From Eggerthia catenaformis OT 569 = DSM 20559 (lineage in GTDB: Bacteria; Bacillota_I; Bacilli_A; Erysipelotrichales; Coprobacillaceae), in contig NZ_KB446647.1 in assembly GCF_000340375.1 (NCBI RefSeq), positions 26,633-90,632 of the forward strand: a stretch of DNA of 64,000 bases. The letters are read 5' to 3'. Under the pieces are notes generated by a model. That model was not told the DNA's origin and did not search any database. It worked only from the letters and a program-made list of their open reading frames with translations. Numbering within the stretch: position 1 is the stretch's first letter; each line of letters opens with the position of its first letter. Below, one piece after another: positions 1 to 64,000 of the stretch. Made by a program: the position numbers and the translations under genes.

Positions 1-867
1 GGAGACTTCAATGCGAATGCAGGCGGTTTTAATGCTTCATCTCAAGGAAGCTTTAACAGCGGTACTAACAGTCTAGCTGTCGGTCATAAGAATAACAAGA
101 CAGTTAAAGTTGTTGTAATTGTGTTGCTTGTTGCAGCATTACTGTTTGGAGCATATAAAGCATATGGTTATTTCTTTGGTGGTACTAAAATTGATTTAGC
201 TAAGAATATAACATTGAAATTTTTCGGTGAATCCGGTCAAGGCAGAATAATTGGTATTACTAACAACATTGATTATGATAAGAGTGATTCAAAATTATAT
301 TCATTTGTAAGTTCATTAAGGTATACTTATGATAAGCAAAGCGGTCTGAGTAATGGTGACAAGATTAAAGTAACTGTTATTTATGATAAAGATCAGGCTA
401 ACAAATTAGGATTAAAAATAACAAGCTCTGAAAAAACTGTTGAAGTAAAAGATCTTCTAACTCGTTTTGCAAGTGCTAAAGATGTTCCACAGGATTTGGT
501 TACAAGTTATAGAACAATAGCTGATCAGAAAATCAATGGTACATTTACAAGCGGTACAGTTTTTGATTACAAGTCTACATTTGAATCAGTATGGTTCCAA
601 AGGTCCACAGCTTCAGCTTCATCTATTTATCAAGATAGAGTGGTTTATGTCTATAAAGTTGCAGTAACTTCAAAAACAACAAATACGGTTTTTAATTATT
701 ACTATTCTGTTACGTTTAATGGGGTAAATTCAGGCTACAAGACAGCTTCAAAGTATGCATCAGTTATAAGACTTTATGATAGTTCTACATATCAGTCAAT
801 CACTGATGCCTCACAGATTGAAAAGGCACTAACAAATAATAATTATACTGCCAGTAAAATTGGCTAA
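1..867 (+). CDS. Single-pass membrane protein with extracellular domain, 5' end outside window
   Basis: The reading frame is open from base 1, so the true start lies upstream; GTG or ATG codons near base 121 are internal. The visible part begins with a Gly/Asn/Ser-rich cytoplasmic stretch, then a Lys-rich flank and one hydrophobic membrane segment (about residues 36-55 of the visible frame: VVVIVLLVAALLFGAYKAYG). About 230 residues follow outside the cell, with many Thr/Ser/Tyr and no catalytic motif I recognise. A Gly/Asn-rich head plus one membrane segment is common in Firmicute zinc-ribbon or TcaA-like envelope proteins, but the N-terminus is missing so I do not assign a family. An intrinsic terminator follows directly. 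Confidence 0.75.
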   Translation, partial: GDFNANAGGFNASSQGSFNSGTNSLAVGHKNNKTVKVVVIVLLVAALLFGAYKAYGYFFGGTKIDLAKNITLKFFGESGQGRIIGITNNIDYDKSDSKLYSFVSSLRYTYDKQSGLSNGDKIKVTVIYDKDQANKLGLKITSSEKTVEVKDLLTRFASAKDVPQDLVTSYRTIADQKINGTFTSGTVFDYKSTFESVWFQRSTASASSIYQDRVVYVYKVAVTSKTTNTVFNYYYSVTFNGVNSGYKTASKYASVIRLYDSSTYQSITDASQIEKALTNNNYTASKIG

Positions 868-870
868 GAA

Positions 871-897
871 AGAAGAAGGGGAAACCCTTCTTTTTTT
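871..897 (+). terminator. Intrinsic terminator
   Basis: Stem AGAAGGG / CCCTTCT with a GAAA loop is followed by a run of seven T. It begins 6 bases after the stop of the membrane protein. Confidence 0.85.
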
Positions 898-965
898 ATT
901 TTACGTGAGAAATTATTTGTTTTTTTGAGAATAGTATAGTAGAGGATAAAAATAAAGGAGTGTAT

Positions 966-1217
966 ATGAAAAAAGTTATTATTATGTTACTGCTATCACT
1001 ATTTATGATCGGTTTTGATTCATCATTATCAGACAATCATCAGATGAATGAAATAATAGGAAGATTAAATATAATATTTATAAATATTATTAATGAGAAA
1101 CATGAATATTTTCTATTAGATATTCATAATTGTTTGAAATGTGAAATCAGAAAGTATGGGAAGAATGAAAAAATAAGTTTGATTATTCCCTTTTATGGAG
1201 AGATAAGTAATGTCTAA
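966..1217 (+). CDS. Small secreted or membrane-anchored protein, unknown
   Basis: Encodes 83 residues starting MKKVIIMLLLSLFMIGF, a Lys-Lys head and hydrophobic core typical of a signal peptide or N-terminal anchor. The ATG at 966 is preferred over the in-frame GTG at 960 because AAAGGAG ends 5 bases before it. The mature part has one Cys pair (CLKC, about residues 57-60 of the protein) and no family motif I recognise. It lies just upstream of the surface protein gene and may be an accessory gene to it, but that is inference from position only. Confidence 0.5.
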   Translation: MKKVIIMLLLSLFMIGFDSSLSDNHQMNEIIGRLNIIFINIINEKHEYFLLDIHNCLKCEIRKYGKNEKISLIIPFYGEISNV

Positions 1218-1233
1218 AAAACATAAAAGAAAA

Positions 1234-1260
1234 TCCGGCAGGTCTCCGCCGGCAGTCTTT
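1234..1260 (+). other. GC-rich hairpin between two genes
   Basis: CCGGC AGGTCTCC GCCGG forms a 5-bp GC stem in AT-rich DNA, flanked by an A-rich stretch and followed by CAGTCTTTTA. It could be a weak attenuator ahead of the surface protein gene. Confidence 0.35.
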
Positions 1261-1285
1261 TATAAAATAGATAAGAAAGAGAGGG

Positions 1286-3445
1286 ATGAAAGTGTTAAAG
1301 AGAAATTTGTTAAACAAAATAAAAGTATGCTTTTTTATTTTTGGAATGATTGCTTGCCAGAGTTGTCTAAATGCTTTTGCATCATCAGGATATGTTGTTC
1401 ATGGTGTTTCTGAAGCTAAGAATCCAAAAACAGGTGTTATTTCCAGGACACCTATTGTCACTATTAATGGACGAACTGCTTTTTGTGTTGATCATGAGAA
1501 AGGAATACCTAAAACCGGCGATGGTTCAGCAAGTGTTTATGATAATGCCATAGTAAGAAAAATCTTATATTATGGATATGATGGAGTGAGTGATAAGTAC
1601 TGGAAAGAAAAGAATGTGACTAATAATGATGTTAGGAGAAATATAACATCTTTAGCTTTAGATAATGTTTTTAATCATCAGGGAAAGAATTATCGTTCAT
1701 GGTATCTGACTAAGGATTTTTACAGCTGGATTTTGAAACAGCCGGATATTAATGATGCTTTTTTAGATTTTGATAAGCATTATCCTAAGACTGTTAAAAA
1801 GAATAATCAGCAGATAACAGAGGTTATTACGGTTACCGGATCTTCTGATATTCATTATACGTTAAGTGTGCCAAGAAACATTACTATTAATAATTTGACA
1901 TCAAAGGAGAGAGGACAGCAGGTTTTAATAAAAGGCGGAGATAAGTTTACATTAAATGCTCCTCTTGATTATGAAGGGAAGGTGCATTTAAAGGATATTA
2001 AGACCGGCAGGACTTATCAAAGTCTTTTATTTGTTAATAGGGATAAGAAGCAGCAGAATTTTGCTTATAGTAAGGGATGGATTGAGGATCATAAGCATTC
2101 AGCTTTTTTACAGGCTGAATTTACAGCTTCTAAAGGTTTTTTAGCAATTACCAAAAAAGATAGCGAGACACATAAAATAATTTCTTCTCCCAGCCGATGG
2201 GGAATTTATCAGGACAGCAAATGTACCGGAAAGATAGGAGAAATAAAGACTGATCAGCACGGGTATGGAAAGTCGCAGGAACTAAAAGCCGGTGTTTACT
2301 ATGTAAAGGAGTTAGAGGCTCCATTAGGATATATGTTGAAAAGTGATATTATGAAAGTGTTCATAGAAGCCGACAAGGTAACTTATCTTGATTCTCAACA
2401 GACAGCAAACAAGCCGCGAAAAGGACATCTTCATATTAAAAAAAGTATTCCTTTGATAGATAATATATATATTGATTATAGGCAGATTCATTTCCAGCTG
2501 ATAGCTGCAAAGGATATTATCAGACAAGATGGCTCAATTGTTTATCATAAAGGAGAGAGGATTCGCTTTAAAGATAACCGACCTTCATTAGAAGGAAAAG
2601 ATTATTTTACTTTAAACAAGCAGTATCAGGCTGATGTAGATAATCTTTGGGTAGGAGAATATATTTTAAAGGAGATTAGTACAGATAGTCATTTGAAAGT
2701 AAATAGTCAGGATATAACAGTATCATTTTCCCACCAAAAACATATTTATGATGTCTCAAAAACTCTTGTAAATTATCCTACAGTCTTGAGAATATCTAAA
2801 AAAGATACCGGAGGACAAGGGATAAAAGGAGCGAAAATGATTCTTTATAAGGATCAGAATCATAATCATGTTCTAGATCGTTACGATCTTAAAGTAAAAG
2901 AATGGATTTCTACAGGAAGAGAACAGGTGTTAGAGGGTTTAGAGAAGGCTGATTATATTCTTCATGAAGAATATGCACCGTTCGGATATAAGAAAGCTGA
3001 GGACATTGTTTTTACATTAAAAGATAAGAATATCCGGATAGATATGATAGATGATTACGCATATAAAGATATTATCCTTGTTAAAAAGGACAGTCATCAT
3101 CGGACTATCTTAAACAAAGATTTTATTTTTGGACTATATACTGACAAAGATTGTCGTCATCTGTTGGCTTTTGCGCATGGCAATCTTAAAACCGGTGAAG
3201 TTATTTTTAAAAAACTGAAATATGGAACATACTATATTAAGGAACTAAAAGCACCGGAAGGTTATCAAATCAGTAAGGATGTGAGGAAGATAGTTATTAA
3301 TGATCAGTTTAAACAGCAATCTATAGATATAATTAATAAGAAAAAAACACCAGTGCAAACCGGTGATAGGCTTTCATTGGAAATGATGTCTATGGGTATA
3401 CTGGTATTGTTTAGTCTTTTATGTATTAGAAGACTGGAGCATTAA
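1286..3445 (+). CDS. Sortase-type surface protein with thioester-like head and CnaB (SpaA-type) domains
   Basis: A 719-residue secreted protein. It has a signal peptide (about 1-32, ending AFA|SS) and a head with AFCVDHEKG (Cys67) and the LYYGYDG / ITSLALD signature seen in thioester-domain adhesins. Three clear CnaB domains follow at about 285-370 (ITKKD ... VKELEAPLGY), 500-585 (ISKKD ... HEEYAPFGY) and 597-685 (VKKD ... IKELKAPEGY), with a more diverged one at about 380-495. The first Lys, the E-x-x-AP-x-GY Glu and the terminal Asn are the usual isopeptide residues. The C-terminus reads PVQTGD, a hydrophobic segment and RRLEH, a sorting signal of the xxxTG type. Start: ATG 1286 sits very close to its GAGAGGG; an in-frame GTG at 1292 has better spacing. 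The product is probably wall-anchored and adhesive. No sortase or other pilin is visible nearby. Confidence 0.85.
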   Translation: MKVLKRNLLNKIKVCFFIFGMIACQSCLNAFASSGYVVHGVSEAKNPKTGVISRTPIVTINGRTAFCVDHEKGIPKTGDGSASVYDNAIVRKILYYGYDGVSDKYWKEKNVTNNDVRRNITSLALDNVFNHQGKNYRSWYLTKDFYSWILKQPDINDAFLDFDKHYPKTVKKNNQQITEVITVTGSSDIHYTLSVPRNITINNLTSKERGQQVLIKGGDKFTLNAPLDYEGKVHLKDIKTGRTYQSLLFVNRDKKQQNFAYSKGWIEDHKHSAFLQAEFTASKGFLAITKKDSETHKIISSPSRWGIYQDSKCTGKIGEIKTDQHGYGKSQELKAGVYYVKELEAPLGYMLKSDIMKVFIEADKVTYLDSQQTANKPRKGHLHIKKSIPLIDNIYIDYRQIHFQLIAAKDIIRQDGSIVYHKGERIRFKDNRPSLEGKDYFTLNKQYQADVDNLWVGEYILKEISTDSHLKVNSQDITVSFSHQKHIYDVSKTLVNYPTVLRISKKDTGGQGIKGAKMILYKDQNHNHVLDRYDLKVKEWISTGREQVLEGLEKADYILHEEYAPFGYKKAEDIVFTLKDKNIRIDMIDDYAYKDIILVKKDSHHRTILNKDFIFGLYTDKDCRHLLAFAHGNLKTGEVIFKKLKYGTYYIKELKAPEGYQISKDVRKIVINDQFKQQSIDIINKKKTPVQTGDRLSLEMMSMGILVLFSLLCIRRLEH

Positions 3446-3780
3446 AGGGTGTGAATAAAATCTATTATTTTTAGATAAGAGGATGTGATAGGTTTCATTA
3501 GCCGGTCATAATCAGTATTGTTTTGACAACGTAATTCTTCAACAAGAATGCAGACATTAGAGTAAAGTGTTTTTAGTGATAAATTGCCTGTCACTCCTTT
3601 TAATTTATGAGCTGCTTCAAAAGCATGAACAAAATCATGCTTGTTTAATGCATGAATTAATTCATTATAAGATGGATCATTAGGAAATTTTTTTAAGAAT
3701 GAAACATATAAATCTTCATCCTGAAAAAAACGATTCATTGCTTCCTGATAGTTAATACCATGCTGCTCGTATTTGTTCAT
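3442..3780 (-). CDS. Stand-alone HPt (histidine phosphotransfer) domain protein
   Basis: Encodes 112 residues. The central motif AAHKLKGVTGNLSL matches the HPt core, in which the His takes phosphate from a response regulator or hybrid kinase. The start at 3780 (MNKYEQHGINY) is chosen over the longer frame to 3843 because GTGAGG lies 7 bases upstream of it. The stop overlaps the stop of the surface protein by 4 bases on the opposite strand. No histidine kinase or response regulator is in the window, so its partner is unknown; the N-terminal segment resembles small HPt proteins found next to diguanylate-cyclase or response regulator genes in other clostridia-like genomes. Confidence 0.75.
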   Translation of the reverse strand: MNKYEQHGINYQEAMNRFFQDEDLYVSFLKKFPNDPSYNELIHALNKHDFVHAFEAAHKLKGVTGNLSLKTLYSNVCILVEELRCQNNTDYDRLMKPITSSYLKIIDFIHTL

Positions 3781-3837
3781 AATGGATACCTCACTATTAT
3801 ATAGTTTAACACGTTTGATAAAATTCTCAAAAGAATA

Positions 3838-3865
3838 TTGCACCTTTAGGAAGTAATGGTATAAT
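3838..3865 (+). promoter_or_regulatory. Sigma-A-type promoter of ktrB
   Basis: TTGCAC and TATAAT are separated by 16 bases, and the ribosome binding site AAGAGGAAA follows 6 bases after the -10 box. Confidence 0.6.
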
Positions 3866-3889
3866 ACTTCAAAGAGGAAATATGATGTT

Positions 3890-5287
3890 ATGGATAATCA
3901 GTTAATTAGACATAAGAGAAAAATTCATTTATCGGCTACTCAGAAGATAGCACTATCTTTTGCAATGATGATTTTTGTAGGGAGTATTTTATTGAGCCTG
4001 CCCATTGCAAATAAGACAGTGCCAAGGACATATATAGATAATTTATTTATTGCTACAAGCTGTGTCTGTGTTACCGGCTTAACACCATTTACTGTCGTTG
4101 ATCAATATAATCTTTTTGGTCAATTAATAATGATGGTTCTGATTCAGTTTGGCGGTCTTGGTTTTTTATCTTTTCTGTATTTATTTTTAAATGCTGCCCG
4201 AAGGACAATCAAGTTACAGACAAAACTGGTATTTACAGAAGCATTGAATCAGGACAGCTTATCTAATCTGCCAAGGCTGTTAAAAACTATATTTTATTAT
4301 ACCGCATTTATTGAATCTTTCGGAATGATTGTTCTTTCATTCTTTTTTGTTCCTAAGTATGGCTTTGTAAAGGGAATTTATTATGGCTTGTGGCACTCAA
4401 TTAGCGGCTTTTGTAATGCGGGCTTTGATTTAATTGGCGGAAACAGTTTTATTGATTATGCTACTCATCCGATTATTAATTTTATTATTCCCTTTTTAAT
4501 TATCACAGGTGGTATTGGTTTTATTGTCATATTGGATATGTATGATAAGTTTAAAAAAGAAAAGAGCAGACATGATGACTTTCATTTAAAAAGGTATATT
4601 AAATCTTTAGCAGTACATTCTAAACTTGCCTTGAGTATGACGGCAATCCTGTTAGCCAGCGGAACGATATTATTTATTGCTTTGGAATTTAATAATGTGA
4701 AAACTATAGGAGCGCTGAGTATACCGAATAAATTAGCAGTGTCGTTTTTCCAATCGGTCACAACCAGGACTGCCGGCTTTGCAACTGTCTCGATGTTTAA
4801 TCTTAACAGGATTACAAAAACGGTCATGTGTATTTTTATGTTTATCGGCGGTTCACCGGCATCTACAGCCGGCGGTGTAAAAACTGTAACGATTGCTTTA
4901 GTGATATTAATGTTAAAGAGTGTTTTTAAAGGACAGGAAGAGACAAGTGTTTTTAGAAGACGTATCAAAAAGAGGATATTCTTGAAAGCTTTTTCTATTG
5001 TTTCAATAGGTCTGATTTTGTGTTTGATATCTATTATGATATTAGTTGCGATAGAACCTAAACTTGATGTATTAAATATTATGTTAGAGGTATTTTCGGC
5101 TTTTGGAACGGTAGGACTAAGTGCTGATGTTACACCAGCCTTGAATTTTTTCGGAAAAGTTATTGATATTATTCTGATGTATGCAGGAAGAATTGGACCT
5201 GTTACATTGATGATCCTGTTTACAAGACAGGCACATATAAAAGAGAAAGGAATTAGATATCCTGATGAGGATGTCATTGTGGGATAA
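3890..5287 (+). CDS. ktrB: Potassium uptake channel subunit, TrkH/KtrB family
   Basis: A 465-residue membrane protein that forms the K+-conducting pore of the Ktr system. All four pore-loop glycine motifs of the family are present in order: VTGLT (Gly63), FCNAGFD, RTAGFAT and FGTVGLS, each between hydrophobic helices. Length matches KtrB (about 450) rather than the longer TrkH. The ATG at 3890 is in frame and preceded by AAGAGGAAA; the earlier ATGs at 3882 and 3885 are in another frame. The regulatory subunit gene begins 3 bases after its stop, so the pair is one operon. Confidence 0.93.
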   Translation: MDNQLIRHKRKIHLSATQKIALSFAMMIFVGSILLSLPIANKTVPRTYIDNLFIATSCVCVTGLTPFTVVDQYNLFGQLIMMVLIQFGGLGFLSFLYLFLNAARRTIKLQTKLVFTEALNQDSLSNLPRLLKTIFYYTAFIESFGMIVLSFFFVPKYGFVKGIYYGLWHSISGFCNAGFDLIGGNSFIDYATHPIINFIIPFLIITGGIGFIVILDMYDKFKKEKSRHDDFHLKRYIKSLAVHSKLALSMTAILLASGTILFIALEFNNVKTIGALSIPNKLAVSFFQSVTTRTAGFATVSMFNLNRITKTVMCIFMFIGGSPASTAGGVKTVTIALVILMLKSVFKGQEETSVFRRRIKKRIFLKAFSIVSIGLILCLISIMILVAIEPKLDVLNIMLEVFSAFGTVGLSADVTPALNFFGKVIDIILMYAGRIGPVTLMILFTRQAHIKEKGIRYPDEDVIVG

Positions 5288-5290
5288 ATT

Positions 5291-5956
5291 ATGGCAAGCA
5301 AGCAGATAGCTATTTTAGGACTAAGTGTATTTGGCTCAACATTAGCTGAAACATTGGAGAATTATGGAGTGGAAGTATTAGCGATTGATATTGATCCGGT
5401 ATGTGTAGAAAGGGTAGCTGATAATGTTACAAGAGCTGTTGTTGCTGATGTGACAGATAAAGATCAGCTATTAGAACTTGGAATCAATGATTTCGATACG
5501 GCCGTTGTTGCTATTTCAAAAAAATTTGAAGAGTCAGTACTCGCAACGATGATTCTTAAAGAAGCAGGTGTTGAGAATGTACTGGTAGAAGCACGTACAA
5601 AACGTAAGAAGATGATTTTAGAAAAGGTTGGAGCAACAAGGGTCATTAATGTTGAAAAAGAGATGGCTTATAAAGTTTCTAAGAGTCTGCTAAGAAGAAA
5701 TATTGTTGATTTGGTTGAACTAGATGATGAATATTCAATTGTTGAAATAAAAGCAAAAGCTTCATGGGTGTCCAGAAGCTTAAAGGACTTAGATTTAAGA
5801 AGACGTTATGGTATGAATGTTATTGGAATAAGTCGTGAATCAAGTAATAAGATGAATATGAATTTTTCTGCGGATTATGTAGTCAGTATTGATGATCATT
5901 TTGTTGTTGCTGCACGTACTGAAGATGTAGAAAAATGGGATAATCTTACTAAATAG
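5291..5956 (+). CDS. ktrA: Ktr/Trk potassium uptake regulatory subunit (RCK protein)
   Basis: A 221-residue cytoplasmic protein. The N-terminal RCK domain shows a Rossmann turn (LGLSVFGS, residues 10-16) and an acidic strand end (AIDIDP, about 31-36) for nucleotide binding. The C-terminal part (about 135-215) fits the TrkA-C domain. In the family an octameric ring gates KtrB in response to ATP/ADP and c-di-AMP. It lies 3 bases downstream of the pore gene and is followed by a terminator, so the operon has two genes. Confidence 0.92.
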   Translation: MASKQIAILGLSVFGSTLAETLENYGVEVLAIDIDPVCVERVADNVTRAVVADVTDKDQLLELGINDFDTAVVAISKKFEESVLATMILKEAGVENVLVEARTKRKKMILEKVGATRVINVEKEMAYKVSKSLLRRNIVDLVELDDEYSIVEIKAKASWVSRSLKDLDLRRRYGMNVIGISRESSNKMNMNFSADYVVSIDDHFVVAARTEDVEKWDNLTK

Positions 5957-5986
5957 AAAAAAGACCTGTTATATGGGTCTTTTTTG
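5957..5986 (+). terminator. Intrinsic terminator of ktrBA
   Basis: AAAAAAGACC, an 8-base loop and GGGTCTTTTTT directly follow the ktrA stop codon. Confidence 0.85.
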
Positions 5987-5998
5987 TTTATCTACTAG

Positions 5999-6027
5999 TT
6001 GTTTTTGTAAATTCTATTGTGTATAAT
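5999..6027 (+). promoter_or_regulatory. Promoter of the purine permease gene
   Basis: TTGTTT and TATAAT lie 17 bases apart, about 40 bases before the start codon. The leader is too short for a purine riboswitch and none is seen. The ribosome binding site contains a run of five G (6053-6057). Confidence 0.6.
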
Positions 6028-6066
6028 AACCTTGTTTTTCATATTTAAATAAGGGGGAAAATTTAA

Positions 6067-7392
6067 ATGTTAGAAAACTTGTTTAAGCTTAAGGAGAATG
6101 AGACTACAGTAAAGACTGAATTACTTGCCGGTCTTACAACTTTCTTAGCAATGGCTTATATTTTAGCACTCAATCCATTGATTTTAAGTGCTGCTAAAAT
6201 GCCAAAATCCGGAGTCTTTCTGGCAACAGCAATTGCTTCCGGTCTGACTTCAATTTTAATGGGTGTGCTTGCTAATTATCCTATTGCCTTATCTGCCGGT
6301 ATGGGTGTTAATGCTTTATTCGCATATACAATCTGTGGACAGATGGGTTTAAGCTATCAGGGAGCATTAGCATGTGTGTTTGTTTCCGGTATGATTTTTA
6401 TTCTTATTACAGTTACAAACATTCGTAAGATGATTATTAATGCTATTCCATCTCAGTTAAAACTTGCAATCGGTGCAGGGATTGGCTTCTTTGTAGCTTT
6501 AGTTGGCTTAAAGAATGCAGGAATCATTGTAGCCAGTGAAGCTACTTTAGTAACAATTGGAAAATTTACTAATCCGGTAGTTATACTTGCTTTATTTGGA
6601 ATTGCAGTTACTTTAATCCTATGGGCTAAAAAAGTTCCGGCAGCTGTCTTTTTTGGCTTATTAATTACTGCTGTTGTAGGTATTATTGCCGGTATTATAA
6701 CCGGTAATAAAGAATTACCACAACTTCCGGCTGCTATTATTTCAACTCAGTTTGATACGTCATTATTTGGAGCTTTTGCTTCCGGATTTGGAGAATTATT
6801 TTCACATCCAAATTGTTGGCTTGCGATATTCTCACTATTGTTTGTTGATTTCTTTGATACAGCAGGTACTTTAGTGGCAGTTGCCGGCAAAACAAAGTTA
6901 ATGAATGAAAATGGAGAATTAAAGGATGTAGAAAAAGCCTTGCTGGCAGATGCCGGAGGAACTGTCTTTGGCTCAATGATAGGAACATCTACAATTACTT
7001 CATTTGTTGAATCTGCTTCAGGTGTTGGCGTAGGTGGAAGAACTGGCTTAACAGCAGTTACAACAGGTGTACTATTCTTATTATCAGCTTTCTTCTCACC
7101 ATTATTAACGTCTATTACTTATGCAGTTACAGCTCCTGCTTTGGTTGTTGTGGGAATCATGATGGCACAGCAGATGAGAGGTATTGACTGGGATAATATT
7201 GTTTATGCAACAAGTGCTTTTGTTACTATTATCTTTATGATTCTTGGCTACTCTATTTCTAATGGTATTGCATTAGGATTTATGGCTTATGCAATTACTA
7301 TGGTTGCTTCAGGAAGAAGAAAAGATATTGGACCAATTGTATGGTCTTTAGTTATATTATTTACAGTTTACTTTGTTTTCTTACCAAAATAG
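6067..7392 (+). CDS. NCS2-family purine permease (PbuG/AzgA type)
   Basis: A 441-residue multi-pass permease. The start (LENLFKLKENETTVKTELLA) and GLTTFLAMAYILALNP are hallmark sequences of the AzgA-like branch of NCS2, which imports hypoxanthine, guanine or adenine with protons. Family residues are seen in SAGMGVNALFAYT and in LFVDFFDTAGTLVAVA (about 258-273), followed by GTSTITSFVESASGVGVGGRTG. Length fits PbuG/PbuO (about 430-440). It is transcribed alone between its own promoter and terminator. Which purine it prefers cannot be read here. Confidence 0.92.
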   Translation: MLENLFKLKENETTVKTELLAGLTTFLAMAYILALNPLILSAAKMPKSGVFLATAIASGLTSILMGVLANYPIALSAGMGVNALFAYTICGQMGLSYQGALACVFVSGMIFILITVTNIRKMIINAIPSQLKLAIGAGIGFFVALVGLKNAGIIVASEATLVTIGKFTNPVVILALFGIAVTLILWAKKVPAAVFFGLLITAVVGIIAGIITGNKELPQLPAAIISTQFDTSLFGAFASGFGELFSHPNCWLAIFSLLFVDFFDTAGTLVAVAGKTKLMNENGELKDVEKALLADAGGTVFGSMIGTSTITSFVESASGVGVGGRTGLTAVTTGVLFLLSAFFSPLLTSITYAVTAPALVVVGIMMAQQMRGIDWDNIVYATSAFVTIIFMILGYSISNGIALGFMAYAITMVASGRRKDIGPIVWSLVILFTVYFVFLPK

Positions 7393-7400
7393 AATATATG

Positions 7401-7432
7401 ACCTCTTTACTTTATTGTAAGGAGGTTTTTTT
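7401..7432 (+). terminator. Intrinsic terminator
   Basis: ACCTCTTTAC / GTAAGGAGGT stem with one G-U pair, loop TTTATT, then a T run, just after the permease stop. Confidence 0.85.
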
Positions 7433-7502
7433 GTTTGTTCTTTAAGCAGTCTTTTTTGCTTTTGTATCAATAATTTGATAAAGTTAAGAAGAGGTTATTA
7501 TT

Positions 7503-8486
7503 ATGGATGAAATAAGACAAGTAAAGTATTTTAAAGAAATAAAGGAATATGAGACAGTTCAGATGGACTGTCTCATTAGAAATGTAGAAGCTCAAAATGG
7601 TGTTAATGGTACTTATTTAAAGTTTACACTAATGGATGGAGAAAAAGAAACAGATGTTAATTTATTTAAAGATAAAACAAATGAAAATGTTTTTAATCTT
7701 CTTCTTGCTGATGATAAATATCGCAGTCTTAATGTAACTGTAAAAAGAGTTACACTTTATAAAACTAAAAAAGGCTATTTAAATCTTCAACATCTATCGT
7801 CATCAAAAGAGGCAAAAGTATCTGATTTTATTCCTCATGCACCTTTTGAAAGTATTCAGATGTATGATGAAATTATCAGTATTATAAAAAAATATGCACC
7901 TAATCCTATTGAAAATAGTATCAGTGAGATTGCTCTTTCTATTTACCGGAATTATAAGGATGATCTTTTAATTGCGGCTGCAGCTTATTCTATGCATCAT
8001 AATATTATAGGAGGATTATTATATCATACTCTTACTATGCTAAAGGCAGCAGTTTCCTATCTTGATATTTATGATTTAGATGCTGAGCTTTTAATCACCG
8101 GTACTGCTTTACATGATATTGGTAAATTGAAAGAAATGAATACAACATCGTTATGTGAAATTGAATATACAAGAACAGGAAATTTGGAAACACATCTCTC
8201 TGTTGGTATGATGATGGTAGAAGAAGAAAACTGGAAACATAATCACACTTATGATGAAGAAAGAGTAGAATTATTAAAACATATGATTGCTTCACACCAT
8301 GGTAAGCTAGAATATGGAGCTATTGTTCTTCCTAAAATACCTGAAGCCATGCTTTTATCTTATATTGATAATATTGATGCAAAAATGTATATGTTCAAGC
8401 AGGCACAGCAAGAGCTTGAACCTGGAACAAGCTCTTCTAAAACAATCAGAGGAACAGATGTACGTATTTATCGTCCATTAAAATAA
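7503..8486 (+). CDS. yhaM: 3'-5' exoribonuclease YhaM family
   Basis: A 327-residue cytoplasmic nuclease. An OB-fold nucleic-acid-binding domain occupies about residues 15-100 and an HD phosphohydrolase domain about 155-310. Metal-binding residues are visible in LLYHT (His175), LHDIGK (His204, Asp205) and ASHHGKLEYG. The domain order and length match B. subtilis YhaM (314 residues), which trims RNA 3' ends and single-stranded DNA with Mn2+. The next gene starts 20 bases downstream, so the two are probably co-transcribed. Confidence 0.9.
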   Translation: MDEIRQVKYFKEIKEYETVQMDCLIRNVEAQNGVNGTYLKFTLMDGEKETDVNLFKDKTNENVFNLLLADDKYRSLNVTVKRVTLYKTKKGYLNLQHLSSSKEAKVSDFIPHAPFESIQMYDEIISIIKKYAPNPIENSISEIALSIYRNYKDDLLIAAAAYSMHHNIIGGLLYHTLTMLKAAVSYLDIYDLDAELLITGTALHDIGKLKEMNTTSLCEIEYTRTGNLETHLSVGMMMVEEENWKHNHTYDEERVELLKHMIASHHGKLEYGAIVLPKIPEAMLLSYIDNIDAKMYMFKQAQQELEPGTSSSKTIRGTDVRIYRPLK

Positions 8487-8506
8487 TATGATTTAAGGGA
8501 ATTTAT

Positions 8507-9139
8507 ATGTATCATTTAAAAAACTGGTATATCTCTCATTATAAGGGATATCTAATAGCTTATGGAGATGTTTATAATAATCCCAGATTTAATCAGGGGC
8601 ATCTTATTCATACAAGTAAACTGGATAAAATAGAAGAATATCAAGATTATCTGATTGCTTATACTAAGAATTCTCAATATAAATGTTCTTATAAAGATCA
8701 TCGAGAAGATCTTAAAGATCTTTTAGATAATCAGATACTTTATCAGAAAATAAAAGAAGCTATTAATACTTACAAAGAAGAAAGAACACAATATTTATTA
8801 CAATATATCAAAGATGAAGAAAAAGCTTGTATATTAGTCTTTGATGATACACAGTATCATTTTAATTCTTTTATATATAAAGATCATGATTATATTTTTT
8901 ATACAAGAGAATCTAATGTTTCATTAGGGATGTTTGACGATGCATTACATATTGGTACTCAAACTGAATTTGCTTTTATTCCTACATTATATGCTGTACA
9001 GTTTTATGAATGGGATAATAACTACGGTAAAGTTTATCTTCTTAATATTGGTAAACATTCTTTAAATATATCCTTTACCGTATTTTATCATCAGCCTTTA
9101 CTATTAAGATCAGGAGACATCAAGCTGATAGAAATATAA
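8507..9139 (+). CDS. Hypothetical protein, no recognised family
   Basis: Encodes 210 residues, rich in Tyr, Asp, Lys and His, with no signal peptide or membrane segment. It begins MYHLKNWYISHYKGYLIAYG, which looks like beta strands, has a charged helical stretch in the middle (about 60-105), and ends in hydrophobic strands. It starts 20 bases after yhaM behind AAGGG. I do not recognise the family. It sits beside a decayed YxjI-like gene and another small unknown gene, so this stretch may be lineage-specific. Confidence 0.6.
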   Translation: MYHLKNWYISHYKGYLIAYGDVYNNPRFNQGHLIHTSKLDKIEEYQDYLIAYTKNSQYKCSYKDHREDLKDLLDNQILYQKIKEAINTYKEERTQYLLQYIKDEEKACILVFDDTQYHFNSFIYKDHDYIFYTRESNVSLGMFDDALHIGTQTEFAFIPTLYAVQFYEWDNNYGKVYLLNIGKHSLNISFTVFYHQPLLLRSGDIKLIEI

Positions 9140-9293
9140 AACACTCTATATATATTTCCTCCTTACACTAAAAGTATAAAAGATGTTTTTAAAAGGCCTA
9201 ATAGTTTATACTTATATTTATCATAGTTTTAAGTTATGGAAAAAAGACGAATTTATTTTATAATAAATAAAATTATTAATGAAAGGAAAGCTT

Positions 9294-9702
9294 ATGTATC
9301 AATTATATAAAACAAAAAGTTTTTAAAATAACTGATCATTATCAAATTATAGATAATAATGGAATACCGCATTATCAAGTGGATTAAGATTTTAAACTTA
9401 TAGGGAATACAGTTCATGTTTCAAAAATCAATAGCACTCATTTTTTTTACTATAAATAAGAAAATAATTTCATTTCTTCTTAAGTTTACAGTTACTTTTG
9501 ATGATGGCAGAATTATATATATTAATGCGAAGTTTTCTTTAAAAAAAGTATAGAGATCTATTCAGATTTCTATTTATTGTATCTAAGAGGAAACTTTCAG
9601 GATCATGATTTTAAAGTTAATATTAAAGAAGAGCTGATTGTTTTATTTGTAACACTAGATTACATTAGGATATGGAATGTTAGTATAGACATTGATTTTT
9701 AG
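9294..9702 (+). pseudogene. Decayed LURP-one-related (YxjI-type) protein gene
   Basis: A ribosome binding site (AAAGGAAAG) precedes ATG 9294, but the gene is broken. Read across frames it gives MYQLY then IKQKVFKITDHYQIIDNNG, the classic LURP-one/YxjI opening; a one-base loss lies between the two pieces. An in-frame TAA follows HYQVD, then DFKLIGNTVHVSK. In another frame come FLLKFTVTFDDGRIIYINAK and then YLRGNFQDHDFKVNIKEEL, again matching the family order. At least three frame changes and several stops make it non-functional. The family has a tubby-like beta barrel, and its bacterial role is unclear. The match is from memory of family motifs, not a search. Confidence 0.8.
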
Positions 9703-9731
9703 AGAAAAGATGAGCAGGAAAGGAGATAGCT

Positions 9732-10085
9732 ATGGGGTTATTTAAAAAGAAATCAGGAAGTGAAGAAATACAAGCGATTATTTTCATTAAAAACCGGCAT
9801 GCTTCAGGATATTCTTATATGAATGGAATTAAGACAATTGATGGCAAAAAATGTCGTCATAAGCTATATAAAATAGGAATGCCTGCTTATTATGTAGATG
9901 CCGGTAATCATATATTGGAAGTGAATGCTTACTGGAGGGAGAATAGAAAGGAAGTATCTTTTAAACATCCGTTAAAGATAGAAATACAGGTTTATTCAGG
10001 ACATTATTATGCTTTAAACTATAATGTAGATAAACAGATATTTGAATTTGAAGAATGTGATCCGGATCATTACTATAAAGATTAG
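9732..10085 (+). CDS. Small protein, possibly PEGA/DUF2846-like
   Basis: Encodes 117 residues starting MGLFKKKSGSEEIQA behind AAAGGAGAT. The pattern of a short strand, G-x-K, then YYVDAGNHILEVNAYW and a basic strand resembles the PEGA/DUF2846 beta fold, in which a small domain presents a P/A-G-x-H-x-L turn. There is no signal peptide or membrane segment. I am unsure of the family, and the function is unknown. Confidence 0.55.
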   Translation: MGLFKKKSGSEEIQAIIFIKNRHASGYSYMNGIKTIDGKKCRHKLYKIGMPAYYVDAGNHILEVNAYWRENRKEVSFKHPLKIEIQVYSGHYYALNYNVDKQIFEFEECDPDHYYKD

Positions 10086-10145
10086 TTTATACATAATATT
10101 CAACCAATATGAAAACTGATATGATTTAATAAAAAGGAGAATAGG

Positions 10146-10643
10146 ATGAAAGAAAAAATAATATATATGGCAGGAGGCTGCTTTTGGGGTCTTGATGCTT
10201 ATTTAAGACAGATAAAAGGTGTTTTATATACAGAAAGCGGATATGCGAATGGAAAGACTGATTTTACAGATTATAGTCATGTTAAAGAAACAGATCATGC
10301 AGAAACAGTTAAAGTTATTTATGATGATTCCCTAGTTTCATTAAAAGACTTATTAGGCTATTACTTAAGAGTTGTTGATCCAACAAGTATTAATAAGCAG
10401 GGAGCGGATAAAGGAAGACAATATCGAACAGGTATTTATTTTATTGATCAGGATGATGAAAATATTATTAATGAAAGATTAGATAAAGAATCTTTACTTT
10501 ATAGTAAGCCAATTGTGATTGAGGTAAAACCATTAAAGAATTATATAACTGCAGAAGAATATCATCAAAATTATTTGGAAAAGAATCCTCAAGGGTATTG
10601 TCATATTGATTTAACGAGAGTAAGAGAACCATTAGATGAATAA
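10146..10643 (+). CDS. msrA: Peptide methionine-S-sulfoxide reductase
   Basis: A 165-residue enzyme that reduces the S form of methionine sulfoxide in proteins. The active-site motif GGCFWG is at residues 10-15 (catalytic Cys12), and the motifs [15 protein letters not shown] and GYCHI are also present. It lacks a fused MsrB domain; msrB begins 8 bases before its stop, so the two are translationally coupled in a repair operon. Confidence 0.95.
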
Positions 10644-11076
10644 ATATTATAAAAAAAGCAAAAAAGAGCTTAAAGAAGAACTTTCTGATTTATCTTATCA
10701 AGTGACTCAAAATAATAAAACAGAAAAGCCATTTGATAATAGATATAATGATTTCTTTGAAAAAGGCATATATGTTGATATTACAACCGGAGAACCATTA
10801 TTTCTTTCACATGATAAATTTGCTTCAGGATGTGGATGGCCTAGTTTCTCTAAGCCAATAGATAAGTCAGTAGTTTATAAAGAAGATAAGAGTTATCATA
10901 TGAATAGAATAGAAGTAAGAAGCAGTATCGGAGATAGTCATTTAGGACATGTTTTTAATGATGGACCGAAAGATAAAGGAGGATTGAGGTATTGCATGAA
11001 TAGTGCAGCATTACGCTTTATTCCTTATGAAAAAATGAAAGAAGAAGGTTATGAGGATTATATGAAATTACTTTAG
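10636..11076 (+). CDS. msrB: Peptide methionine-R-sulfoxide reductase
   Basis: A 146-residue enzyme that reduces the R form of methionine sulfoxide. It has the SelR-domain signature CGWPSF, the run [10 protein letters not shown] and the catalytic [11 protein letters not shown], with Cys where some relatives carry selenocysteine. Only one of the usual four zinc cysteines is obvious (CGWPSF), so it belongs to the zinc-free form. It overlaps msrA by 8 bases. Confidence 0.95.
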
Positions 11077-11121
11077 TCATTTTGAATTATTAAAATAATC
11101 TTATAAAAGGAGGGTCTTTCT

Positions 11122-12372
11122 ATGAGCTTACTAACAACTCTTACTAGAATGTGGGTGACTCGTTCTTTTAAGTCATTTACCTTTACAAAGCATTATGATA
11201 CTTTTCTTTCTTATCAGGAATGTGATCAGTTAGGACTCTATATACATATTCCGTTCTGTAAACAGATATGCAGTTTCTGTCCTTACTGTAAGGTTCTTTA
11301 TAAAGAAGATGTCTATCAGGATTACATAGAAGCACTTATCAAAGAAATTCATATGATAGGATCACAGTATCCTGATAAAAAAGAGGTAACCAGTCTTTAT
11401 TTTGGCGGAGGAACTCCTGCTTTAGCAGATAAAGATTTAAAAAGAATTATGGAAGTAGTAAATTCATATTTTATTATTACTCAAGGCATAGGACTCGAAT
11501 TGCATCCTGATAATGTGACAATTGAAACACTAGCTAGACTTAAAGAAGCCGGAGTTACTAAGATCAGTATTGGGATCCAGTCTTTTCAAAGTAAGTTTCA
11601 GCATATTTTAGGAAGAAGAAATATATTAGATCAAGCAATGAAAAAAGCTTTAGATACTGTTTCTTTTGAAACAGTATCAATGGATTTTATCTTTGCTTTG
11701 CCTCATCAGACTTTTGATGATTTAGTTAATGATATAGAAAAAGCTTTTTCAATAGGAGCGAATCATATCGCAATTTATCCTTTTATAGACTTTACTTTTA
11801 CTAAAAGCAGTATCCCTGTTATGCGTAAAAAAGAGAAAAGAAAATTATTGGATGATATTACTCATTATTGCCAGAATAAAGGATATCAAAGACAGTCTAT
11901 CTGGACATTCTCAAAAGAGAAAGCATCTTATTCTTCAATGACAAGAGATTATTTTCTTGGATTTGGTGTATCAGCAGCTACTCTTTTAAAAGATAGTTTT
12001 AAAATTAATACTTTTGATATACCTTCTTATATTCAAAGAATAAACAAACAGACTATTCCTACCTCACTTACTATGTATTTTACAAAAAGACAAAGAATGA
12101 TCTATTATCTTTTCTGGACATTATATAGTACTGAAATAGATAGTCAGTCTTTTGAAGAAATCTTCAATGTTTCATTAAAAAAAGTATATGGACTGGAATT
12201 TTATCTGGCAAAAAAAATGAACTTACTTACAAAAGAAAATAATGTTTACAAAATGACATTAAAAGGTGCTTTTTATTATCATTATTATGAGAATTTTTAT
12301 ACTTTATCTTATATAGATAAAATGTGGAGTATTCTCAAAGAAGAGCCATTTCCTAATTATATTAGTTTATAA
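11122..12372 (+). CDS. Radical SAM protein, coproporphyrinogen III oxidase-like (HemN/HemW superfamily)
   Basis: Encodes 416 residues. The iron-sulfur motif CKQICSFC (Cys46, 50, 53) with a nearby extra Cys56, then LYFGGGTPAL and SIGIQSFQ, place it in the HemN/HemW/HutW radical SAM group. A C-terminal HemN_C-like helical region follows. HemW proteins usually show FCxxxCxYC with an aromatic residue; here it is CSFCPYC. No other haem genes are nearby, so a haem chaperone or haem-degrading role is possible but open. Neighbours upstream are msrAB, 45 bases away. Confidence 0.75.
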   Translation: MSLLTTLTRMWVTRSFKSFTFTKHYDTFLSYQECDQLGLYIHIPFCKQICSFCPYCKVLYKEDVYQDYIEALIKEIHMIGSQYPDKKEVTSLYFGGGTPALADKDLKRIMEVVNSYFIITQGIGLELHPDNVTIETLARLKEAGVTKISIGIQSFQSKFQHILGRRNILDQAMKKALDTVSFETVSMDFIFALPHQTFDDLVNDIEKAFSIGANHIAIYPFIDFTFTKSSIPVMRKKEKRKLLDDITHYCQNKGYQRQSIWTFSKEKASYSSMTRDYFLGFGVSAATLLKDSFKINTFDIPSYIQRINKQTIPTSLTMYFTKRQRMIYYLFWTLYSTEIDSQSFEEIFNVSLKKVYGLEFYLAKKMNLLTKENNVYKMTLKGAFYYHYYENFYTLSYIDKMWSILKEEPFPNYISL

Positions 12373-12429
12373 TGCTTCTAACAGAAGATTAAGACTATGG
12401 AGATATATAAGTTAGAGTAATAAAAAATA

Positions 12430-12953
12430 TTATTGCTAGATTTGTTCATGAAATCTAACCTGATATTATTATTGTTTTAAGCGATGAAACACTTAGTAAG
12501 GAAGATGATGATTCACAGACTTTGCTTTTATTACTATATTTAGGAAATATTTCTATTCTACCAGATTATAGATGAGTATAAGATTACTTCAGAGAGGGAA
12601 ACTATTCAGAATCAGTAGCATGCCAAAATCTCTGATATAGATAATTTTGTGATGTGCAGTAATCTAATCAACCTGATTCTTACTCAGATTAGAGAATTGA
12701 GGGGGTGATCTTTCAGGAGCTACTTAATGATAGAGAATCAGAGTTCTATATGGGAGGAGCTTCTGAATTCTTAAAACTTGAAGAAGGTGTTTCTTTCTAT
12801 ACTGTTCAAAAAGCAGTTAATGAAAGCGTTAATTGTGGTATTTTGCTTGACTACAGGCAGAGAGAAGATGGTAAATACTGTTTGAATCTAAAGGTTAAGA
12901 GTATACCTGCTATCAATAAAGATACTTATCTGATTATTATTGCGAATGATTAG
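12430..12953 (+). pseudogene. Decayed CASTOR/POLLUX-type ion channel, C-terminal remnant
   Basis: Three pieces in different frames line up with the C-terminal half of this channel family. The first is DIIIVLSDE with KEDDDSQTLLLLLYL (from about 12455), the DxDxxTLxxLLxL strand. The second is DIDNFVMCSNLINLILTQI (about 12636-12692). The third is the open frame from 12705 that starts FQELLNDRESEFYMGGASEF and ends TYLIIIAND, like the family's DLFDxxGSEIYxKPAxxY and final IxLAED. Stops and a frame change separate the pieces, and the membrane and pore half is gone. The family conducts cations and carries RCK-like domains. The assignment is from remembered motifs. Confidence 0.7.
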
Positions 12954-13050
12954 CTTTTAGATAGATTTAAGAATTTGATTCAATCACAGTTTTATTTTTT
13001 GTAATAATCATAAAAATATTTAATGAATTTCTAATTCTAATAAAAATAAC

Positions 13051-13079
13051 TTGACAATTCTTTTTTAATCAATTAAACT
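13051..13079 (+). promoter_or_regulatory. Promoter of the arginine operon
   Basis: TTGACA and TAAACT are separated by 17 bases, and the T-box leader follows directly. Confidence 0.75.
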
Positions 13080-13084
13080 GGTAT

Positions 13085-13303
13085 TCAGTTCAAAGAACAG
13101 AAGAGTATTCATATTTAACCTGTAGCGAGTCGGAATATGGTGAAAGTTCGATGGCAATGAATATGAAGAAACGCATCTGGGAGAAATGAATCTGAAATTA
13201 AGTAGGATGATCGTATGTCTGCGTTAAAGACTAGAGGGGTCGTAAGACAACCAGTGTGGTACCGCGATGTGATGTCGTCTCTGGATAGAGGCGACTTTTT
13301 TGC
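13085..13303 (+). promoter_or_regulatory. T-box leader, probably arginine-specific
   Basis: The leader has a stem I with the AG-bulge/distal loop features (GCGAGTCGG, GGTGAAAGTTCGATGG) and a 3' side reading GAAACGCATCTGGGAG, where CGC followed by A fits an arginine specifier codon. The conserved T-box AACCAGTGTGGTACCGCG follows (about 13250-13266), with TGGT to pair with tRNA ACCA, then a terminator. Uncharged tRNA-Arg would favour the antiterminator and switch on argG-argH-argC. The specifier was placed by eye and needs folding. Confidence 0.85.
13274..13301 (+). terminator. T-box attenuator terminator
   Basis: GTCGTCTCT GGAT AGAGGCGAC followed by six T. The 5' arm overlaps the antiterminator region, as expected for a T-box switch. 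Confidence 0.85.
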
Positions 13304-13321
13304 TTATAAGGAGGAAATGGT

Positions 13322-14539
13322 ATGAAAAAAGTGGATATTAAAAAAGTAGTATTAGCCTATAGTGGCGGACTAGATACTTCTATTATTATTTCATGGCTTA
13401 AAGAAGAATATAATAATTGTGAGGTTATTGCAGTTAGTGGCAATGTTGGACAGGATGATGAATTAGAAGGACTGGAAGAAAAGGCTTTAAAGACAGGTGC
13501 TTCAAAGCTTTATATTCTGGATCAGACTGAAGAATATGTAAATGATTATATTATACCGACTATGAAAGCGGGTGCTTATTATGAAGAATATCTGTTAGGT
13601 ACTGCTCATGCCAGACCTTTAATTGCTAAAGGATTAGTAGAGATTGCATTAAAAGAGGGTGCAGATGCGATATGTCATGGATGTACAGGAAAAGGAAATG
13701 ATCAGGTAAGATTTGAGCTTGCAATTAAGCATTTTGCTCCACATATGCTAATTATTGCTCCATGGAGAGAATGGAGTATACAGTCAAGAGAAGAAGAAAT
13801 AGAATATGCGAAAAATCACCATATCCCATTAAAGATTAATGAAAAAACAAATTTTTCAAAGGATAAGAATTTATGGCATTTATCACATGAAGGATTAGAT
13901 CTGGAAGACATAGGGAATGAACCTCTTTATGAGGAAAAAGGTTTTCTAGAGATGGGAGTTTCTCCTTTACAGGCTCCGGATATAGCTGAGTATATTGAGA
14001 TGGAATTTATAAAAGGTATTCCTGTTTCATTAAATAATCAGACAATGAGTGCAAAAGAGATTATTTTAAAGCTTAATGAGTTAGGCGGGAAGAATGGCAT
14101 TGGACTTTTGGATATTGTGGAAAATAGATTGATAGGAATGAAAAGTAGAGGAGTTTATGAAACGCCGGGTGGAACGATTCTTTATAAAGCACATGAATAT
14201 CTTGAAACTATTACCTTAGATAAAATGATAGCCCATAAAAAAGCGGAACTGGCGATTACTTTTGGTGAACTTGTCTATAATGGGCAATGGTTTACACCAT
14301 TAAGAGAAGCATTAAGTGCTTTTGTCGATAAGACTCAGGAAACAGTAACCGGTAAAGTCAGACTAAAGCTTTATAAAGGAAATATTATTAAGGCCGGTGT
14401 CTGGAGTAAGTACTCATTATATTCAGATGAATTGGCTACATTTGGTGAATCTGACTATAATCAGACAGATAGTGCAGGCTTTATAAATCTTTATGGCTTG
14501 CCAATTAAAATTAATGCACAGATACAATCAAAAAAGTAA
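13322..14539 (+). CDS. argG: Argininosuccinate synthase
   Basis: A 405-residue enzyme that joins citrulline and aspartate with ATP. The ATP-pyrophosphatase P-loop AYSGGLDTS is at about residues 13-21, followed by GNVGQDDE and the family sequences [13 protein letters not shown] and [13 protein letters not shown]. Length is typical (about 400). It starts 19 bases after the attenuator behind AAGGAGGAAA. argH follows after 12 bases, so it heads the operon. Confidence 0.97.
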
Positions 14540-14551
14540 GAGGAAGATATT

Positions 14552-15922
14552 ATGACAAAACTGTGGACAGGCAGAACAACTGGACGGACTGATCCATTAG
14601 CGGATGATTTTAATTCATCTCTGTATTTTGATAAAAGAATGTATAGACAGGATATAGAAGGTTCAATTGCTCATGCAGCTATGCTAATGAAACAGAAAAT
14701 TATTCCTAAAGAATCAGGTATAAAAATACAAAAAGAATTAAGAAATATATTATCAGAACTTGATTTAGGAGAGTTAGAATTTGATGAATACTGTGAAGAT
14801 ATTCATATGTTTATTGAACAGCTTCTGACTTCACGGATTGGCGAAGAAGGGAAAATGCTTCATACTGCAAGAAGCCGTAATGATCAGGTTGCATTAGATT
14901 TACGTATGTATCTTAAAGAAGAATGTGATCAGATTATAAGCCTGCTTAAAGAGTTTATTGGTGTTTTAGCTGATAAATCAGAAGCGCATAAAGAAATAAT
15001 CATGCCGGGATATACACATCTGCAAAGAGCACAGCCGATTCTCTTTGCTCACCATTTACTGGCATATGCTCAGATGCTTTTAAGAGATGTTTCAAGGCTC
15101 GAAGATAGTAAAAAAAGGATGAATGTTTCACCTATTGGAAGCTGTGCTTTGGCCGGCACTACTTATCATATAGATCGTTATTTTGAAGCTGCTTTATTAG
15201 GATTTGATGATATTTCTATGAATTCATTGGATGGAGTCAGTGATCGTGATTTTGCGGTAGAAATGCTTAGTGACTTATCATTAATCATGACTCACCTTTC
15301 CAGATTTGCAGAAGAGTTTATTCTATGGTCATCATGGGAGTTTCAGTTTATTGAAGCAGATGATCAGTATACGACAGGTTCAAGCATTATGCCACAAAAG
15401 AAAAATCCTGACATGGCTGAATTAATTAGGGGTAAAACAGGCAGAGTTTATGGTGATTTGATGAGTTTGCTAACGGTCCTGAAGGGTCTTCCGCTTGCAT
15501 ATAATAAAGATATGCAGGAAGATAAAGAACCTATCTTCGATAGCTGTGATACAGTCAAGATGTGTTTAAAAGTATTTATTCCTATGATTAAAACAATGAA
15601 AGTTAATAAAAAGAATATGCATTATGCAGCTCAAAAAGGTTTTATTAATGCGACAGATGTCGCCGATTATCTAACAAAGAAAGGAGTTCCATTTAGAGAT
15701 GCTTATAAAATAAGCGGACAGCTGGTTGCCTTATGTATAAGCAAAGACTGTATCTTAGAAGAACTATCATTATCGGAGTATCAGTCTTATTCAGCACTTA
15801 TTAAAGAAGATATTTATGAAGCAATCAGCCTTAGAAATTGTGTAATAAAGAGAATATCTGAAGGAGGAACATCAATTTCTTCGATAGATACACAAATACA
15901 ATGGATTAGAAAAAAATTATGA
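14552..15922 (+). CDS. argH: Argininosuccinate lyase
   Basis: A 456-residue member of the fumarase/aspartase superfamily that splits argininosuccinate into arginine and fumarate. The signature GSSIMPQKKNPD is at about residues 278-289, with TARSRNDQV and GYTHLQRAQP upstream. The catalytic Ser lies in the GSSIMPQ loop. Its stop overlaps the argC start by 4 bases. The fumarate produced could feed the fumarase encoded at 46.7 kb, though no link is shown. Confidence 0.96.
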   Translation: MTKLWTGRTTGRTDPLADDFNSSLYFDKRMYRQDIEGSIAHAAMLMKQKIIPKESGIKIQKELRNILSELDLGELEFDEYCEDIHMFIEQLLTSRIGEEGKMLHTARSRNDQVALDLRMYLKEECDQIISLLKEFIGVLADKSEAHKEIIMPGYTHLQRAQPILFAHHLLAYAQMLLRDVSRLEDSKKRMNVSPIGSCALAGTTYHIDRYFEAALLGFDDISMNSLDGVSDRDFAVEMLSDLSLIMTHLSRFAEEFILWSSWEFQFIEADDQYTTGSSIMPQKKNPDMAELIRGKTGRVYGDLMSLLTVLKGLPLAYNKDMQEDKEPIFDSCDTVKMCLKVFIPMIKTMKVNKKNMHYAAQKGFINATDVADYLTKKGVPFRDAYKISGQLVALCISKDCILEELSLSEYQSYSALIKEDIYEAISLRNCVIKRISEGGTSISSIDTQIQWIRKKL

Positions 15923-16839
15923 AAAAAGTATATATAGATGGCGGTCATGGAACAACAGGATTAAAAATACATGACCGACTCTCACAAAGAAAAGATATAG
16001 AACTTATTCAAATCCCTTATGTTAATAGGCATGATTTAAATAAGCGAAAAGAAGCATTAAATAGTGCAGATATTGTTTTCTTATGTCTTCCTGATGATGC
16101 GTCTAAAGAAGCTGTTAGCCTTATTACTAATAAGAATACGGTTGTGATTGATACATCTACTGCTCATCGTACACATTCAAGCTGGGTTTATGGGATGGCT
16201 GAACTATCAGGATATAGAGAGCAGATCAGATGTGCTAAGAGAATTAGTAATCCGGGCTGTCATGCAACAGGATTTATTGCTTTAATTGCTCCTTTGATAG
16301 AATCAGGATTAATAAATAAAGATCTTCATTTAAGCATGACAAGTATTACAGGCTATTCCGGAGGAGGAAAAAGGATGATAGATGATTATGAAGAAAATCA
16401 TCATTATCCGGCACCTAGACTTTATAGTCTGGATGCTTCTCATAAGCATCTCTTAGAAATGAAAAAAATATGTAGTTTAAAATATTTGCCATCTTTTATG
16501 CCGATTGTTTCTAATTATTATAGTGGAATGGAAACGATTATCCCATTATTTAAAAAAGATTTGAATGGCTCAATAGAGGATATTAAAAAAATATATCAGC
16601 AGATTTATCAAGGACCGATCATCAAATATTTTGATCATATTGATGATTATGGGTATATTAGTGCTACAAGTAGAAGAGGCTTTGATGATATGCATATTAC
16701 CGTAGCAGGCAACAGTGATCGCATAATGCTTATAGCATGCTTTGATAATCTTGGTAAGGGAGCTAGCGGAGCGGCCATTCAGAATATGAATATTGTTTTA
16801 GGTATTAAAGAAACAGAAGGTCTTGAGCTAGGAGGATAA
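15919..16839 (+). CDS. argC: N-acetyl-gamma-glutamyl-phosphate reductase, short (type 2) form
   Basis: A 306-residue NADP-dependent enzyme of arginine synthesis. The Rossmann start YIDGGHGTTGLKI (residues 4-16) and the active-site SNPGCHATGF (Cys about 115) are clear. The length and the G-H-G-T-T-G turn fit the short type 2 form rather than the about 345-residue type 1. The other acetyl-cycle genes (argJ, argB, argD) are not in the window. argF begins one base after the stop but is broken. Confidence 0.93.
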   Translation: MKKVYIDGGHGTTGLKIHDRLSQRKDIELIQIPYVNRHDLNKRKEALNSADIVFLCLPDDASKEAVSLITNKNTVVIDTSTAHRTHSSWVYGMAELSGYREQIRCAKRISNPGCHATGFIALIAPLIESGLINKDLHLSMTSITGYSGGGKRMIDDYEENHHYPAPRLYSLDASHKHLLEMKKICSLKYLPSFMPIVSNYYSGMETIIPLFKKDLNGSIEDIKKIYQQIYQGPIIKYFDHIDDYGYISATSRRGFDDMHITVAGNSDRIMLIACFDNLGKGASGAAIQNMNIVLGIKETEGLELGG

Positions 16840-16840
16840 G

Positions 16841-16945
16841 ATGCTAAATCTTAAGGAAAGAGATCTTTTAACATTGTTTGATTATAAATCATCTGAAATA
16901 GAATATCTTCTGGATTTAGCAGGCTATTTAAAAGAATAAAAGAAA
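16841..16945 (+). pseudogene. argF: argF 5' remnant (ornithine carbamoyltransferase N-terminus)
   Basis: ATG 16841 lies behind GGAGGATAAG and encodes MLNLKERDLLTLFDYKSSEI, then EYLLDLAGYLKE, the standard OTC N-terminus. It ends at TAA 16937 where family members continue K-K. The following bases (KKQEYLGH) pass directly into recombinase sequence. The rest of OTC is missing here, and a C-terminal piece is found at 25109-25438. Confidence 0.88.
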
Positions 16946-17580
16946 CAGGAATATTTAGGTCATACCGTAAATTTCAAAACAAGAAAACATTTCAAAGATA
17001 AGAAAAGTAAATATGTATCTGAAGATAACCGGCTGATATTTGAAAATATCCACGAAGTCTTTGATAATGTCCAAAGAATATGGGGAAATGTAAAAAGGTA
17101 TTCTGATGATTGGAGAGAATACCATTCACTAACAGGGCTGATGTATTGTGCTGATTGTGGAAGTAGTGTTAAGCCTTAGCCAAGAAATACTAAAAGAAAT
17201 AGTGTTACAAAAACAAGCTCCAGGAATTCGGACAATTGATGTGCATAATTTACGGAGATATGATTCTGAATAAAATATCGAATAATCGCTATGAAAACTT
17301 TGATGAACTTACAACCACAATGATCAATGAGTTTGTAGAGAAGATAATCGTTTATAAGAGGGATAGAAAAAGCAGTCAAATCGCAAAGCAAAAGATAGAA
17401 ATATATTTGATTATGAACCGCCAAAGGAAGAACTGATCGAAGAAGAATGAAAGATCAATGAGAGAAAAAGACAAATTTTATCAAAATTATTTGAGGCGTA
17501 AAGTAAATTGGGAAACAACAGGAATATGAGAAAAGGTATAAGGCAAGGTGAGAGTAGAAAGAACTAAGGGTTCTGAAAAG
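16943..17580 (+). pseudogene. Decayed large serine recombinase (Tn4451/TndX-type, DUF4368 tail)
   Basis: Fragments in several frames follow the order of ICE-type large serine recombinases. The first is QEYLGHTVNFKTRKHFKDKK with the DNVQRIWGNVKRY helix, then the zinc-ribbon start TGLMYCADCGS, ended by TAG at 17177. After a deletion comes YGDMILNKISNNRYENFDEL with TTMINEFVEKIIVYKRDRKS (from about 17236), then KDKFYQNYLRRK (about 17467-17510), the basic tail. The catalytic N-terminal domain is absent and the rest is frameshifted, so it cannot act. It marks the left side of the inserted element. Confidence 0.82.
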
Positions 17581-17598
17581 AGCAGGTATATAAAGTTA

Positions 17599-17632
17599 GA
17601 AAAAGAGATTGAAATTAATCAATCTCTTTTTC
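17599..17632. terminator. Bidirectional intrinsic terminator
   Basis: GAAAAAGAGATTGA / TCAATCTCTTTTTC is a near-perfect 14-bp stem with A and T tracts on both sides. It ends the AraC gene on the minus strand and any transcript from argF on the plus strand. Confidence 0.8.
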
Positions 17633-18602
17633 ATTGTTGTGAAGAACCGGAATATTTTTTCGCATATTTTTTTATATCTTTAGGGTAAAATCCTTTGTAT
17701 TTTTTAAAACAGGTACTAAATTTACTGTGAGACGAATATCCCACAGCTTCGGCTATATCCTGAATTTTAAGAGAAGAGTTTAACAGAAGAATTTCTGCCA
17801 TATTCATTCGTCGTCTTTGAGTATACTCTGTAATGGTGCATTGATATTTTTGCTTAAATAATTTTTTGAGTTTAGTACCGCTCATAGCAGATATTTTTTC
17901 TAAAGTTTTTTGTGGGATTGAGGTTGCATAATGATCATCTATGTAATTCACAACGTTTTTTAGAGCAACATCATCGGCAAGAGGTATTGGATCATTATAT
18001 TTGTTTAAAAATGAGTCCATAGTTATACTTAGCCATTCCTTTGCTTTTGATTCAAAAAAAATTTCAGCAGCAGGAGATACCATTTTACAATTCAGTATAT
18101 CTCTTGCTATTTTTTCTAATGGTTTGTTTGTAATAGTGCTGGTATTGAAAAATAAATCTTCATAGTTATGAACTTTATTTTTGCAAGACGATAGATATTC
18201 GTCTATCATAGACTGTTTGAAATTTATACCTATTCCTAAATAGGGAGAGTTTTTGTGCAGTATAAATCTATAGTCTTTAGAGTTTTTTGTATTTATAACA
18301 TAAAGTGAATTTGAAGAAAGATTTTGATAAGGATTAAAGGATTCACCGTTTGCTGTAACTAAATAAGATGAGTAGAGGAAATAAAAATTATCTAACCCTG
18401 AAAAACTTGTATGGATAATTTCTTTTTTTATGAATACATCATGGATATCGATTGTAAAATTTTCTCCTTCATAAAACCAAAATATGCCTTCTGCATCATC
18501 CGTATTAAAATGGAATGTATGCCCTACAGTAGAGTATTTTGTATTACCTACACATTCATTTGTAGAAAAAAAGTTTTTAACAAAGTCATAGAAAACGCTC
18601 AT
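17631..18602 (-). CDS. AraC-family transcriptional regulator of the transport cassette
   Basis: Encodes 323 residues. The C-terminal about 100 residues (from about 215) hold two helix-turn-helix motifs: TLEKISAMSGTKLKKLFKQK and IQDIAEAVGYSSHSKFSTCF, followed by KKYKGFYPKDIKKY. The N-terminal about 200 residues are an unclassified ligand-sensing region. It is divergent from the ABC/ECF operon. This layout, an AraC activator beside two half-transporters, resembles YbtA-YbtPQ and PchR systems that sense a siderophore; applying it here is inference. Start ATG 18602 follows AAGGAGGAATTT. Tandem repeats 22 bases upstream probably bind it. Confidence 0.88.
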   Translation of the reverse strand: MSVFYDFVKNFFSTNECVGNTKYSTVGHTFHFNTDDAEGIFWFYEGENFTIDIHDVFIKKEIIHTSFSGLDNFYFLYSSYLVTANGESFNPYQNLSSNSLYVINTKNSKDYRFILHKNSPYLGIGINFKQSMIDEYLSSCKNKVHNYEDLFFNTSTITNKPLEKIARDILNCKMVSPAAEIFFESKAKEWLSITMDSFLNKYNDPIPLADDVALKNVVNYIDDHYATSIPQKTLEKISAMSGTKLKKLFKQKYQCTITEYTQRRRMNMAEILLLNSSLKIQDIAEAVGYSSHSKFSTCFKKYKGFYPKDIKKYAKKYSGSSQQ

Positions 18603-18624
18603 AAATTCCTCCTTTTTTGTATTT

Positions 18625-18656
18625 TATCCCGAATAGACATTATCCCAAAAAGACAT
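18625..18656 (+). repeat. Tandem 16-bp direct repeats, likely AraC operator
   Basis: TATCCCGAATAGACAT (18625-18640) and TATCCCAAAAAGACAT (18641-18656) are contiguous and differ at two positions. AraC proteins commonly bind direct repeats. They end 16 bases before the -35 box of the transporter promoter and lie within the likely promoter of the regulator gene, so one site could activate one and repress the other. Confidence 0.7.
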
Positions 18657-18672
18657 AGTTAGCTATATCTAA

Positions 18673-18701
18673 TTGATTGGAATTTCTGCCCATTATATAA
18701 T
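18673..18701 (+). promoter_or_regulatory. Promoter of the ABC/ECF transporter operon
   Basis: TTGATT and TATAAT are spaced 17 bases apart. The predicted start near 18708 gives a leader of about 118 bases to the first gene. Confidence 0.65.
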
Positions 18702-18825
18702 AAATAAAAGATAAAAACAAGGGAAAATCTGTTTTTATAAAAAATGATCTGAAAAAAGTCACTGTAATTAGTCTGAATAGGCTATTTTTAGGACTTATTG
18801 AATTTCAAAAAGGAGGAGCTATTCT

Positions 18826-20583
18826 TTGAAGAATAAGAAAAAATCAATACTAAAAAGGTTAATGCCTTATGCCGGTAAAAAAAGGTTTTTGCTTTATATT
18901 GCTATGGTTATGTCTGCTGTATCAGGCATCATGGTCTTGATGCCTATGGTTTATATTCATAGGATTGTGAATAACTTAATTGTAAATGGGATAGTGGATT
19001 TTGATTATGTAAAAGAAAACTCAATTTATGCGGCGATATTTGCCGGACTTGGTTTATTTATATATTTAATAGGTCTTATTTTATCTCATATTTTCGCATT
19101 TGAAGTGGAAGATAATATTATTAAGACCTCAGTAAAGAAACTAATGAATAAACCACTTGGATATTTTGATAATAAAGAAAGTGGAAGAATCAGGAATGTA
19201 ATTGTATCTGGCGCATCTGAAACTCATTCATTTTTAGCACATCAACTTCCCGATATGGCGATGACAGTTATATCGCCGATAATACTACTTGTATTTTTCT
19301 TTATGTTTGACTGGAAGTTAGGTCTTGCAAGTATGATACCGATGATTATCGGCATGATACTAATGTCGGCAATGATGACATCCGAAACCAAGAAAATGAA
19401 AGATGAGTATTATGCAGAACTTTCCGATTTGTCTTCTCAGACCGTGGAATATGTCAGAGGAATTCCTGTGGTAAAAACGTTTGCACAAAGTGTCGATAGT
19501 TTTGATAAGTTATATTCATTAATCATAAAAATAAAAGATGATGTACTGAAGCTGACTATGAGCTATACAAATAAAATGTCATGGTTTGAGACTGTTTCTA
19601 CATCAACAGCATTTTTCTTAGTACCTGTAGCTTTATTGTTAATAAAATTTAATGGTAACTTATCTAATGTGGTTGCAAATTCTGTGATTTATTTTCTGAT
19701 AGGACCGACATTTGCTATTTTTATTATGAGAACGGCTACGATTACACAATTTAGTTATTTTGCAGAGCTAGCTTTAGATAAAATTGAAAAGATACTTGAT
19801 TTTGACGACTTTGTTTATGGAGATAAGAAAAGCTCTGATGTTGGGATTGAGTTTAAAAATGTAAGCTTTTCTTATGGCGGTGAAAATGTTTTAGATAATA
19901 TTTCATTTAAAGTAAGCAAGGGAGAAAGAGTAGCATTAGTCGGTTCATCCGGTAGCGGTAAAACTACTATAGCAAGGCTTGCTGCAAGATTTTATGATAT
20001 TAAATCGGGTGAAATTTTAATCGGTGGAATAAATATAAAAGACTTTGAAAAAGAGGCTTTAATGAAAAAAATAGCATTTGTTTTTCAAAATTCCAAGTTA
20101 TTTAAGATGAGTTTAAGAGAAAATCTTTTGATTGGAAAACCTGATGCAAAAGATGAGGAGATAGATAGTGCGTTAAAAAATTCGGGTTCTAAAGAGATCA
20201 TAGAAAAATTAGAAAACGGACTGGATACTGTTTACGGAACAAAGGGAACCTATTTTTCAGGAGGAGAAGCTCAAAGACTTTCTATAGCAAGAGCTTTTCT
20301 TAAAGATGCAGATATTATTATTTTAGATGAAGCCACAGCCTTTGCGGATCCTGAAAATGAACATTTGATTCAAGAGTCTTTTAAGAAATTGTCAAAAAAC
20401 AAGACAACGTTAATGATTGCTCACAGACTGTCTACTGTAATAGATGCGGACAAGATTCTCGTTATTGATGAGGGTAAAATCGTAGAAGAAGGCAGGCACA
20501 CGGATTTAATAGATATGGACGGACATTATAAAAGGCTTTGGGAAGAATATCAAAAATCTGTAAATTGGAAGATAGGAGGTTAA
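18826..20583 (+). CDS. ABC half-transporter, permease plus ATPase (IrtA/YbtP-like), subunit 1
   Basis: A 585-residue protein with a six-helix type IV exporter-fold membrane domain (about 1-310) and an ATPase domain (about 340-575). Walker A is GSSGSGKTT, the signature is FSGGEAQR (LSGGQ variant), Walker B is IIILDEAT and the H-loop is IAHRLST. The D-loop reads AFADPEN, a variant I associate with siderophore-importing heterodimers of this kind. The start is TTG at 18826 behind AAGGAGGAG. The partner gene starts 3 bases after the stop, so the two should form a heterodimer. Import of a metal chelate is a hypothesis from family and AraC context. Confidence 0.88.
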   Translation: MKNKKKSILKRLMPYAGKKRFLLYIAMVMSAVSGIMVLMPMVYIHRIVNNLIVNGIVDFDYVKENSIYAAIFAGLGLFIYLIGLILSHIFAFEVEDNIIKTSVKKLMNKPLGYFDNKESGRIRNVIVSGASETHSFLAHQLPDMAMTVISPIILLVFFFMFDWKLGLASMIPMIIGMILMSAMMTSETKKMKDEYYAELSDLSSQTVEYVRGIPVVKTFAQSVDSFDKLYSLIIKIKDDVLKLTMSYTNKMSWFETVSTSTAFFLVPVALLLIKFNGNLSNVVANSVIYFLIGPTFAIFIMRTATITQFSYFAELALDKIEKILDFDDFVYGDKKSSDVGIEFKNVSFSYGGENVLDNISFKVSKGERVALVGSSGSGKTTIARLAARFYDIKSGEILIGGINIKDFEKEALMKKIAFVFQNSKLFKMSLRENLLIGKPDAKDEEIDSALKNSGSKEIIEKLENGLDTVYGTKGTYFSGGEAQRLSIARAFLKDADIIILDEATAFADPENEHLIQESFKKLSKNKTTLMIAHRLSTVIDADKILVIDEGKIVEEGRHTDLIDMDGHYKRLWEEYQKSVNWKIGG

Positions 20584-20586
20584 AAT

Positions 20587-22311
20587 ATGATTTCTTATTT
20601 TATGAAAAGATACGCTATGTCTGAAAAAGGAGCGATAAATTTAAAAAAAGCCATCATTTCTCATACATTTGTCAATTTAACAAAATTGTTTGCGCCAATG
20701 ATTGCCTTTATGTTTTTGTTTCAGTATATAGGTGTTTTAAAGGGCATTAAGAGTTATAATTTTACCACTATTCATTATATTGCATTAATTGTAATAATGA
20801 TGATTATGATGTTTTTAATAGCAAGATGGGATTATGTAAGACTCTATACCAATGTGTATAACGAGAGTGCCAATTCAAGAATTGATTTAGCAGAAAGATT
20901 AAAGAAATTACCTCTTTCCTATTTTGGTAAAAGAGATTTGGCAGATCTTGCAGAAACGATGATGAATGACATGAACTTATATGAAACAATTTTTTCTCAT
21001 GCTGTTCCTCACATATACGCAACGGCTATCTCTACAAGTGTTATTGCTTTAATGCTCATTATCTACAATTGGAAACTTGCTCTTGCGGCATTGTGGGTAA
21101 TTCCAATTTCACTTCTAATAATATTTTTATCAAAGAAAAGTCAGAAAAAAATAGTACAGGAATGGATAGATGATAATCGCAGAGTATTTGATGATTTACA
21201 GGAAAAGATAGAGCAGATTGAACAAATAAAATCTTACAATTTAGAAGACAGGATGCTGAATGATTTTTTTGAAAAATTAAACAAATCCACAAAACAGAAA
21301 ACGAAAGGCGAAATTGTTGCGGGAATACTCATAGGAATAGCTACTGCAATTTTAAAGCTTGGTATTATAAGTGTTGCAATTATCGGTGTAAATATGCTTA
21401 TGACAGGTGAGGTAAGCATACTGGTTTATGTAGCTTTTTTAATGCTGACAGCAAGTATTTATCTTCCTATAGAAGGTATAATCACTTTTATGTCCATGAT
21501 AGTGATGCTTGATGCGGTTGTCGGGAGAATAAAGGAAATTAAAACCATGCCTATTCAAGAGGGTGAAAATCAGATGAATATTAAGAATTACGATATTGAA
21601 TTTGAAAATGTTCATTTCGGCTATGATGATTACTCTGTTATAAACGGTGTCAGCTTTACGGCAAAGCAGGGTGAAATCACTGCTCTAATCGGTTCAAGTG
21701 GAAGTGGAAAAACAACCCTTACTAAACTTGCCGCAAGGTTTTGGGATATAAACAGCGGAAAGATTTTGATAGGCGGAGAGGATATAAGCAAAATTGATCC
21801 GGAAACTCTTCTTAAAAATTTCTCAATAGTATTTCAAGATGTAACCCTCTTTAATTCGAGCATAAAGGATAACATAAGAATCGGGAAAAAAGATGCGAGT
21901 GATGAGGAAATAATGAGGGCTGCAAGGATAGCGAGGTGCTATGACTTCATAGACAAGTTGCCTGATGGAATAGATACTGTTATAGGTGAAAATGGTCAGA
22001 GGCTTTCGGGTGGTGAGCGTCAGAGGATATCCATAGCAAGAGCTGTTTTAAAAGATGCCCCGATTATACTTCTCGACGAGGCTACCGCTTCTCTTGATGT
22101 TGAGAATGAGAGTCTTATTCAGGAGGCTCTGTCCGAACTCATAAAAGATAAGACGGTTATGGTAATTGCTCACCGGTTGAGGACTATTAGAAATGCAAAT
22201 AAAATTGTTTTATTAAATGCCGGGAAAATAGAGGCGGTAGGTACAGATGATGAACTTTGTAAAACATCAGATTTTTATAGAGCGATGCTGGAAAAATCAA
22301 ACATTCAGTAA
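20587..22311 (+). CDS. ABC half-transporter, permease plus ATPase (IrtB/YbtQ-like), subunit 2
   Basis: A 574-residue partner of the preceding protein with the same domain order: membrane domain about 1-310 and ATPase about 335-570. It carries consensus motifs throughout: GSSGSGKTTLTKL, LSGGERQR, IILLDEATASLD and IAHRLRT. The first subunit has a variant D-loop and this one does not. It begins MISYFMKRYAMSEKGAINL, a short cytoplasmic lead-in. The next gene starts 17 bases later. Confidence 0.88.
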   Translation: MISYFMKRYAMSEKGAINLKKAIISHTFVNLTKLFAPMIAFMFLFQYIGVLKGIKSYNFTTIHYIALIVIMMIMMFLIARWDYVRLYTNVYNESANSRIDLAERLKKLPLSYFGKRDLADLAETMMNDMNLYETIFSHAVPHIYATAISTSVIALMLIIYNWKLALAALWVIPISLLIIFLSKKSQKKIVQEWIDDNRRVFDDLQEKIEQIEQIKSYNLEDRMLNDFFEKLNKSTKQKTKGEIVAGILIGIATAILKLGIISVAIIGVNMLMTGEVSILVYVAFLMLTASIYLPIEGIITFMSMIVMLDAVVGRIKEIKTMPIQEGENQMNIKNYDIEFENVHFGYDDYSVINGVSFTAKQGEITALIGSSGSGKTTLTKLAARFWDINSGKILIGGEDISKIDPETLLKNFSIVFQDVTLFNSSIKDNIRIGKKDASDEEIMRAARIARCYDFIDKLPDGIDTVIGENGQRLSGGERQRISIARAVLKDAPIILLDEATASLDVENESLIQEALSELIKDKTVMVIAHRLRTIRNANKIVLLNAGKIEAVGTDDELCKTSDFYRAMLEKSNIQ

Positions 22312-22328
22312 TAATTAAGGAGAATAAT

Positions 22329-22916
22329 ATGAAAACTGAAACATTAAGAATTAAGGATTTAGTTACAATAGGCGTATTTACAGTAATATATTTTGTGCTT
22401 ATGTTTCTTTCGGGAATGATAGGTGTGATACCAATTTTATACTTGGCATATCCTACACTGGCGGGAATCATAACGGGTATAGTTATTATGCTTTTTATGG
22501 CAAAAGTTCAAAAACCGTGGGGATTGTTTATAATCGGTCTGATCTGCGGTCTGATTGTTATTGCAATGGGAAACACTTATATAATATTGGCACATGTTGT
22601 AATCAGTATGGCAATTGCTGAGCTTTTAAGAAAAAAAGGGGAATATAAATCTTTCAAATATAATATGCTTTCTTTTGCTATGTTCAATACTTGGATTTGC
22701 GGCTTTCTTATGCAAATATTGCTTGCTAAAGACAAAGTTATTGAACTGGCTGAAACAAGGGGAATGGGACATGATTATATAATGAAACTCATCGCACTTT
22801 TAAATTATCGCAGTATGATATTGGTCTATATTGGTGCAATTGTCGGTGGAGTACTTGGCGCCTATATTGGTAAAGTTTTTCTTAAAAAGCATTTTGAAAA
22901 AGCGGGTATTGTATAA
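22329..22916 (+). CDS. ECF transporter S component (MptD/Trep_Strep family)
   Basis: A 195-residue membrane protein with about five to six hydrophobic helices. It begins MKTETLRIKDLVTIGVFTVI and keeps GVIPILYLAYPTLAGIITG and KAGIV at the end, the pattern of the 'Trep_Strep' S-component family, often labelled MptD-like. S components bind the ligand; the ligand for this family is not settled. T and A components follow directly, so the transporter is complete. The next start codon overlaps its stop. Confidence 0.8.
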   Translation: MKTETLRIKDLVTIGVFTVIYFVLMFLSGMIGVIPILYLAYPTLAGIITGIVIMLFMAKVQKPWGLFIIGLICGLIVIAMGNTYIILAHVVISMAIAELLRKKGEYKSFKYNMLSFAMFNTWICGFLMQILLAKDKVIELAETRGMGHDYIMKLIALLNYRSMILVYIGAIVGGVLGAYIGKVFLKKHFEKAGIV

Positions 22917-23605
22917 TGCCCGTCTTTTTGGACAATCCATATAATCCCAATCCAATTAGTAAGCTTTTCGTTTCTTTTTTACTTGGTTTTGCCGTATTTT
23001 ATAAAGTAAATGTTTATTTTGAATGGGGGATTGTATTTCTTCTTTCGCTTCTTTTTTACAAGAATGGGCTAAAAAAAGAAGCACTGAAAAACATCTTGTT
23101 TTTTGGTTTTCTTTCTTTCATAGTACCTAATATTGATGTAATTAGAAATATGAATGCGATTTTATTGATGATTTTTATGTTGTTTGTCGTATTTAGAATG
23201 TTTTATATTCCAGTTAGTGCAGGCAGTTTTTTTATAAAAACTTCAGATGTAGGAAGTGTGATATCTTCAATGGATAAAATTAAATTACCTCGCTCTGTTT
23301 CTATACCAATTGCTGTAATGTTTAGATTTTTCCCGTCGTTTAGAGAGGAAAGTAGGAATATAAAACTTGCTATGAGGATACGAGGAATTACATTTAAAAA
23401 TCCGATTTCATACATTGAATATGTAATAGTACCTTTACTTGTTATATCATCCAATATTTCTGATGATATCGCAAAGGCTGCGGAAACAAAATGTATTGAA
23501 AACCCTGTTAAAAAAACAAGGTATATATCTGTCAAAATAAAAATAATCGATTTTGTTTATGTAATTTCAATACTAATTATGATTATAGGAGGAATTTTAT
23601 GGTAG
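22916..23605 (+). CDS. ECF transporter T component (EcfT/CbiQ family)
   Basis: A 229-residue membrane protein with hydrophobic N-terminal helices (about 15-100) and a coupling region reading SFREESRNIKLAMRIRGI (about 142-159), in which the A-x-R-x-RG motif contacts the ATPases. It starts at an ATG overlapping the S-component stop (TAATG) and overlaps the ATPase gene by 7 bases, so expression is tightly coupled. Confidence 0.86.
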   Translation: MPVFLDNPYNPNPISKLFVSFLLGFAVFYKVNVYFEWGIVFLLSLLFYKNGLKKEALKNILFFGFLSFIVPNIDVIRNMNAILLMIFMLFVVFRMFYIPVSAGSFFIKTSDVGSVISSMDKIKLPRSVSIPIAVMFRFFPSFREESRNIKLAMRIRGITFKNPISYIEYVIVPLLVISSNISDDIAKAAETKCIENPVKKTRYISVKIKIIDFVYVISILIMIIGGILW

Positions 23606-24969
23606 AAATTGAAAATTTATCTCTATCTTATGGAAATTCCCTTAAAGTGTTAAAAGACATTTCTTTAAATGTAAAGAAAGGAGAATGTGTATTATTTACC
23701 GGGAAAAGTGGTAGTGGGAAATCTTCAATTATAAATTCTATCAATGGATTAGCTGTACGATATGATGGAGCGACTACAGAGGGAACTATAAGGATAGATA
23801 ATAGAGATGTCAGGAATCTCCGACTGTATGAAATATCCGGTTTGGTATCAAGTGTATTTCAGAATCCAAAGACACACTTTTTTAATATAAATACTACCCT
23901 TGAATTACTTTTTTATTTAGAAAACATAGGTCTTTCAAAAAAACAAATGGATGAAAGACTAAATGATATGTTGGATATATTTCCGATAAAACACCTTTTA
24001 AATAGAGATATTTTCAAGCTTTCAGGTGGAGAAAAGCAGATTTTATGTATTGCTGCAAGTTATATATCCGGAACGGAAATAATTGTTTTGGATGAACCTT
24101 CATCAAATCTTGATGAAGAAAATATTATAATTATAAAAGGAATGCTTACAAAGCTAAAAAATAAAGGAAAAACTCTTATTATTTCAGAGCATAGAATATA
24201 CTATCTTATGGATATTATAGATAGAGTCTTTTTGATTCAAGATGGTAAAATACAAAGCGAATATACTAAAACAGATTTTATGAAAATATCATCCGAAAAA
24301 TTAAATGAATTAGGTTTAAGAAATAATACTAAAACAGAGCTTATTGTGCCTGAAAATCAAAATGAGGGAAGTTTCCGGATAAAAAATATTGAATTTAAGT
24401 TTAATGGCAAAAATAATAAATTGCTTTTTAAAAATATTTCTTTTGAATTGGGAAAAATTTATGGGATAGTGGGAACAAACGGACTTGGAAAATCTACTTT
24501 ATTGAGGTGTTTTATAGGCTTAGAAAGAAAATCTAAGGATGAAATTTATTTAGATGGTAAAAGGCTTTCAAAAACAGATAGGCTTAAAATATCCTCTCTT
24601 GTGATGCAAGATGTTAATCATCAGCTTTTTACCGATTCTGTTATAAGTGAAGTAAGTCTTGGAACAAAAAATATTGAAAACAGTTATGTTGAATATATTC
24701 TAAGAAAACTTGATTTGTATGAATTTAAGGATCGTCATCCAATGAGCTTATCAGGCGGACAAAAACAAAGAGTGGCAATCGCATCTGTATTGTGTAAGAA
24801 TTCTAAACTTATACTTTTTGATGAACCTACCAGCGGAATGGATTATTACAATATGATGAATATATCACATCTAATTAATGACTGCAAAAGTGATAATAAA
24901 ATAATATTCATTGTTTCTCATGACCAAGAATTTTTAAATTCGATAGCTGATTATGTTATACATTTATAA
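23599..24969 (+). CDS. ECF transporter ATPase, two fused ATP-binding domains
   Basis: A 456-residue protein with two complete ABC domains. The first has TGKSGSGKSS, LSGGEKQ, IIVLDEPSS and SEHR. The second has GTNGLGKST, LSGGQKQR, LILFDEPTS and SHDQE. Fusing both EcfA-type subunits in one chain makes a self-sufficient A unit for the S and T proteins before it. It is the last gene of the cassette. After its stop there is about 140 bp without recognisable coding before the argF 3' piece. Confidence 0.9.
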   Translation: MVEIENLSLSYGNSLKVLKDISLNVKKGECVLFTGKSGSGKSSIINSINGLAVRYDGATTEGTIRIDNRDVRNLRLYEISGLVSSVFQNPKTHFFNINTTLELLFYLENIGLSKKQMDERLNDMLDIFPIKHLLNRDIFKLSGGEKQILCIAASYISGTEIIVLDEPSSNLDEENIIIIKGMLTKLKNKGKTLIISEHRIYYLMDIIDRVFLIQDGKIQSEYTKTDFMKISSEKLNELGLRNNTKTELIVPENQNEGSFRIKNIEFKFNGKNNKLLFKNISFELGKIYGIVGTNGLGKSTLLRCFIGLERKSKDEIYLDGKRLSKTDRLKISSLVMQDVNHQLFTDSVISEVSLGTKNIENSYVEYILRKLDLYEFKDRHPMSLSGGQKQRVAIASVLCKNSKLILFDEPTSGMDYYNMMNISHLINDCKSDNKIIFIVSHDQEFLNSIADYVIHL

Positions 24970-25108
24970 ATATCAATAAAGTAGATTAATATTTTTTAAA
25001 ATTAAAATCAAGGAGATTAAGTTATACGATAATAGAAAACGTAAAGATAGGTGACTTCTTTTATTACTGAATGTCGGTAGATTATAAAGTAAACAGGAGG
25101 TTTTATTA
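24970..25108. other. Right-hand junction of the insertion, no gene seen
   Basis: AT-rich sequence without a start or frame I can assign. The right end of the mobile element should lie here, but no inverted repeat or integrase end is evident by eye. Confidence 0.4.
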
Positions 25109-25438
25109 ATTGTATCAGTCAATGTTATCTATACAGATATTTGGGTATCCATGGATGAGTTTGAAAAGATGTGAGAAGAAAGATTAGCTTTAATGAAAGA
25201 TTATCAGGTCAATAGAGAATTAATGAATCATACAAAGAACAGTGAGGTCTTTGATATGTACTGTTTGTCTGCTTATTATAGTTTTGAAACTTTTATTGGA
25301 AAGAAAATAGGGGAAAAATTTCATGGAAACTCATTTGAAGTAACGGATGAGATTTTTAAAATCAGTCATTCATTAGTGTTTAAAGAAGCGGCTAATTGTA
25401 TGCATACAATTAAGGCGGTTTCAGCAGTTGCTTTATAG
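25109..25438 (+). pseudogene. argF: argF 3' remnant (ornithine carbamoyltransferase C-terminus)
   Basis: Reading back from the open frame at 25193 gives NVIYTDIWVSMDEFEKM, a TGA at 25172 where the family has Trp, then EERLALMKDYQVNRELM, MYCLSAYYSFET, EVTDEIFK, SLVFKEAANCMHTIKAVSA and AL. This is the C-terminal third of OTC, in the same strand and order as the N-terminal piece at 16841. The ornithine/carbamoyl-phosphate HCLP motif has become YCLS and the TGG has become TGA, so decay is under way. Residues of about 36-220 are missing between the two pieces. Confidence 0.87.
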
Positions 25439-25482
25439 TGTTAATTATATTGTTTTTAATATAGCTAAGAAAATCTGGAAAT

Positions 25483-25509
25483 AAGCTTGTTTTATGCAAG
25501 CTTTTTTAT
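25483..25509 (+). terminator. Intrinsic terminator after argF
   Basis: AAGCTTG / CAAGCTT stem with a 7-base loop and a T tract. It is probably the original end of the arginine operon. Confidence 0.8.
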
Positions 25510-25707
25510 TGTCTTGTATTTCTATAACCAATTTATTAAACTTGTTGACTCAAATGTTCGTATATGCTAGCTTGAATAAGGAAATTGATTATTATTCTGT
25601 TAATACTATAGTTTTTGTATAGGATGAGCTTAACAATATAAGATAGTTTGACGGATATAATTATTTATAGTAGTGTGTGTTATATATCACTAACAAGGAG
25701 TTTATTT

Positions 25708-26079
25708 ATGAAAATATTCTGGATTATTATAGGCAGTATCTGTCTAATGTTAGGAAGTATAGGAATTGTTGTACCATTTCTACCAACTGTTCCATTTTAT
25801 TTAGCTACATTATTCTGTTATGCTAAGGGGTCTCAGAAACTTCATGATTGGTTTATTCATACAAATCTTTATAAGAAGCATCTGGAAAGCTTTAAAATGG
25901 ATAAAGCGATGACTTTATCTACAAAGATATCAATTATGTGCAGTGTTACTTTTTTAATGACAATTGGTTTTCTTTTAATGAAAAATACTATAACCGGAAG
26001 AACAATTTTACTTATCATATGGATCTGTCACATGTATTACTTTATTTTTAGAATAAAAACCTTAAAGAAAGAACGATAG
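25708..26079 (+). CDS. DUF454 (YbaN family) inner-membrane protein
   Basis: A 123-residue membrane protein: MKIFWIIIGSICLMLGSIGIVVPFLPTVPFYLATLFCYAKGS is the DUF454 N-terminal signature (the long form is shown in part), followed by LHDWFIHTNLYKKHLESF and two more hydrophobic segments. The function is unknown; family members are small hydrophobic proteins. The start at 25708 is chosen over the longer frame to 25648 because AAGGAG lies 7 bases upstream. Confidence 0.88.
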   Translation: MKIFWIIIGSICLMLGSIGIVVPFLPTVPFYLATLFCYAKGSQKLHDWFIHTNLYKKHLESFKMDKAMTLSTKISIMCSVTFLMTIGFLLMKNTITGRTILLIIWICHMYYFIFRIKTLKKER

Positions 26080-26144
26080 TTCTTGTAGAAACCCCTAAAA
26101 AATAATAAAATATTCTATGCAAGAGATGAAAAGGAGGGTTTGTA

Positions 26145-26354
26145 ATGAATAAGATTATAGATGAGACAGTAGTAAATGGAGCGTTTGACGGTGCCATTTT
26201 AAATCTACAGTCAGTAACTGATATTATGGAACGTCTGATTGAAACAGATAAGCAGGAATATAGTTACTTAGTTACATTAGTGAATAGTATTGATGATTCT
26301 ATTAATACACTTTTGGATACAAGAAATTATTATAAAAATAAAAAGAATACATAA
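26145..26354 (+). CDS. Small acidic helical protein, unknown
   Basis: Encodes 69 residues (MNKIIDETVVNGAFDGAILN...), acidic and predicted helical, with no Cys, membrane segment or motif. A strong AAGGAGGG lies 8 bases upstream of ATG 26145, which supports a real gene. It is followed by another small helical gene after a 120-bp AT-rich gap. Confidence 0.6.
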   Translation: MNKIIDETVVNGAFDGAILNLQSVTDIMERLIETDKQEYSYLVTLVNSIDDSINTLLDTRNYYKNKKNT

Positions 26355-26474
26355 TATATATAATAATTATTTGATATTGTCTTGTTAATGTTGACTATAA
26401 GTAACACTTTGTATAAAATTAAAATATATATAAATAGAAAATATTTTTTGATTGATATACAAAGGGGCATGAAG

Positions 26475-26822
26475 ATGATTGATAAAAACCTGTTTACAGG
26501 TATGATAATAGACATAAAAGATATAAAAGAAACTTTAGATAGAAGCCTGGATGACGGAATACAGCCTGTAAGAGATTATTATTCTATTGTTTATGGGAAT
26601 GTTTTAGTCATGGAAATTGTTATAGAATCTTTTAATCATCTGCAAAATATTAATGATTTAGAAAGAATATACTGCTATCTTAGATTTGTAGAAGCAACAA
26701 ATAATCTTTTAAATAAAGATATCAAGGATGATTCAATTCATCAGATGCTGATACAAACAAATAAAGTATTAAATGAGAATATTCAAGATCTTGTAAATAT
26801 AATAGAAAAGACTGAAGATTAA
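26475..26822 (+). CDS. Small helical protein, unknown
   Basis: Encodes about 115 residues, acidic and helical, with Leu/Ile heptad-like spacing (for example IIDIKDIKETLDRSL and NKVLNENIQDLVNIIEKTED). ATG 26475 fits the AAAGGGG SD (7-base gap) better than the ATG at 26469, and the longer upstream frame lacks an SD. It is probably related in style to the neighbouring small protein. The family is not recognised. Confidence 0.6.
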   Translation: MIDKNLFTGMIIDIKDIKETLDRSLDDGIQPVRDYYSIVYGNVLVMEIVIESFNHLQNINDLERIYCYLRFVEATNNLLNKDIKDDSIHQMLIQTNKVLNENIQDLVNIIEKTED

Positions 26823-26858
26823 AAAAGACAAACTTTGATTTCAATAGTTTGTCTTTTT
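26822..26858. terminator. Bidirectional intrinsic terminator
   Basis: AAAAAGACAAACT / AGTTTGTCTTTTT is a 13-bp stem with an 11-base loop between convergent genes. It serves the small helical gene on plus and the deacetylase on minus. Confidence 0.8.
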
Positions 26859-26871
26859 ACTTTACAAATAC

Positions 26872-27702
26872 TTAATTATTAACTTGATGATGAAATGTAT
26901 AGTTTGTCTGATCAAGTGTTTTAAATGTATATCCTTGATTTTTATAATATTCAATAATAGAACTCAAATTTTGATAAGCACTACTTTCCGGTCTATCATG
27001 CATCAGTAAAACAACATTCTTCTGACTCGTTTTAATATTTCTTAAGAGCTTAGCTTTTGATAAAGGCTTCAAAGTGGCATCTCCTGTACTGACATTCCAG
27101 TCAACATAATTATAGCCTTTCTTTAATAAATCTTTAGTCAGATAAGTCATAATACCTTTACAATATTTCTTAGAAATAGCATTGCTTGAACCGCCGGGGA
27201 ATCTAAAGAGCTTGGTGTCAGTCCCGGTATATTTCTTAATCAGAGTCTGAATTTTATTAAAATCTTTATAAAAATTCTCTTTAGAAGCATAAATATATTT
27301 ATAATCATGAGAATAGCTATGAGCCCCAATCGCATGTCCGCGTTCTTTAATATTCTTAATATAATGACTATATTTGCTGGTAGCTCCAATCACAAAGAAA
27401 GTTGCCTTAACATTGTATTTATCTAAAACATCAAGAATATGCGGTGTCACATTGGTAGGACCGTCATCTATAGTTATATAACAGATTTTTTCACCGGTAT
27501 TTGTAGTGTTCGTTTTTTTTGTTTCTTCTGTTTTCTTTTTTTGAGTTTCTTCTTTCTTTTTTATCGCACTATCTGTTTTTTTCTCCGTCTCTTTTTGAGT
27601 TTTAACAGGCTTTTTCTGACTACATCCAAAAAGAGAAAGACTGATTACACATAGAATAGATAAAAATATAGTCATACGATTTTTAGTTTTTGAATAGTTC
27701 AT
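26872..27702 (-). CDS. Polysaccharide (peptidoglycan/chitin) deacetylase lipoprotein
   Basis: Encodes 276 residues. An N-terminal signal with lipobox LFGC (Cys27) is followed by a Lys/Glu/Thr-rich linker (about 28-70) and a NodB domain. All five motifs of the family appear: TIDDGP (motif 1), HSYSHDY (2, metal His), RFPGGSSN (3), DWNVSTGDA (4) and LLMHDRPE (5). It should remove acetyl groups from cell-wall glycans on the outer face of the membrane. It is convergent with the small helical gene and divergent from the CPBP gene. Confidence 0.92.
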   Translation of the reverse strand: MNYSKTKNRMTIFLSILCVISLSLFGCSQKKPVKTQKETEKKTDSAIKKKEETQKKKTEETKKTNTTNTGEKICYITIDDGPTNVTPHILDVLDKYNVKATFFVIGATSKYSHYIKNIKERGHAIGAHSYSHDYKYIYASKENFYKDFNKIQTLIKKYTGTDTKLFRFPGGSSNAISKKYCKGIMTYLTKDLLKKGYNYVDWNVSTGDATLKPLSKAKLLRNIKTSQKNVVLLMHDRPESSAYQNLSSIIEYYKNQGYTFKTLDQTNYTFHHQVNN

Positions 27703-27833
27703 AATAGTACCTCTATTTTACTTCTCTATTTTAGCACTAATAGAAAGAAAGATAAAGGTAAAAAGGTAATATAATAAATAGAAATTTTTGTAGATAAGTG
27801 CTATAATCAAACGGATTAAGGAGAAGAATTATT

Positions 27834-28574
27834 ATGTCAAATAAATCAAAAACATTATTTACACGAACATTAACATCAACACAAACTGCACTGGGAATTT
27901 TCGTTATCCTGCCTTTGTTTTTATATTGCACAACTTATATATCAAGTGCTATTACTAAATTTATTATTTTAACATTTAACCTTTCAGTTTCTGCGATTTG
28001 GGTTTCCTTATCCATTAATATGACTGCCGATCTGATTGTAGCTTCCGTGTGTCTCATTCTGCTTTGGGATTTTTTAAGTCCTCAGTTTAAAGATTTCTTT
28101 AGACATCCGGGGAAAATACTAATAGGTGCTTTGATTGGTCTTGCACTATCTTATGGTGCTAATATTGTATCTAATATTCTACTAACAATGCTGAATGCAT
28201 CAGGTAATAGTGCTAATCAGAGTGCTGTAGAAAATATTTTAAAAAATTATCCTGCTTATATGGCAATTAATACAATTATCTTAGCGCCTATTGCTGAAGA
28301 ATTTGTTTTTAGAGGTGTAATTTTTACTGCAATTAGAAAACACAATCGTTTCTTAGCTTATCTTGTGAGTGCCTTAGCGTTTGGCTTTGTTCATGTTATG
28401 AGTGCAGTTTTTGCCGGGCATATAGTTGAACTTCTCAAGATGATTCCATATTGTGCTATGGGTGCAGTCTTTGCTTATGTATATGAACATAATGATAATA
28501 TCTGTGGCAGTATTGGAACTCATATGCTTTTAAATGGAATTGCAACATCTATAATACTTTTTCTAGGTTCTTAA
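27834..28574 (+). CDS. CPBP-family intramembrane metalloprotease (Abi/CAAX-like)
   Basis: A 246-residue polytopic membrane protein. The catalytic motifs are [13 protein letters not shown] (EExxxR) and [11 protein letters not shown]-like FGFVH with His, then a C-terminal THMLLNG, which together make the Abi/CPBP active site. It is related to bacteriocin self-immunity proteases and type II CAAX proteases. No bacteriocin gene is next to it, so its substrate is unknown. SD AAGGAG lies 11 bases before ATG 27834. A terminator hairpin overlaps the stop codon. Confidence 0.9.
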
Positions 28575-28588
28575 GAACCTTTTTTTGA
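28565..28588 (+). terminator. Intrinsic terminator of the CPBP gene
   Basis: AGGTTCTTAAGAACCT is a perfect palindrome that includes the stop codon, followed by seven T. Confidence 0.8.
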
Positions 28589-28603
28589 TAGATATTTATA
28601 TAT

Positions 28604-28625
28604 AAAAAAACTCCCCTTAAGGGAG
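28604..28625 (-). terminator. Intrinsic terminator of tRNA-Asp
   Basis: On the minus strand, CTCCC TTAAG GGGAG then a T tract, 13 bases past the tRNA 3' end. Confidence 0.75.
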
Positions 28626-28637
28626 CTAATGTATAAC

Positions 28638-28715
28638 TGGCGGTCTGGACGGGGCTCGAACCCGCGACCTCCGCCGTGACAGGGCGGCATTCTAAACCGA
28701 CTGAACTACCAGACC
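28638..28715 (-). tRNA. tRNA-Asp (anticodon GTC), CCA encoded
   Basis: The minus-strand sequence folds as a cloverleaf. Acceptor GGTCTGG pairs with CCAGACC, the discriminator is G and CCA is encoded. The anticodon arm is CCGCC CTGTCAC GGCGG with GTC at the anticodon, and the T arm carries GGTTCGAGCC. The presence of CCA and a good fold make it functional. Confidence 0.95.
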
Positions 28716-28847
28716 AACTATGAATAAAAATATAGCATAGACCACTCATACTGTCAATTAAAAAAAGCATCTATTTATTAGATATTATTATTACTTGATT
28801 TACTTTTATGTTCCGGGTTATTATCAAGTTTAGAGGAGGAAGATTAT

Positions 28848-29456
28848 ATGAATCAGTATATTATCAGAAAAGCATCTATTAATGATACAGCACAAATAAG
28901 AGATATTTACAGCTATTATTGTCTGTATACTGCAATCACATTTGAATATAATGTTCCTTCCTTGAAAGAAATGGAAAAAAGAATTGTACAGACATTAGAA
29001 AAATATCCTTATATTGTTGCTGTAAGTGATAATAAGATTATAGGCTATGCTTATGCCGGTATGTTTAAAGAAAGAGACGCTTACAACTGGAGTGTTGAAG
29101 CATCTATCTATGTCAATCATAAGTTTAGACATAACGGTGTAGGAAAAACACTTTATCAGAGATTAGAAGCTCTATGCTTAAAAATACATATTATTAATAT
29201 GAATGCCTGTATTTCTTCACCCATTGTTCCTAATCAGTATCTTGATAACAGTAGTATTGATTTTCATGTTTCTATGGGTTATAAGACAGTAGGAGAATTT
29301 CATCAGATAGGTTATAAGTTTGATCAATGGTATAATATGATATGGATGGAAAAATTTATAGCTGATCATAATAAACCTCTTCCGGTTAGATTATTTTCAT
29401 CATTAAATAAAAAAGATTTAGAAATGTGTGGAGTAGAAACCAATGAATTTTATTGA
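28848..29456 (+). CDS. GNAT N-acetyltransferase, phosphinothricin acetyltransferase-like
   Basis: Encodes 202 residues. It opens YIIRKASINDTAQIRDIY with the N-terminal GNAT strand, has GYAYAGMFKERDAYNWSVEASIY, and the acetyl-CoA loop FRHNGVGKTLYQRLEA (R/Q-x-x-G-x-G/A). The pattern with EASIYV and a C-terminal GY motif is typical of the Bar/Pat-like group that acetylates small amines. The substrate is unknown. The next gene overlaps it by 14 bases. Confidence 0.88.
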   Translation: MNQYIIRKASINDTAQIRDIYSYYCLYTAITFEYNVPSLKEMEKRIVQTLEKYPYIVAVSDNKIIGYAYAGMFKERDAYNWSVEASIYVNHKFRHNGVGKTLYQRLEALCLKIHIINMNACISSPIVPNQYLDNSSIDFHVSMGYKTVGEFHQIGYKFDQWYNMIWMEKFIADHNKPLPVRLFSSLNKKDLEMCGVETNEFY

Positions 29457-29835
29457 TAAGATACTAAAAGCAGTTAAGCCGACTAAAAAATTTGAACAGG
29501 AATACTTCAGTGATTATTTAAGTCGTTTGATTAATGATTCAGCTAATTATATAGAAGTCTATTTTTTAACAGATCATTTAGAACTTAAATACTGGGTAAA
29601 AGATCCTTATAAATATGTAAAAACATTAATTTTGTTTTATGATGATTATGATCTTGAAATACTGGATAGATATGAAGATATTATTTCATTAAGAAATTGT
29701 ATCTATCTTATGATGAATTTGAAGGATAAACATATTCTCTATAAAGATAAGGAGTATCATCACCATCAGTATAATCAGAAGCTTATGAAAGAAGGTGTTC
29801 CTTGTATTAGACCAAAGAGAGATTCATTATTTTAG
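29443..29835 (+). CDS. Hypothetical protein
   Basis: Encodes 130 residues with no signal or membrane segment. It overlaps the upstream acetyltransferase by 14 bases and has no clear SD of its own, which suggests translational coupling. It is rich in Tyr, Asp and Lys, with HHHQYNQK near the C-terminus. I do not recognise the family. Confidence 0.55.
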   Translation: MNFIDKILKAVKPTKKFEQEYFSDYLSRLINDSANYIEVYFLTDHLELKYWVKDPYKYVKTLILFYDDYDLEILDRYEDIISLRNCIYLMMNLKDKHILYKDKEYHHHQYNQKLMKEGVPCIRPKRDSLF

Positions 29836-29863
29836 TATATTAATAAGGCAAAGGATATAAAAT

Positions 29864-30715
29864 ATGAAAAAATTATTAATAATTATACTTTGTTTCTGCC
29901 TTTGTGGATGCCATATGATATCCACTGATAAAAAAACAAAGATCAAAGAAGAATATATACCTAAACAGGTTATACCTATTAAAAAGAATACAGTTAAACA
30001 GATTTCTATTTATATAAATAAACAAAAAATTTATGGAGAAGCCTATATTCCTAAAACAGAGAAAACTGTTCCTGTAGTTATACTATGTCACGGATATGGA
30101 GGAAATTATAGGAATCTATCTGTTTTAGCTCATTATTTGATGGAACATCAGATTGCTGCTTATACTTTTGATTTTAGGGGAGGATCACCAATCAACAAAT
30201 CTGATGGATCTATGCGTGATATGTCTGTATCAACTGAAATAGAAGATCTTCAGGCTGTTATTGAAAAAATAAAGACATTGAATTTCATAGATAACAGTAA
30301 AATATATCTGGGTGGACATTCTCAGGGAGGTCTCGTAGCCAGTCTGACAGCTGCTAAAAGAAATGATATTAGGGGATTATTTTTAGGAGCACCTGCCTAT
30401 AATATTCCTATGCTTTGCCGTTTTTCTCCAGTTCCTGAAAAAGGACAGACAATTTCTTTTTTAAAAGGAAAAATAGGAAGAAGATATATTATTGATGGCA
30501 GAAAATATTTAATATATAGAGATATTATGGATTATAAGGGACATGTTACCATTTTTCATGGTTCTAAAGATACAGTTGTACCGCTCAGTTATTCTTTACA
30601 GGCTAAAAAAGCGTATTCGGATATCAAAGTGCATATTATTAGAAATGCAGGTCATTTATTTACTAAGAATATGCAGATACAGATGGGTGAATATCTTATT
30701 AAGAGTATAAAATAG
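29864..30715 (+). CDS. Alpha/beta-hydrolase lipoprotein
   Basis: Encodes 283 residues. It has a lipoprotein signal (lipobox LCGC, Cys16) and an alpha/beta-hydrolase fold: oxyanion strand VVILCHGYGGNYRN, nucleophile elbow GGHSQGG (Ser), acid HGSKDTVVP (Asp) and NAGHLF (His). It resembles secreted serine esterases/acyl hydrolases with a cap-free core. It should be anchored to the outer membrane face. The substrate is not known. The zur-like gene follows after its own promoter. Confidence 0.88.
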   Translation: MKKLLIIILCFCLCGCHMISTDKKTKIKEEYIPKQVIPIKKNTVKQISIYINKQKIYGEAYIPKTEKTVPVVILCHGYGGNYRNLSVLAHYLMEHQIAAYTFDFRGGSPINKSDGSMRDMSVSTEIEDLQAVIEKIKTLNFIDNSKIYLGGHSQGGLVASLTAAKRNDIRGLFLGAPAYNIPMLCRFSPVPEKGQTISFLKGKIGRRYIIDGRKYLIYRDIMDYKGHVTIFHGSKDTVVPLSYSLQAKKAYSDIKVHIIRNAGHLFTKNMQIQMGEYLIKSIK

Positions 30716-30733
30716 AAATTATTTATCTCTTTA

Positions 30734-30761
30734 TTGACACATCAAAAAGCTGTGCTATTAT
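30734..30761 (+). promoter_or_regulatory. Promoter of the Fur-family/znuA operon
   Basis: TTGACA and TATTAT are spaced 16 bases apart, and the SD AAAAAGGAG follows. A Zur-type palindrome is not obvious. Confidence 0.7.
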
Positions 30762-30796
30762 GAAATCGCAATTGGACTGCAAAAAAGGAGAAGTAA

Positions 30797-31210
30797 ATGA
30801 AAAAGAGTTATCATACAAAAAATAAAGATCTTATTATGGATTATCTTGATCTTCATAAGGAAGAGAGAATTAGTGCATCCAGCATCTATGAAGCAATCAA
30901 AGAAAAGAATGCTTCTATTAATCTGGCAACAGTTTATCGTAATTTAGATAAACTTCATAATGAAGGTATATTAAGGAAATTTAAAACTGCAGAAGATGAT
31001 TGCAGCTATTATCAGTATGTTCATCAGAATTGTCGCTATCATCTTCATCTGCAATGTACACATTGTGGCAAGATTATTCATTTAGAATGTGATTTTATGG
31101 ATACTATTATGAATCATTTGCTGAAAGACCATGGTTTTGCTTTAGATTGTGAAAACTCTACACTCTCCGGGTTATGTGAGGAATGCAGGAAGGAACTAAA
31201 ATATGTTTAA
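30797..31210 (+). CDS. Fur-family metalloregulator (Zur/Fur type)
   Basis: A 137-residue dimeric repressor. The N-terminal winged helix ends in SINLATVYRNLDKLHNEG (recognition helix). The C-terminal half has two CxxC pairs (CTHC, about 92-95, and CEEC near the end) that bind the structural zinc, plus His-rich HLHLQ and HLEC. It overlaps the zinc-binding lipoprotein gene by 8 bases, which favours a zinc-uptake repressor (Zur) over Fur or PerR. Confidence 0.88.
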   Translation: MKKSYHTKNKDLIMDYLDLHKEERISASSIYEAIKEKNASINLATVYRNLDKLHNEGILRKFKTAEDDCSYYQYVHQNCRYHLHLQCTHCGKIIHLECDFMDTIMNHLLKDHGFALDCENSTLSGLCEECRKELKYV

Positions 31211-32150
31211 AAAGATATTATTAGTAATTGTAGTTATGATAGCTTTAACAGGTTGTTATAAGAAATCGAAAAATAAGGTTATTAAAGCGAAATATAATAT
31301 TGTAACTAGTAATTATGTTTCTTATGATTTTGTGCGTGCTATTATTGGCGACAATAGGGATATTAGTGTGAAACTGTTATTAAAGCCGGGAAGTGATCCT
31401 CATATTTATGAGCCATCTTCTGATGATATTGTATCGATTAAAGAAAGCAGTCTGTTTATTTATACGGGCGGTGATTCTGATGTATGGGTAGATAAACTGC
31501 TTAAAGAAAAGAAAAAAGATCAGAGTATTAAATTAACGGATCTTGTTAAATTAAGCGAAGAAGAAAAAAAGGAAGGAATACAGGAAGAAGATCATGATCA
31601 TAATCATCAGGAAGAAAAAGAATATGATGAACATGTTTGGACAAGTCCGGTTAATGCTAAAATAATTATCAGTAAGCTTTCTGAAAAGATTTCTGCTTTA
31701 GATGCTTCTAAAAAAGCTGATTTTTCAAAGAATGCTCAGAAATATATTCGTAAGATTGATTCTATTGATAAAGAAATAAGAAGTGTTGTTAAGAATGCTA
31801 AAACAAAAACGATTGTGGTAGCTGATCGTTTTCCATTTCTTTATTTTGTTAAAGAATATGGATTAGATTATCGGGCTGCTTTTGCCGACTGTGCAGAAGA
31901 TACGGAAGCAAGTACTAAAACGCTCTCTTATTTAGTAGATTATGTAAAGAGAAATAAAATATCTTATATCTTAAAAATCGAATTATCTACAGGTAAAACG
32001 GCTAAGGCGATTAGTGATGAGACAGGTGCAAAAGTACGAGTGTTGAATAGTGCTCATAATATTACTGCTGATGATTTTGAAAAAGGAGTAACATATGTAG
32101 ATATTATGAAAGAAAACATAAAAGTATTAAGGACTGTATTAAATGCATGA
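31203..32150 (+). CDS. znuA: Metal (zinc) ABC transporter substrate-binding lipoprotein
   Basis: Encodes 315 residues. It has a lipobox LTGC (Cys18), then the cluster A-1 fold with LLKPGSDPHIYEPSSDD near the N-terminus and an acidic His-rich loop (HDHNHQEEKEYDEHVW, about 130-145) that is typical of ZnuA/AdcA zinc receptors. It overlaps the Fur-family gene. The permease gene that should follow is broken and no ATPase gene is present, so the receptor may use a transporter encoded elsewhere. Confidence 0.9.
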   Translation: MFKKILLVIVVMIALTGCYKKSKNKVIKAKYNIVTSNYVSYDFVRAIIGDNRDISVKLLLKPGSDPHIYEPSSDDIVSIKESSLFIYTGGDSDVWVDKLLKEKKKDQSIKLTDLVKLSEEEKKEGIQEEDHDHNHQEEKEYDEHVWTSPVNAKIIISKLSEKISALDASKKADFSKNAQKYIRKIDSIDKEIRSVVKNAKTKTIVVADRFPFLYFVKEYGLDYRAAFADCAEDTEASTKTLSYLVDYVKRNKISYILKIELSTGKTAKAISDETGAKVRVLNSAHNITADDFEKGVTYVDIMKENIKVLRTVLNA

Positions 32151-32169
32151 CAATAGCTGATATAATATA

Positions 32170-32361
32170 TTTAAAAATGGGGTATGAAAACGGGGTTATT
32201 TGTACTACTTTTAATGGGGATTTTGCAAAGAATATATAAGTGTCAATGTAGAACTTTATAATGTAATATTAGTTGCTCTATGTGCTATTACTATTGTTTT
32301 AGGTATGGGATCATTGCTGATTGCATTATTAACTGTTTCTGACAAGCTGGCAGCTTTTTAA
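32170..32361 (+). pseudogene. Decayed zinc ABC permease (znuB-like) remnant
   Basis: The segment at about 32242-32361 reads NVELYNVILVALCAITIVLG, then MGSLLIALL, like the ZnuB strand VALxxLTIVLAMRxxGxLLISALL. Just upstream the frame TTFNGDFAKNI resembles the EEFAxxxGI stretch of the permease. Stops and frame changes break it, and the rest is missing. The identity is my reading of a short match. Confidence 0.55.
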
Positions 32362-32463
32362 GACTTTTAAAAATTCATAGGTATAATAAAGAACAGGGTT
32401 TAGTCCTTGTTTTTTTCATTAACTGAATATGCTATAATATAGAAAAGAATTCAGGTGATAATA

Positions 32464-34200
32464 GTGGATTTAAAAGAATTTTATAATGGAAACTGCTTTG
32501 ATGCCTATAAATATTTAGGAGTACATTTTATTAATGAACATAAAGCCGAATTCATTACTTATGCTCCCAGTGCTCATCATGTCTGTTTAATAGGAGACTT
32601 TAATAATTGGCAGGAAGATAGAATGGAGCGTATTGAAAATGGTCAGTTTTTTTATTTTCTTCATGACCATGTCAAACCTTTCCAGATGTATAAATATCGT
32701 ATATATTATAATGAATACGATTATACTGATCATTGTGATCCTTATGGTTATTATAGTGAAACATCACCGGGCAGTGCATCATGTCTTTATTTATCTGATT
32801 ATCAGTTCCATGATGAGGAATGGATGAATCATAGAGTAATGGATAAGCATAAGCCAATAAATATTTATGAGATACATTTAGGAACATGGAAAAAAGAAGT
32901 AAAAAATTATGATCAGTTAGGTGAATTATTAGTACCTTACTTATTAGAGAATGGATATAATTATGTAGAACTGATGCCTATTTTTGAATATCCTAATGAG
33001 AAATCATGGGGGTATCAGGCAATAGGATTCTTTTCTCCAACTTCACGCTATGGAACACCTGATCAGTTGAAATCATTTATTGATTATTGTCATCAGTATG
33101 AAATAGGTGTTATTCTTGATTATATACCTGTTCATTTTGCGATAGATGGTTATGGATTAAGAAACTATGATGGTACATCTCTTTATGAGTATCCTGAAAG
33201 AAATAGTAAGTGGGGAAGTTGTAATTTTATGCATTCAAAAGGTGATGTATGTTCTTTTTTAAATAGTGTGGCTTACTTTTGGATAGAAGAGTATCATATT
33301 GACGGATTAAGATATGATGCTGTTTTATGTCTGATATATTATCAGGGAGATAAAAAAAGAGGGTTAAATATTGAAGGTATCTCTTTTCTTAAGTCATTGA
33401 ATCAGGGCTTGAAGCAAAGAAGAGAAGATGTTTTATTAATAGCTGAAGATTCTTCTTCTTATCAAGGGATCACTAAGTCAGTTTCTGCCGGCGGTTTGGG
33501 ATTTGATTATAAGTGGGATTTAGGATGGATGAATGATACTTTAGATTACTTTAAAAAATCATTTGAAGAAAGACCATCCCATTATCATCAGCTGACTTTC
33601 TCTATGTATTATTTTTATAATGAACAGTACCTTTTACCATTTTCTCATGATGAGACCGTTCATGGCAAAAAAACTATTATTGATAAGATATATGGCAGTT
33701 ACAAGCAAAAATTTAGTCAATTAAAAGCTCTTTATCTTTATATGTATACACATCCCGGAAAGAAATTAAATTTTATGGGAAATGAATTAGGACAGTTTAG
33801 AGAGTGGGATGAGAACAGGCAGCAGGATTGGATTCTTTTGGATTATCCTATTCATCAAGAGTTTTCATCTTATATGAAGTCATTATGTCATCTGTATTTA
33901 ACTCATTTTTCTTTATTTCAAGAAGATTATGATTATAAAGGTTTTCGCTGGATAGACTGCCATCAGGAGGATAGATGTTTGTATATTTATAAAAGAATAT
34001 GTGAGAAAGAAACTCTTGTCTGCTTCTTTAACTTTTCTTTAAATGATAGTTATTATCAGTATACCGGTGAGCATGATTTAGAGCTTCTTATCTCATCAGA
34101 GAATAGTTATAAAGAAAAAAAGATTTCTGCCGGAAAACAAAAAGAAATCTTTATTCCTAAATTATCGGGATTATGTTTTCAAGAAAAAAAGATTGGATAG
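32464..34200 (+). CDS. glgB: 1,4-alpha-glucan branching enzyme
   Basis: A 578-residue glycogen branching enzyme of GH13. A CBM48 domain (VCLIGDFNNWQEDRME) leads, then the catalytic barrel with DGLRYDAVLCL (nucleophile Asp), LLIAEDSSSY (acid/base Glu) and LPFSHDETVHG (transition-state Asp). It is shorter than E. coli GlgB (728), lacking the N1 domain. The start is GTG 32464, which has AGGTGAT 6 bases upstream; GTG 32455 is in frame but too close. No other glycogen genes are adjacent. The 3' end lies within the tRNA-Ser terminator. Confidence 0.93.
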   Translation: MDLKEFYNGNCFDAYKYLGVHFINEHKAEFITYAPSAHHVCLIGDFNNWQEDRMERIENGQFFYFLHDHVKPFQMYKYRIYYNEYDYTDHCDPYGYYSETSPGSASCLYLSDYQFHDEEWMNHRVMDKHKPINIYEIHLGTWKKEVKNYDQLGELLVPYLLENGYNYVELMPIFEYPNEKSWGYQAIGFFSPTSRYGTPDQLKSFIDYCHQYEIGVILDYIPVHFAIDGYGLRNYDGTSLYEYPERNSKWGSCNFMHSKGDVCSFLNSVAYFWIEEYHIDGLRYDAVLCLIYYQGDKKRGLNIEGISFLKSLNQGLKQRREDVLLIAEDSSSYQGITKSVSAGGLGFDYKWDLGWMNDTLDYFKKSFEERPSHYHQLTFSMYYFYNEQYLLPFSHDETVHGKKTIIDKIYGSYKQKFSQLKALYLYMYTHPGKKLNFMGNELGQFREWDENRQQDWILLDYPIHQEFSSYMKSLCHLYLTHFSLFQEDYDYKGFRWIDCHQEDRCLYIYKRICEKETLVCFFNFSLNDSYYQYTGEHDLELLISSENSYKEKKISAGKQKEIFIPKLSGLCFQEKKIG

Positions 34201-34209
34201 AATCCAATC
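34184..34209 (-). terminator. Intrinsic terminator of tRNA-Ser, overlapping the glgB 3' end
   Basis: On the minus strand GATTGGAT TCT ATCCAATC is followed by a T tract (34184-34190). The stem overlaps the last codons of glgB on the plus strand. Confidence 0.7.
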
Positions 34210-34221
34210 CGATTCTTTAAA

Positions 34222-34313
34222 TGGCGGAGGCAGAGAGATTTGAACTCTCGCGCCGGTTAACCCGACCTACTCCCTTAGCAGGGGAGCCTCTTCAGCCTCT
34301 TGAGTATACCTCC
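34222..34313 (-). tRNA. tRNA-Ser (anticodon GCT), CCA encoded
   Basis: The minus strand reads GGAGGTATACTCAAGAGG as the acceptor/D side, anticodon arm CTCCC CTGCTAA GGGAG, and a long variable arm typical of class II tRNA. The T arm has GTTCAAATC and the tail is CCA. The acceptor 3' strand GCCTCC pairs with GGAGG. The length of 92 fits. Confidence 0.93.
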
Positions 34314-34447
34314 ATAAGATTGCCTATTAATATTAGCATATCTTTATACTGAATGCAATAGAAAATTAGGCTTTTGGATGGCTAAGTTCTTGAATAGGAG
34401 AAGAGAGCATAAAAAAGCTATATTTTTTTGAAATAGATAAAAAAAAC

Positions 34448-35798
<1,351 letters not shown>

Positions 35799-35812
35799 TT
35801 TTAACTCTTTAA

Positions 35813-35844
35813 AATACACGGACATTATATTGTCCGTGTATTTT
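35813..35844 (+). terminator. Intrinsic terminator of eno
   Basis: ATACACGGAC / GTCCGTGTAT stem with an 8-base loop, then TTTT. Confidence 0.88.
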
Positions 35845-35874
35845 CATTAATCATGATAATTGTTTATATTTTTG

Positions 35875-35903
35875 TTGACTTTTATCAAGGATACGTGTAA
35901 AGT
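35875..35903 (+). promoter_or_regulatory. Promoter of tRNA-Lys
   Basis: TTGACT and TAAAGT are spaced 17 bases apart, 12 bases before the tRNA. Confidence 0.6.
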
Positions 35904-35915
35904 AATTTATGCAAT

Positions 35916-35991
35916 CTCTCCTTAGCTCAGTTGGCAGAGCATCTGACTCTTAATCAGAGGGTCCACGGTTCGAGCCCGTGAGGGGAGACCA
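35916..35991 (+). tRNA. tRNA-Lys (anticodon CTT), CCA encoded
   Basis: Acceptor CTCTCCT pairs with AGGGGAG (one G-U), the discriminator is A and CCA is encoded. Anticodon arm TCTGA CTCTTAA TCAGA places CTT at 34-36, reading AAG. T arm CACGG TTCGAGC CCGTG. Length is 76. A terminator follows at 36003. Confidence 0.95.
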
Positions 35992-36002
35992 TAGAAAAAT
36001 CG

Positions 36003-36024
36003 GAGATCGTTTGATCTCTTTTTT
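36003..36024 (+). terminator. Intrinsic terminator of tRNA-Lys
   Basis: GAGATC GTTT GATCTC followed by six T. Confidence 0.75.
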
Positions 36025-36073
36025 ATCACATAATTTTCTGTTATATTCCTATTAATTAACCATAATGATAATT

Positions 36074-36079
36074 TATAGT
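36074..36079 (+). promoter_or_regulatory. Candidate -10 box of an intergenic small RNA
   Basis: TATAGT lies 7 bases ahead of a perfect hairpin at 36086. The -35 region is poor, so this is a guess supported mainly by the downstream hairpin and orphan terminator. Confidence 0.4.
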
Positions 36080-36085
36080 AATACC

Positions 36086-36183
36086 TGTAGTAAGAATTAC
36101 TACAAATTTCATAAACTTCCCCTTTTAATGATTTTCTCTTTTTATAAGAGAAAAACAGGTCTTCTTTTCAAGACCTGTTTTTT
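36086..36183 (+). ncRNA. Candidate small RNA with C-rich linker and own terminator
   Basis: The segment begins with hairpin TGTAGTAA GAA TTACTACA and continues through a single-stranded CTTCCCCTTTT, then hairpin TTCTCTT / AAGAGAA and terminator AAAAACAGGTCTT / AAGACCTGTTTTT. The terminator does not belong to tRNA-Lys, which has its own at 36003, and no protein gene lies between. C-rich single-stranded stretches are known in Firmicute sRNAs that bind G-rich ribosome binding sites. This is an inference from structure. Confidence 0.5.
36151..36183 (+). terminator. Orphan intrinsic terminator
   Basis: AAAAACAGGTCTT, loop CTTTTC, AAGACCTGTTTTT: a 13-bp stem with a U tract that follows no known gene. 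Confidence 0.85.
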
Positions 36184-36199
36184 GCTTTATAATAGCATT

Positions 36200-37267
36200 A
36201 TGAAAACAATAAAGACTATTAGAGAAGAATATCATTTATCTAAAGATCAACTGACACAGTTTCTTCTTGAGCAAAACTACATAAAAGAATCAGAGAATAT
36301 TGACCTCTTAGAATGTCCGGAGAGCTTGGAAAAGCTTATCAGCTCGCATTTATCGGCAATTAAGCATATTGCTTTAAGAAATAAATATACATCTATAGAT
36401 GAATATAAAGCTCCTTTGATGATACCTATGACTTATACGATATTAGGAATAGATCATTTTGTAGTACTGGATACTGAAACAACCGGACTTTATAGGAATG
36501 ATGAAGTTATTGAATTATCTGTTTTAGATGAGCTGGGACATGAACTTTATCATTCTCTGTTTCATCCCCAGAAAAAGATGGCTAGAGAGGCTATCAGAAT
36601 AACAGGCATGGATAATGCATATTTAAAGAATCAGCCTTATTTTAAAGATGAATGGGAAACTATTAAAAATGTTATTGGTACAAGAAGAATTCTTGGTCAT
36701 AATATTCAGTATGATTATAGAATAATGCTTGCAACAGCGCAAAGATATCATATGAATACTCAGGAAATAAAATATCTATTTAATGATATGATTGATTCAA
36801 TAGAACTTATTAAACGATATATTAAAACACCAAGCTATAAGCTTAAAGATCTGATTAGATTATTTGGAATTGAAGAATCTCAGCGGCATCGTGCATCATA
36901 TGACTGTCTTCAGACGCTACAGGTTTTAAGGAAAGTGGAAAGATATTTGATTGAAAGAACAGGATCAAAAGAAAGGATAAATATGGATACTATCAGACAG
37001 GCAGTACTATTAAGCTATAAGCTCGGTAAATCTATTGAGGATATTTCTATTTTCTTTGGCATCAGTACGAATGAAACCGCAGATTTAATTATTGAAGCTT
37101 ATCATAAGGAGCATGATTTTGATTTACAGATAGATTCAGAAGTAGAATCAAAGATTCTCTTTTTAAAAAACAACTGTTCAAAAGAAGAATTTAAGAATAA
37201 AGCATTAAAATATGTTAAGGAATATGAAATAAAATTAATAATAGCGAAAAATAAATGTTTTAAATAG
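36200..37267 (+). CDS. DnaQ-like 3'-5' exonuclease (DEDDh) with HTH-like tail
   Basis: A 355-residue protein. The exonuclease domain (about 85-255) has ExoI VVLDTETTG (Asp91, Glu93), ExoII HNIQYDYR and ExoIII HRASYDC. An N-terminal about 80-residue helical part and a C-terminal part with IEDISIFFGISTNETADLII suggest DNA-binding accessory regions. The frame stays open up to 36065, but that crosses a terminator hairpin, so ATG 36200 is the start. There is no SD: TATAAT ends 6 bases before the ATG, so the message is probably leaderless. It may act in repair or as a proofreading-like nuclease; the exact role is unknown. Confidence 0.82.
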   Translation: MKTIKTIREEYHLSKDQLTQFLLEQNYIKESENIDLLECPESLEKLISSHLSAIKHIALRNKYTSIDEYKAPLMIPMTYTILGIDHFVVLDTETTGLYRNDEVIELSVLDELGHELYHSLFHPQKKMAREAIRITGMDNAYLKNQPYFKDEWETIKNVIGTRRILGHNIQYDYRIMLATAQRYHMNTQEIKYLFNDMIDSIELIKRYIKTPSYKLKDLIRLFGIEESQRHRASYDCLQTLQVLRKVERYLIERTGSKERINMDTIRQAVLLSYKLGKSIEDISIFFGISTNETADLIIEAYHKEHDFDLQIDSEVESKILFLKNNCSKEEFKNKALKYVKEYEIKLIIAKNKCFK

Positions 37268-37460
37268 AGATAGTAGGTTTATTTACCGGAATAAAAAATG
37301 TTAATAGTACTAATAGATAAAAAAAGAAAATAATATATTGCATATTCCTGCTATTCAGTGTATCTTAATTGAGACAAGAAAATAAATTGTCTTGGCTTAT
37401 ATTATTTAGCCAATGGGAATAGGAAATATTTGGCATAGCGATGCTGATTTTGGAGGAATT

Positions 37461-39044
37461 ATGAATTACGTATCATATACATATCTGTTTATTTTCCTTA
37501 TATTGACTTTTATTACATATTATTTAGTACCATTGAAGAAAAGATGGATAGTTATTCTTGTATCAAGTATTATTTTTTATTTGACAAGCAGTCATCCTAA
37601 ATTAATTGTCTTTGTTTTAATCAGTGCTTTGAGTGTTTATTTTGGAGGGCTGAAGCTGGATTCTATTAATGAAGCGTATAAAGAGAAAAAGAAAGGTCTT
37701 GAAAAACAAGATCGTAAAGCTTTAAAAGAAACACTGGATAAGAAGAAAAAAAGAATTCAAATATTTCTGATTTTATTTAATATTGCTTTTATAGCAGTAT
37801 TGAAATACAGTATTTTTCTTACTATAATTCTAAATGGAGTATTAGGAATATTTAAAGTACATATTCCGGGAATGCGTTTCTTTGTTCCTTTAGGAATCTC
37901 ATATTATACATTACAGGCAATTAGCTATGTTGTTGATATATCAAGAGGTAAATATAAAGCCGATCATCATTTTGGCAAAGTTTTTAATTATCTAATCTTC
38001 TTTGGCACAATTACTGAAGGACCAATTGCTAAATTTGATGAAGTAGCTGATCAGATTCATACCGGTCATCCATTCAATTATGCAAATTTCCAAAATGGTG
38101 TTCAGCTTATTATGTGGGGGCTATTTAAAAAGCTTATTGTTGCTGATAGAGCAAATCTATATGTTCATGAAGTGTTTAGAACACTTACTCATTATCATGG
38201 TATTGTCAATCTGGTAGGTATTATTCTTTATACAATCCAACTTTATACTGATTTCTCAGGATGTATGGATATTGTTAGAGGTTCTGCATTGATGCTTGGC
38301 ATTACTTTACCGGAAAACTTTAAACAGCCTTTCTTTTCTGCCAGTGTTAATGAATTCTGGAGAAGATGGCATATTACTTTAGGAGCATGGTTAAAAGAAT
38401 ATGTTTTATTTAGTGTTACTTTGTCTAAACCATTTAAAAATATCAGTAAATGGTTTAAGGATCACTGTAATGCTTATTTTGGAAGAACATTACCGGTTGT
38501 ATTTTCATCATTCTTTGTATGGTTTATTATGGGAATATGGCATGGCGTTGGTATTAAGTTTATTATTTATGGACTGTATTATTATATTATTATGGCATTA
38601 GGATTATTATGTAAGCCATTATTTGATAAATGTATAGATGTTCTTCATATTAATGTTAAATCTAAACCATATCATGTTTTTCAGGTAATTCGTACATTTA
38701 TTCTTATTAACTTTGGTATGCTTTTATTTAGAGTTTCTTCAATGAGGAAGTTCTATGATTTTACTATTGGTATCTTTGATGGATTTAATCTCTTTGATCC
38801 ACGTGTATTCTCAATAGAATTAGAATTAGGCGGTAAAGAATGGATTGTTTTATTAATTGGTATTCTTGTTGTTGTTATTGTGGATGTATTACATGAAAAG
38901 GGATATGAATTAAGAAAGATATTTAATACTAAGCCAATTTATGTAAGATATATTTGTTATTTTGTTATATTCTTTACAATCTTTATTTTTGGTGCCTATG
39001 GTAGCGGATATGATTCAGTTGCTTTCCTCTATGGAGCTTATTAG
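37461..39044 (+). CDS. MBOAT-family O-acyltransferase (DltB/PatA-like)
   Basis: A 527-residue polytopic protein. It has MBOAT features: FFPTITEGPI-like FGTITEGPIAKFDEV, YTDFSGCMDIVRGSALMLGI, FWRRWHITLGAWLKEYV and the invariant His in WFIMGIWHGVG. Such proteins move acyl groups across the membrane for O-acylation of cell-wall polymers. ATG 37461 with GGAGG is chosen over the upstream frame to 37413. The partner SGNH-type gene begins 8 bases after its stop, as in DltB/DltD, AlgI/AlgX and PatA/PatB pairs. No dltA or dltC is present, so D-alanylation of teichoic acid is not shown. Confidence 0.9.
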   Translation: MNYVSYTYLFIFLILTFITYYLVPLKKRWIVILVSSIIFYLTSSHPKLIVFVLISALSVYFGGLKLDSINEAYKEKKKGLEKQDRKALKETLDKKKKRIQIFLILFNIAFIAVLKYSIFLTIILNGVLGIFKVHIPGMRFFVPLGISYYTLQAISYVVDISRGKYKADHHFGKVFNYLIFFGTITEGPIAKFDEVADQIHTGHPFNYANFQNGVQLIMWGLFKKLIVADRANLYVHEVFRTLTHYHGIVNLVGIILYTIQLYTDFSGCMDIVRGSALMLGITLPENFKQPFFSASVNEFWRRWHITLGAWLKEYVLFSVTLSKPFKNISKWFKDHCNAYFGRTLPVVFSSFFVWFIMGIWHGVGIKFIIYGLYYYIIMALGLLCKPLFDKCIDVLHINVKSKPYHVFQVIRTFILINFGMLLFRVSSMRKFYDFTIGIFDGFNLFDPRVFSIELELGGKEWIVLLIGILVVVIVDVLHEKGYELRKIFNTKPIYVRYICYFVIFFTIFIFGAYGSGYDSVAFLYGAY

Positions 39045-39052
39045 GAGGTTTT

Positions 39053-40069
39053 ATGGAAAATAAAATGACACTTAAACGTGCAGTTTATCTTATCGTATTT
39101 ATTATTATAGTTCTTTGTGTGATTATTTCAGGAGGCTTACTATTCAGCCCTAAAAATAATACTCGTAAAGCCGGTATGCATATTGCCAGAGCAAGAGGAT
39201 TTTATGGTGAGAAAAAAAATACTATTCAGGTTTTAGGACTTGGCAATAGTGATTTATTCTATGCTTTAAATCCATTATGGATGTATCGTGATCAAGGCTT
39301 TACATCATTTATGGCTAGTGAAGAATTACAGACGACAGTCAAGGCTCATAAACTTTTTACTGATTTTCTTAAAACCCAATCACCAAAGCTGGTAGTTATT
39401 GAGACCAATGAATTCTTTTTAAGACCGGGAACATTTGAATTTAATGAACTTATCAAAAGTAAAATTAATGAATATCTGCCAATGACTCAATATCATACAA
39501 GATGGAAATCATTGAATAAGCAGGATTTTACTTTAAAGAAATTAAAGAATAGACCAACAGTCTATAAAGGGTTTAAATTTCATACAAGGCGTGTAAAATT
39601 TAATCCGGCATCTTATTGTGATGAAGCAACGATTGATACAATGGATCCGATTGATGCTTACTATCTTGATAAAATTATGAAAATATGTAAAGAGAAGGGC
39701 ATTCAGGTACTCTTTATGACAGCCTGGGCACCGGCCGACTGGAGTAAAAAGAGAAGTATTGAATCAGCTAAAATTGCTAAAAAATATGGTGTTAATTATC
39801 TTGATTTCAATGATGAAAAGCTTATCAAAGAAGCGGGATTAACTTCCGGTCTTGATGGACAACCTTCTGATTTTAAGGATTATGGCAGTCATATGAATTA
39901 CTGGGGTGCTCAAAAGATGTCAGACTATGTTGGCAAATACATTGCTAAAAATTATCATCTCAAGGATGTTAGAAAGAATCCTGACTATGCTTCCTGGAAT
40001 AGAGATTTAGCAGTCTTTGAAGGAAATGCTAAAGCAAGACTGAAAGAAGTTAAGAGAAAAAGAAAATAA
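39053..40069 (+). CDS. SGNH/DltD-like acyltransferase partner of the MBOAT protein
   Basis: A 338-residue protein. One N-terminal membrane segment (about 10-30) anchors an extracellular SGNH-fold domain. The block I nucleophile is in LGLGNSDLFYAL (Ser) and the catalytic D-x-x-H is in KDYGSHMNYWGAQKMSDYV (His). It starts behind AGGAGG directly after the MBOAT gene, so the pair should transfer acyl groups to an extracellular glycan or teichoic polymer. The substrate is unknown. A hairpin terminator follows. Confidence 0.82.
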   Translation: MENKMTLKRAVYLIVFIIIVLCVIISGGLLFSPKNNTRKAGMHIARARGFYGEKKNTIQVLGLGNSDLFYALNPLWMYRDQGFTSFMASEELQTTVKAHKLFTDFLKTQSPKLVVIETNEFFLRPGTFEFNELIKSKINEYLPMTQYHTRWKSLNKQDFTLKKLKNRPTVYKGFKFHTRRVKFNPASYCDEATIDTMDPIDAYYLDKIMKICKEKGIQVLFMTAWAPADWSKKRSIESAKIAKKYGVNYLDFNDEKLIKEAGLTSGLDGQPSDFKDYGSHMNYWGAQKMSDYVGKYIAKNYHLKDVRKNPDYASWNRDLAVFEGNAKARLKEVKRKRK

Positions 40070-40074
40070 AAGAT

Positions 40075-40113
40075 AGGATCATTTTAAGTAGATTTACTTA
40101 GAATGATCTTTTA
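40075..40113 (+). terminator. Intrinsic terminator of the MBOAT operon
   Basis: GGATCATTTTAAGTA / TACTTAGAATGATCT stem followed by TTTTATT. Confidence 0.75.
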
Positions 40114-40190
40114 TTATGCAGTGATGTATTTCTCTATCTGCTTCTTTTCATTTATTAAAATTTTGTTATAATAATACAAAGGGTGAAATT

Positions 40191-41609
40191 ATGAAACAGT
40201 CTGTTACTGATATAAAGTTAGTGATTTGCGATCTTGACGGATGTTTATTACCGTTGAATAAACTGCGTTATAATTTTTATAAGAATTTATGCAAACAGCG
40301 CCATAGCACAATCACAAAAGAAGAATTTTATAAATCATTAGGCAATATGTATACAATGTATGACAAATTGCCTTTAAACCGTGTTATCAGTTCTGCATCA
40401 TTAAATAATCGTGTAGAAAAAGATCTTTTTAATTATCTTAAAATAAAAGGTGTCACATTCAGAGATGGAACATTAGAATTATTTGAATATTTCAGACAAA
40501 AAAATATTCGTGTAGCTATTTTTTCTACTCATAAGACATCACGTGCAATCGACTATTTAAAACTTGCCGGACTATTTGATAAAGCTGATTATGTGATTGG
40601 CAGTGATACTAAACTTTCACCGTTGCCTTCTAGAGAAGCTTTGGAATTCTTAATGGAAAGATATCAGGTTAAGCCTGAAAATACACTCACGATTACTTCT
40701 GTTGATGCTTTATTAAGTGCCAGCTATCAGCTGAACATGAATTCTATTTATTTTTCTGATTTGATAGAGCCATCCTTTTTCCAAAAAGAGCTTTCTTACT
40801 GCTGTGTTCATAGTTTTTTTGAAATTCTTAATGAGTTACTTTTTAATTCTTATAATAACTATAAGATGTTTGAAGAAGTTCTTGGATTGACGGATGATTT
40901 ATCATTTAAAGAGTTGAAAAATATTAAAGAGCATCTTAATGATGTTTATTCGGATGATCAGGAAATACTTGATATTGTTAATAAAACTTATGCCGGCAGG
41001 ATAGATGAGATGAATAAAGAACATCCTCGCTTTATTTTTGCTGATGAACAAGAGCCTATTATTGAGAACGAAATGCCTCAGGAAAAGACTGTTGTTGTAA
41101 GCGAACCATTAGATGAGCCTGATATATCTGATACTGATGAAGAAAAAACAGTCTCCTTAAAACCGGAAGAATCAGACCGGTTATCAATGTTGGTATCACA
41201 GGTTATGAAGGAGCCGAAAGAAGTTAAGGAAGAAGTAATAGAAGTGAAAGAAGAAAAAAAGAAACAGTACTCTTTTCTTTTATCATTTGTTTATGCTTTG
41301 ATTTTATCATTTATGATTATTTTTATAGGTATTATAGTTTATACTGCTTTTATTGATTTTTTTGAAGGAGGAGTACTAGATTTTATAAGAGTCATCTATC
41401 TTATCTATAGTAATGTATTGAACTTTATCTTTGCATTTATTTTCAATACAATTCATATGGTTATTAAAGTATTTCCTAAATATAATGACTTTTTAAATAA
41501 TGGCATTGTTTCTTCTCAGTTTTGTATGCTGATACCGGTTTATTTGTTTAATACGGTTATCATTGGATTGATTGATTACTTTCTATTTAATAAGGAGAAG
41601 CCTCTATAA
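40191..41609 (+). CDS. HAD-like protein fused to a C-terminal membrane domain
   Basis: Encodes 472 residues. The N-terminal about 215 residues look like a HAD hydrolase: motif I ICDLDGCLLPL (Asp pair), motif II FSTHKTS (Thr), motif III Lys in DTKLSPLPSREAL. Motif IV reads ITSVDALL where GDxxxD is usual, so catalysis may be weak or lost. A variable helical stretch and an acidic linker (about 280-355) follow. The last about 115 residues (SFLLSFVYALILSFMII onward) have three to four membrane segments. The fusion is unusual. It overlaps the Nudix gene on the minus strand by 6 bases. SD AAAGGGTG precedes ATG 40191. Confidence 0.75.
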   Translation: MKQSVTDIKLVICDLDGCLLPLNKLRYNFYKNLCKQRHSTITKEEFYKSLGNMYTMYDKLPLNRVISSASLNNRVEKDLFNYLKIKGVTFRDGTLELFEYFRQKNIRVAIFSTHKTSRAIDYLKLAGLFDKADYVIGSDTKLSPLPSREALEFLMERYQVKPENTLTITSVDALLSASYQLNMNSIYFSDLIEPSFFQKELSYCCVHSFFEILNELLFNSYNNYKMFEEVLGLTDDLSFKELKNIKEHLNDVYSDDQEILDIVNKTYAGRIDEMNKEHPRFIFADEQEPIIENEMPQEKTVVVSEPLDEPDISDTDEEKTVSLKPEESDRLSMLVSQVMKEPKEVKEEVIEVKEEKKKQYSFLLSFVYALILSFMIIFIGIIVYTAFIDFFEGGVLDFIRVIYLIYSNVLNFIFAFIFNTIHMVIKVFPKYNDFLNNGIVSSQFCMLIPVYLFNTVIIGLIDYFLFNKEKPL

Positions 41610-42140
41610 GAGCTTCTCCTTATTTGCATAAATATACATGATCGCAATAATAGTTTTTGCATCTTTAATTTGACCCTTAAATATTGCCTGATAGGCCTGA
41701 TCAATAGGCATCTTAATAAGATGTAAATCTTCATCAAGATCAGCTTCTAAAGAATCATTCACTTCTTTAAAATTGATCGCCTGATAAATATGAAGAACTT
41801 CACTGCAATAGCCCGGAGTAGGGTAACAATCAAATAAGAATTTCATATTTTCAGCACGACGGTTTGTTTCTTCCTCAAATTCACGATAAGCGGCTTCACT
41901 TGGATTTTCATCTTTTTCCAATTTACCTGCAGGTATTTCAATCGTATCTTCTCTAAAGGGATAACGATACTGCTTAACTAATAGAATACATCCTTCTTCA
42001 ATCGCAAGAATACATACACCGCCATGATGATAAACGACTTCTCTGGTTGCCGGATTACCGTTGTAGGCTTCTACTTTATCTTTAACGACATGAATAATCT
42101 TGCCATCATAAATTGTTTCACTTGTTAGCTGTTTTTCCAT
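41604..42140 (-). CDS. Nudix hydrolase, ADP-ribose pyrophosphatase type
   Basis: Encodes 178 residues. The Nudix box GKLEKDENPSEAAYREFEEE matches G-x5-E-x7-RE-x-x-EE, with the last Gly replaced by Asn. The flanks, ending in LPAGKLE-like IEIPAGKLEK, point to the NudF/ADP-ribose pyrophosphatase group that clears ADP-ribose. Start ATG 42140 has GAGGTG upstream on the minus strand. It is divergent from the RluD-family gene. Confidence 0.9.
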   Translation of the reverse strand: MEKQLTSETIYDGKIIHVVKDKVEAYNGNPATREVVYHHGGVCILAIEEGCILLVKQYRYPFREDTIEIPAGKLEKDENPSEAAYREFEEETNRRAENMKFLFDCYPTPGYCSEVLHIYQAINFKEVNDSLEADLDEDLHLIKMPIDQAYQAIFKGQIKDAKTIIAIMYIYANKEKLL

Positions 42141-42164
42141 TTATTTCACCTCATATGTATTATA

Positions 42165-42238
42165 ACATAAAAGAAGTATGCGGGGGAGCACACTTCTTTT
42201 AAACTTGCTTATAGGGGGTGTAAGTTTCCTCACTTACA
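42165..42238 (-). ncRNA. Candidate C-rich small RNA (or attenuated Nudix leader)
   Basis: On the minus strand TTTACA and TATAAT (42271-42266 and 42249-42244, 16-base spacer) predict a start at about 42237. There a hairpin TGTAAGT / ACTTACA begins, then ACCCCCTATAAGCAAG, then a terminator stem AAAAGAAGTGTGC / GCATACTTCTTTT with loop TCCCCC. The two CCCCC runs are typical of Firmicute sRNAs that pair with G-rich ribosome binding sites. A 12-base repeat TATTATAACATA (42158-42169, 42243-42254) flanks it, giving a second TATAAT for the Nudix gene. It could instead be an attenuator for that gene. Confidence 0.55.
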
Positions 42239-42243
42239 AGAAT

Positions 42244-42271
42244 ATTATAACATACCTATTTAAAATGTAAA
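42244..42271 (-). promoter_or_regulatory. Promoter of the minus-strand small RNA
   Basis: TTTACA and TATAAT are spaced 16 bases apart (minus strand). It matches the sigma-A consensus in 11 of 12 positions. Confidence 0.65.
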
Positions 42272-42334
42272 GGCTTTCTTTTTTAAATATAGTAAATTGA
42301 AAGATGTATGCTATAATTATGGCGGGAGAGAGAT

Positions 42335-43315
42335 ATGAAAGTATTCATTATAGATAAGTATCATGAAAATCAACGTATTGATAAATATTTAAAAAAACTA
42401 TTACCAAATGCACCATCCGGATTTGTTTATAAAATGCTTCGTAAAAAAGATGTTAGAATTAATGGAATTAAAGTTAAAGAGAATTATATTTTAAAAAGAG
42501 GAGATGAAGTATCTTTATATCTTTTTGAAGATCGTTTTAATGATTATCATCAAGCTCAAACAATTTATTATTTAGATATTCAGTTTGAGGTTGTGTATGA
42601 AGATGAACAGATATTAATTGTTAATAAGCCTGCGGGTTTATTAGTACAGGGAGATTCTAAAGAAAATACGAATACTTTAGATAAACAGGTTTTAGCTTAT
42701 CTATATCAGAAAAAGGAGTATAATCCTCACAGTCAGCTGGCTTTTACTCCTGCACCTGTTCATCGTTTAGATCGTAATACGAGCGGTCTTGTTATTTTTG
42801 GAAAGACTATGAAAGCTCTTCAGGATCTTAATGAAATGATGAAAAAAAGATATTGTATTGATAAGAAGTATATTACGATTGTTAAGGGTTTTATGAATGA
42901 TGAAAGTTTAGAAGGCTATGTCAAAAAGAATGAAGAAGAAGGCAAAATGTATATGGTCAGTTCTGATAGTAAAGGTGCTTTGCGAATGCAAACGGAAGTT
43001 CATAGCTTAAAGTCACTAAAAGAGTATTCTTTAATAGAGGTTCAGCTTATTACCGGACGAACACATCAGATTCGCATTCATCTTTCTTCGTCGGGTCATC
43101 CTTTAATGGGGGATCGTAAGTATGGTGATTTCAATTGGAATAAAGAGATTAAAGAAAGATTTAAATTGAATTATCAGTTTCTTCATGCTTACTCACTTAC
43201 GTTTACTAAGCCTTTTGGATCTATCAGTTATCTGAAAGGGCGTACATTCACTTGTAGACCGCCTGAAAAATTATTGAAAATTATCAAAGCATTATTTGAA
43301 ACAAACGATATATAA
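42335..43315 (+). CDS. RluC/RluD-family pseudouridine synthase
   Basis: A 326-residue enzyme that converts uridines to pseudouridine in rRNA. An N-terminal S4-type RNA-binding domain (about 12-65, with KMLRKKDVRINGIKV) precedes the catalytic domain. The motif HRLDRNTSGLVIFGKT (catalytic Asp about 148) and GRTHQIRIHLSSSGHPLMGD are diagnostic. Start ATG 42335 follows GGGAGAGAG. A ROK kinase gene begins 28 bases later. Confidence 0.93.
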   Translation: MKVFIIDKYHENQRIDKYLKKLLPNAPSGFVYKMLRKKDVRINGIKVKENYILKRGDEVSLYLFEDRFNDYHQAQTIYYLDIQFEVVYEDEQILIVNKPAGLLVQGDSKENTNTLDKQVLAYLYQKKEYNPHSQLAFTPAPVHRLDRNTSGLVIFGKTMKALQDLNEMMKKRYCIDKKYITIVKGFMNDESLEGYVKKNEEEGKMYMVSSDSKGALRMQTEVHSLKSLKEYSLIEVQLITGRTHQIRIHLSSSGHPLMGDRKYGDFNWNKEIKERFKLNYQFLHAYSLTFTKPFGSISYLKGRTFTCRPPEKLLKIIKALFETNDI

Positions 43316-43342
43316 GCTATAATAATGACAGGAGGACATTTT

Positions 43343-44263
43343 ATGGAATTTTATATAGGTATTGATTTAGGTGGAACAAATGTAAGAGCATTACTTGTTG
43401 ATGAATCAGGACAGACTTACAGTGAAGTTAAAGAAAGTACGGAAAAAGAAAATGGACCTGATTATGTATGCTTAAAGATTATCAGAATGATTCAAACATT
43501 GGATTACACCGACTGTGATGGATTTGAAAATGTAAGAGGTATTGGAATTGGTGTTCCGGGACCTGTAGACACAGTGAATGGTGTTATGATTATGGCAAGT
43601 AATCTGCCTGGCTTTGAAAATTATCCAATTGTACAGAAATTAAAAGACCAATTTAAAAAACCGGTATTTCTTGATAATGATGCAAATGTTGCCGGTCTAG
43701 CAGAAGCTTTATTAGGAGCCGGAAAAGATTATCCAAGCTGTTATTTTGTAACTGTTTCAACCGGAATCGGTGGTGCTTTTATTGTTGATGGCAAGCTTAT
43801 TTCAGGTGGAAGAGGACATGCCGGTGAAATAGGTAATATTATTGTTAGAAGTAATGGTTATAAGCAAGGTGCTTTAAATCCGGGATCAGCTGAGGGAGAA
43901 TGTTCAGGGACAGCAATTACTCGTAAAGGGCAAGAAGCCTTTGGTAAAGATATAATTAAGCATGCGGGTAATGTATTTGCTTTAGCTGCTAATGGTGATC
44001 CTCAGGCAAAAGAAATTGCTGATGATGCGATTGACTGTCTTTCTACATTGTTTGCTGATATTGCTCATACTGTTGATCCTCATTGCTTTGTGATTGGTGG
44101 CGGAGTCATGAAATCTAAGGATTATTTTTGGGAAGAACTCAATAAACAATTTAATAATAAGATTCATGTTGGAATGCAGAATCATATTCCTTTACTGCTT
44201 AAGAAGTTAGAAGATTGTGGTGCTATTGGTGCTGCTATGCTGCCAATGAGTCAGTTAGGTTAA
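43343..44263 (+). CDS. ROK-family sugar kinase, probably glucokinase
   Basis: Encodes 306 residues. Phosphate-binding IGIDLGGTNVRALLVDESG, substrate site LDNDANVAG (catalytic Asp), and VSTGIGGAFIVDG / GHAGEIGNI are clear ROK signatures. The usual C-x-C-G-x-x-G-C-x-E zinc motif is absent: the region reads GALNPGSAEGECSG. ATG 43343 behind AGGAGG is chosen over the frame to 43325. Phosphorylation of glucose is likely but not certain for this group. A terminator follows. Confidence 0.87.
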   Translation: MEFYIGIDLGGTNVRALLVDESGQTYSEVKESTEKENGPDYVCLKIIRMIQTLDYTDCDGFENVRGIGIGVPGPVDTVNGVMIMASNLPGFENYPIVQKLKDQFKKPVFLDNDANVAGLAEALLGAGKDYPSCYFVTVSTGIGGAFIVDGKLISGGRGHAGEIGNIIVRSNGYKQGALNPGSAEGECSGTAITRKGQEAFGKDIIKHAGNVFALAANGDPQAKEIADDAIDCLSTLFADIAHTVDPHCFVIGGGVMKSKDYFWEELNKQFNNKIHVGMQNHIPLLLKKLEDCGAIGAAMLPMSQLG

Positions 44264-44285
44264 GACATCATAAGATGTCTTTTTA
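44263..44285 (+). terminator. Intrinsic terminator
   Basis: AGACATC ATAA GATGTCT then TTTTT after the ROK gene stop. Confidence 0.75.
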
Positions 44286-44303
44286 AAAAGAGGAGCAAAA
44301 AAT

Positions 44304-45416
44304 ATGACAAAAGAAACAAGACCCTATGTGAGTTGGGAACTCATGCAGAATTTTATGACTGATGCTTTTATGGCAGCCGGGCTACCACAAGAGGATGCAG
44401 AAATATGTACTGATATATTACTGGAAAGTGATCGAAGAGGAATTGAAAGTCATGGATCTAACAGGTTCAAGCCCATTTATATTGATCGCATTAATGAAGG
44501 TATTTTAAATCCTGTTACCAGATATGAAGTGATTAAAGATACACCGGCAACATTAGTTGTAGATGCTCATGACGGAATGGGAATGGTAGCCGGTTATAAA
44601 GCGATGAATACTATTATTGAAAAAGCTAAAAAGTGTGGTATAGCAATGGCTGTCATTAGGAATTCTTCTCATTTTGGAATTGCGGGATACTATACAACTA
44701 TGGCTTCCCATCAGGGATTGATTGGAATCTCCGGAACTAATGCAAGACCGTCTATTGCACCGACTTTTGGAGTAGAGAATATGCTTGGGACTAATCCTCT
44801 TACCTTTTCTTTTCCAACAGATGAACCTTTTGATTTTATTTTAGATTGTGCTACATCAATTGTTCAAAGAGGGAAGATTGAACTTTATGCAAGGAATGGA
44901 GAGCCAACACCGAAAGGTATGGTCGTAGGAAAAGATGGAACAGCTAAAACAGATTCTATTCAAATATTAAAAGATCTTGTTGATGGGGAAGCGGCTTTAG
45001 CTCCATTAGGAGGTATTGGAGAAACATTAGCCGGCTATAAAGGATATGGCTATGCAACAGTTGTTGAAATACTATCATCAGCACTTTCTGTTAGTCCATT
45101 CTTAAAAGCTCTTACTAACATTGATGCTTCCGGTCATAAGAAACCTTATCATTTAGGACATTTCTTGATTTGTATTAATCCTGATTTTTTTATGGGCGAA
45201 GAATCATTCCGTCATACTACCGGAGAAATACTGAGAGAATTAAGAAATTCAAAAAAGGCACCCGATCAGGAAAGAATCTATACAGCAGGTGAAAAAGAAT
45301 GGATAATCTGGAATGAAAGAAAGGATAAAGGTGTTCCGATGGGTGAATCTGTTCAAAAGGAATTTATTGCTGTAAGAGATATGTATCATTTAAATTATAA
45401 GTTTCCGTTTGAATAA
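44304..45416 (+). CDS. Ldh family (malate/L-lactate type 2) dehydrogenase
   Basis: A 370-residue NAD(P)-dependent oxidoreductase of the malate/lactate-LDH2 family. Family features include ESDRRGIESHGSNR (catalytic His), AVIRNSSHFGIAGYYTT, GTNARPSIAPTFG and MLGTNPLTFSFPT with DFILDCATS. It is not the classical L-LDH fold. Typical substrates of the family include malate, L-lactate, sulfolactate, ureidoglycolate and dehydrogenated sugar acids. Here it lies a few genes before a class I fumarase, which would fit C4-acid metabolism, but the substrate is inferred only from that. Confidence 0.87.
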   Translation: MTKETRPYVSWELMQNFMTDAFMAAGLPQEDAEICTDILLESDRRGIESHGSNRFKPIYIDRINEGILNPVTRYEVIKDTPATLVVDAHDGMGMVAGYKAMNTIIEKAKKCGIAMAVIRNSSHFGIAGYYTTMASHQGLIGISGTNARPSIAPTFGVENMLGTNPLTFSFPTDEPFDFILDCATSIVQRGKIELYARNGEPTPKGMVVGKDGTAKTDSIQILKDLVDGEAALAPLGGIGETLAGYKGYGYATVVEILSSALSVSPFLKALTNIDASGHKKPYHLGHFLICINPDFFMGEESFRHTTGEILRELRNSKKAPDQERIYTAGEKEWIIWNERKDKGVPMGESVQKEFIAVRDMYHLNYKFPFE

Positions 45417-45439
45417 GTCCTTCATTATGAAGGACTTAT
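45413..45439 (+). terminator. Long palindrome after the Ldh-family gene
   Basis: ATAAGTCCTTCAT A ATGAAGGACTTAT-like 13-bp arms start at the stop codon. The U tract is poor, so termination may be weak. Confidence 0.55.
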
Positions 45440-45492
45440 ATCAATTGAGAGAAAAACTTTAAAAATATCTATTTTTCATATATAATAAGTTT

Positions 45493-45834
45493 ATGAGAAA
45501 AATTCTATTAATACTGATGTTGTTTCTTACTGTAGGATGCAGATCTCAGTTACAGAAAACAAATACACAATTTCAGGGAAGCTATGAAAAAGATAAAGTT
45601 CAGCTGATTATAAAGAAGGTTGATGATCCTAAAGATGCATATTATTTTATTTTTAAAGATAAAAAAATGATTTATGAGGATTATGTATTAAAGAAAAAGA
45701 ATCAGCTGGTTTGCGATTTGGAAGAAGAAGGTGTACAGATTATCTTTGATTTGAGTCAGGATATTGATGTAAAAATTATTGGCAAAATGAAAGATGCAGA
45801 AAAAATAAGAGGTAATTACAGGAGGAGCAAATGA
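45493..45834 (+). CDS. Small lipoprotein, leaderless message likely
   Basis: Encodes 113 residues with a lipoprotein signal MRKILLILMLFLTVGC (lipobox TVGC, Cys16). The mature part is Lys- and Asp-rich and ends GNYRRSK, and I do not recognise a family. TATAAT (45481-45486) ends 6 bases before ATG 45493 and there is no SD, so translation probably starts at the 5' end of the RNA. The stop overlaps the start of the RpiR regulator by 4 bases (ATGA). Confidence 0.7.
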   Translation: MRKILLILMLFLTVGCRSQLQKTNTQFQGSYEKDKVQLIIKKVDDPKDAYYFIFKDKKMIYEDYVLKKKNQLVCDLEEEGVQIIFDLSQDIDVKIIGKMKDAEKIRGNYRRSK

Positions 45835-46655
45835 AGAATTTATTCTATCGATTGATTATCTATCTTGATACGGCGAGCGAGACTGATACAAATTATAATA
45901 TTGCCTTATTTATGGCTAATAATTTTTATCGTATATATTCTATGAGGATTAATGAATTGGCAAGCGTCTGTTATGTTTCACCGGCAACTATTTCTCGTTT
46001 TTGTAAATCTTTAGGCTATGAGAATTTTGCTCATTTGAAACAGGAATGCTATAGTTTTCATTCTAATAATAAGAAATTTAATAATCTTATCAACATCCCT
46101 GTAGGACAGATGAAAAATGATCCTGTTGGAGCGACTAGAGACTTTGTATCTCAGGTGAAAGAAACACTGAATACTTTACCTGATACTCTCGATTGGGATC
46201 TTATAGATCAGGTATTAAGACTGATTCATGATACCAAAGATGTTGTATTTTTTGGTACTCAATTTTCTAACAGTGCTGCTTTACATTTTCAGACAGATTT
46301 ACTGATGTTGGAAAAATATACAACTGCCTATATGGATTCTGAAAGACAACTTGACTGTGCAAAAAGAATGACAAAAGATTCTTTAGCTATTGTCATTAGT
46401 GTACAGGGAAATTATCGTAATTCGGGATTTAAGGCTTTACAATATTTAAAGAAATCCGGCTGTAAGATAGTCTTATTATCAGCCGGTGATAAGAATACTT
46501 TAGGAATACCGGTTGATTATAGAATTAAGCTGGGGTATCCTAGAGATGGTAAAACAGGAAAACATGCCTTATTGTCAGTCATTGAATTAATGAGCTTAAG
46601 ATATTATACATTATATTATCCAAGCCTTGATGAATTACAGGGACACATACTGTAG
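45831..46655 (+). CDS. RpiR-family transcriptional regulator 1
   Basis: Encodes 274 residues. The N-terminal HTH_6 domain has NELASVCYVSPATISRFCKSLGY (about 39-62) and the C-terminal half is a SIS domain, with DVVFFGTQFSNSAALHFQTD and LAIVISVQGNYRN. SIS domains bind phosphosugars. Together with its paralogue at 48047 it brackets the fumarase genes; a similar role is likely but the effector is unknown. It overlaps the lipoprotein gene by 4 bases. Confidence 0.88.
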   Translation: MKNLFYRLIIYLDTASETDTNYNIALFMANNFYRIYSMRINELASVCYVSPATISRFCKSLGYENFAHLKQECYSFHSNNKKFNNLINIPVGQMKNDPVGATRDFVSQVKETLNTLPDTLDWDLIDQVLRLIHDTKDVVFFGTQFSNSAALHFQTDLLMLEKYTTAYMDSERQLDCAKRMTKDSLAIVISVQGNYRNSGFKALQYLKKSGCKIVLLSAGDKNTLGIPVDYRIKLGYPRDGKTGKHALLSVIELMSLRYYTLYYPSLDELQGHIL

Positions 46656-46665
46656 TGAGGGAAGT

Positions 46666-47508
46666 ATGAGAGAAGTTGAAAGTACATTGATTATTGAAGA
46701 AGTGGCTAGAATGTGCATGGAAACAAATTATAGTTTACCCAATGATATTTTTAAATCCCTGATAGATGCTATTAAACTAGAAAACTTTAATAATGCAAAA
46801 GAGGTTTTAAATATATTAAAGAATAATGCTGATCTGGCAAAAAATAATGACTTACCTATTTGCCAGGATACCGGTATGACCTGTATTTATGTTGAAATAG
46901 GACAGGAGGTTCATGTTTCAGGTAATCTGAATGAAGCAATTAATGAAGGGGTTAGAAAAGGATATCAGGAAGGTTACTTAAGAAAAAGCGTTGTAGCTGA
47001 TCCCGTACTTCATCGAGTGAATACAGATGATAATACACCGGCAATTATTCATTATGAGATTGTTTCAGGAGATAAGCTAAAGATTACTGTTGCTCCTAAA
47101 GGGTTTGGAAGTGAGAATATGTGCCGTATTGCGATGATGAAGCCAAGTGATGGTATTGAAGGCATTAAATCTTTTATTCTTGATACTGTTGAGAAAGCAG
47201 GACCTAATCCCTGTCCGCCGATGGTAATTGGCGTAGGAATAGGAGGAACTTTTGATTCAGTAGGCTATCTGGCTAAAAAGGCAATGCTCAAAAGAACAGA
47301 TGAATATCATCCGGACAAAGAATACGCTCTTATTGAAAAAGAAATGCTAGAAAAAATCAATGCATTAGGAATAGGACCTGCAGGATTTGGCGGTCGTACA
47401 ACAGCATTAAGTCTGCATATTGAAACATATCCTACTCATATTGCCGGTATGCCTGTTGCGGTTGCTATTTGTTGTCATGCTGCCAGACATCAGGAGGTTA
47501 TCTTATGA
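46666..47508 (+). CDS. Class I fumarase, alpha subunit (TtdA/FumA N-terminal type)
   Basis: A 280-residue subunit of an iron-sulfur hydro-lyase that interconverts fumarate and malate. Iron-sulfur Cys residues lie in LPICQDTGM, PNPCPPMVIG and ICCHAARHQE. The conserved GIGGTFDSVGYLAKKA is also present. ATG 46666 with GTGAGGG is chosen over ATG 46627. Its stop overlaps the beta subunit start (ATGA). The alpha and beta subunits correspond to the N- and C-terminal halves of E. coli FumA. Tartrate dehydratase is a close alternative. Confidence 0.9.
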   Translation: MREVESTLIIEEVARMCMETNYSLPNDIFKSLIDAIKLENFNNAKEVLNILKNNADLAKNNDLPICQDTGMTCIYVEIGQEVHVSGNLNEAINEGVRKGYQEGYLRKSVVADPVLHRVNTDDNTPAIIHYEIVSGDKLKITVAPKGFGSENMCRIAMMKPSDGIEGIKSFILDTVEKAGPNPCPPMVIGVGIGGTFDSVGYLAKKAMLKRTDEYHPDKEYALIEKEMLEKINALGIGPAGFGGRTTALSLHIETYPTHIAGMPVAVAICCHAARHQEVIL

Positions 47509-48056
47509 TTAAGCTTAGAACACCGCTTACTCAAGAAGCTGCTGATTTATTAAAGGCAGGGGATCAAGTATTATTAAGCGGTATGATTTATACCGGAAGA
47601 GATGCAGCTCATAAAAGATTTAAAGATGCTTTTGTAAATCATCAGGCTCTGCCTTTTGATTTACAAAATCAGATTATTTATTTTACCGGTCCTGCACCTG
47701 CTAAGCCGGGACGGGTTATTGGCAGCTGCGGACCTACAACATCTTATCGAATGGATGCCTATTCACCTCTAATGTTAAAGCATGGATTAAGAGGAATGAT
47801 TGGTAAGGGCAGATGCAGTGAGGAAGTGAAAGAAGCTATTAAGAAATATCATGGTATTTATTTTGGAGCTATTGGCGGAGCAGGTGCTTTAATGGCTTCT
47901 TGTGTAAAGAAATCTGAAATTATTGCCTATAGTGATTTAGGAACAGAAGCAGTAAGAAGACTGTTGGTTGAGGATATGCCTTTAACAGTAGTTATAGATA
48001 CATTAGGTAATGATCTCTATATTAATGGACGGAAGGAGTATTTATTATGCGAATGA
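47505..48056 (+). CDS. Class I fumarase, beta subunit (TtdB/FumA C-terminal type)
   Basis: A 183-residue partner. MIYTGRDAAHKRF (about 25-37), IIYFTGPAPAKPGRVIGSCGPTT-like GPTTSYRMD and GKGRCSEEV are the C-terminal fumarase signature; FGAIGGAGALM follows. Translation is coupled to alpha (4-base overlap) and the RpiR regulator 2 start lies inside its last codons. Together with alpha it forms an oxygen-sensitive enzyme, fitting an anaerobe. Confidence 0.9.
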   Translation: MIKLRTPLTQEAADLLKAGDQVLLSGMIYTGRDAAHKRFKDAFVNHQALPFDLQNQIIYFTGPAPAKPGRVIGSCGPTTSYRMDAYSPLMLKHGLRGMIGKGRCSEEVKEAIKKYHGIYFGAIGGAGALMASCVKKSEIIAYSDLGTEAVRRLLVEDMPLTVVIDTLGNDLYINGRKEYLLCE

Positions 48057-48886
48057 AAACGCAAGTTAAAGATTATAATGAAGTGGACATTTTATATACA
48101 TTGATGTCTTATATAAATGTTGCCAGTACTCAGGATATGCATTATACAATTGCTCATCAGGTTTTAACACATCTTGATCAGGTTCCTTATATGTCTATTA
48201 ATGAATTAGCTGATTTATGTTTCACTTCACCGGCAACAGTTTCCAGATTCTGTAAAGATATGAATTGTTCTAATTTTGCATCTTTTAAAAAAGAGATTGC
48301 AGAAGGGTTAGAAATAGCCTCGGATGAAATACATTTACCAGCCGGTGATGCTAAAATGATTGAAGAAAACCCTCAAAAACTGGTAACTAAGATTTATCGA
48401 GATACTAAGAATTCTTTGGATATTGGCATGAACGATATTGATATAGCTGATATTGATAAGATCTGTAAAATGATATATGAGGCAAAGGATGTTCATATGG
48501 TTGGTTATCAGTTTTCCAAGATTGTCTGTACGGATTTTCAGTTAAAGATGCTTAAGCTTCAGAAATTTATTTATGCTTTTATTAATAAAGGTGATGAGAT
48601 TCAAAAGTTGGAAACTATTGTGCCGGGAGCACTTGTGATTATTGTAAGTGTAGGAGCAAGAAGAGATCTGATGGATCCTTTGATTAAAAAGTTAAAAGAA
48701 AGACAGCCAAAGATTTTGATGGTAACAATGAATAGAAATTATACTAATGATGATGTTGATGAATTCTATTACTTGGCAGGGATGGAGAGTGACTATACAC
48801 AGTCTTCAATGATGGGTTCGGTTGACTTAGTTTCTTTGTTTAATGTCATTTATGTTAGATATGGGCTGTTATATGGTAAAAAATAA
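48047..48886 (+). CDS. RpiR-family transcriptional regulator 2
   Basis: Encodes 279 residues. It has the same layout as the regulator at 45831: HTH NELADLCFTSPATVSRFCKDM at about 56-76, then a SIS domain (VHMVGYQFSKIVCTDFQLKM, LVIIVSVGARRDLMDP). The sequence is clearly paralogous to regulator 1 but diverged. It overlaps the fumarase beta gene by 10 bases behind AAGGAG, so fumarase and regulator 2 are one operon. Confidence 0.87.
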   Translation: MRMKTQVKDYNEVDILYTLMSYINVASTQDMHYTIAHQVLTHLDQVPYMSINELADLCFTSPATVSRFCKDMNCSNFASFKKEIAEGLEIASDEIHLPAGDAKMIEENPQKLVTKIYRDTKNSLDIGMNDIDIADIDKICKMIYEAKDVHMVGYQFSKIVCTDFQLKMLKLQKFIYAFINKGDEIQKLETIVPGALVIIVSVGARRDLMDPLIKKLKERQPKILMVTMNRNYTNDDVDEFYYLAGMESDYTQSSMMGSVDLVSLFNVIYVRYGLLYGKK

Positions 48887-48895
48887 TGGTAAATG

Positions 48896-48924
48896 TTGTA
48901 TATAAGATATATTTTTGGTATAAT
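48896..48924 (+). promoter_or_regulatory. Promoter of the HU gene
   Basis: TTGTAT and TATAAT with a 17-base spacer, then the SD ACGGAGAAA. Confidence 0.7.
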
Positions 48925-48956
48925 GATTGCATAAACTTTAGAAACGGAGAAAAATT

Positions 48957-49229
48957 ATGAAAAAAGATGAATTAGTAACTAAGATTGCAGAGAACACTGA
49001 TCTTTCAAAAAGTGATGTTAATAAAGTATTAGCTTCTCTAACAAATGTTGTTGCAGAAGCATTAAAGGCAAATGATGAAGTTGCATTACCCGGATTAGGA
49101 AAATTTCAGGTAAAAGAAAGAGCTGCAAGAACTGGTAGAAATCCACATACCGGAGAAACTATCAAAATTGCTGCTGCAAAAGTTCCATCATTTAAAGTTG
49201 CTAAACCTTTAAAAGATGCTTTAAAATAA
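48957..49229 (+). CDS. hup: HU-family DNA-binding protein
   Basis: A 90-residue nucleoid protein that bends DNA as a dimer. MKKDELVTKIAENTDLSKSD starts the helical dimerisation part, GLGKFQVKERAARTGRNPHTG forms the beta-arm with the Arg/Pro contact, and KVPSFKVAKPLKDALK closes it. Standard bacterial HU length. It has its own promoter and terminator. Confidence 0.95.
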   Translation: MKKDELVTKIAENTDLSKSDVNKVLASLTNVVAEALKANDEVALPGLGKFQVKERAARTGRNPHTGETIKIAAAKVPSFKVAKPLKDALK

Positions 49230-49237
49230 TTGATTTT

Positions 49238-49266
49238 AAAAAAGAAGGGAGAAATCCCTTTTTTTT
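49238..49266 (+). terminator. Intrinsic terminator of hup
   Basis: AAGAAGGGA GAAA TCCCTT followed by eight T. Confidence 0.8.
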
Positions 49267-49307
49267 AATGTCGGGAATTGTTAGAATAGATTAAAGGTGG
49301 TGTTTTT

Positions 49308-49826
49308 ATGATTACTATTCTTTATAAGACAAAGCATGGCAGTACTAGGAAAATCGGGAAAGTACTGGATACGTATTTAGAGCACCGGTGTCAGCTGATG
49401 GATCTTAATGATGTAAATATAGAATCTCTAGAAAAATCAGATTCTATTGTTTTAGGGATTCCTGTTTATTATGGTAAATTAGATGAAGAGATGGTTTATT
49501 TTGTTAGGAATCATCAGGATCTGCTTATCAGTAAGCATTATTCTATTTATGTTGTAGCACTGGCACATCGTGAATTTATGAAATATCTTTCTGAGACATT
49601 CGATTATTATATACTTAAAAATGTAAAAACAATGGCTGGACTGGGTGGGGCACTTTATTATCCTGAACTTTCTCTTCATGAGAGAATGATACTAACATTA
49701 ATGAATACAAGGATGCCGGTTATACCTAAGGAGCATAATGAAAAAATATTTGAAAACTTTAATAATGATGAAATTAGAAGATTCGCTGAGAAAATTAAGA
49801 AAATAGATGAGGCTGCCGCTCAATGA
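49308..49826 (+). CDS. Flavodoxin-domain protein
   Basis: A 172-residue FMN-binding protein. The phosphate loop KTKHGSTRKI (about residues 7-16) and the GIPVYYGKL turn match flavodoxins and the HemG-type flavodoxin-domain proteins. It has no haem or ferredoxin partner in view. It overlaps the next membrane protein gene by 4 bases, so the two may work together. Confidence 0.82.
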   Translation: MITILYKTKHGSTRKIGKVLDTYLEHRCQLMDLNDVNIESLEKSDSIVLGIPVYYGKLDEEMVYFVRNHQDLLISKHYSIYVVALAHREFMKYLSETFDYYILKNVKTMAGLGGALYYPELSLHERMILTLMNTRMPVIPKEHNEKIFENFNNDEIRRFAEKIKKIDEAAAQ

Positions 49827-50482
49827 GTTCAAGAAAAGTACAGCTAATTTATCGTTTCATTTTATTTTTGCTTCTTTTAATAGGTTTAGCAAGTAATCTT
49901 ATTACTTCATTATTTAATGGTTTTCAAACATATGCCTATTATACTTTCCAGTCAAATATTATTTGTTTTATTATTATTGTTTTTCAACTCTCAGATACGA
50001 TTTCTTCTTTAAGAAGGCATCAGTATTATGGAGATAGCGAGAAGTTCGTCAGAATACAGTTTTTAGCTTGTATATGGATTACAATTACCTGTCTGGTCTA
50101 TAATATATTATTAGGTAATCCGCTGACCCCGTTATATTGGACAAAAAATCTTCATAATCCTTTACTTCATTTGATTGTACCTATTTTATTTGTATTAGAT
50201 TTTCTTTTATTCTCAGCCAGAAGGGAAATATCAAAATGGCTGCCACTATCAGCTGTCGTATTTCCTTATCTTTATATTACTTTTATTATAATCAGAGTCA
50301 GGATTATAGATTTTATCTATAATCCAATACCGTCATATGTTGTAAAATATCCTTATTTTTTTCTGGATGTTAGTAAAATAGGATATATAGGTGTTATTAA
50401 ATGGACGGGAATCTTAACAGTTCTATTTTTAGTATTTTCTTATGCTCTTAAATTTATTTATGATCATACAAAGCAGTATTGA
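49823..50482 (+). CDS. Pr6Pr/FAR-17a-like integral membrane protein
   Basis: A 219-residue membrane protein with about six hydrophobic segments. FQTYAYYTFQSNIICFI and LHNPLLHLIVPILFVLDFLLF match Pr6Pr-family proteins that carry the T-x-Q-S-N motif and a conserved His (LLHL). The bacterial function is unknown; animal relatives of the AIG1/FAR-17a group are lipid hydrolases. It overlaps the flavodoxin gene and ends with a terminator. Confidence 0.75.
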   Translation: MSSRKVQLIYRFILFLLLLIGLASNLITSLFNGFQTYAYYTFQSNIICFIIIVFQLSDTISSLRRHQYYGDSEKFVRIQFLACIWITITCLVYNILLGNPLTPLYWTKNLHNPLLHLIVPILFVLDFLLFSARREISKWLPLSAVVFPYLYITFIIIRVRIIDFIYNPIPSYVVKYPYFFLDVSKIGYIGVIKWTGILTVLFLVFSYALKFIYDHTKQY

Positions 50483-50510
50483 GCAGATCTTTATAAAGGT
50501 CTGCTTTTTA
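50482..50510 (+). terminator. Intrinsic terminator
   Basis: AGCAGATCTTTATAAAGGTCTGCT palindrome followed by TTTT, after the Pr6Pr-type gene. Confidence 0.8.
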
Positions 50511-50542
50511 CTTATAAATAAAGGAAAAAAATAAAATAAAAC

Positions 50543-50571
50543 TTGCATTTAATAGTAGATTCATGTATCAT
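50543..50571 (+). promoter_or_regulatory. Promoter of the S10 ribosomal supercluster
   Basis: TTGCAT and TATCAT with a 17-base spacer. The predicted start is near 50578. Confidence 0.6.
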
Positions 50572-50577
50572 AGCTAT

Positions 50578-50701
50578 GTTGTGAAAACACATAGATGTGC
50601 GAGGTTGCTGAAACGCTGATAGCCGTTGTCATGAACGGAAGGGTGCTTCAGGGAATTCACACGGAGTGTTGTCTAAACGAATAGACAAAGGAGGAAAAAT
50701 C
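50578..50701 (+). promoter_or_regulatory. Structured S10 operon leader RNA
   Basis: About 120 bases hold hairpins CTATGT / ACATAG (50574-50594), CCGTT / AACGG and TTGTCTA / TAGACAA (50669-50688), the last ending at the SD AAAGGAGG. No terminator U tract is seen, so it would act on translation or RNA stability. A ribosomal protein autoregulatory site is plausible but not proven. Confidence 0.5.
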
Positions 50702-51010
50702 ATGGCAAACAACAAGATTAGAATCAGATTAAAATCTTTTGATCATAAGATTTTAGATGATTCAGCAGCAAAGATTGTAGAGGCGGCAAAGAATAGCGGT
50801 GCTCAAGTCGTTGGACCGGTACCACTGCCAACTGAAAAAGAAATCTATACAATCTTAAGAGCAGTTCATAAGTATAAGGATTCTCGTGAACAGTTCGAAA
50901 TTAGAACTCACAAGCGTCTTATTGACATTGTGAATCCAACACCGGAAACAGTTGATGTATTAACAAGACTGGCGTTGCCAAGTGGTGTGGATATTGAAAT
51001 TAAATTATAA
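50702..51010 (+). CDS. rpsJ: Ribosomal protein S10 (uS10)
   Basis: 102 residues, [20 protein letters not shown] with the loop [10 protein letters not shown] and [12 protein letters not shown]. It is the first gene of the supercluster and part of the 30S head; in the family it also joins NusB in antitermination. ATG 50702 behind AAAGGAGGAAAAAT is chosen over ATG 50666, which lies in the leader hairpin region. Confidence 0.97.
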
Positions 51011-51030
51011 GAAAGGTAAAGGTGTAACTC

Positions 51031-51720
51031 ATGAAAGGAATCTTAGGTCGTAAGATCGGTATGACTCAGGTTTTCAGCACTGAAGGTAAATTAATCCCGG
51101 TTACTGTTGTAGAAGCGACTCCAAATGTTGTTTTACAGAAGAAAACAGTGGATACTGATGGATATAATGCGGTTCAGGTCGGTTTTGAAGACAAGAGAGA
51201 AAAATTAGCCAACAAGCCGGAAATGGGCGTTGTTGCTAAAGCTAACACAGCTCCTAAGCGCTTCATCAGAGAATTTCGTTATGACGAAATGATGAGTTAT
51301 GAAGTAGGCCAGGAGATCTCAGTTGACACTTTCACAGCAGGTGAAGTTGTAGATGTTACTGGTACAAGTAAAGGTAAAGGATACGCTGGTACAATTAAGC
51401 GTTATAATTACCACAGAACACCAATGTCTCATGGTGGAGGTCCTAACCATAGACATGCTGGTTCAATGGGGCCAATCGCTCCAAACAGAATTGCTCCGGG
51501 TAAGAAACTGCCAGGACATATGGGACATGCGACAAGAACTGTACAGAATTTGGAAGTCATTGCCGTTTATCCGGAAAAGAATGTAATCTTAATTTCCGGT
51601 TCTGTTCCGGGACCAAAGAAAGGCTTAGTTATTGTTAAGTCGGCAATTAAAGCCAATGGTAAAGTAAATGAAGCAGTCAGCTTAGTAAATAACACTGTTG
51701 AAGCTGAAGATGCTAAATAA
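51031..51720 (+). CDS. rplC: Ribosomal protein L3 (uL3)
   Basis: 229 residues, [20 protein letters not shown] with the extension [17 protein letters not shown] and [16 protein letters not shown]. It binds 23S rRNA near the peptidyl transferase centre. A family-typical length, 20 bases after rpsJ. Confidence 0.97.
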
Positions 51721-51743
51721 TGAAGCGAAAAGGAGGAAAAACA

Positions 51744-52367
51744 ATGTTAAAAGTTGCATTATTTAACCAAAAAGGTGAAAAAATCAATGATCTTGATTTA
51801 AATGAACTTGTATTTGGTATTGAACCTAACAATCAGGCAATCTTTGATATGGTCTTACTGCAAAGAGCTTCATTAAGACAGGGAACTCATAAAGTCAAGA
51901 ATAGATCTGCTGTTAGAGGTGGAGGAAGAAAGCCTTACAGACAGAAAGGTACTGGTAGAGCAAGACAGGGTACTATAAGAGCTCCACAGTTTGTTGGTGG
52001 AGGCGTTGTATTTGGTCCTACTCAAAGAAAGTATGGCTTTAAGTTAAATAGAAAGGTTGCTAGATTAGCATTAAAGTCAGCATTAAGTCAGAAAATCATT
52101 GATAAAGAATTTACTGCTCTTGATGCATTATCATTTGAAACAATTAAAACTAAAAATATGGTAGAAGTATTAAAGGCTTTTAATTCTCCCAGAAAAGTAT
52201 TATTAGTTGTTGATGAATTTGATGAAAACGTATTATTATCTTGTAGAAATATTCCTAATCTTAAGCTTATTGAAGCAAATGGAATCAATGTATATGATAT
52301 ATTAGACTGCACTAATTTAATGATGACTGAAAAAGCTGTCAAAGCAGTAGAGGAGGCTCTAGCATAA
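51744..52367 (+). CDS. rplD: Ribosomal protein L4 (uL4)
   Basis: 207 residues, [20 protein letters not shown] with the exit-tunnel loop [19 protein letters not shown]. In some bacteria L4 represses the S10 operon through its leader. ATG 51744 after AAAAGGAGGAAAA is preferred to the ATG at 51720, which overlaps the rplC stop. The stop shares an A with the rplW start. Confidence 0.97.
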
Positions 52368-52660
52368 TGGCACACATTACTGATGTATTAAGAAAACCTG
52401 TTCTTACTGAAAAATCTATGAAGTTAATGCAGGAAGAAAATAAGTATACTTTCTTCGTAGATGTTAAATCTAACAAGACTGAAATCAAGCAGGCTGTTGA
52501 AGCGATGTTTGGTGTAAAGGTTGTTTCAGTAAATACAATGAACGTTAAACCTAAAATTAAAAGAGTTGGACGTCATGAAGGTAAAACTACTAGAAAGAAA
52601 AAAGCTATAGTTAGTTTAGCTGAAGGAAATGAAATTAACTTATTCGGTGAAGAAGAATAA
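52367..52660 (+). CDS. rplW: Ribosomal protein L23 (uL23)
   Basis: 97 residues with [20 protein letters not shown] and the exit-tunnel loop. It docks trigger factor and SRP at the tunnel mouth. Its ATG overlaps the rplD stop (TAATG), so translation is coupled. Confidence 0.97.
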
Positions 52661-52708
52661 TAATTTCAGATTATCGGACTATTCCGGACAATTATAGGAG
52701 GAAGAAAA

Positions 52709-53542
52709 ATGGCTATTAAAAAATATAAGCCTACGACTAATGGTCGTCGTAATATGACAGCTCTGACTAAAGATGAGCTTACTGCAACAAAGCCTGAAAA
52801 GTCATTAACTTCTGTATTCGTTAAAAAGGGCGGTCGTAACAATACCGGTCGTATTACAGTACGTCATCATGGCGGAGGACATAAACGCAAATACAGAATT
52901 ATTGATTTTAAGAGAAACAAGGATAATATTCCGGGTAAAGTTGCTACTATTGAATATGATCCAAACAGATCAGCAAATATTGCATTAATTAACTATGTGG
53001 ATGGTGAAAAGAGATATATTTTAGCTCCTAAGGGACTAAAAGTCGGATCAATGATCATCTCTGGAGAGAATGCTGATATTGTTACCGGTAATGCTTTACC
53101 TATGGGTAATATGCCGGAAGGTACATTAATCCACAATATTGAAATGCATCCGGGGAAAGGCGGGCAACTTGTTCGTTCTGCCGGTGTTTCAGCTCAGATC
53201 TTAGGTTATGAAAACAAATATGTTTTAGTAAGATTAAGTTCTGGGGAAGTAAGAAAACTTTTAAAAGTCTGCCGTGCTACAGTTGGTGAAGTTGGTAATG
53301 AAGACCATGCTTTAGTTAATTATGGTAAGGCAGGACGTATGAGATGGAAAGGTGTTAGACCTACTGTTCGTGGTTCTGTTATGAACCCTAACGATCACCC
53401 TCATGGTGGTGGTGAAGGTAGAACTTCAATCGGACGTAAGGCTCCATTAACTCCTTGGGGTAAAAAAGCTCTTGGGGTTAAGACTAGAAATTCTAAGAAA
53501 GCATCTAATAAATTAATCGTACGTCATCGTAATGGTAAATAG
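52709..53542 (+). CDS. rplB: Ribosomal protein L2 (uL2)
   Basis: 277 residues, [20 protein letters not shown] with the signature [17 protein letters not shown] and the C-terminal [15 protein letters not shown] containing the key His. It is needed for subunit joining. Confidence 0.98.
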
Positions 53543-53555
53543 GAGGACTAAATAA

Positions 53556-53828
53556 ATGTCAAGAAGTTTAAAAAAAGGGCCTTTTGTTGATGAATATCTG
53601 CTTAAGAAAGTAGATGCATTAGATAAGGCGGGTAAAAAAGAAGTTATTAAGACTTGGTCTAGACGTTCTACTATTTTCCCTCAGTTTATTGAGCATACTT
53701 TCGCAGTATATAATGGTAGAGAACATATTCCGGTTTTCGTTACTGAAGACATGGTTGGCCATAAATTAGGAGAATTTGCTCCTACAAGAACATTCAAAGG
53801 TCACAGCGGTGACGATAAGAAAGCCTAA
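53556..53828 (+). CDS. rpsS: Ribosomal protein S19 (uS19)
   Basis: 90 residues, [20 protein letters not shown] with [20 protein letters not shown]. It sits in the 30S head next to S13. 13 bases after rplB. Confidence 0.98.
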
Positions 53829-53842
53829 GGAGGAGGGAAAAC

Positions 53843-54175
53843 ATGGAAGCAAGAGCAGAAGCTAAAAATATTCGTGTTGCCGCTCAGAAGGCTAGATTAG
53901 TTGTTGATTTAGTAAGAGGTAAAAGTGTTGATGAAGCACTTGTTATGTTACAGTTTGTCAACAAGAAGGCAACACCTGCTATTATTAAGGTGATTAAGTC
54001 TGCTGCTGCTAATGCCGTTCATAATGAAGGTGCAGAACAGAAAGACTTATATATTAAAAAGATTTATGTAGACGAAGGTCCTACTTTAAAGAGATTTCGT
54101 GCTAAGGCTAAAGGTCAGGGCACACAGATTTTAAAAAGAACTTGCCACATTACTTGTGTGGTTGAAGACAGATAG
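53843..54175 (+). CDS. rplV: Ribosomal protein L22 (uL22)
   Basis: 110 residues, [20 protein letters not shown] with the long hairpin [14 protein letters not shown] that lines the exit tunnel. Behind AGGAGGG. Confidence 0.97.
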
Positions 54176-54186
54176 GAGGAGCAAAA

Positions 54187-54840
54187 ATGGGTCAGAAAGT
54201 AAGTCCAATTGGATTACGAGTAGGCGTTAATCGTGACTGGAGCTCACGCTGGTACGCCGGTAAAAAAGATTACGCTGCTTTGCTTCATGAAGATATTAAA
54301 ATCCGTAAGTTCTTAAATAAAAAACTTGCAAATGCATTTGTTGCAAAGATTGATATCGAAAGATCTAAAAAGAGAATCAATATCTTCGTACACACATCAA
54401 GACCTGGTGTTGTTATTGGGAAAAGCGGCGAAGCTATTGATGCTTTAAGAAAAGATGTAGTGAAATTAGTAAACGACAAGCAGGTTTACATTAATGTAGT
54501 TGAAATTAAAAATGCAGATACAAATGCAACATTAGTTGCTAGAAGAATTGCTGAACAGCTTGAAAATCGTGCTTCATTTAGAACAGTGCAGAAGAGAGCT
54601 ATTCAATCAGCCATGAGAGCTGGTGCAAAAGGTATTAAGACAAAAGTTTCCGGAAGACTTGGCGGTGCTGATATTGCCAGATCTGAGGGCTATTCTGAAG
54701 GTGTGGTACCTTTACATACTTTAAGAGCTGATATCGATTATGCTCAAGAAGAAGCATTAACTACTTATGGTAAACTTGGTGTCAAAGTCTGGATTTGTAA
54801 GGGAGAAATTCTTCCTGATAAAAAGAAGGAGGCTGAATAA
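54187..54840 (+). CDS. rpsC: Ribosomal protein S3 (uS3)
   Basis: 217 residues, [20 protein letters not shown] with the KH domain around [20 protein letters not shown] (G-x-x-G loop IGKSGEA). It forms part of the mRNA entry. Confidence 0.98.
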
Positions 54841-54842
54841 CC

Positions 54843-55253
54843 ATGTTAATGCCTAAGAGAACTAAATATAGAAGACCTCATAGAGTAAAATATGAAGGAA
54901 AAGCAAAAGGCGGCAGAACTGTTGCTTTTGGTGAATATGGTCTAGTTGCGCTGGAAGGTGCATGGATCACTTCACGTCAGATTGAGGCAAGCCGTGTTGC
55001 TATTAATAGACACTTAAACCGTATGGGTAAAGTCTGGATCAGAATTTTCCCACATTTAGCAAAGACTAAGAAGCCATTAGAAGTACGTATGGGTTCTGGT
55101 AAAGGTGCTCCTGAAGAATGGGTAGCAGTAGTTAAACAGGGACGAGTAATGTTTGAAGTTGCCGGTGTTCCTGAAGACACTGCAAGAGAAGCATTGAGAC
55201 TGGCATCTCATAAGTTACCTATCAGATGTAAAATCATTAAGAGAGGTGAGTAA
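54843..55253 (+). CDS. rplP: Ribosomal protein L16 (uL16)
   Basis: 136 residues, [40 protein letters not shown] and [23 protein letters not shown] 54843 gives the family's MLMPKR start. It lies 2 bases after rpsC. Confidence 0.97.
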
Positions 55254-55256
55254 CTC

Positions 55257-55451
55257 ATGAAAGTACAAGATATTAGAGATATTGAAACTGTTGAACTTAA
55301 CAAGAAAGTTGAAGAGTTCAAAAAAGAGTTATTTGGATTAAGATTTCAGCAAGCAACTGGAACATTAGAAAACACTGCTCGCATTAAAGAAGTCAGAAAA
55401 TCAATCGCAAAGATTAAGACAGTTATTAGAGAAAGAGAATTAGATAAATAG
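55257..55451 (+). CDS. rpmC: Ribosomal protein L29 (uL29)
   Basis: 64 residues, a two-helix protein with [20 protein letters not shown], the family signature. It begins 3 bases after rplP. Confidence 0.96.
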
Positions 55452-55462
55452 GAGAGACAGTA

Positions 55463-55726
55463 ATGGAAAGAAATAATCGTAAAGTTTATACCGGAACAGT
55501 TGTCTCTACAAAAATGGATAAAACGATAACTGTTCTTGTTGAAACTCATGTAAAACATAAATTATATGGAAAACGTATGAAATCATCTAAGAAGTTTAAA
55601 GCTCATGATGAAGAAAATGTAGCAAGAACTGGTGATACTGTTAAGATTATGGGAACTAGACCATTGTCTAAGACAAAACGTTTCCGTTTAGTAGAAGTTG
55701 TAAAGAAAGCAGAAGTTATTAAATAA
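55463..55726 (+). CDS. rpsQ: Ribosomal protein S17 (uS17)
   Basis: 87 residues, OB fold with [20 protein letters not shown] and [21 protein letters not shown] primary 16S binder. Confidence 0.97.
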
Positions 55727-55746
55727 TTTCGAAAGGAGGCCATACA

Positions 55747-56115
55747 ATGATCCAGAACGAAAGTAGATTAAAAGTGGCTGATAACTCTGGAGCTAAAGAA
55801 GTTCTTGTTATCAGAAACCTTGGTGGTTCAAATAGAAAATCTAGTAACATCGGTGATGTTGTAGTCGCTACAGTTAAACAGGCAATACCTGGTGGTAGCG
55901 TAAAAAAGGGTGAAGTTGTTAAAGCTGTAATTGTAAGATCTAGATACGGTTTAAATAGACCAAATGGCTCTTATATCAGATTTGATGACAATGCATGCGT
56001 AATTATTCGTGATGATAATTCACCACGAGGAACTCGTATCTTTGGCCCTGTTGCAAGAGAGTTAAGAGATGCTGATTTTATGAAAATCGTATCATTAGCT
56101 CCTGAAGTATTATAG
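55747..56115 (+). CDS. rplN: Ribosomal protein L14 (uL14)
   Basis: 122 residues, [20 protein letters not shown] with [20 protein letters not shown] and [20 protein letters not shown]. Near the subunit interface. Confidence 0.98.
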
Positions 56116-56128
56116 GAGGAGACAGTAG

Positions 56129-56452
56129 ATGAAATTACGTGTAGGTGATACAGTTATCGTCATCGCTGGTAGTGAAAAAGGAAAAACTGGGGAAATTCTT
56201 TCTATTGATCATAAGAAGGAAAGAGTTATTGTGGAAGGTGTTAATAAAGTTACTAAACATGTTAAGCCTTCTCAGTCAGATCCTGATGGTGGCATTGTTT
56301 CTAAGGAAGCGGCTATCCACGTTTCAAACGTAGCTTACTACGATGAAAAAGCAAAGAAAGCAGTTAAATTAGGATATAAGTTTGAAGATGGCAAAAAAGT
56401 CAGATTTAATAAATTAACTGGTAAAGTCCTAAAAGAAACTAAAAGAAAATAA
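56129..56452 (+). CDS. rplX: Ribosomal protein L24 (uL24)
   Basis: 107 residues with KOW motif GDTVIVIAGSEKGKTGEILS and GVNKVTKHVKPSQSDPDGGI. It starts 50S assembly. Confidence 0.97.
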   Translation: MKLRVGDTVIVIAGSEKGKTGEILSIDHKKERVIVEGVNKVTKHVKPSQSDPDGGIVSKEAAIHVSNVAYYDEKAKKAVKLGYKFEDGKKVRFNKLTGKVLKETKRK

Positions 56453-56464
56453 TAGGAGGCACAT

Positions 56465-57004
56465 ATGAATAGATTACATGAACGTTATAAAAACGAAATC
56501 AGTAAGAATCTGATGAAAGAATTCAATTACTCTTCAGTTATGCAGCTTCCTAAAATGGAAAAGATTGTTATTAATATTGGTGTTGGTGATGCTGTCAGCA
56601 ATACTAAATTATTAGATGAAGCTGTTGAGGAGTTAACATTAATCTCTGGTCAGAAGCCGGTCATTACAAAGGCTAAAAAATCAATTGCCGGTTTTAAAGT
56701 AAGAGAAGGACAGTCAATTGGCTGTAAAGTGACTCTTCGTGGTGAGAGAATGTATGATTTCTTAGACAAACTTATAAGTATTTCATTACCACGTGTAAGA
56801 GACTTTAGAGGTGTATCTAAGGATTCATTTGATGGAAGAGGAAATTATACTTTAGGTGTTAAAGAACAGTTAATCTTCCCTGAAATTGATTTTGATAAGG
56901 TAGGTAAGATTAGAGGAATGGATATCGTATTCGTTACTACTGCTAATACTGATGAAGAAAGTAGAGCTTTATTAACTGAATTAGGTATGCCATTTGCTAA
57001 ATAA
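56465..57004 (+). CDS. rplE: Ribosomal protein L5 (uL5)
   Basis: 179 residues, [20 protein letters not shown] with [20 protein letters not shown] and [11 protein letters not shown]-like [11 protein letters not shown]. Binds 5S rRNA and bridges to S13. Confidence 0.98.
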
Positions 57005-57020
57005 GGAGGACACTTAACGA

Positions 57021-57206
57021 ATGGCTAAAACATCAATGAAAATCAAACAGATTCGTCCTCAGAAGTACCAAGTTCGTGAATATACAAGATGCGAACGTTG
57101 TGGACGTCCACACTCTGTTATGAAAAAATTTAAGCTTTGCCGTATCTGCTTCAGAGAATTAGCCTATAAAGGCGAAATTCCTGGTGTTAAAAAGGCAAGC
57201 TGGTAA
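57021..57206 (+). CDS. rpsN: Ribosomal protein S14, zinc-ribbon type (uS14, type Z)
   Basis: 61 residues. Two Cys pairs, CERC and CRIC, bind zinc, as in the short type Z S14 of Bacillota. Ends [11 protein letters not shown]. No zinc-free paralogue is visible in the window. Confidence 0.97.
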
Positions 57207-57229
57207 ACAATGGAAGGAGGACTTGTAAT

Positions 57230-57625
57230 ATGGTAACAGATTCTATTGCAGATATGTTAACAAGAATCCGTAATGCTAATCAGGCACGTCATGAAACAGT
57301 AAGTATGCCTTACTCAAAAATGAAAAATGATTTAGCTGAGATTCTTAAAAATGAAGGGTTTATCTCTGATTGCAAAGTTGAAGGCGAAACAGCTGCTACA
57401 AAGGCTATTGTCATCACTTTGAAATATAAAGGTAATGATAGAGTAATTACAGGACTGAAACGAGTTTCAAAACCTGGGTTACGTCAATATGTTAAAGTAG
57501 ATGAAATTCCTAGTGTTTTAAATGGATTAGGAATTGCAGTATTATCAACTTCTAAAGGTCTTATGACTGGTAAAGAAGCAAAGGCTAAGAATATCGGTGG
57601 AGAAATCTTAGCTTACATCTGGTAA
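57230..57625 (+). CDS. rpsH: Ribosomal protein S8 (uS8)
   Basis: 131 residues, [20 protein letters not shown] with [20 protein letters not shown] and EILAYIW. In E. coli S8 represses the spc operon. ATG 57230 follows AAGGAGGACTT. Confidence 0.97.
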
Positions 57626-57644
57626 ATTATAAGGAGGTCATAGG

Positions 57645-58190
57645 ATGTCTCGTATAGGTTTAATGAGCATTAACGTACCTGAAGGTGTTAGTGTCAATAT
57701 TACTGATGATAACACTGTTACTGTTAAGGGACCAAAAGGTGAATTAGTAAGAACTTTTTCAAAGTTAATTAATATTAAGCAGGATGCTAATGTAATCAGT
57801 TGTGAAAGAGTGAATGATACTAAACCTGCTAAACAGTTACATGGTACAACAAGAGCATTAATTGCTAACATGGTTGAAGGTGTTCATAATGGTTTTGAAA
57901 AGAACCTTGAAATTGTTGGTATTGGGTATCGTGCTCAAATGAAAGGTAAAAAATTGGAATTACATGTTGGTTATTCTCATGTAGTTGAAATGGATATTGA
58001 AGAAGGCGTTACTGTTGAATGTCCTTCTATAACTCAAATTAAAGTTTCTGGTATTTCTAAGGAACGTGTAGGTCAGGTAGCTGCACAGATTAGAGCTATT
58101 AGAAAGCCTGAACCATATAAAGGTAAAGGTATTAAATATGTTGATGAGAGAATCATCAGAAAAGAAGGTAAAACTGCTGGTAAGAAGTAG
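57645..58190 (+). CDS. rplF: Ribosomal protein L6 (uL6)
   Basis: 181 residues, MSRIGLMSINVPEGVSVNIT with GIGYRAQMKGKKLELHVGYS and RKPEPYKGKGIKYVDERIIR. Near the sarcin-ricin loop. Where many relatives have SRIGKKPI, this reads SRIGLMSI. Confidence 0.96.
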   Translation: MSRIGLMSINVPEGVSVNITDDNTVTVKGPKGELVRTFSKLINIKQDANVISCERVNDTKPAKQLHGTTRALIANMVEGVHNGFEKNLEIVGIGYRAQMKGKKLELHVGYSHVVEMDIEEGVTVECPSITQIKVSGISKERVGQVAAQIRAIRKPEPYKGKGIKYVDERIIRKEGKTAGKK

Positions 58191-58220
58191 TTTTAACAAA
58201 TTGAGGAGGAAAATCGAGTC

Positions 58221-58577
58221 ATGGCAAAAAAAGAATCTCGTAATGATGTACGTCTAAGACGTCACTTAAGAGTTCGTAAGAAAATTTCTGGAACTCCAGA
58301 ATGTCCTCGTCTCAATGTTTTCCGTTCTAATGCTCATATTAATGCACAGGTTATTGATGATGTTAATGGTGTAACATTAGCAGCTGCATCAAGCGTAGAT
58401 ATGAAATTAGAAAATGGCGGAAATGTAGAGGCTGCTGCTAAAGTTGGTGCGGAAGTAGCAAAACGTGCATTAGCAAAGAACATTGAGAAAGTAGTATTTG
58501 ATCGTGGTGGATATATCTATCATGGTAGAGTCAAGGCTTTAGCAGAAGCTGCTAGAGAAGCTGGCTTGAAATTCTAA
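58221..58577 (+). CDS. rplR: Ribosomal protein L18 (uL18)
   Basis: 118 residues, [20 protein letters not shown] with [20 protein letters not shown] and [20 protein letters not shown]. Binds 5S rRNA. Confidence 0.97.
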
Positions 58578-58589
58578 CAGGAGGTTAAT

Positions 58590-59162
58590 ATGGAACGCAA
58601 TCCAAGACAAAATGGTCCTAAGAATGATAAGAGAAATGGACCTAGAAGAAATGGACGTAACAATAAAAGAAGACCAAGAGAAGTTAAGGAATTCGAAGAG
58701 CGTGTAGTTACTATCAATCGTGTTACTAAGGTAGTAAAGGGTGGTAGAAAAATGCGTTTTGCTGCTTTAGTTGTTATTGGCGATAAAAAGGGCAGAGTTG
58801 GCTTTGGTACAGGTAAAGCTAATGAAGTACCTGATGCAATTAGAAAAGCAAGTGAAGCGGCTAAAAAGAATTTAATTAATGTTTCTATGAAGAATGGTAC
58901 AATTACTCATGAAGTAACAGGTATCTTTAAATCAGGTGAAGTATTCTTAAGACCTGCTGCTAAAGGTACCGGTATCATTGCTGGAGGTCCGGTTCGTGCT
59001 GTTGTTGAATTGGCTGGTTATACTGATATTTTATCTAAATGTATCGGTTCTAGAACACCAATTAACATGGTAAGAGCTACTATTGAAGGTCTTGCAAAAA
59101 TGAAGACTGTTGAAGCTGTTGCTCAGTTAAGAGATAAGACAGTTGATGAAATTTATGGTTAA
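58590..59162 (+). CDS. rpsE: Ribosomal protein S5 (uS5)
   Basis: 190 residues. A basic Arg/Asn-rich N-terminal tail of about 35 residues, longer than usual, precedes the double-stranded RNA-binding domain ([20 protein letters not shown]). [17 protein letters not shown] and [20 protein letters not shown] are diagnostic. Works in decoding accuracy. Confidence 0.97.
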
Positions 59163-59173
59163 GGAGAACTGAT

Positions 59174-59359
59174 ATGGCAAATGTAAAAATTACGCTTACT
59201 AAGAGCCCTATTGGTGCTAAAAAAAACCAGAAGGCAACTCTTAAGGCTTTAGGCTTAACTAAGATGCATAAGACAGTGGAAAAAGAAGATAATGTATATG
59301 TACAGGGTCAGATCAACACTGTAAGACACCTTGTAACAGTTGAAAAGCAGGAGGTGTAA
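59174..59359 (+). CDS. rpmD: Ribosomal protein L30 (uL30)
   Basis: 61 residues, [41 protein letters not shown]30 is dispensable and absent in some lineages, so its presence here is informative. 11 bases after rpsE. Confidence 0.95.
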
Positions 59360-59361
59360 AA

Positions 59362-59802
59362 ATGAAATTAAATGAATTAACTTACACTGAAGGAGCTCGT
59401 AAAAAGAGAAAGCGTGTAGGACGTGGAACAAGCTCTGGAAGCGGTAAAACTTCTGGACGTGGTCAGAAAGGTCAGGGAGCTAGAAGCGGTGGAGGTAAAA
59501 AGCCTGGATTTGAAGGTGGACAGACTCCATTATTTAGAAGACTGCCAAAACGTGGTTTCACAAATATAAATAGAAAAGAATATGCAATTGTTAATGTTGA
59601 AGCATTAAATAACTTTGAAGCAAATTCAGTTGTTGATACTGAATCATTAATAAATGCCGGCTTAGTTAAAAAAGAACTAGATGGTGTTAAGATTTTAGGT
59701 AATGGAGAACTAAAAGTTGCATTAACAGTAAAAGCTAAAAAATTCTCAGCAAGTGCTGTTAAAGCAATTGAAGCAGCTGGTGGGAAAACAGAGGTGATCT
59801 AA
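59362..59802 (+). CDS. rplO: Ribosomal protein L15 (uL15)
   Basis: 146 residues, [40 protein letters not shown] and the [17 protein letters not shown] motif. Starts 2 bases after rpmD and 1 base before secY. Confidence 0.97.
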
Positions 59803-59803
59803 G

Positions 59804-61105
59804 ATGCTAAGCTTTTTAAAGTCAGTCTTTAAAAAAGGGGAAATGCGTCGTAAGGTTGTCTTTACACTAGGCATGTTGTTTGTATTCCGTTTGGGAGCAG
59901 CGGTAACAATTCCATATATTAATGCAAAAGCTATTTCAGGCTCTGCATCAAATAGTGGGATTTTCGGTATAATGAATCTTCTTGGAGGAGGAACATTAGA
60001 AAGATTTTCTCTTTTCTCACTAGGAGTTTCACCTTATATTACTTCATCAATTATTATTGAACTGCTCTCTATGGATGTCATTCCTGCTTTGTCAAGATGG
60101 CAGAAAGAAGGACAGACAGGTAAGAAAAAGAAAGATACAGTTACTCGTTATCTCACTTTAGCATTAGCTGCTATCCAAGGGGGAAGCTTAATTTATGCTT
60201 TTGATAAGGGGTATAAAATACTAAACAGCACTGGAATCTGGACATACGTTTATGTTGTTGTGATTATGGCTGCCGGATCTATGTTTGCAATGTGGATTGG
60301 TGATCAGATTACAATTAAAGGTGTAGGAAATGGAACAAGTTTACTGATTTTTACAGGAATTGTATCAAATTTACCTACACAATTGATTTCAACTTATGGT
60401 ACAATGGTTACATACAAGAGTACTTATGCTGCAATCACAAGTATTGCATGGTATATTTTATTCTTAATTGTCTATTTGGCAATTGTAGTATTCGTTGTAT
60501 TTACTGAAAACTCGGTGCGTAAGATTTCCATCTTTTATGCCACAAGTAATACACAGACTGTGATGCATACTAAAGATACTACGAATCTTCCACTTAAAAT
60601 AAATAGTTCATCTGTTATTCCTGTTATTTTTGCAGCGAGTGTTCTTGCTGCTCCAAGAACGATTATCAGTTTTATGAACAGTACAAAAACAACTCAGTTA
60701 ATTGATAATATTTTAAATTATCAGAAACCTTGGGGCTTTATTCTGTATGTAATTATGATAATATTATTTACGTTCTTCTACAGTAACTTACAGATTGATA
60801 CTAAGCGAATTGCTGATGATTTGAAAAAAAGCGGAGGTGTTATCCCGGGCGTTCGTACCGGTGATGATACGAAGAAGTACATTGGCACTATCCTTAATAG
60901 AATCACTGTTGCCGGATCATTATTCTTAGTTATGATTGCAGCAATACCGATTGTTGCTCCGGAAATCTGGACTGCAACAGGCAGCAATGCTCTCTCTTTA
61001 GGTGGTACCGGGTTGATTATCGTTTCCGGTGTAGCTCTTGAGACTGTACGTCAGATCAGAAGTATGCTCACTCGTCGTGAATATCATGGCTATATTAGAA
61101 AGTAA
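59804..61105 (+). CDS. secY: Preprotein translocase subunit SecY
   Basis: A 433-residue channel of the Sec translocon with about ten membrane helices. Family stretches include RLGAAVTIPYINAKA, FSLFSLGVSPYITSSIIIEL (helix 2), IWIGDQITIKGVGNGTSLLI-like MWIGDQITIKGVGNGTS and the C-terminal IRKSGGVIPGVR-like KKSGGVIPGVRTG with GTGLIIVSGVALETV. It starts 1 base after rplO. Confidence 0.97.
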   Translation: MLSFLKSVFKKGEMRRKVVFTLGMLFVFRLGAAVTIPYINAKAISGSASNSGIFGIMNLLGGGTLERFSLFSLGVSPYITSSIIIELLSMDVIPALSRWQKEGQTGKKKKDTVTRYLTLALAAIQGGSLIYAFDKGYKILNSTGIWTYVYVVVIMAAGSMFAMWIGDQITIKGVGNGTSLLIFTGIVSNLPTQLISTYGTMVTYKSTYAAITSIAWYILFLIVYLAIVVFVVFTENSVRKISIFYATSNTQTVMHTKDTTNLPLKINSSSVIPVIFAASVLAAPRTIISFMNSTKTTQLIDNILNYQKPWGFILYVIMIILFTFFYSNLQIDTKRIADDLKKSGGVIPGVRTGDDTKKYIGTILNRITVAGSLFLVMIAAIPIVAPEIWTATGSNALSLGGTGLIIVSGVALETVRQIRSMLTRREYHGYIRK

Positions 61106-61128
61106 TCAGAAATAGAGGAGAAAATCGT

Positions 61129-61785
61129 ATGAATATTATCTTGATGGGTCCTCCTGGTGCTGGAAAAGGGACTCAAGCTAAAAAACTTGTTGAAGAATTT
61201 GGATTAACTCAGATTTCTACTGGGGATCTCTTTCGTAAGGCTCATGCTGAGCAGACGGATATAGGGATTATTGCGGACTATTTTACGAAGTTTGGTCGTT
61301 TGGTGCCTGATGATGTCACTAATGAGATGGTTACTGAATACTTTAAGAATAATCTTAAGGATATGAAAAATGGATTCATTTTAGATGGATATCCACGTAC
61401 GATTGTTCAAGCTAGAGAGCTTGAATTTATGGCAGCTCATTTTGGTTTTAAAATTGATGCTGTTATCAATTTGGAGATTGATCCTGAAATACTGAAGGCT
61501 CGATTATCCGGAAGAAGAACTTGCAGACAATGTGGAACAACTTTCCATATTGTTTATAAACCGCCACGTATAGAAGGAGTCTGTGATGTGTGTGGCGGAG
61601 AATTGTATCAACGTGCTGATGAAAATGAAGAAGCAGTTAAGGCGCGCTTGGATACATATTTAAAGCAGACTAAACCTTTGATCGATTACTATCAAATGAA
61701 AAAGGAATTGACCAATATCAATGGTGCACAGACAATGGAAGATGTCTATAAGGACATCAAGAAATGTCTTGAGGGTAAGAAATGA
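61129..61785 (+). CDS. adk: Adenylate kinase, zinc-lid form
   Basis: A 218-residue enzyme that balances ATP, ADP and AMP. P-loop GPPGAGKGTQ is at about residues 7-16, the AMP site is DGYPRT, and the LID contains a four-Cys zinc site (CRQC ... CDVCGG). Its stop overlaps map by 4 bases. Confidence 0.98.
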   Translation: MNIILMGPPGAGKGTQAKKLVEEFGLTQISTGDLFRKAHAEQTDIGIIADYFTKFGRLVPDDVTNEMVTEYFKNNLKDMKNGFILDGYPRTIVQARELEFMAAHFGFKIDAVINLEIDPEILKARLSGRRTCRQCGTTFHIVYKPPRIEGVCDVCGGELYQRADENEEAVKARLDTYLKQTKPLIDYYQMKKELTNINGAQTMEDVYKDIKKCLEGKK

Positions 61786-62555
61786 TTACCATTAAAAATG
61801 ATAGAGAAATTGAAATGATGAGACATGCAGGGCATATTGTAGGACTTGTTCATAAGACAATGAGTGAAGTCCTACAGCCCGGCATGACTACTAAACAGGT
61901 AGCTGATATCTGTGAAAGAGTTATTCGGGAAAATGGAGCTATTCCATCATTTTTAAATCTTTATGGTTTTCCCGGAGCAGTATGTACTTCTGTAAATGAT
62001 ACTGTTATTCATGGGATTCCTGATGGTTATATCTTAAAAAATGGCGATATTATTTCAGTGGATGTTGGTGCTAACTGGAAAGGATATCATGGAGATAGTG
62101 CTTGGACTTATGCTATTGGAGATGTTTCTGACGATGCCGGACATCTTATGCAAGTCTGTGAAGAAGCTCTTTATGCCGGACTGTCTCAGGTTAAGCCTGG
62201 TAATCGATTATCTGATATATCTCATGCGATACAAACTTATTTAGAAAGTCATGGCTGTACTACACCAAGAGATTACACAGGACATGGAATTGGCACAGAA
62301 GTCCATGAAGATCCTTCTATTCCTAACTGGGGAATTCCCGGTCATGGACCAAGACTTAAGAAGGGAATGTGTATTGCAGTAGAGCCGATGGCTCATTTGG
62401 GTAGTGAAGAAGTCACTGTGTTAAGTGATGACTGGACAGTAAAGACTTTGGATCATTCATTAGCTGCTCATTATGAGCATACAGTTGCAATTACTGATGA
62501 GGGCTATGAGATCATGACAAAGGTACAAGGAGAGGCGTATGGCAAAGAAAGATGA
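61782..62555 (+). CDS. map: Methionine aminopeptidase
   Basis: A 257-residue enzyme that removes the initiator Met. The metal ligands are seen in [20 protein letters not shown] (two Asp), [18 protein letters not shown] (His), EPMAHLG (Glu) and the final EHTVAIT (Glu). A short MAP1a-like form without the SH3-binding extension. It overlaps adk by 4 and infA by 17 bases. Confidence 0.97.
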
Positions 62556-62760
62556 TGTAATTGAGGTTGAAGCAACTGTGGTTGAAACATTGCCAAATGC
62601 TCAATTTAGAGTTGCATTAGAAAATGGAGTAGAAATCCTGGCTCACGTTTCTGGTAAAATCCGAATGAATTACATTCGCATTTTACCGGGTGATAAAGTA
62701 ACAGTAGAGATTTCTCCCTATGATTTAACACGTGGGCGAATCACATTTAGAAAGAAGTAA
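62539..62760 (+). CDS. infA: Translation initiation factor IF-1
   Basis: A 73-residue OB-fold protein that binds the ribosomal A site during initiation: [50 protein letters not shown]. The ATG at 62539 lies inside the end of map behind AAGGAGAGG. Many Bacillota have a KOW-like gene between map and infA; here they overlap directly. Confidence 0.97.
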
Positions 62761-62778
62761 TTAAAAGGAGGGTGCAGT

Positions 62779-62892
62779 ATGAAAGTAAGAGCATCTGTAA
62801 AACCAATCTGTGATAAATGCAGAGTTATTAAACGTAAGGGTAGAGTTATGGTCATCTGTGAAAACCCTAAACACAAACAGAGACAAGGTTAA
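62779..62892 (+). CDS. rpmJ: Ribosomal protein L36 (bL36)
   Basis: 37 residues, [20 protein letters not shown] then [11 protein letters not shown]. The C-x-x-C ... C ... H zinc ribbon (CDKC, CENPKH) is present, so this is the zinc-containing form. It starts at ATG 62779 behind AAAGGAGGG. Confidence 0.97.
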
Positions 62893-62910
62893 TTATTAGG
62901 AGGAGACATA

Positions 62911-63276
62911 ATGGCTCGTATTGCTGGTATTGATATCCCACGTGAAAAACGTGTGGTTATCTCATTAACATATATTTATGGTATTGGAAATACTACTGCT
63001 GAAAAATTATGTAAAGCAGCTGGTGTTTCACCTGATACTAGAGTTAAAGATTTAACTGAAGAAGAAGAAACAAAATTAAGACAAGAAGTAGAAAAAATTA
63101 AAGTTGAAGGTGATCTTCGTAGAGAGACACAATTAAACATTAAGAGATTAATGGAAATTGGCAGCTACAGAGGAATTCGTCATCGTAGAGGTCTTCCGGT
63201 ACGTGGACAGAGAACAAAAACAAATGCTAGAACTCGTAAGGGGAAAGCACGTCCAATCGCTGGTAAGAAGAAGTAA
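62911..63276 (+). CDS. rpsM: Ribosomal protein S13 (uS13)
   Basis: 121 residues, [20 protein letters not shown] with [20 protein letters not shown] and the basic tail [17 protein letters not shown]. At the 30S head-to-50S bridge. Confidence 0.98.
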
Positions 63277-63291
63277 TAGGAGGTTAAACTA

Positions 63292-63675
63292 ATGGCTAAA
63301 ACAACTCGTAAAAGAAGAGTAAAGAAGAATATAGCAAAAGGTGTTGCTCACATCCATTCAACATTCAATAATACTATTGTAACTATTGCTGATGAACAGG
63401 GAAATGCAATCACTTGGTCTAGTGCTGGAGCTTTAGGTTTTAAAGGCTCTAGAAAATCAACTCCATATGCTGCTCAGATGGCTGCTGAAGCTGCTGCTAA
63501 AGCTGCAATGGATCATGGTATGAAATCTGTAGAAGTAGATGTAAAAGGTCCTGGACCTGGACGTGAAGCTGCTGTCAGAGCATTATCTGCTGCCGGATTA
63601 GAGGTTACTGCAATTACTGATGTAACTCCTATTCCACATAATGGCTGTCGTCCACCAAAACGTCCTCGTGGATAA
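63292..63675 (+). CDS. rpsK: Ribosomal protein S11 (uS11)
   Basis: 127 residues, [40 protein letters not shown], and the tail [16 protein letters not shown]. On the 30S platform. The alpha subunit gene follows after 51 bases. Confidence 0.98.
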
Positions 63676-63726
63676 AATCGATAATTATTTCATTAATTAA
63701 AAATATTCCGGAAGAGGAGGAGAACG

Positions 63727-64000
63727 ATGCAAAAATTTGAAAAAGCAGAAATTACTGTTGATACGTATAGAGAAGAAGATAATTATGCTAAGTTTGTGAT
63801 TGAACCTTTTGAAAGAGGATTTGGTACAACTTTAGGAAATTCATTAAGAAGAGTCTTATTATCTTCTATGCCCGGAGGAGCTGTCTATGCGATTAAGATG
63901 GATGGTGCTATCCATGAGTTTTCAGCAGTTGACGGAATTGTAGAAGATGTTACTAATATCATTTTACAAATTAAGAAGTTAGTCTTTGAATTGAATAGTG
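63727..64000 (+). CDS. rpoA: RNA polymerase alpha subunit, 3' end outside window
   Basis: The first 91 codons: [80 protein letters not shown]. This is the N-terminal dimerisation domain of alpha, which assembles the polymerase core. Start ATG 63727 lies behind GAGGAGGAG. The C-terminal domain is outside the window. Confidence 0.97.

Follow-up and report, generated by a model that had tools for sequence, protein, structure and literature searches.

In the 64,000-nt stretch of Eggerthia catenaformis DNA that was analysed (the window), a tRNA-Lys gene and an exonuclease gene on the same strand are separated by what looks like a real small-RNA gene that stands alone and belongs to a multicopy family of Kandleria- and Sharpea-related gut bacteria (Table 1). 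The ends of the predicted RNA were placed from the -10 box (5') and from the terminator (3'). An earlier note on this DNA had described a TATAGT box, a perfect 8-bp hairpin at 36086, a second hairpin and a strong terminator of 13 bp with no gene directly ahead. The box and both hairpins are present in the sequence and the fold, the tRNA closes with its own terminator upstream, and the -35 region is indeed weak; the terminator is strong as claimed, but we count 14 pairs. Positions 36086-36186 fold at -27.0 kcal/mol compared with a shuffled mean of -12.2 (z -5.60), and none of 200 shuffles was as good. A terminator scan of 34.3-43.5 kb returned 11 sites where 2.9 were expected, and the four G-C pairs of the element's terminator were the most found amongst them.

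Table 1. Positions of the features in the window, and family members accepted in each genome
Feature	Position	Strand	Basis or remark
tRNA-Lys(CTT), upstream neighbour outside the small RNA	35916..35991	+	
tRNA-Lys terminator, between the two transcripts	36002..36024	+	terminator scan; sequence
TCACATAAT, conserved upstream element, probable activator site	36026..36034	+	
-10 box TATAGT	36074..36079	+	sequence; comparable boxes ahead of hairpin in homologs
Predicted small RNA, about 98 nt	36086..36183	+	fold z -5.6; homologs
5' hairpin, perfect 8 bp, TGTAGTAA-GAA-TTACTACA	36086..36104	+	fold; covariation
Conserved unpaired core TTCATAAACTTCCCC, anti-AUG + anti-Shine-Dalgarno	36108..36122	+	
CTTCCCCTTTT	36116-36126	+	sequence
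Second hairpin	36133..36153	+	fold
Intrinsic terminator	36150..36183	+	terminator scan
TATAAT of the exonuclease gene	36188-36193	+	
Exonuclease gene (RNase_T), downstream, outside the small RNA	36200..37267	+	ATG at 36200
Other small-RNA candidate	42168-42240, promoter to 42271	-	TTTACA-16-TATAAT, good sigma-70-like promoter
Eggerthia catenaformis (own genome), 3 members	window copy; G000:C5:46371-46462, 47320-47410		
G016, 6 members	tandem triplet 3074529, 3074689, 3074849		
G018 (Sharpea porci), 4 members	C56		tandem triplet on C56
G026 (Sharpea azabuensis DSM 18934), 4 members	C9		tandem triplet on C9
G010, 5 members			
G008 (Kandleria vitulina DSM 20405), 3 members			
G024 (uncultured Erysipelotrichaceae RUG246), 3 members			
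G011, 3 members			
G013, 2 members			

A mechanically called open reading frame (36065-37267) runs across the element. Since the orthologous exonuclease frames (L003, L004 and L006) start at, or a few residues ahead of, the residue matching 36200, it is taken to be an open frame ahead of the exonuclease ATG and not the start of the gene. As a separate observation, the exonuclease may be leaderless, its TATAAT ending so close to the ATG (36165-36202), and the Kandleria ortholog (L004) likewise has a TATAAT about 7 bp ahead of its ATG. Scans of genome contigs and of viral contigs with the single exonuclease protein gave no match.

Direct DNA similarity yielded no convincing homolog of the element. 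At E<=0.001, 10 of the 98 genomes gave a match, and by eye the nine short matches besides the own locus resemble chance matches to AT-rich stretches or terminators. A covariance model built from the window copy alone (R1) and run over 43 genomes of the family gave weak matches. Six were inspected (G018, G016, L121, L122, L123 and L126), and those in G018 and G016, which are intergenic and share the hairpin, UUCAUAAA-UUyCCC and a terminator, were accepted; the other four were not, and neither was a match (L117; E 0.0013) at the 3' end region of the G043 eno gene, as the linker of this match lacks the core. A pattern search contributed a G026 copy and two G010 copies. A model from six copies (R3), like R1 built with the upstream sequence excluded, was then used to search 294 genomes of the order, of which 34 had matches at E<=0.1, and subsequently 20 genomes of the family with laxer filters. 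Among the matches listed, 33 members from nine genomes and seven genera were accepted: 23 at E<=0.01 in the search of the 20 genomes, and ten (E 0.010-0.95, with one member at 0.95) admitted on visual inspection of linker, terminator and intergenic location, the upstream sequence also being visible. Of 22 R3 candidates inspected, 16 were accepted and six rejected (G008:C14 16342, G008:C9, G018:C1, G026:C31, G026:C15 and G000:C4).

The family count leaves out G001:C20 (E 0.067), G062 (E 0.054) and most matches above E 0.1. In a second family (f2), 11 matches were inspected, and those of G189, G069, G052 and G146 resemble members by eye and stand outside the 33. The family is patchy, with 11 of the 20 family genomes having no accepted member among the matches listed, and since copies are partly paralogs or come from congeners, the member counts are not independent. 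No Rfam family reached its gathering score over the element itself, nor did any except tRNA in 17 scanned loci holding other members. A second stretch of the window, 50416-50512, was rejected as a member, mostly resembling by eye the 3' end of a coding frame. After the coding end, positions 50560-50680 appear by eye to be GC-richer, with apparent inverted repeats followed by AAAGGAGG; this stretch has no Rfam match at gathering score.

The surroundings of the copies differ. The synteny of the window copy was not found in any relative, and Kandleria has eno and tRNA-Lys in the same order but without the element. Members in the own genome and in G010 (L241 2372-2463 and 3321-3411; L217 3375-3488) lie, in opposite orientations, in a gap adjoining a thymidine kinase gene (Pfam TK; own copy tested), on the other flank of which is what we take to be a HAD-like phosphatase gene adjoining a release-factor-like gene. 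The Sharpea triplet (L211 1984-2535; L209 1576-2173) has an HxlR-type regulator gene on one side and azlC-azlD on the other (Pfam, L211 only).

In the alignment of six members, the hairpin and the terminator covary. In that alignment 93.2% of cells are paired compared with 67.7% in shuffles and 36-54% in slid controls, figures to be read with the fact that it was fitted to the model, which favours pairing. Both sides have changed in 14 of the 18 pairs, including seven of the eight in the 5' hairpin. For four of five covariation measures none of 500 shuffles was as high, and for the fifth (further pair types) 29 of 500 were. The 5' hairpin is absent from the fold in at least six members (three of G011, the two own copies on C5 and G010_C9), the second hairpin of the window copy has no counterpart in five other folded copies, and some tandem copies have a different middle hairpin. 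These covarying helices, together with homologs of the same anatomy in other genera and conserved upstream elements, argue for the small-RNA call of the earlier note, and the homologs that it proposed to seek in Erysipelotrichia intergenic regions do occur there, as predicted small RNAs, in other genera.

The position of the element just 3' of a tRNA gene, and its multicopy and partly tandem occurrence in relatives, would also suit a 3' extension processed from the tRNA-Lys transcript, a dispersed repeat or a relic without function. We consider this very unlikely, since the tRNA has a separate terminator, neither L124 nor L125 contains a tRNA, the two tRNA-Lys genes near eno in Kandleria end in a terminator without the element, and the helices covary rather than decay. 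The terminator also lies directly 5' of the exonuclease gene, and ACCTGT at 36083-36088, which is complementary, probably by chance, to ACAGGT at 36155-36160 in the terminator's 5' arm, could pair with it as in a cis-acting leader (attenuator) of that gene. That the element works in this way is very improbable: a TATAAT belonging to the exonuclease lies 6 bp ahead of the ATG, the element is absent from the 350 nt upstream of five exonuclease orthologs, and homologous elements adjoin unrelated genes, which are sometimes convergent. The palindrome was also considered as a transcription-factor operator and this reading was rejected; the genome contains the 8-3-8 sequence only once, with the next site having two mismatches, and the reversed control gave more matches (82 vs 38).

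The earlier note had likened the element to a candidate at 42.2 kb. The order of parts does agree, that candidate having a 7-bp hairpin before and a 14-bp terminator after its ACCCCCTATAAG linker (z -5.0 for 42160-42256), but on comparison the two are unrelated in sequence. Two properties of the element go beyond that note, namely its membership of a multicopy family and the complementarity of its linker to a ribosome binding site and AUG.

Read as its reverse complement, the conserved family core UUCAUAAAyUUyCCC is a gene start comprising a Shine-Dalgarno (SD) sequence and AUG. Gene starts with an SD in the window have the consensus AAAAAAGGGGGAAATAATATGAAA, and the reverse complement of the linker is AAAAGGGGAAGTTTATGAAA. 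With a start-score matrix from 51 gene starts of the window and the lower quartile of real starts as the cut-off, the antisense strand scored above the cut-off in 18 of 33 members and the sense strand in none, compared with 0.7 expected from shuffles; 15 members fell below the cut-off, and seven of the 33 have no match to the CAT...CC linker pattern. Predicted pairing of the window copy's linker with the 51 gene starts had a median of -11.7 kcal/mol, compared with -6.4 for 500 random 45-mers. C-rich linkers in general match the SD partly, and the excess over chance is the AUG part together with its spacing. An alternative is that the RNA is a general SD-binding C-rich small RNA like RoxS/RsaE, in which CCCC alone pairs and the anti-AUG part is incidental. 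An unpaired, C-rich CCCCUU motif is common to both in the alignment, and Rfam RsaE/RoxS (RF01820) gives a weak match of 22.3 bits, where the gathering score is 79. However, CATAA adjoins the C-rich part in most members at a distance suiting an AUG, and in 18 of 33 members a complete gene start is recognised on the antisense strand by its score, and we therefore regard such an RNA as an unlikely explanation. The present family also differs from RsaE/RoxS in layout and in having several diverged copies per genome.

The pattern TTCATAAAYTTYCCC had 19 matches in 12 of 43 genomes, with none for the reversed control; ten were antisense of the start of an ORF of at least 60 aa, five were accepted small RNAs and four were ambiguous, so that the contrast with the control shows how closely the motif resembles a gene start and does not in itself demonstrate the family. 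Two target searches of the own genome, both by SD complement, gave 8 matches vs 5 for the control and 16 vs 6, the small RNA itself being included in both. In two Sharpea genomes an L-lactate permease gene, identified by Pfam PF02652 (E 7e-128 with the G026 protein), has a start complementary to the single-copy small RNA over 15 unbroken nt in G018 and 18 in G026, with pairing energies of -26.1 and -27.9 kcal/mol, respectively. Since the Sharpea species are congeners and chance gives such matches too, this gene is a candidate target only.

Upstream of the members, TTCAYA-N9-T....T was found in 20 of 33 (shuffled mean 0.7, maximum 4), in a slice that took in 15 nt of the element. When the -10 was defined more strictly and the slice confined to the upstream sequence, the motif was present in 16 of 33 (shuffled mean 0.20, maximum 2), and in 8 of the 23 members at E<=0.01 (shuffled mean 0.11, maximum 1). 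Identity to the half-site peaked at 3.08 of 6 at an offset of 11 bp upstream, with 1.38-2.38 for the other offsets, and the family repeat reads TTMAYA-N5-TTCAYA-N9-TATATT. The window copy is without a clear TTCAYA repeat. A second motif, TCACAYWWT (TCACATAAT in the window copy), lies at a near-constant 52-54 nt ahead of the element in the window copy and in its closest relatives, all six G016 copies and G024_C297, and was found within 100 nt in 11 of 33 members (shuffled mean 0.39, maximum 3, or 0.57, maximum 4). Neither upstream element is present in 8 of the 33. From these conserved sites, the family promoters are probably under the control of a response regulator or similar activator.

Taken together, it is probable that the element encodes a small RNA of a multicopy family with an anti-start linker, which would pair with mRNA starts to keep ribosomes off. 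The predicted RNA would start just after TATAGT and present a 5' hairpin, an unpaired linker and an intrinsic terminator. Its linker core, UUCAUAAACUUCCCC, is antisense to an entire translation-initiation region, from the SD through the spacer to the AUG. With such a complement of a typical start signal exposed in its middle, the RNA would probably block the translation of other genes. It may do so in trans at the start regions of several mRNAs. An activator or response regulator that reads the TTCAYA-type direct repeats, or TCACATAAT in the window copy, would turn the promoters on.

The best reading by analogy is that the RNAs would act like the csRNAs of streptococci and LhrC of Listeria. 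The csRNAs are described as CiaR-dependent, with an unpaired region between two stem-loops that is complementary to SD + AUG (PMC3091779; PMC8186281), and with two to six genes per genome driven by CiaR promoters (PMC3091779). The CiaR site is given as a direct repeat, TTTAAG-N5-TTTAAG, with an 11-bp period at a distance of ten from the -10 (PMC3091779; PMC8186281). The present family likewise has several genes per genome and an unpaired anti-SD + anti-AUG region between two stem-loops, also in the window copy, and its 11-bp direct repeat ahead of the -10 is close to the CiaR box geometry. The repeat sequence itself is different and the host order is Erysipelotrichales, not Streptococcus. The exact CiaR box was found in none of the 33 members; one had it with at most one mismatch per half (0.43 in shuffles) and 13 with two mismatches (13.5 in shuffles). 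The window copy scored 19.8 bits with Rfam csRNA (RF02379; gathering 57), and none of six members matched it at E<=0.5. Since there is no CiaR box and the Rfam score is far under the threshold, the family is not csRNA. LhrC, as described in PMC4132741, has five copies, depends on the two-component system LisRK and carries, between two stem-loops, a stretch rich in C and U for which pairing across the SD is predicted. It differs in that its CU-rich motifs are redundant and three in number, with two located in loops (PMC4132741), where the window copy has a single C-rich motif, in the linker, and not one each in loop A, the linker and the loop of the terminator; an anti-AUG core is not mentioned in the available part of PMC4132741.

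Among the matches listed from the small-RNA literature on Erysipelotrichia, Erysipelotrichaceae, Kandleria/Sharpea and Erysipelothrix, including PMC11109978, the available portions of the sources do not report the family. We tentatively suggest, at somewhat less than even odds, that a csRNA-like system has separately arisen in Erysipelotrichales, in which a regulator of the 11-bp repeat drives sibling antisense-start small RNAs, so that one signal may dampen many mRNAs. If true, the family would regulate gut bacteria at the post-transcriptional level and represent what seems an independent instance of the csRNA design, with the same anti-SD + anti-AUG linker and near-identical promoter geometry built from different sequences.
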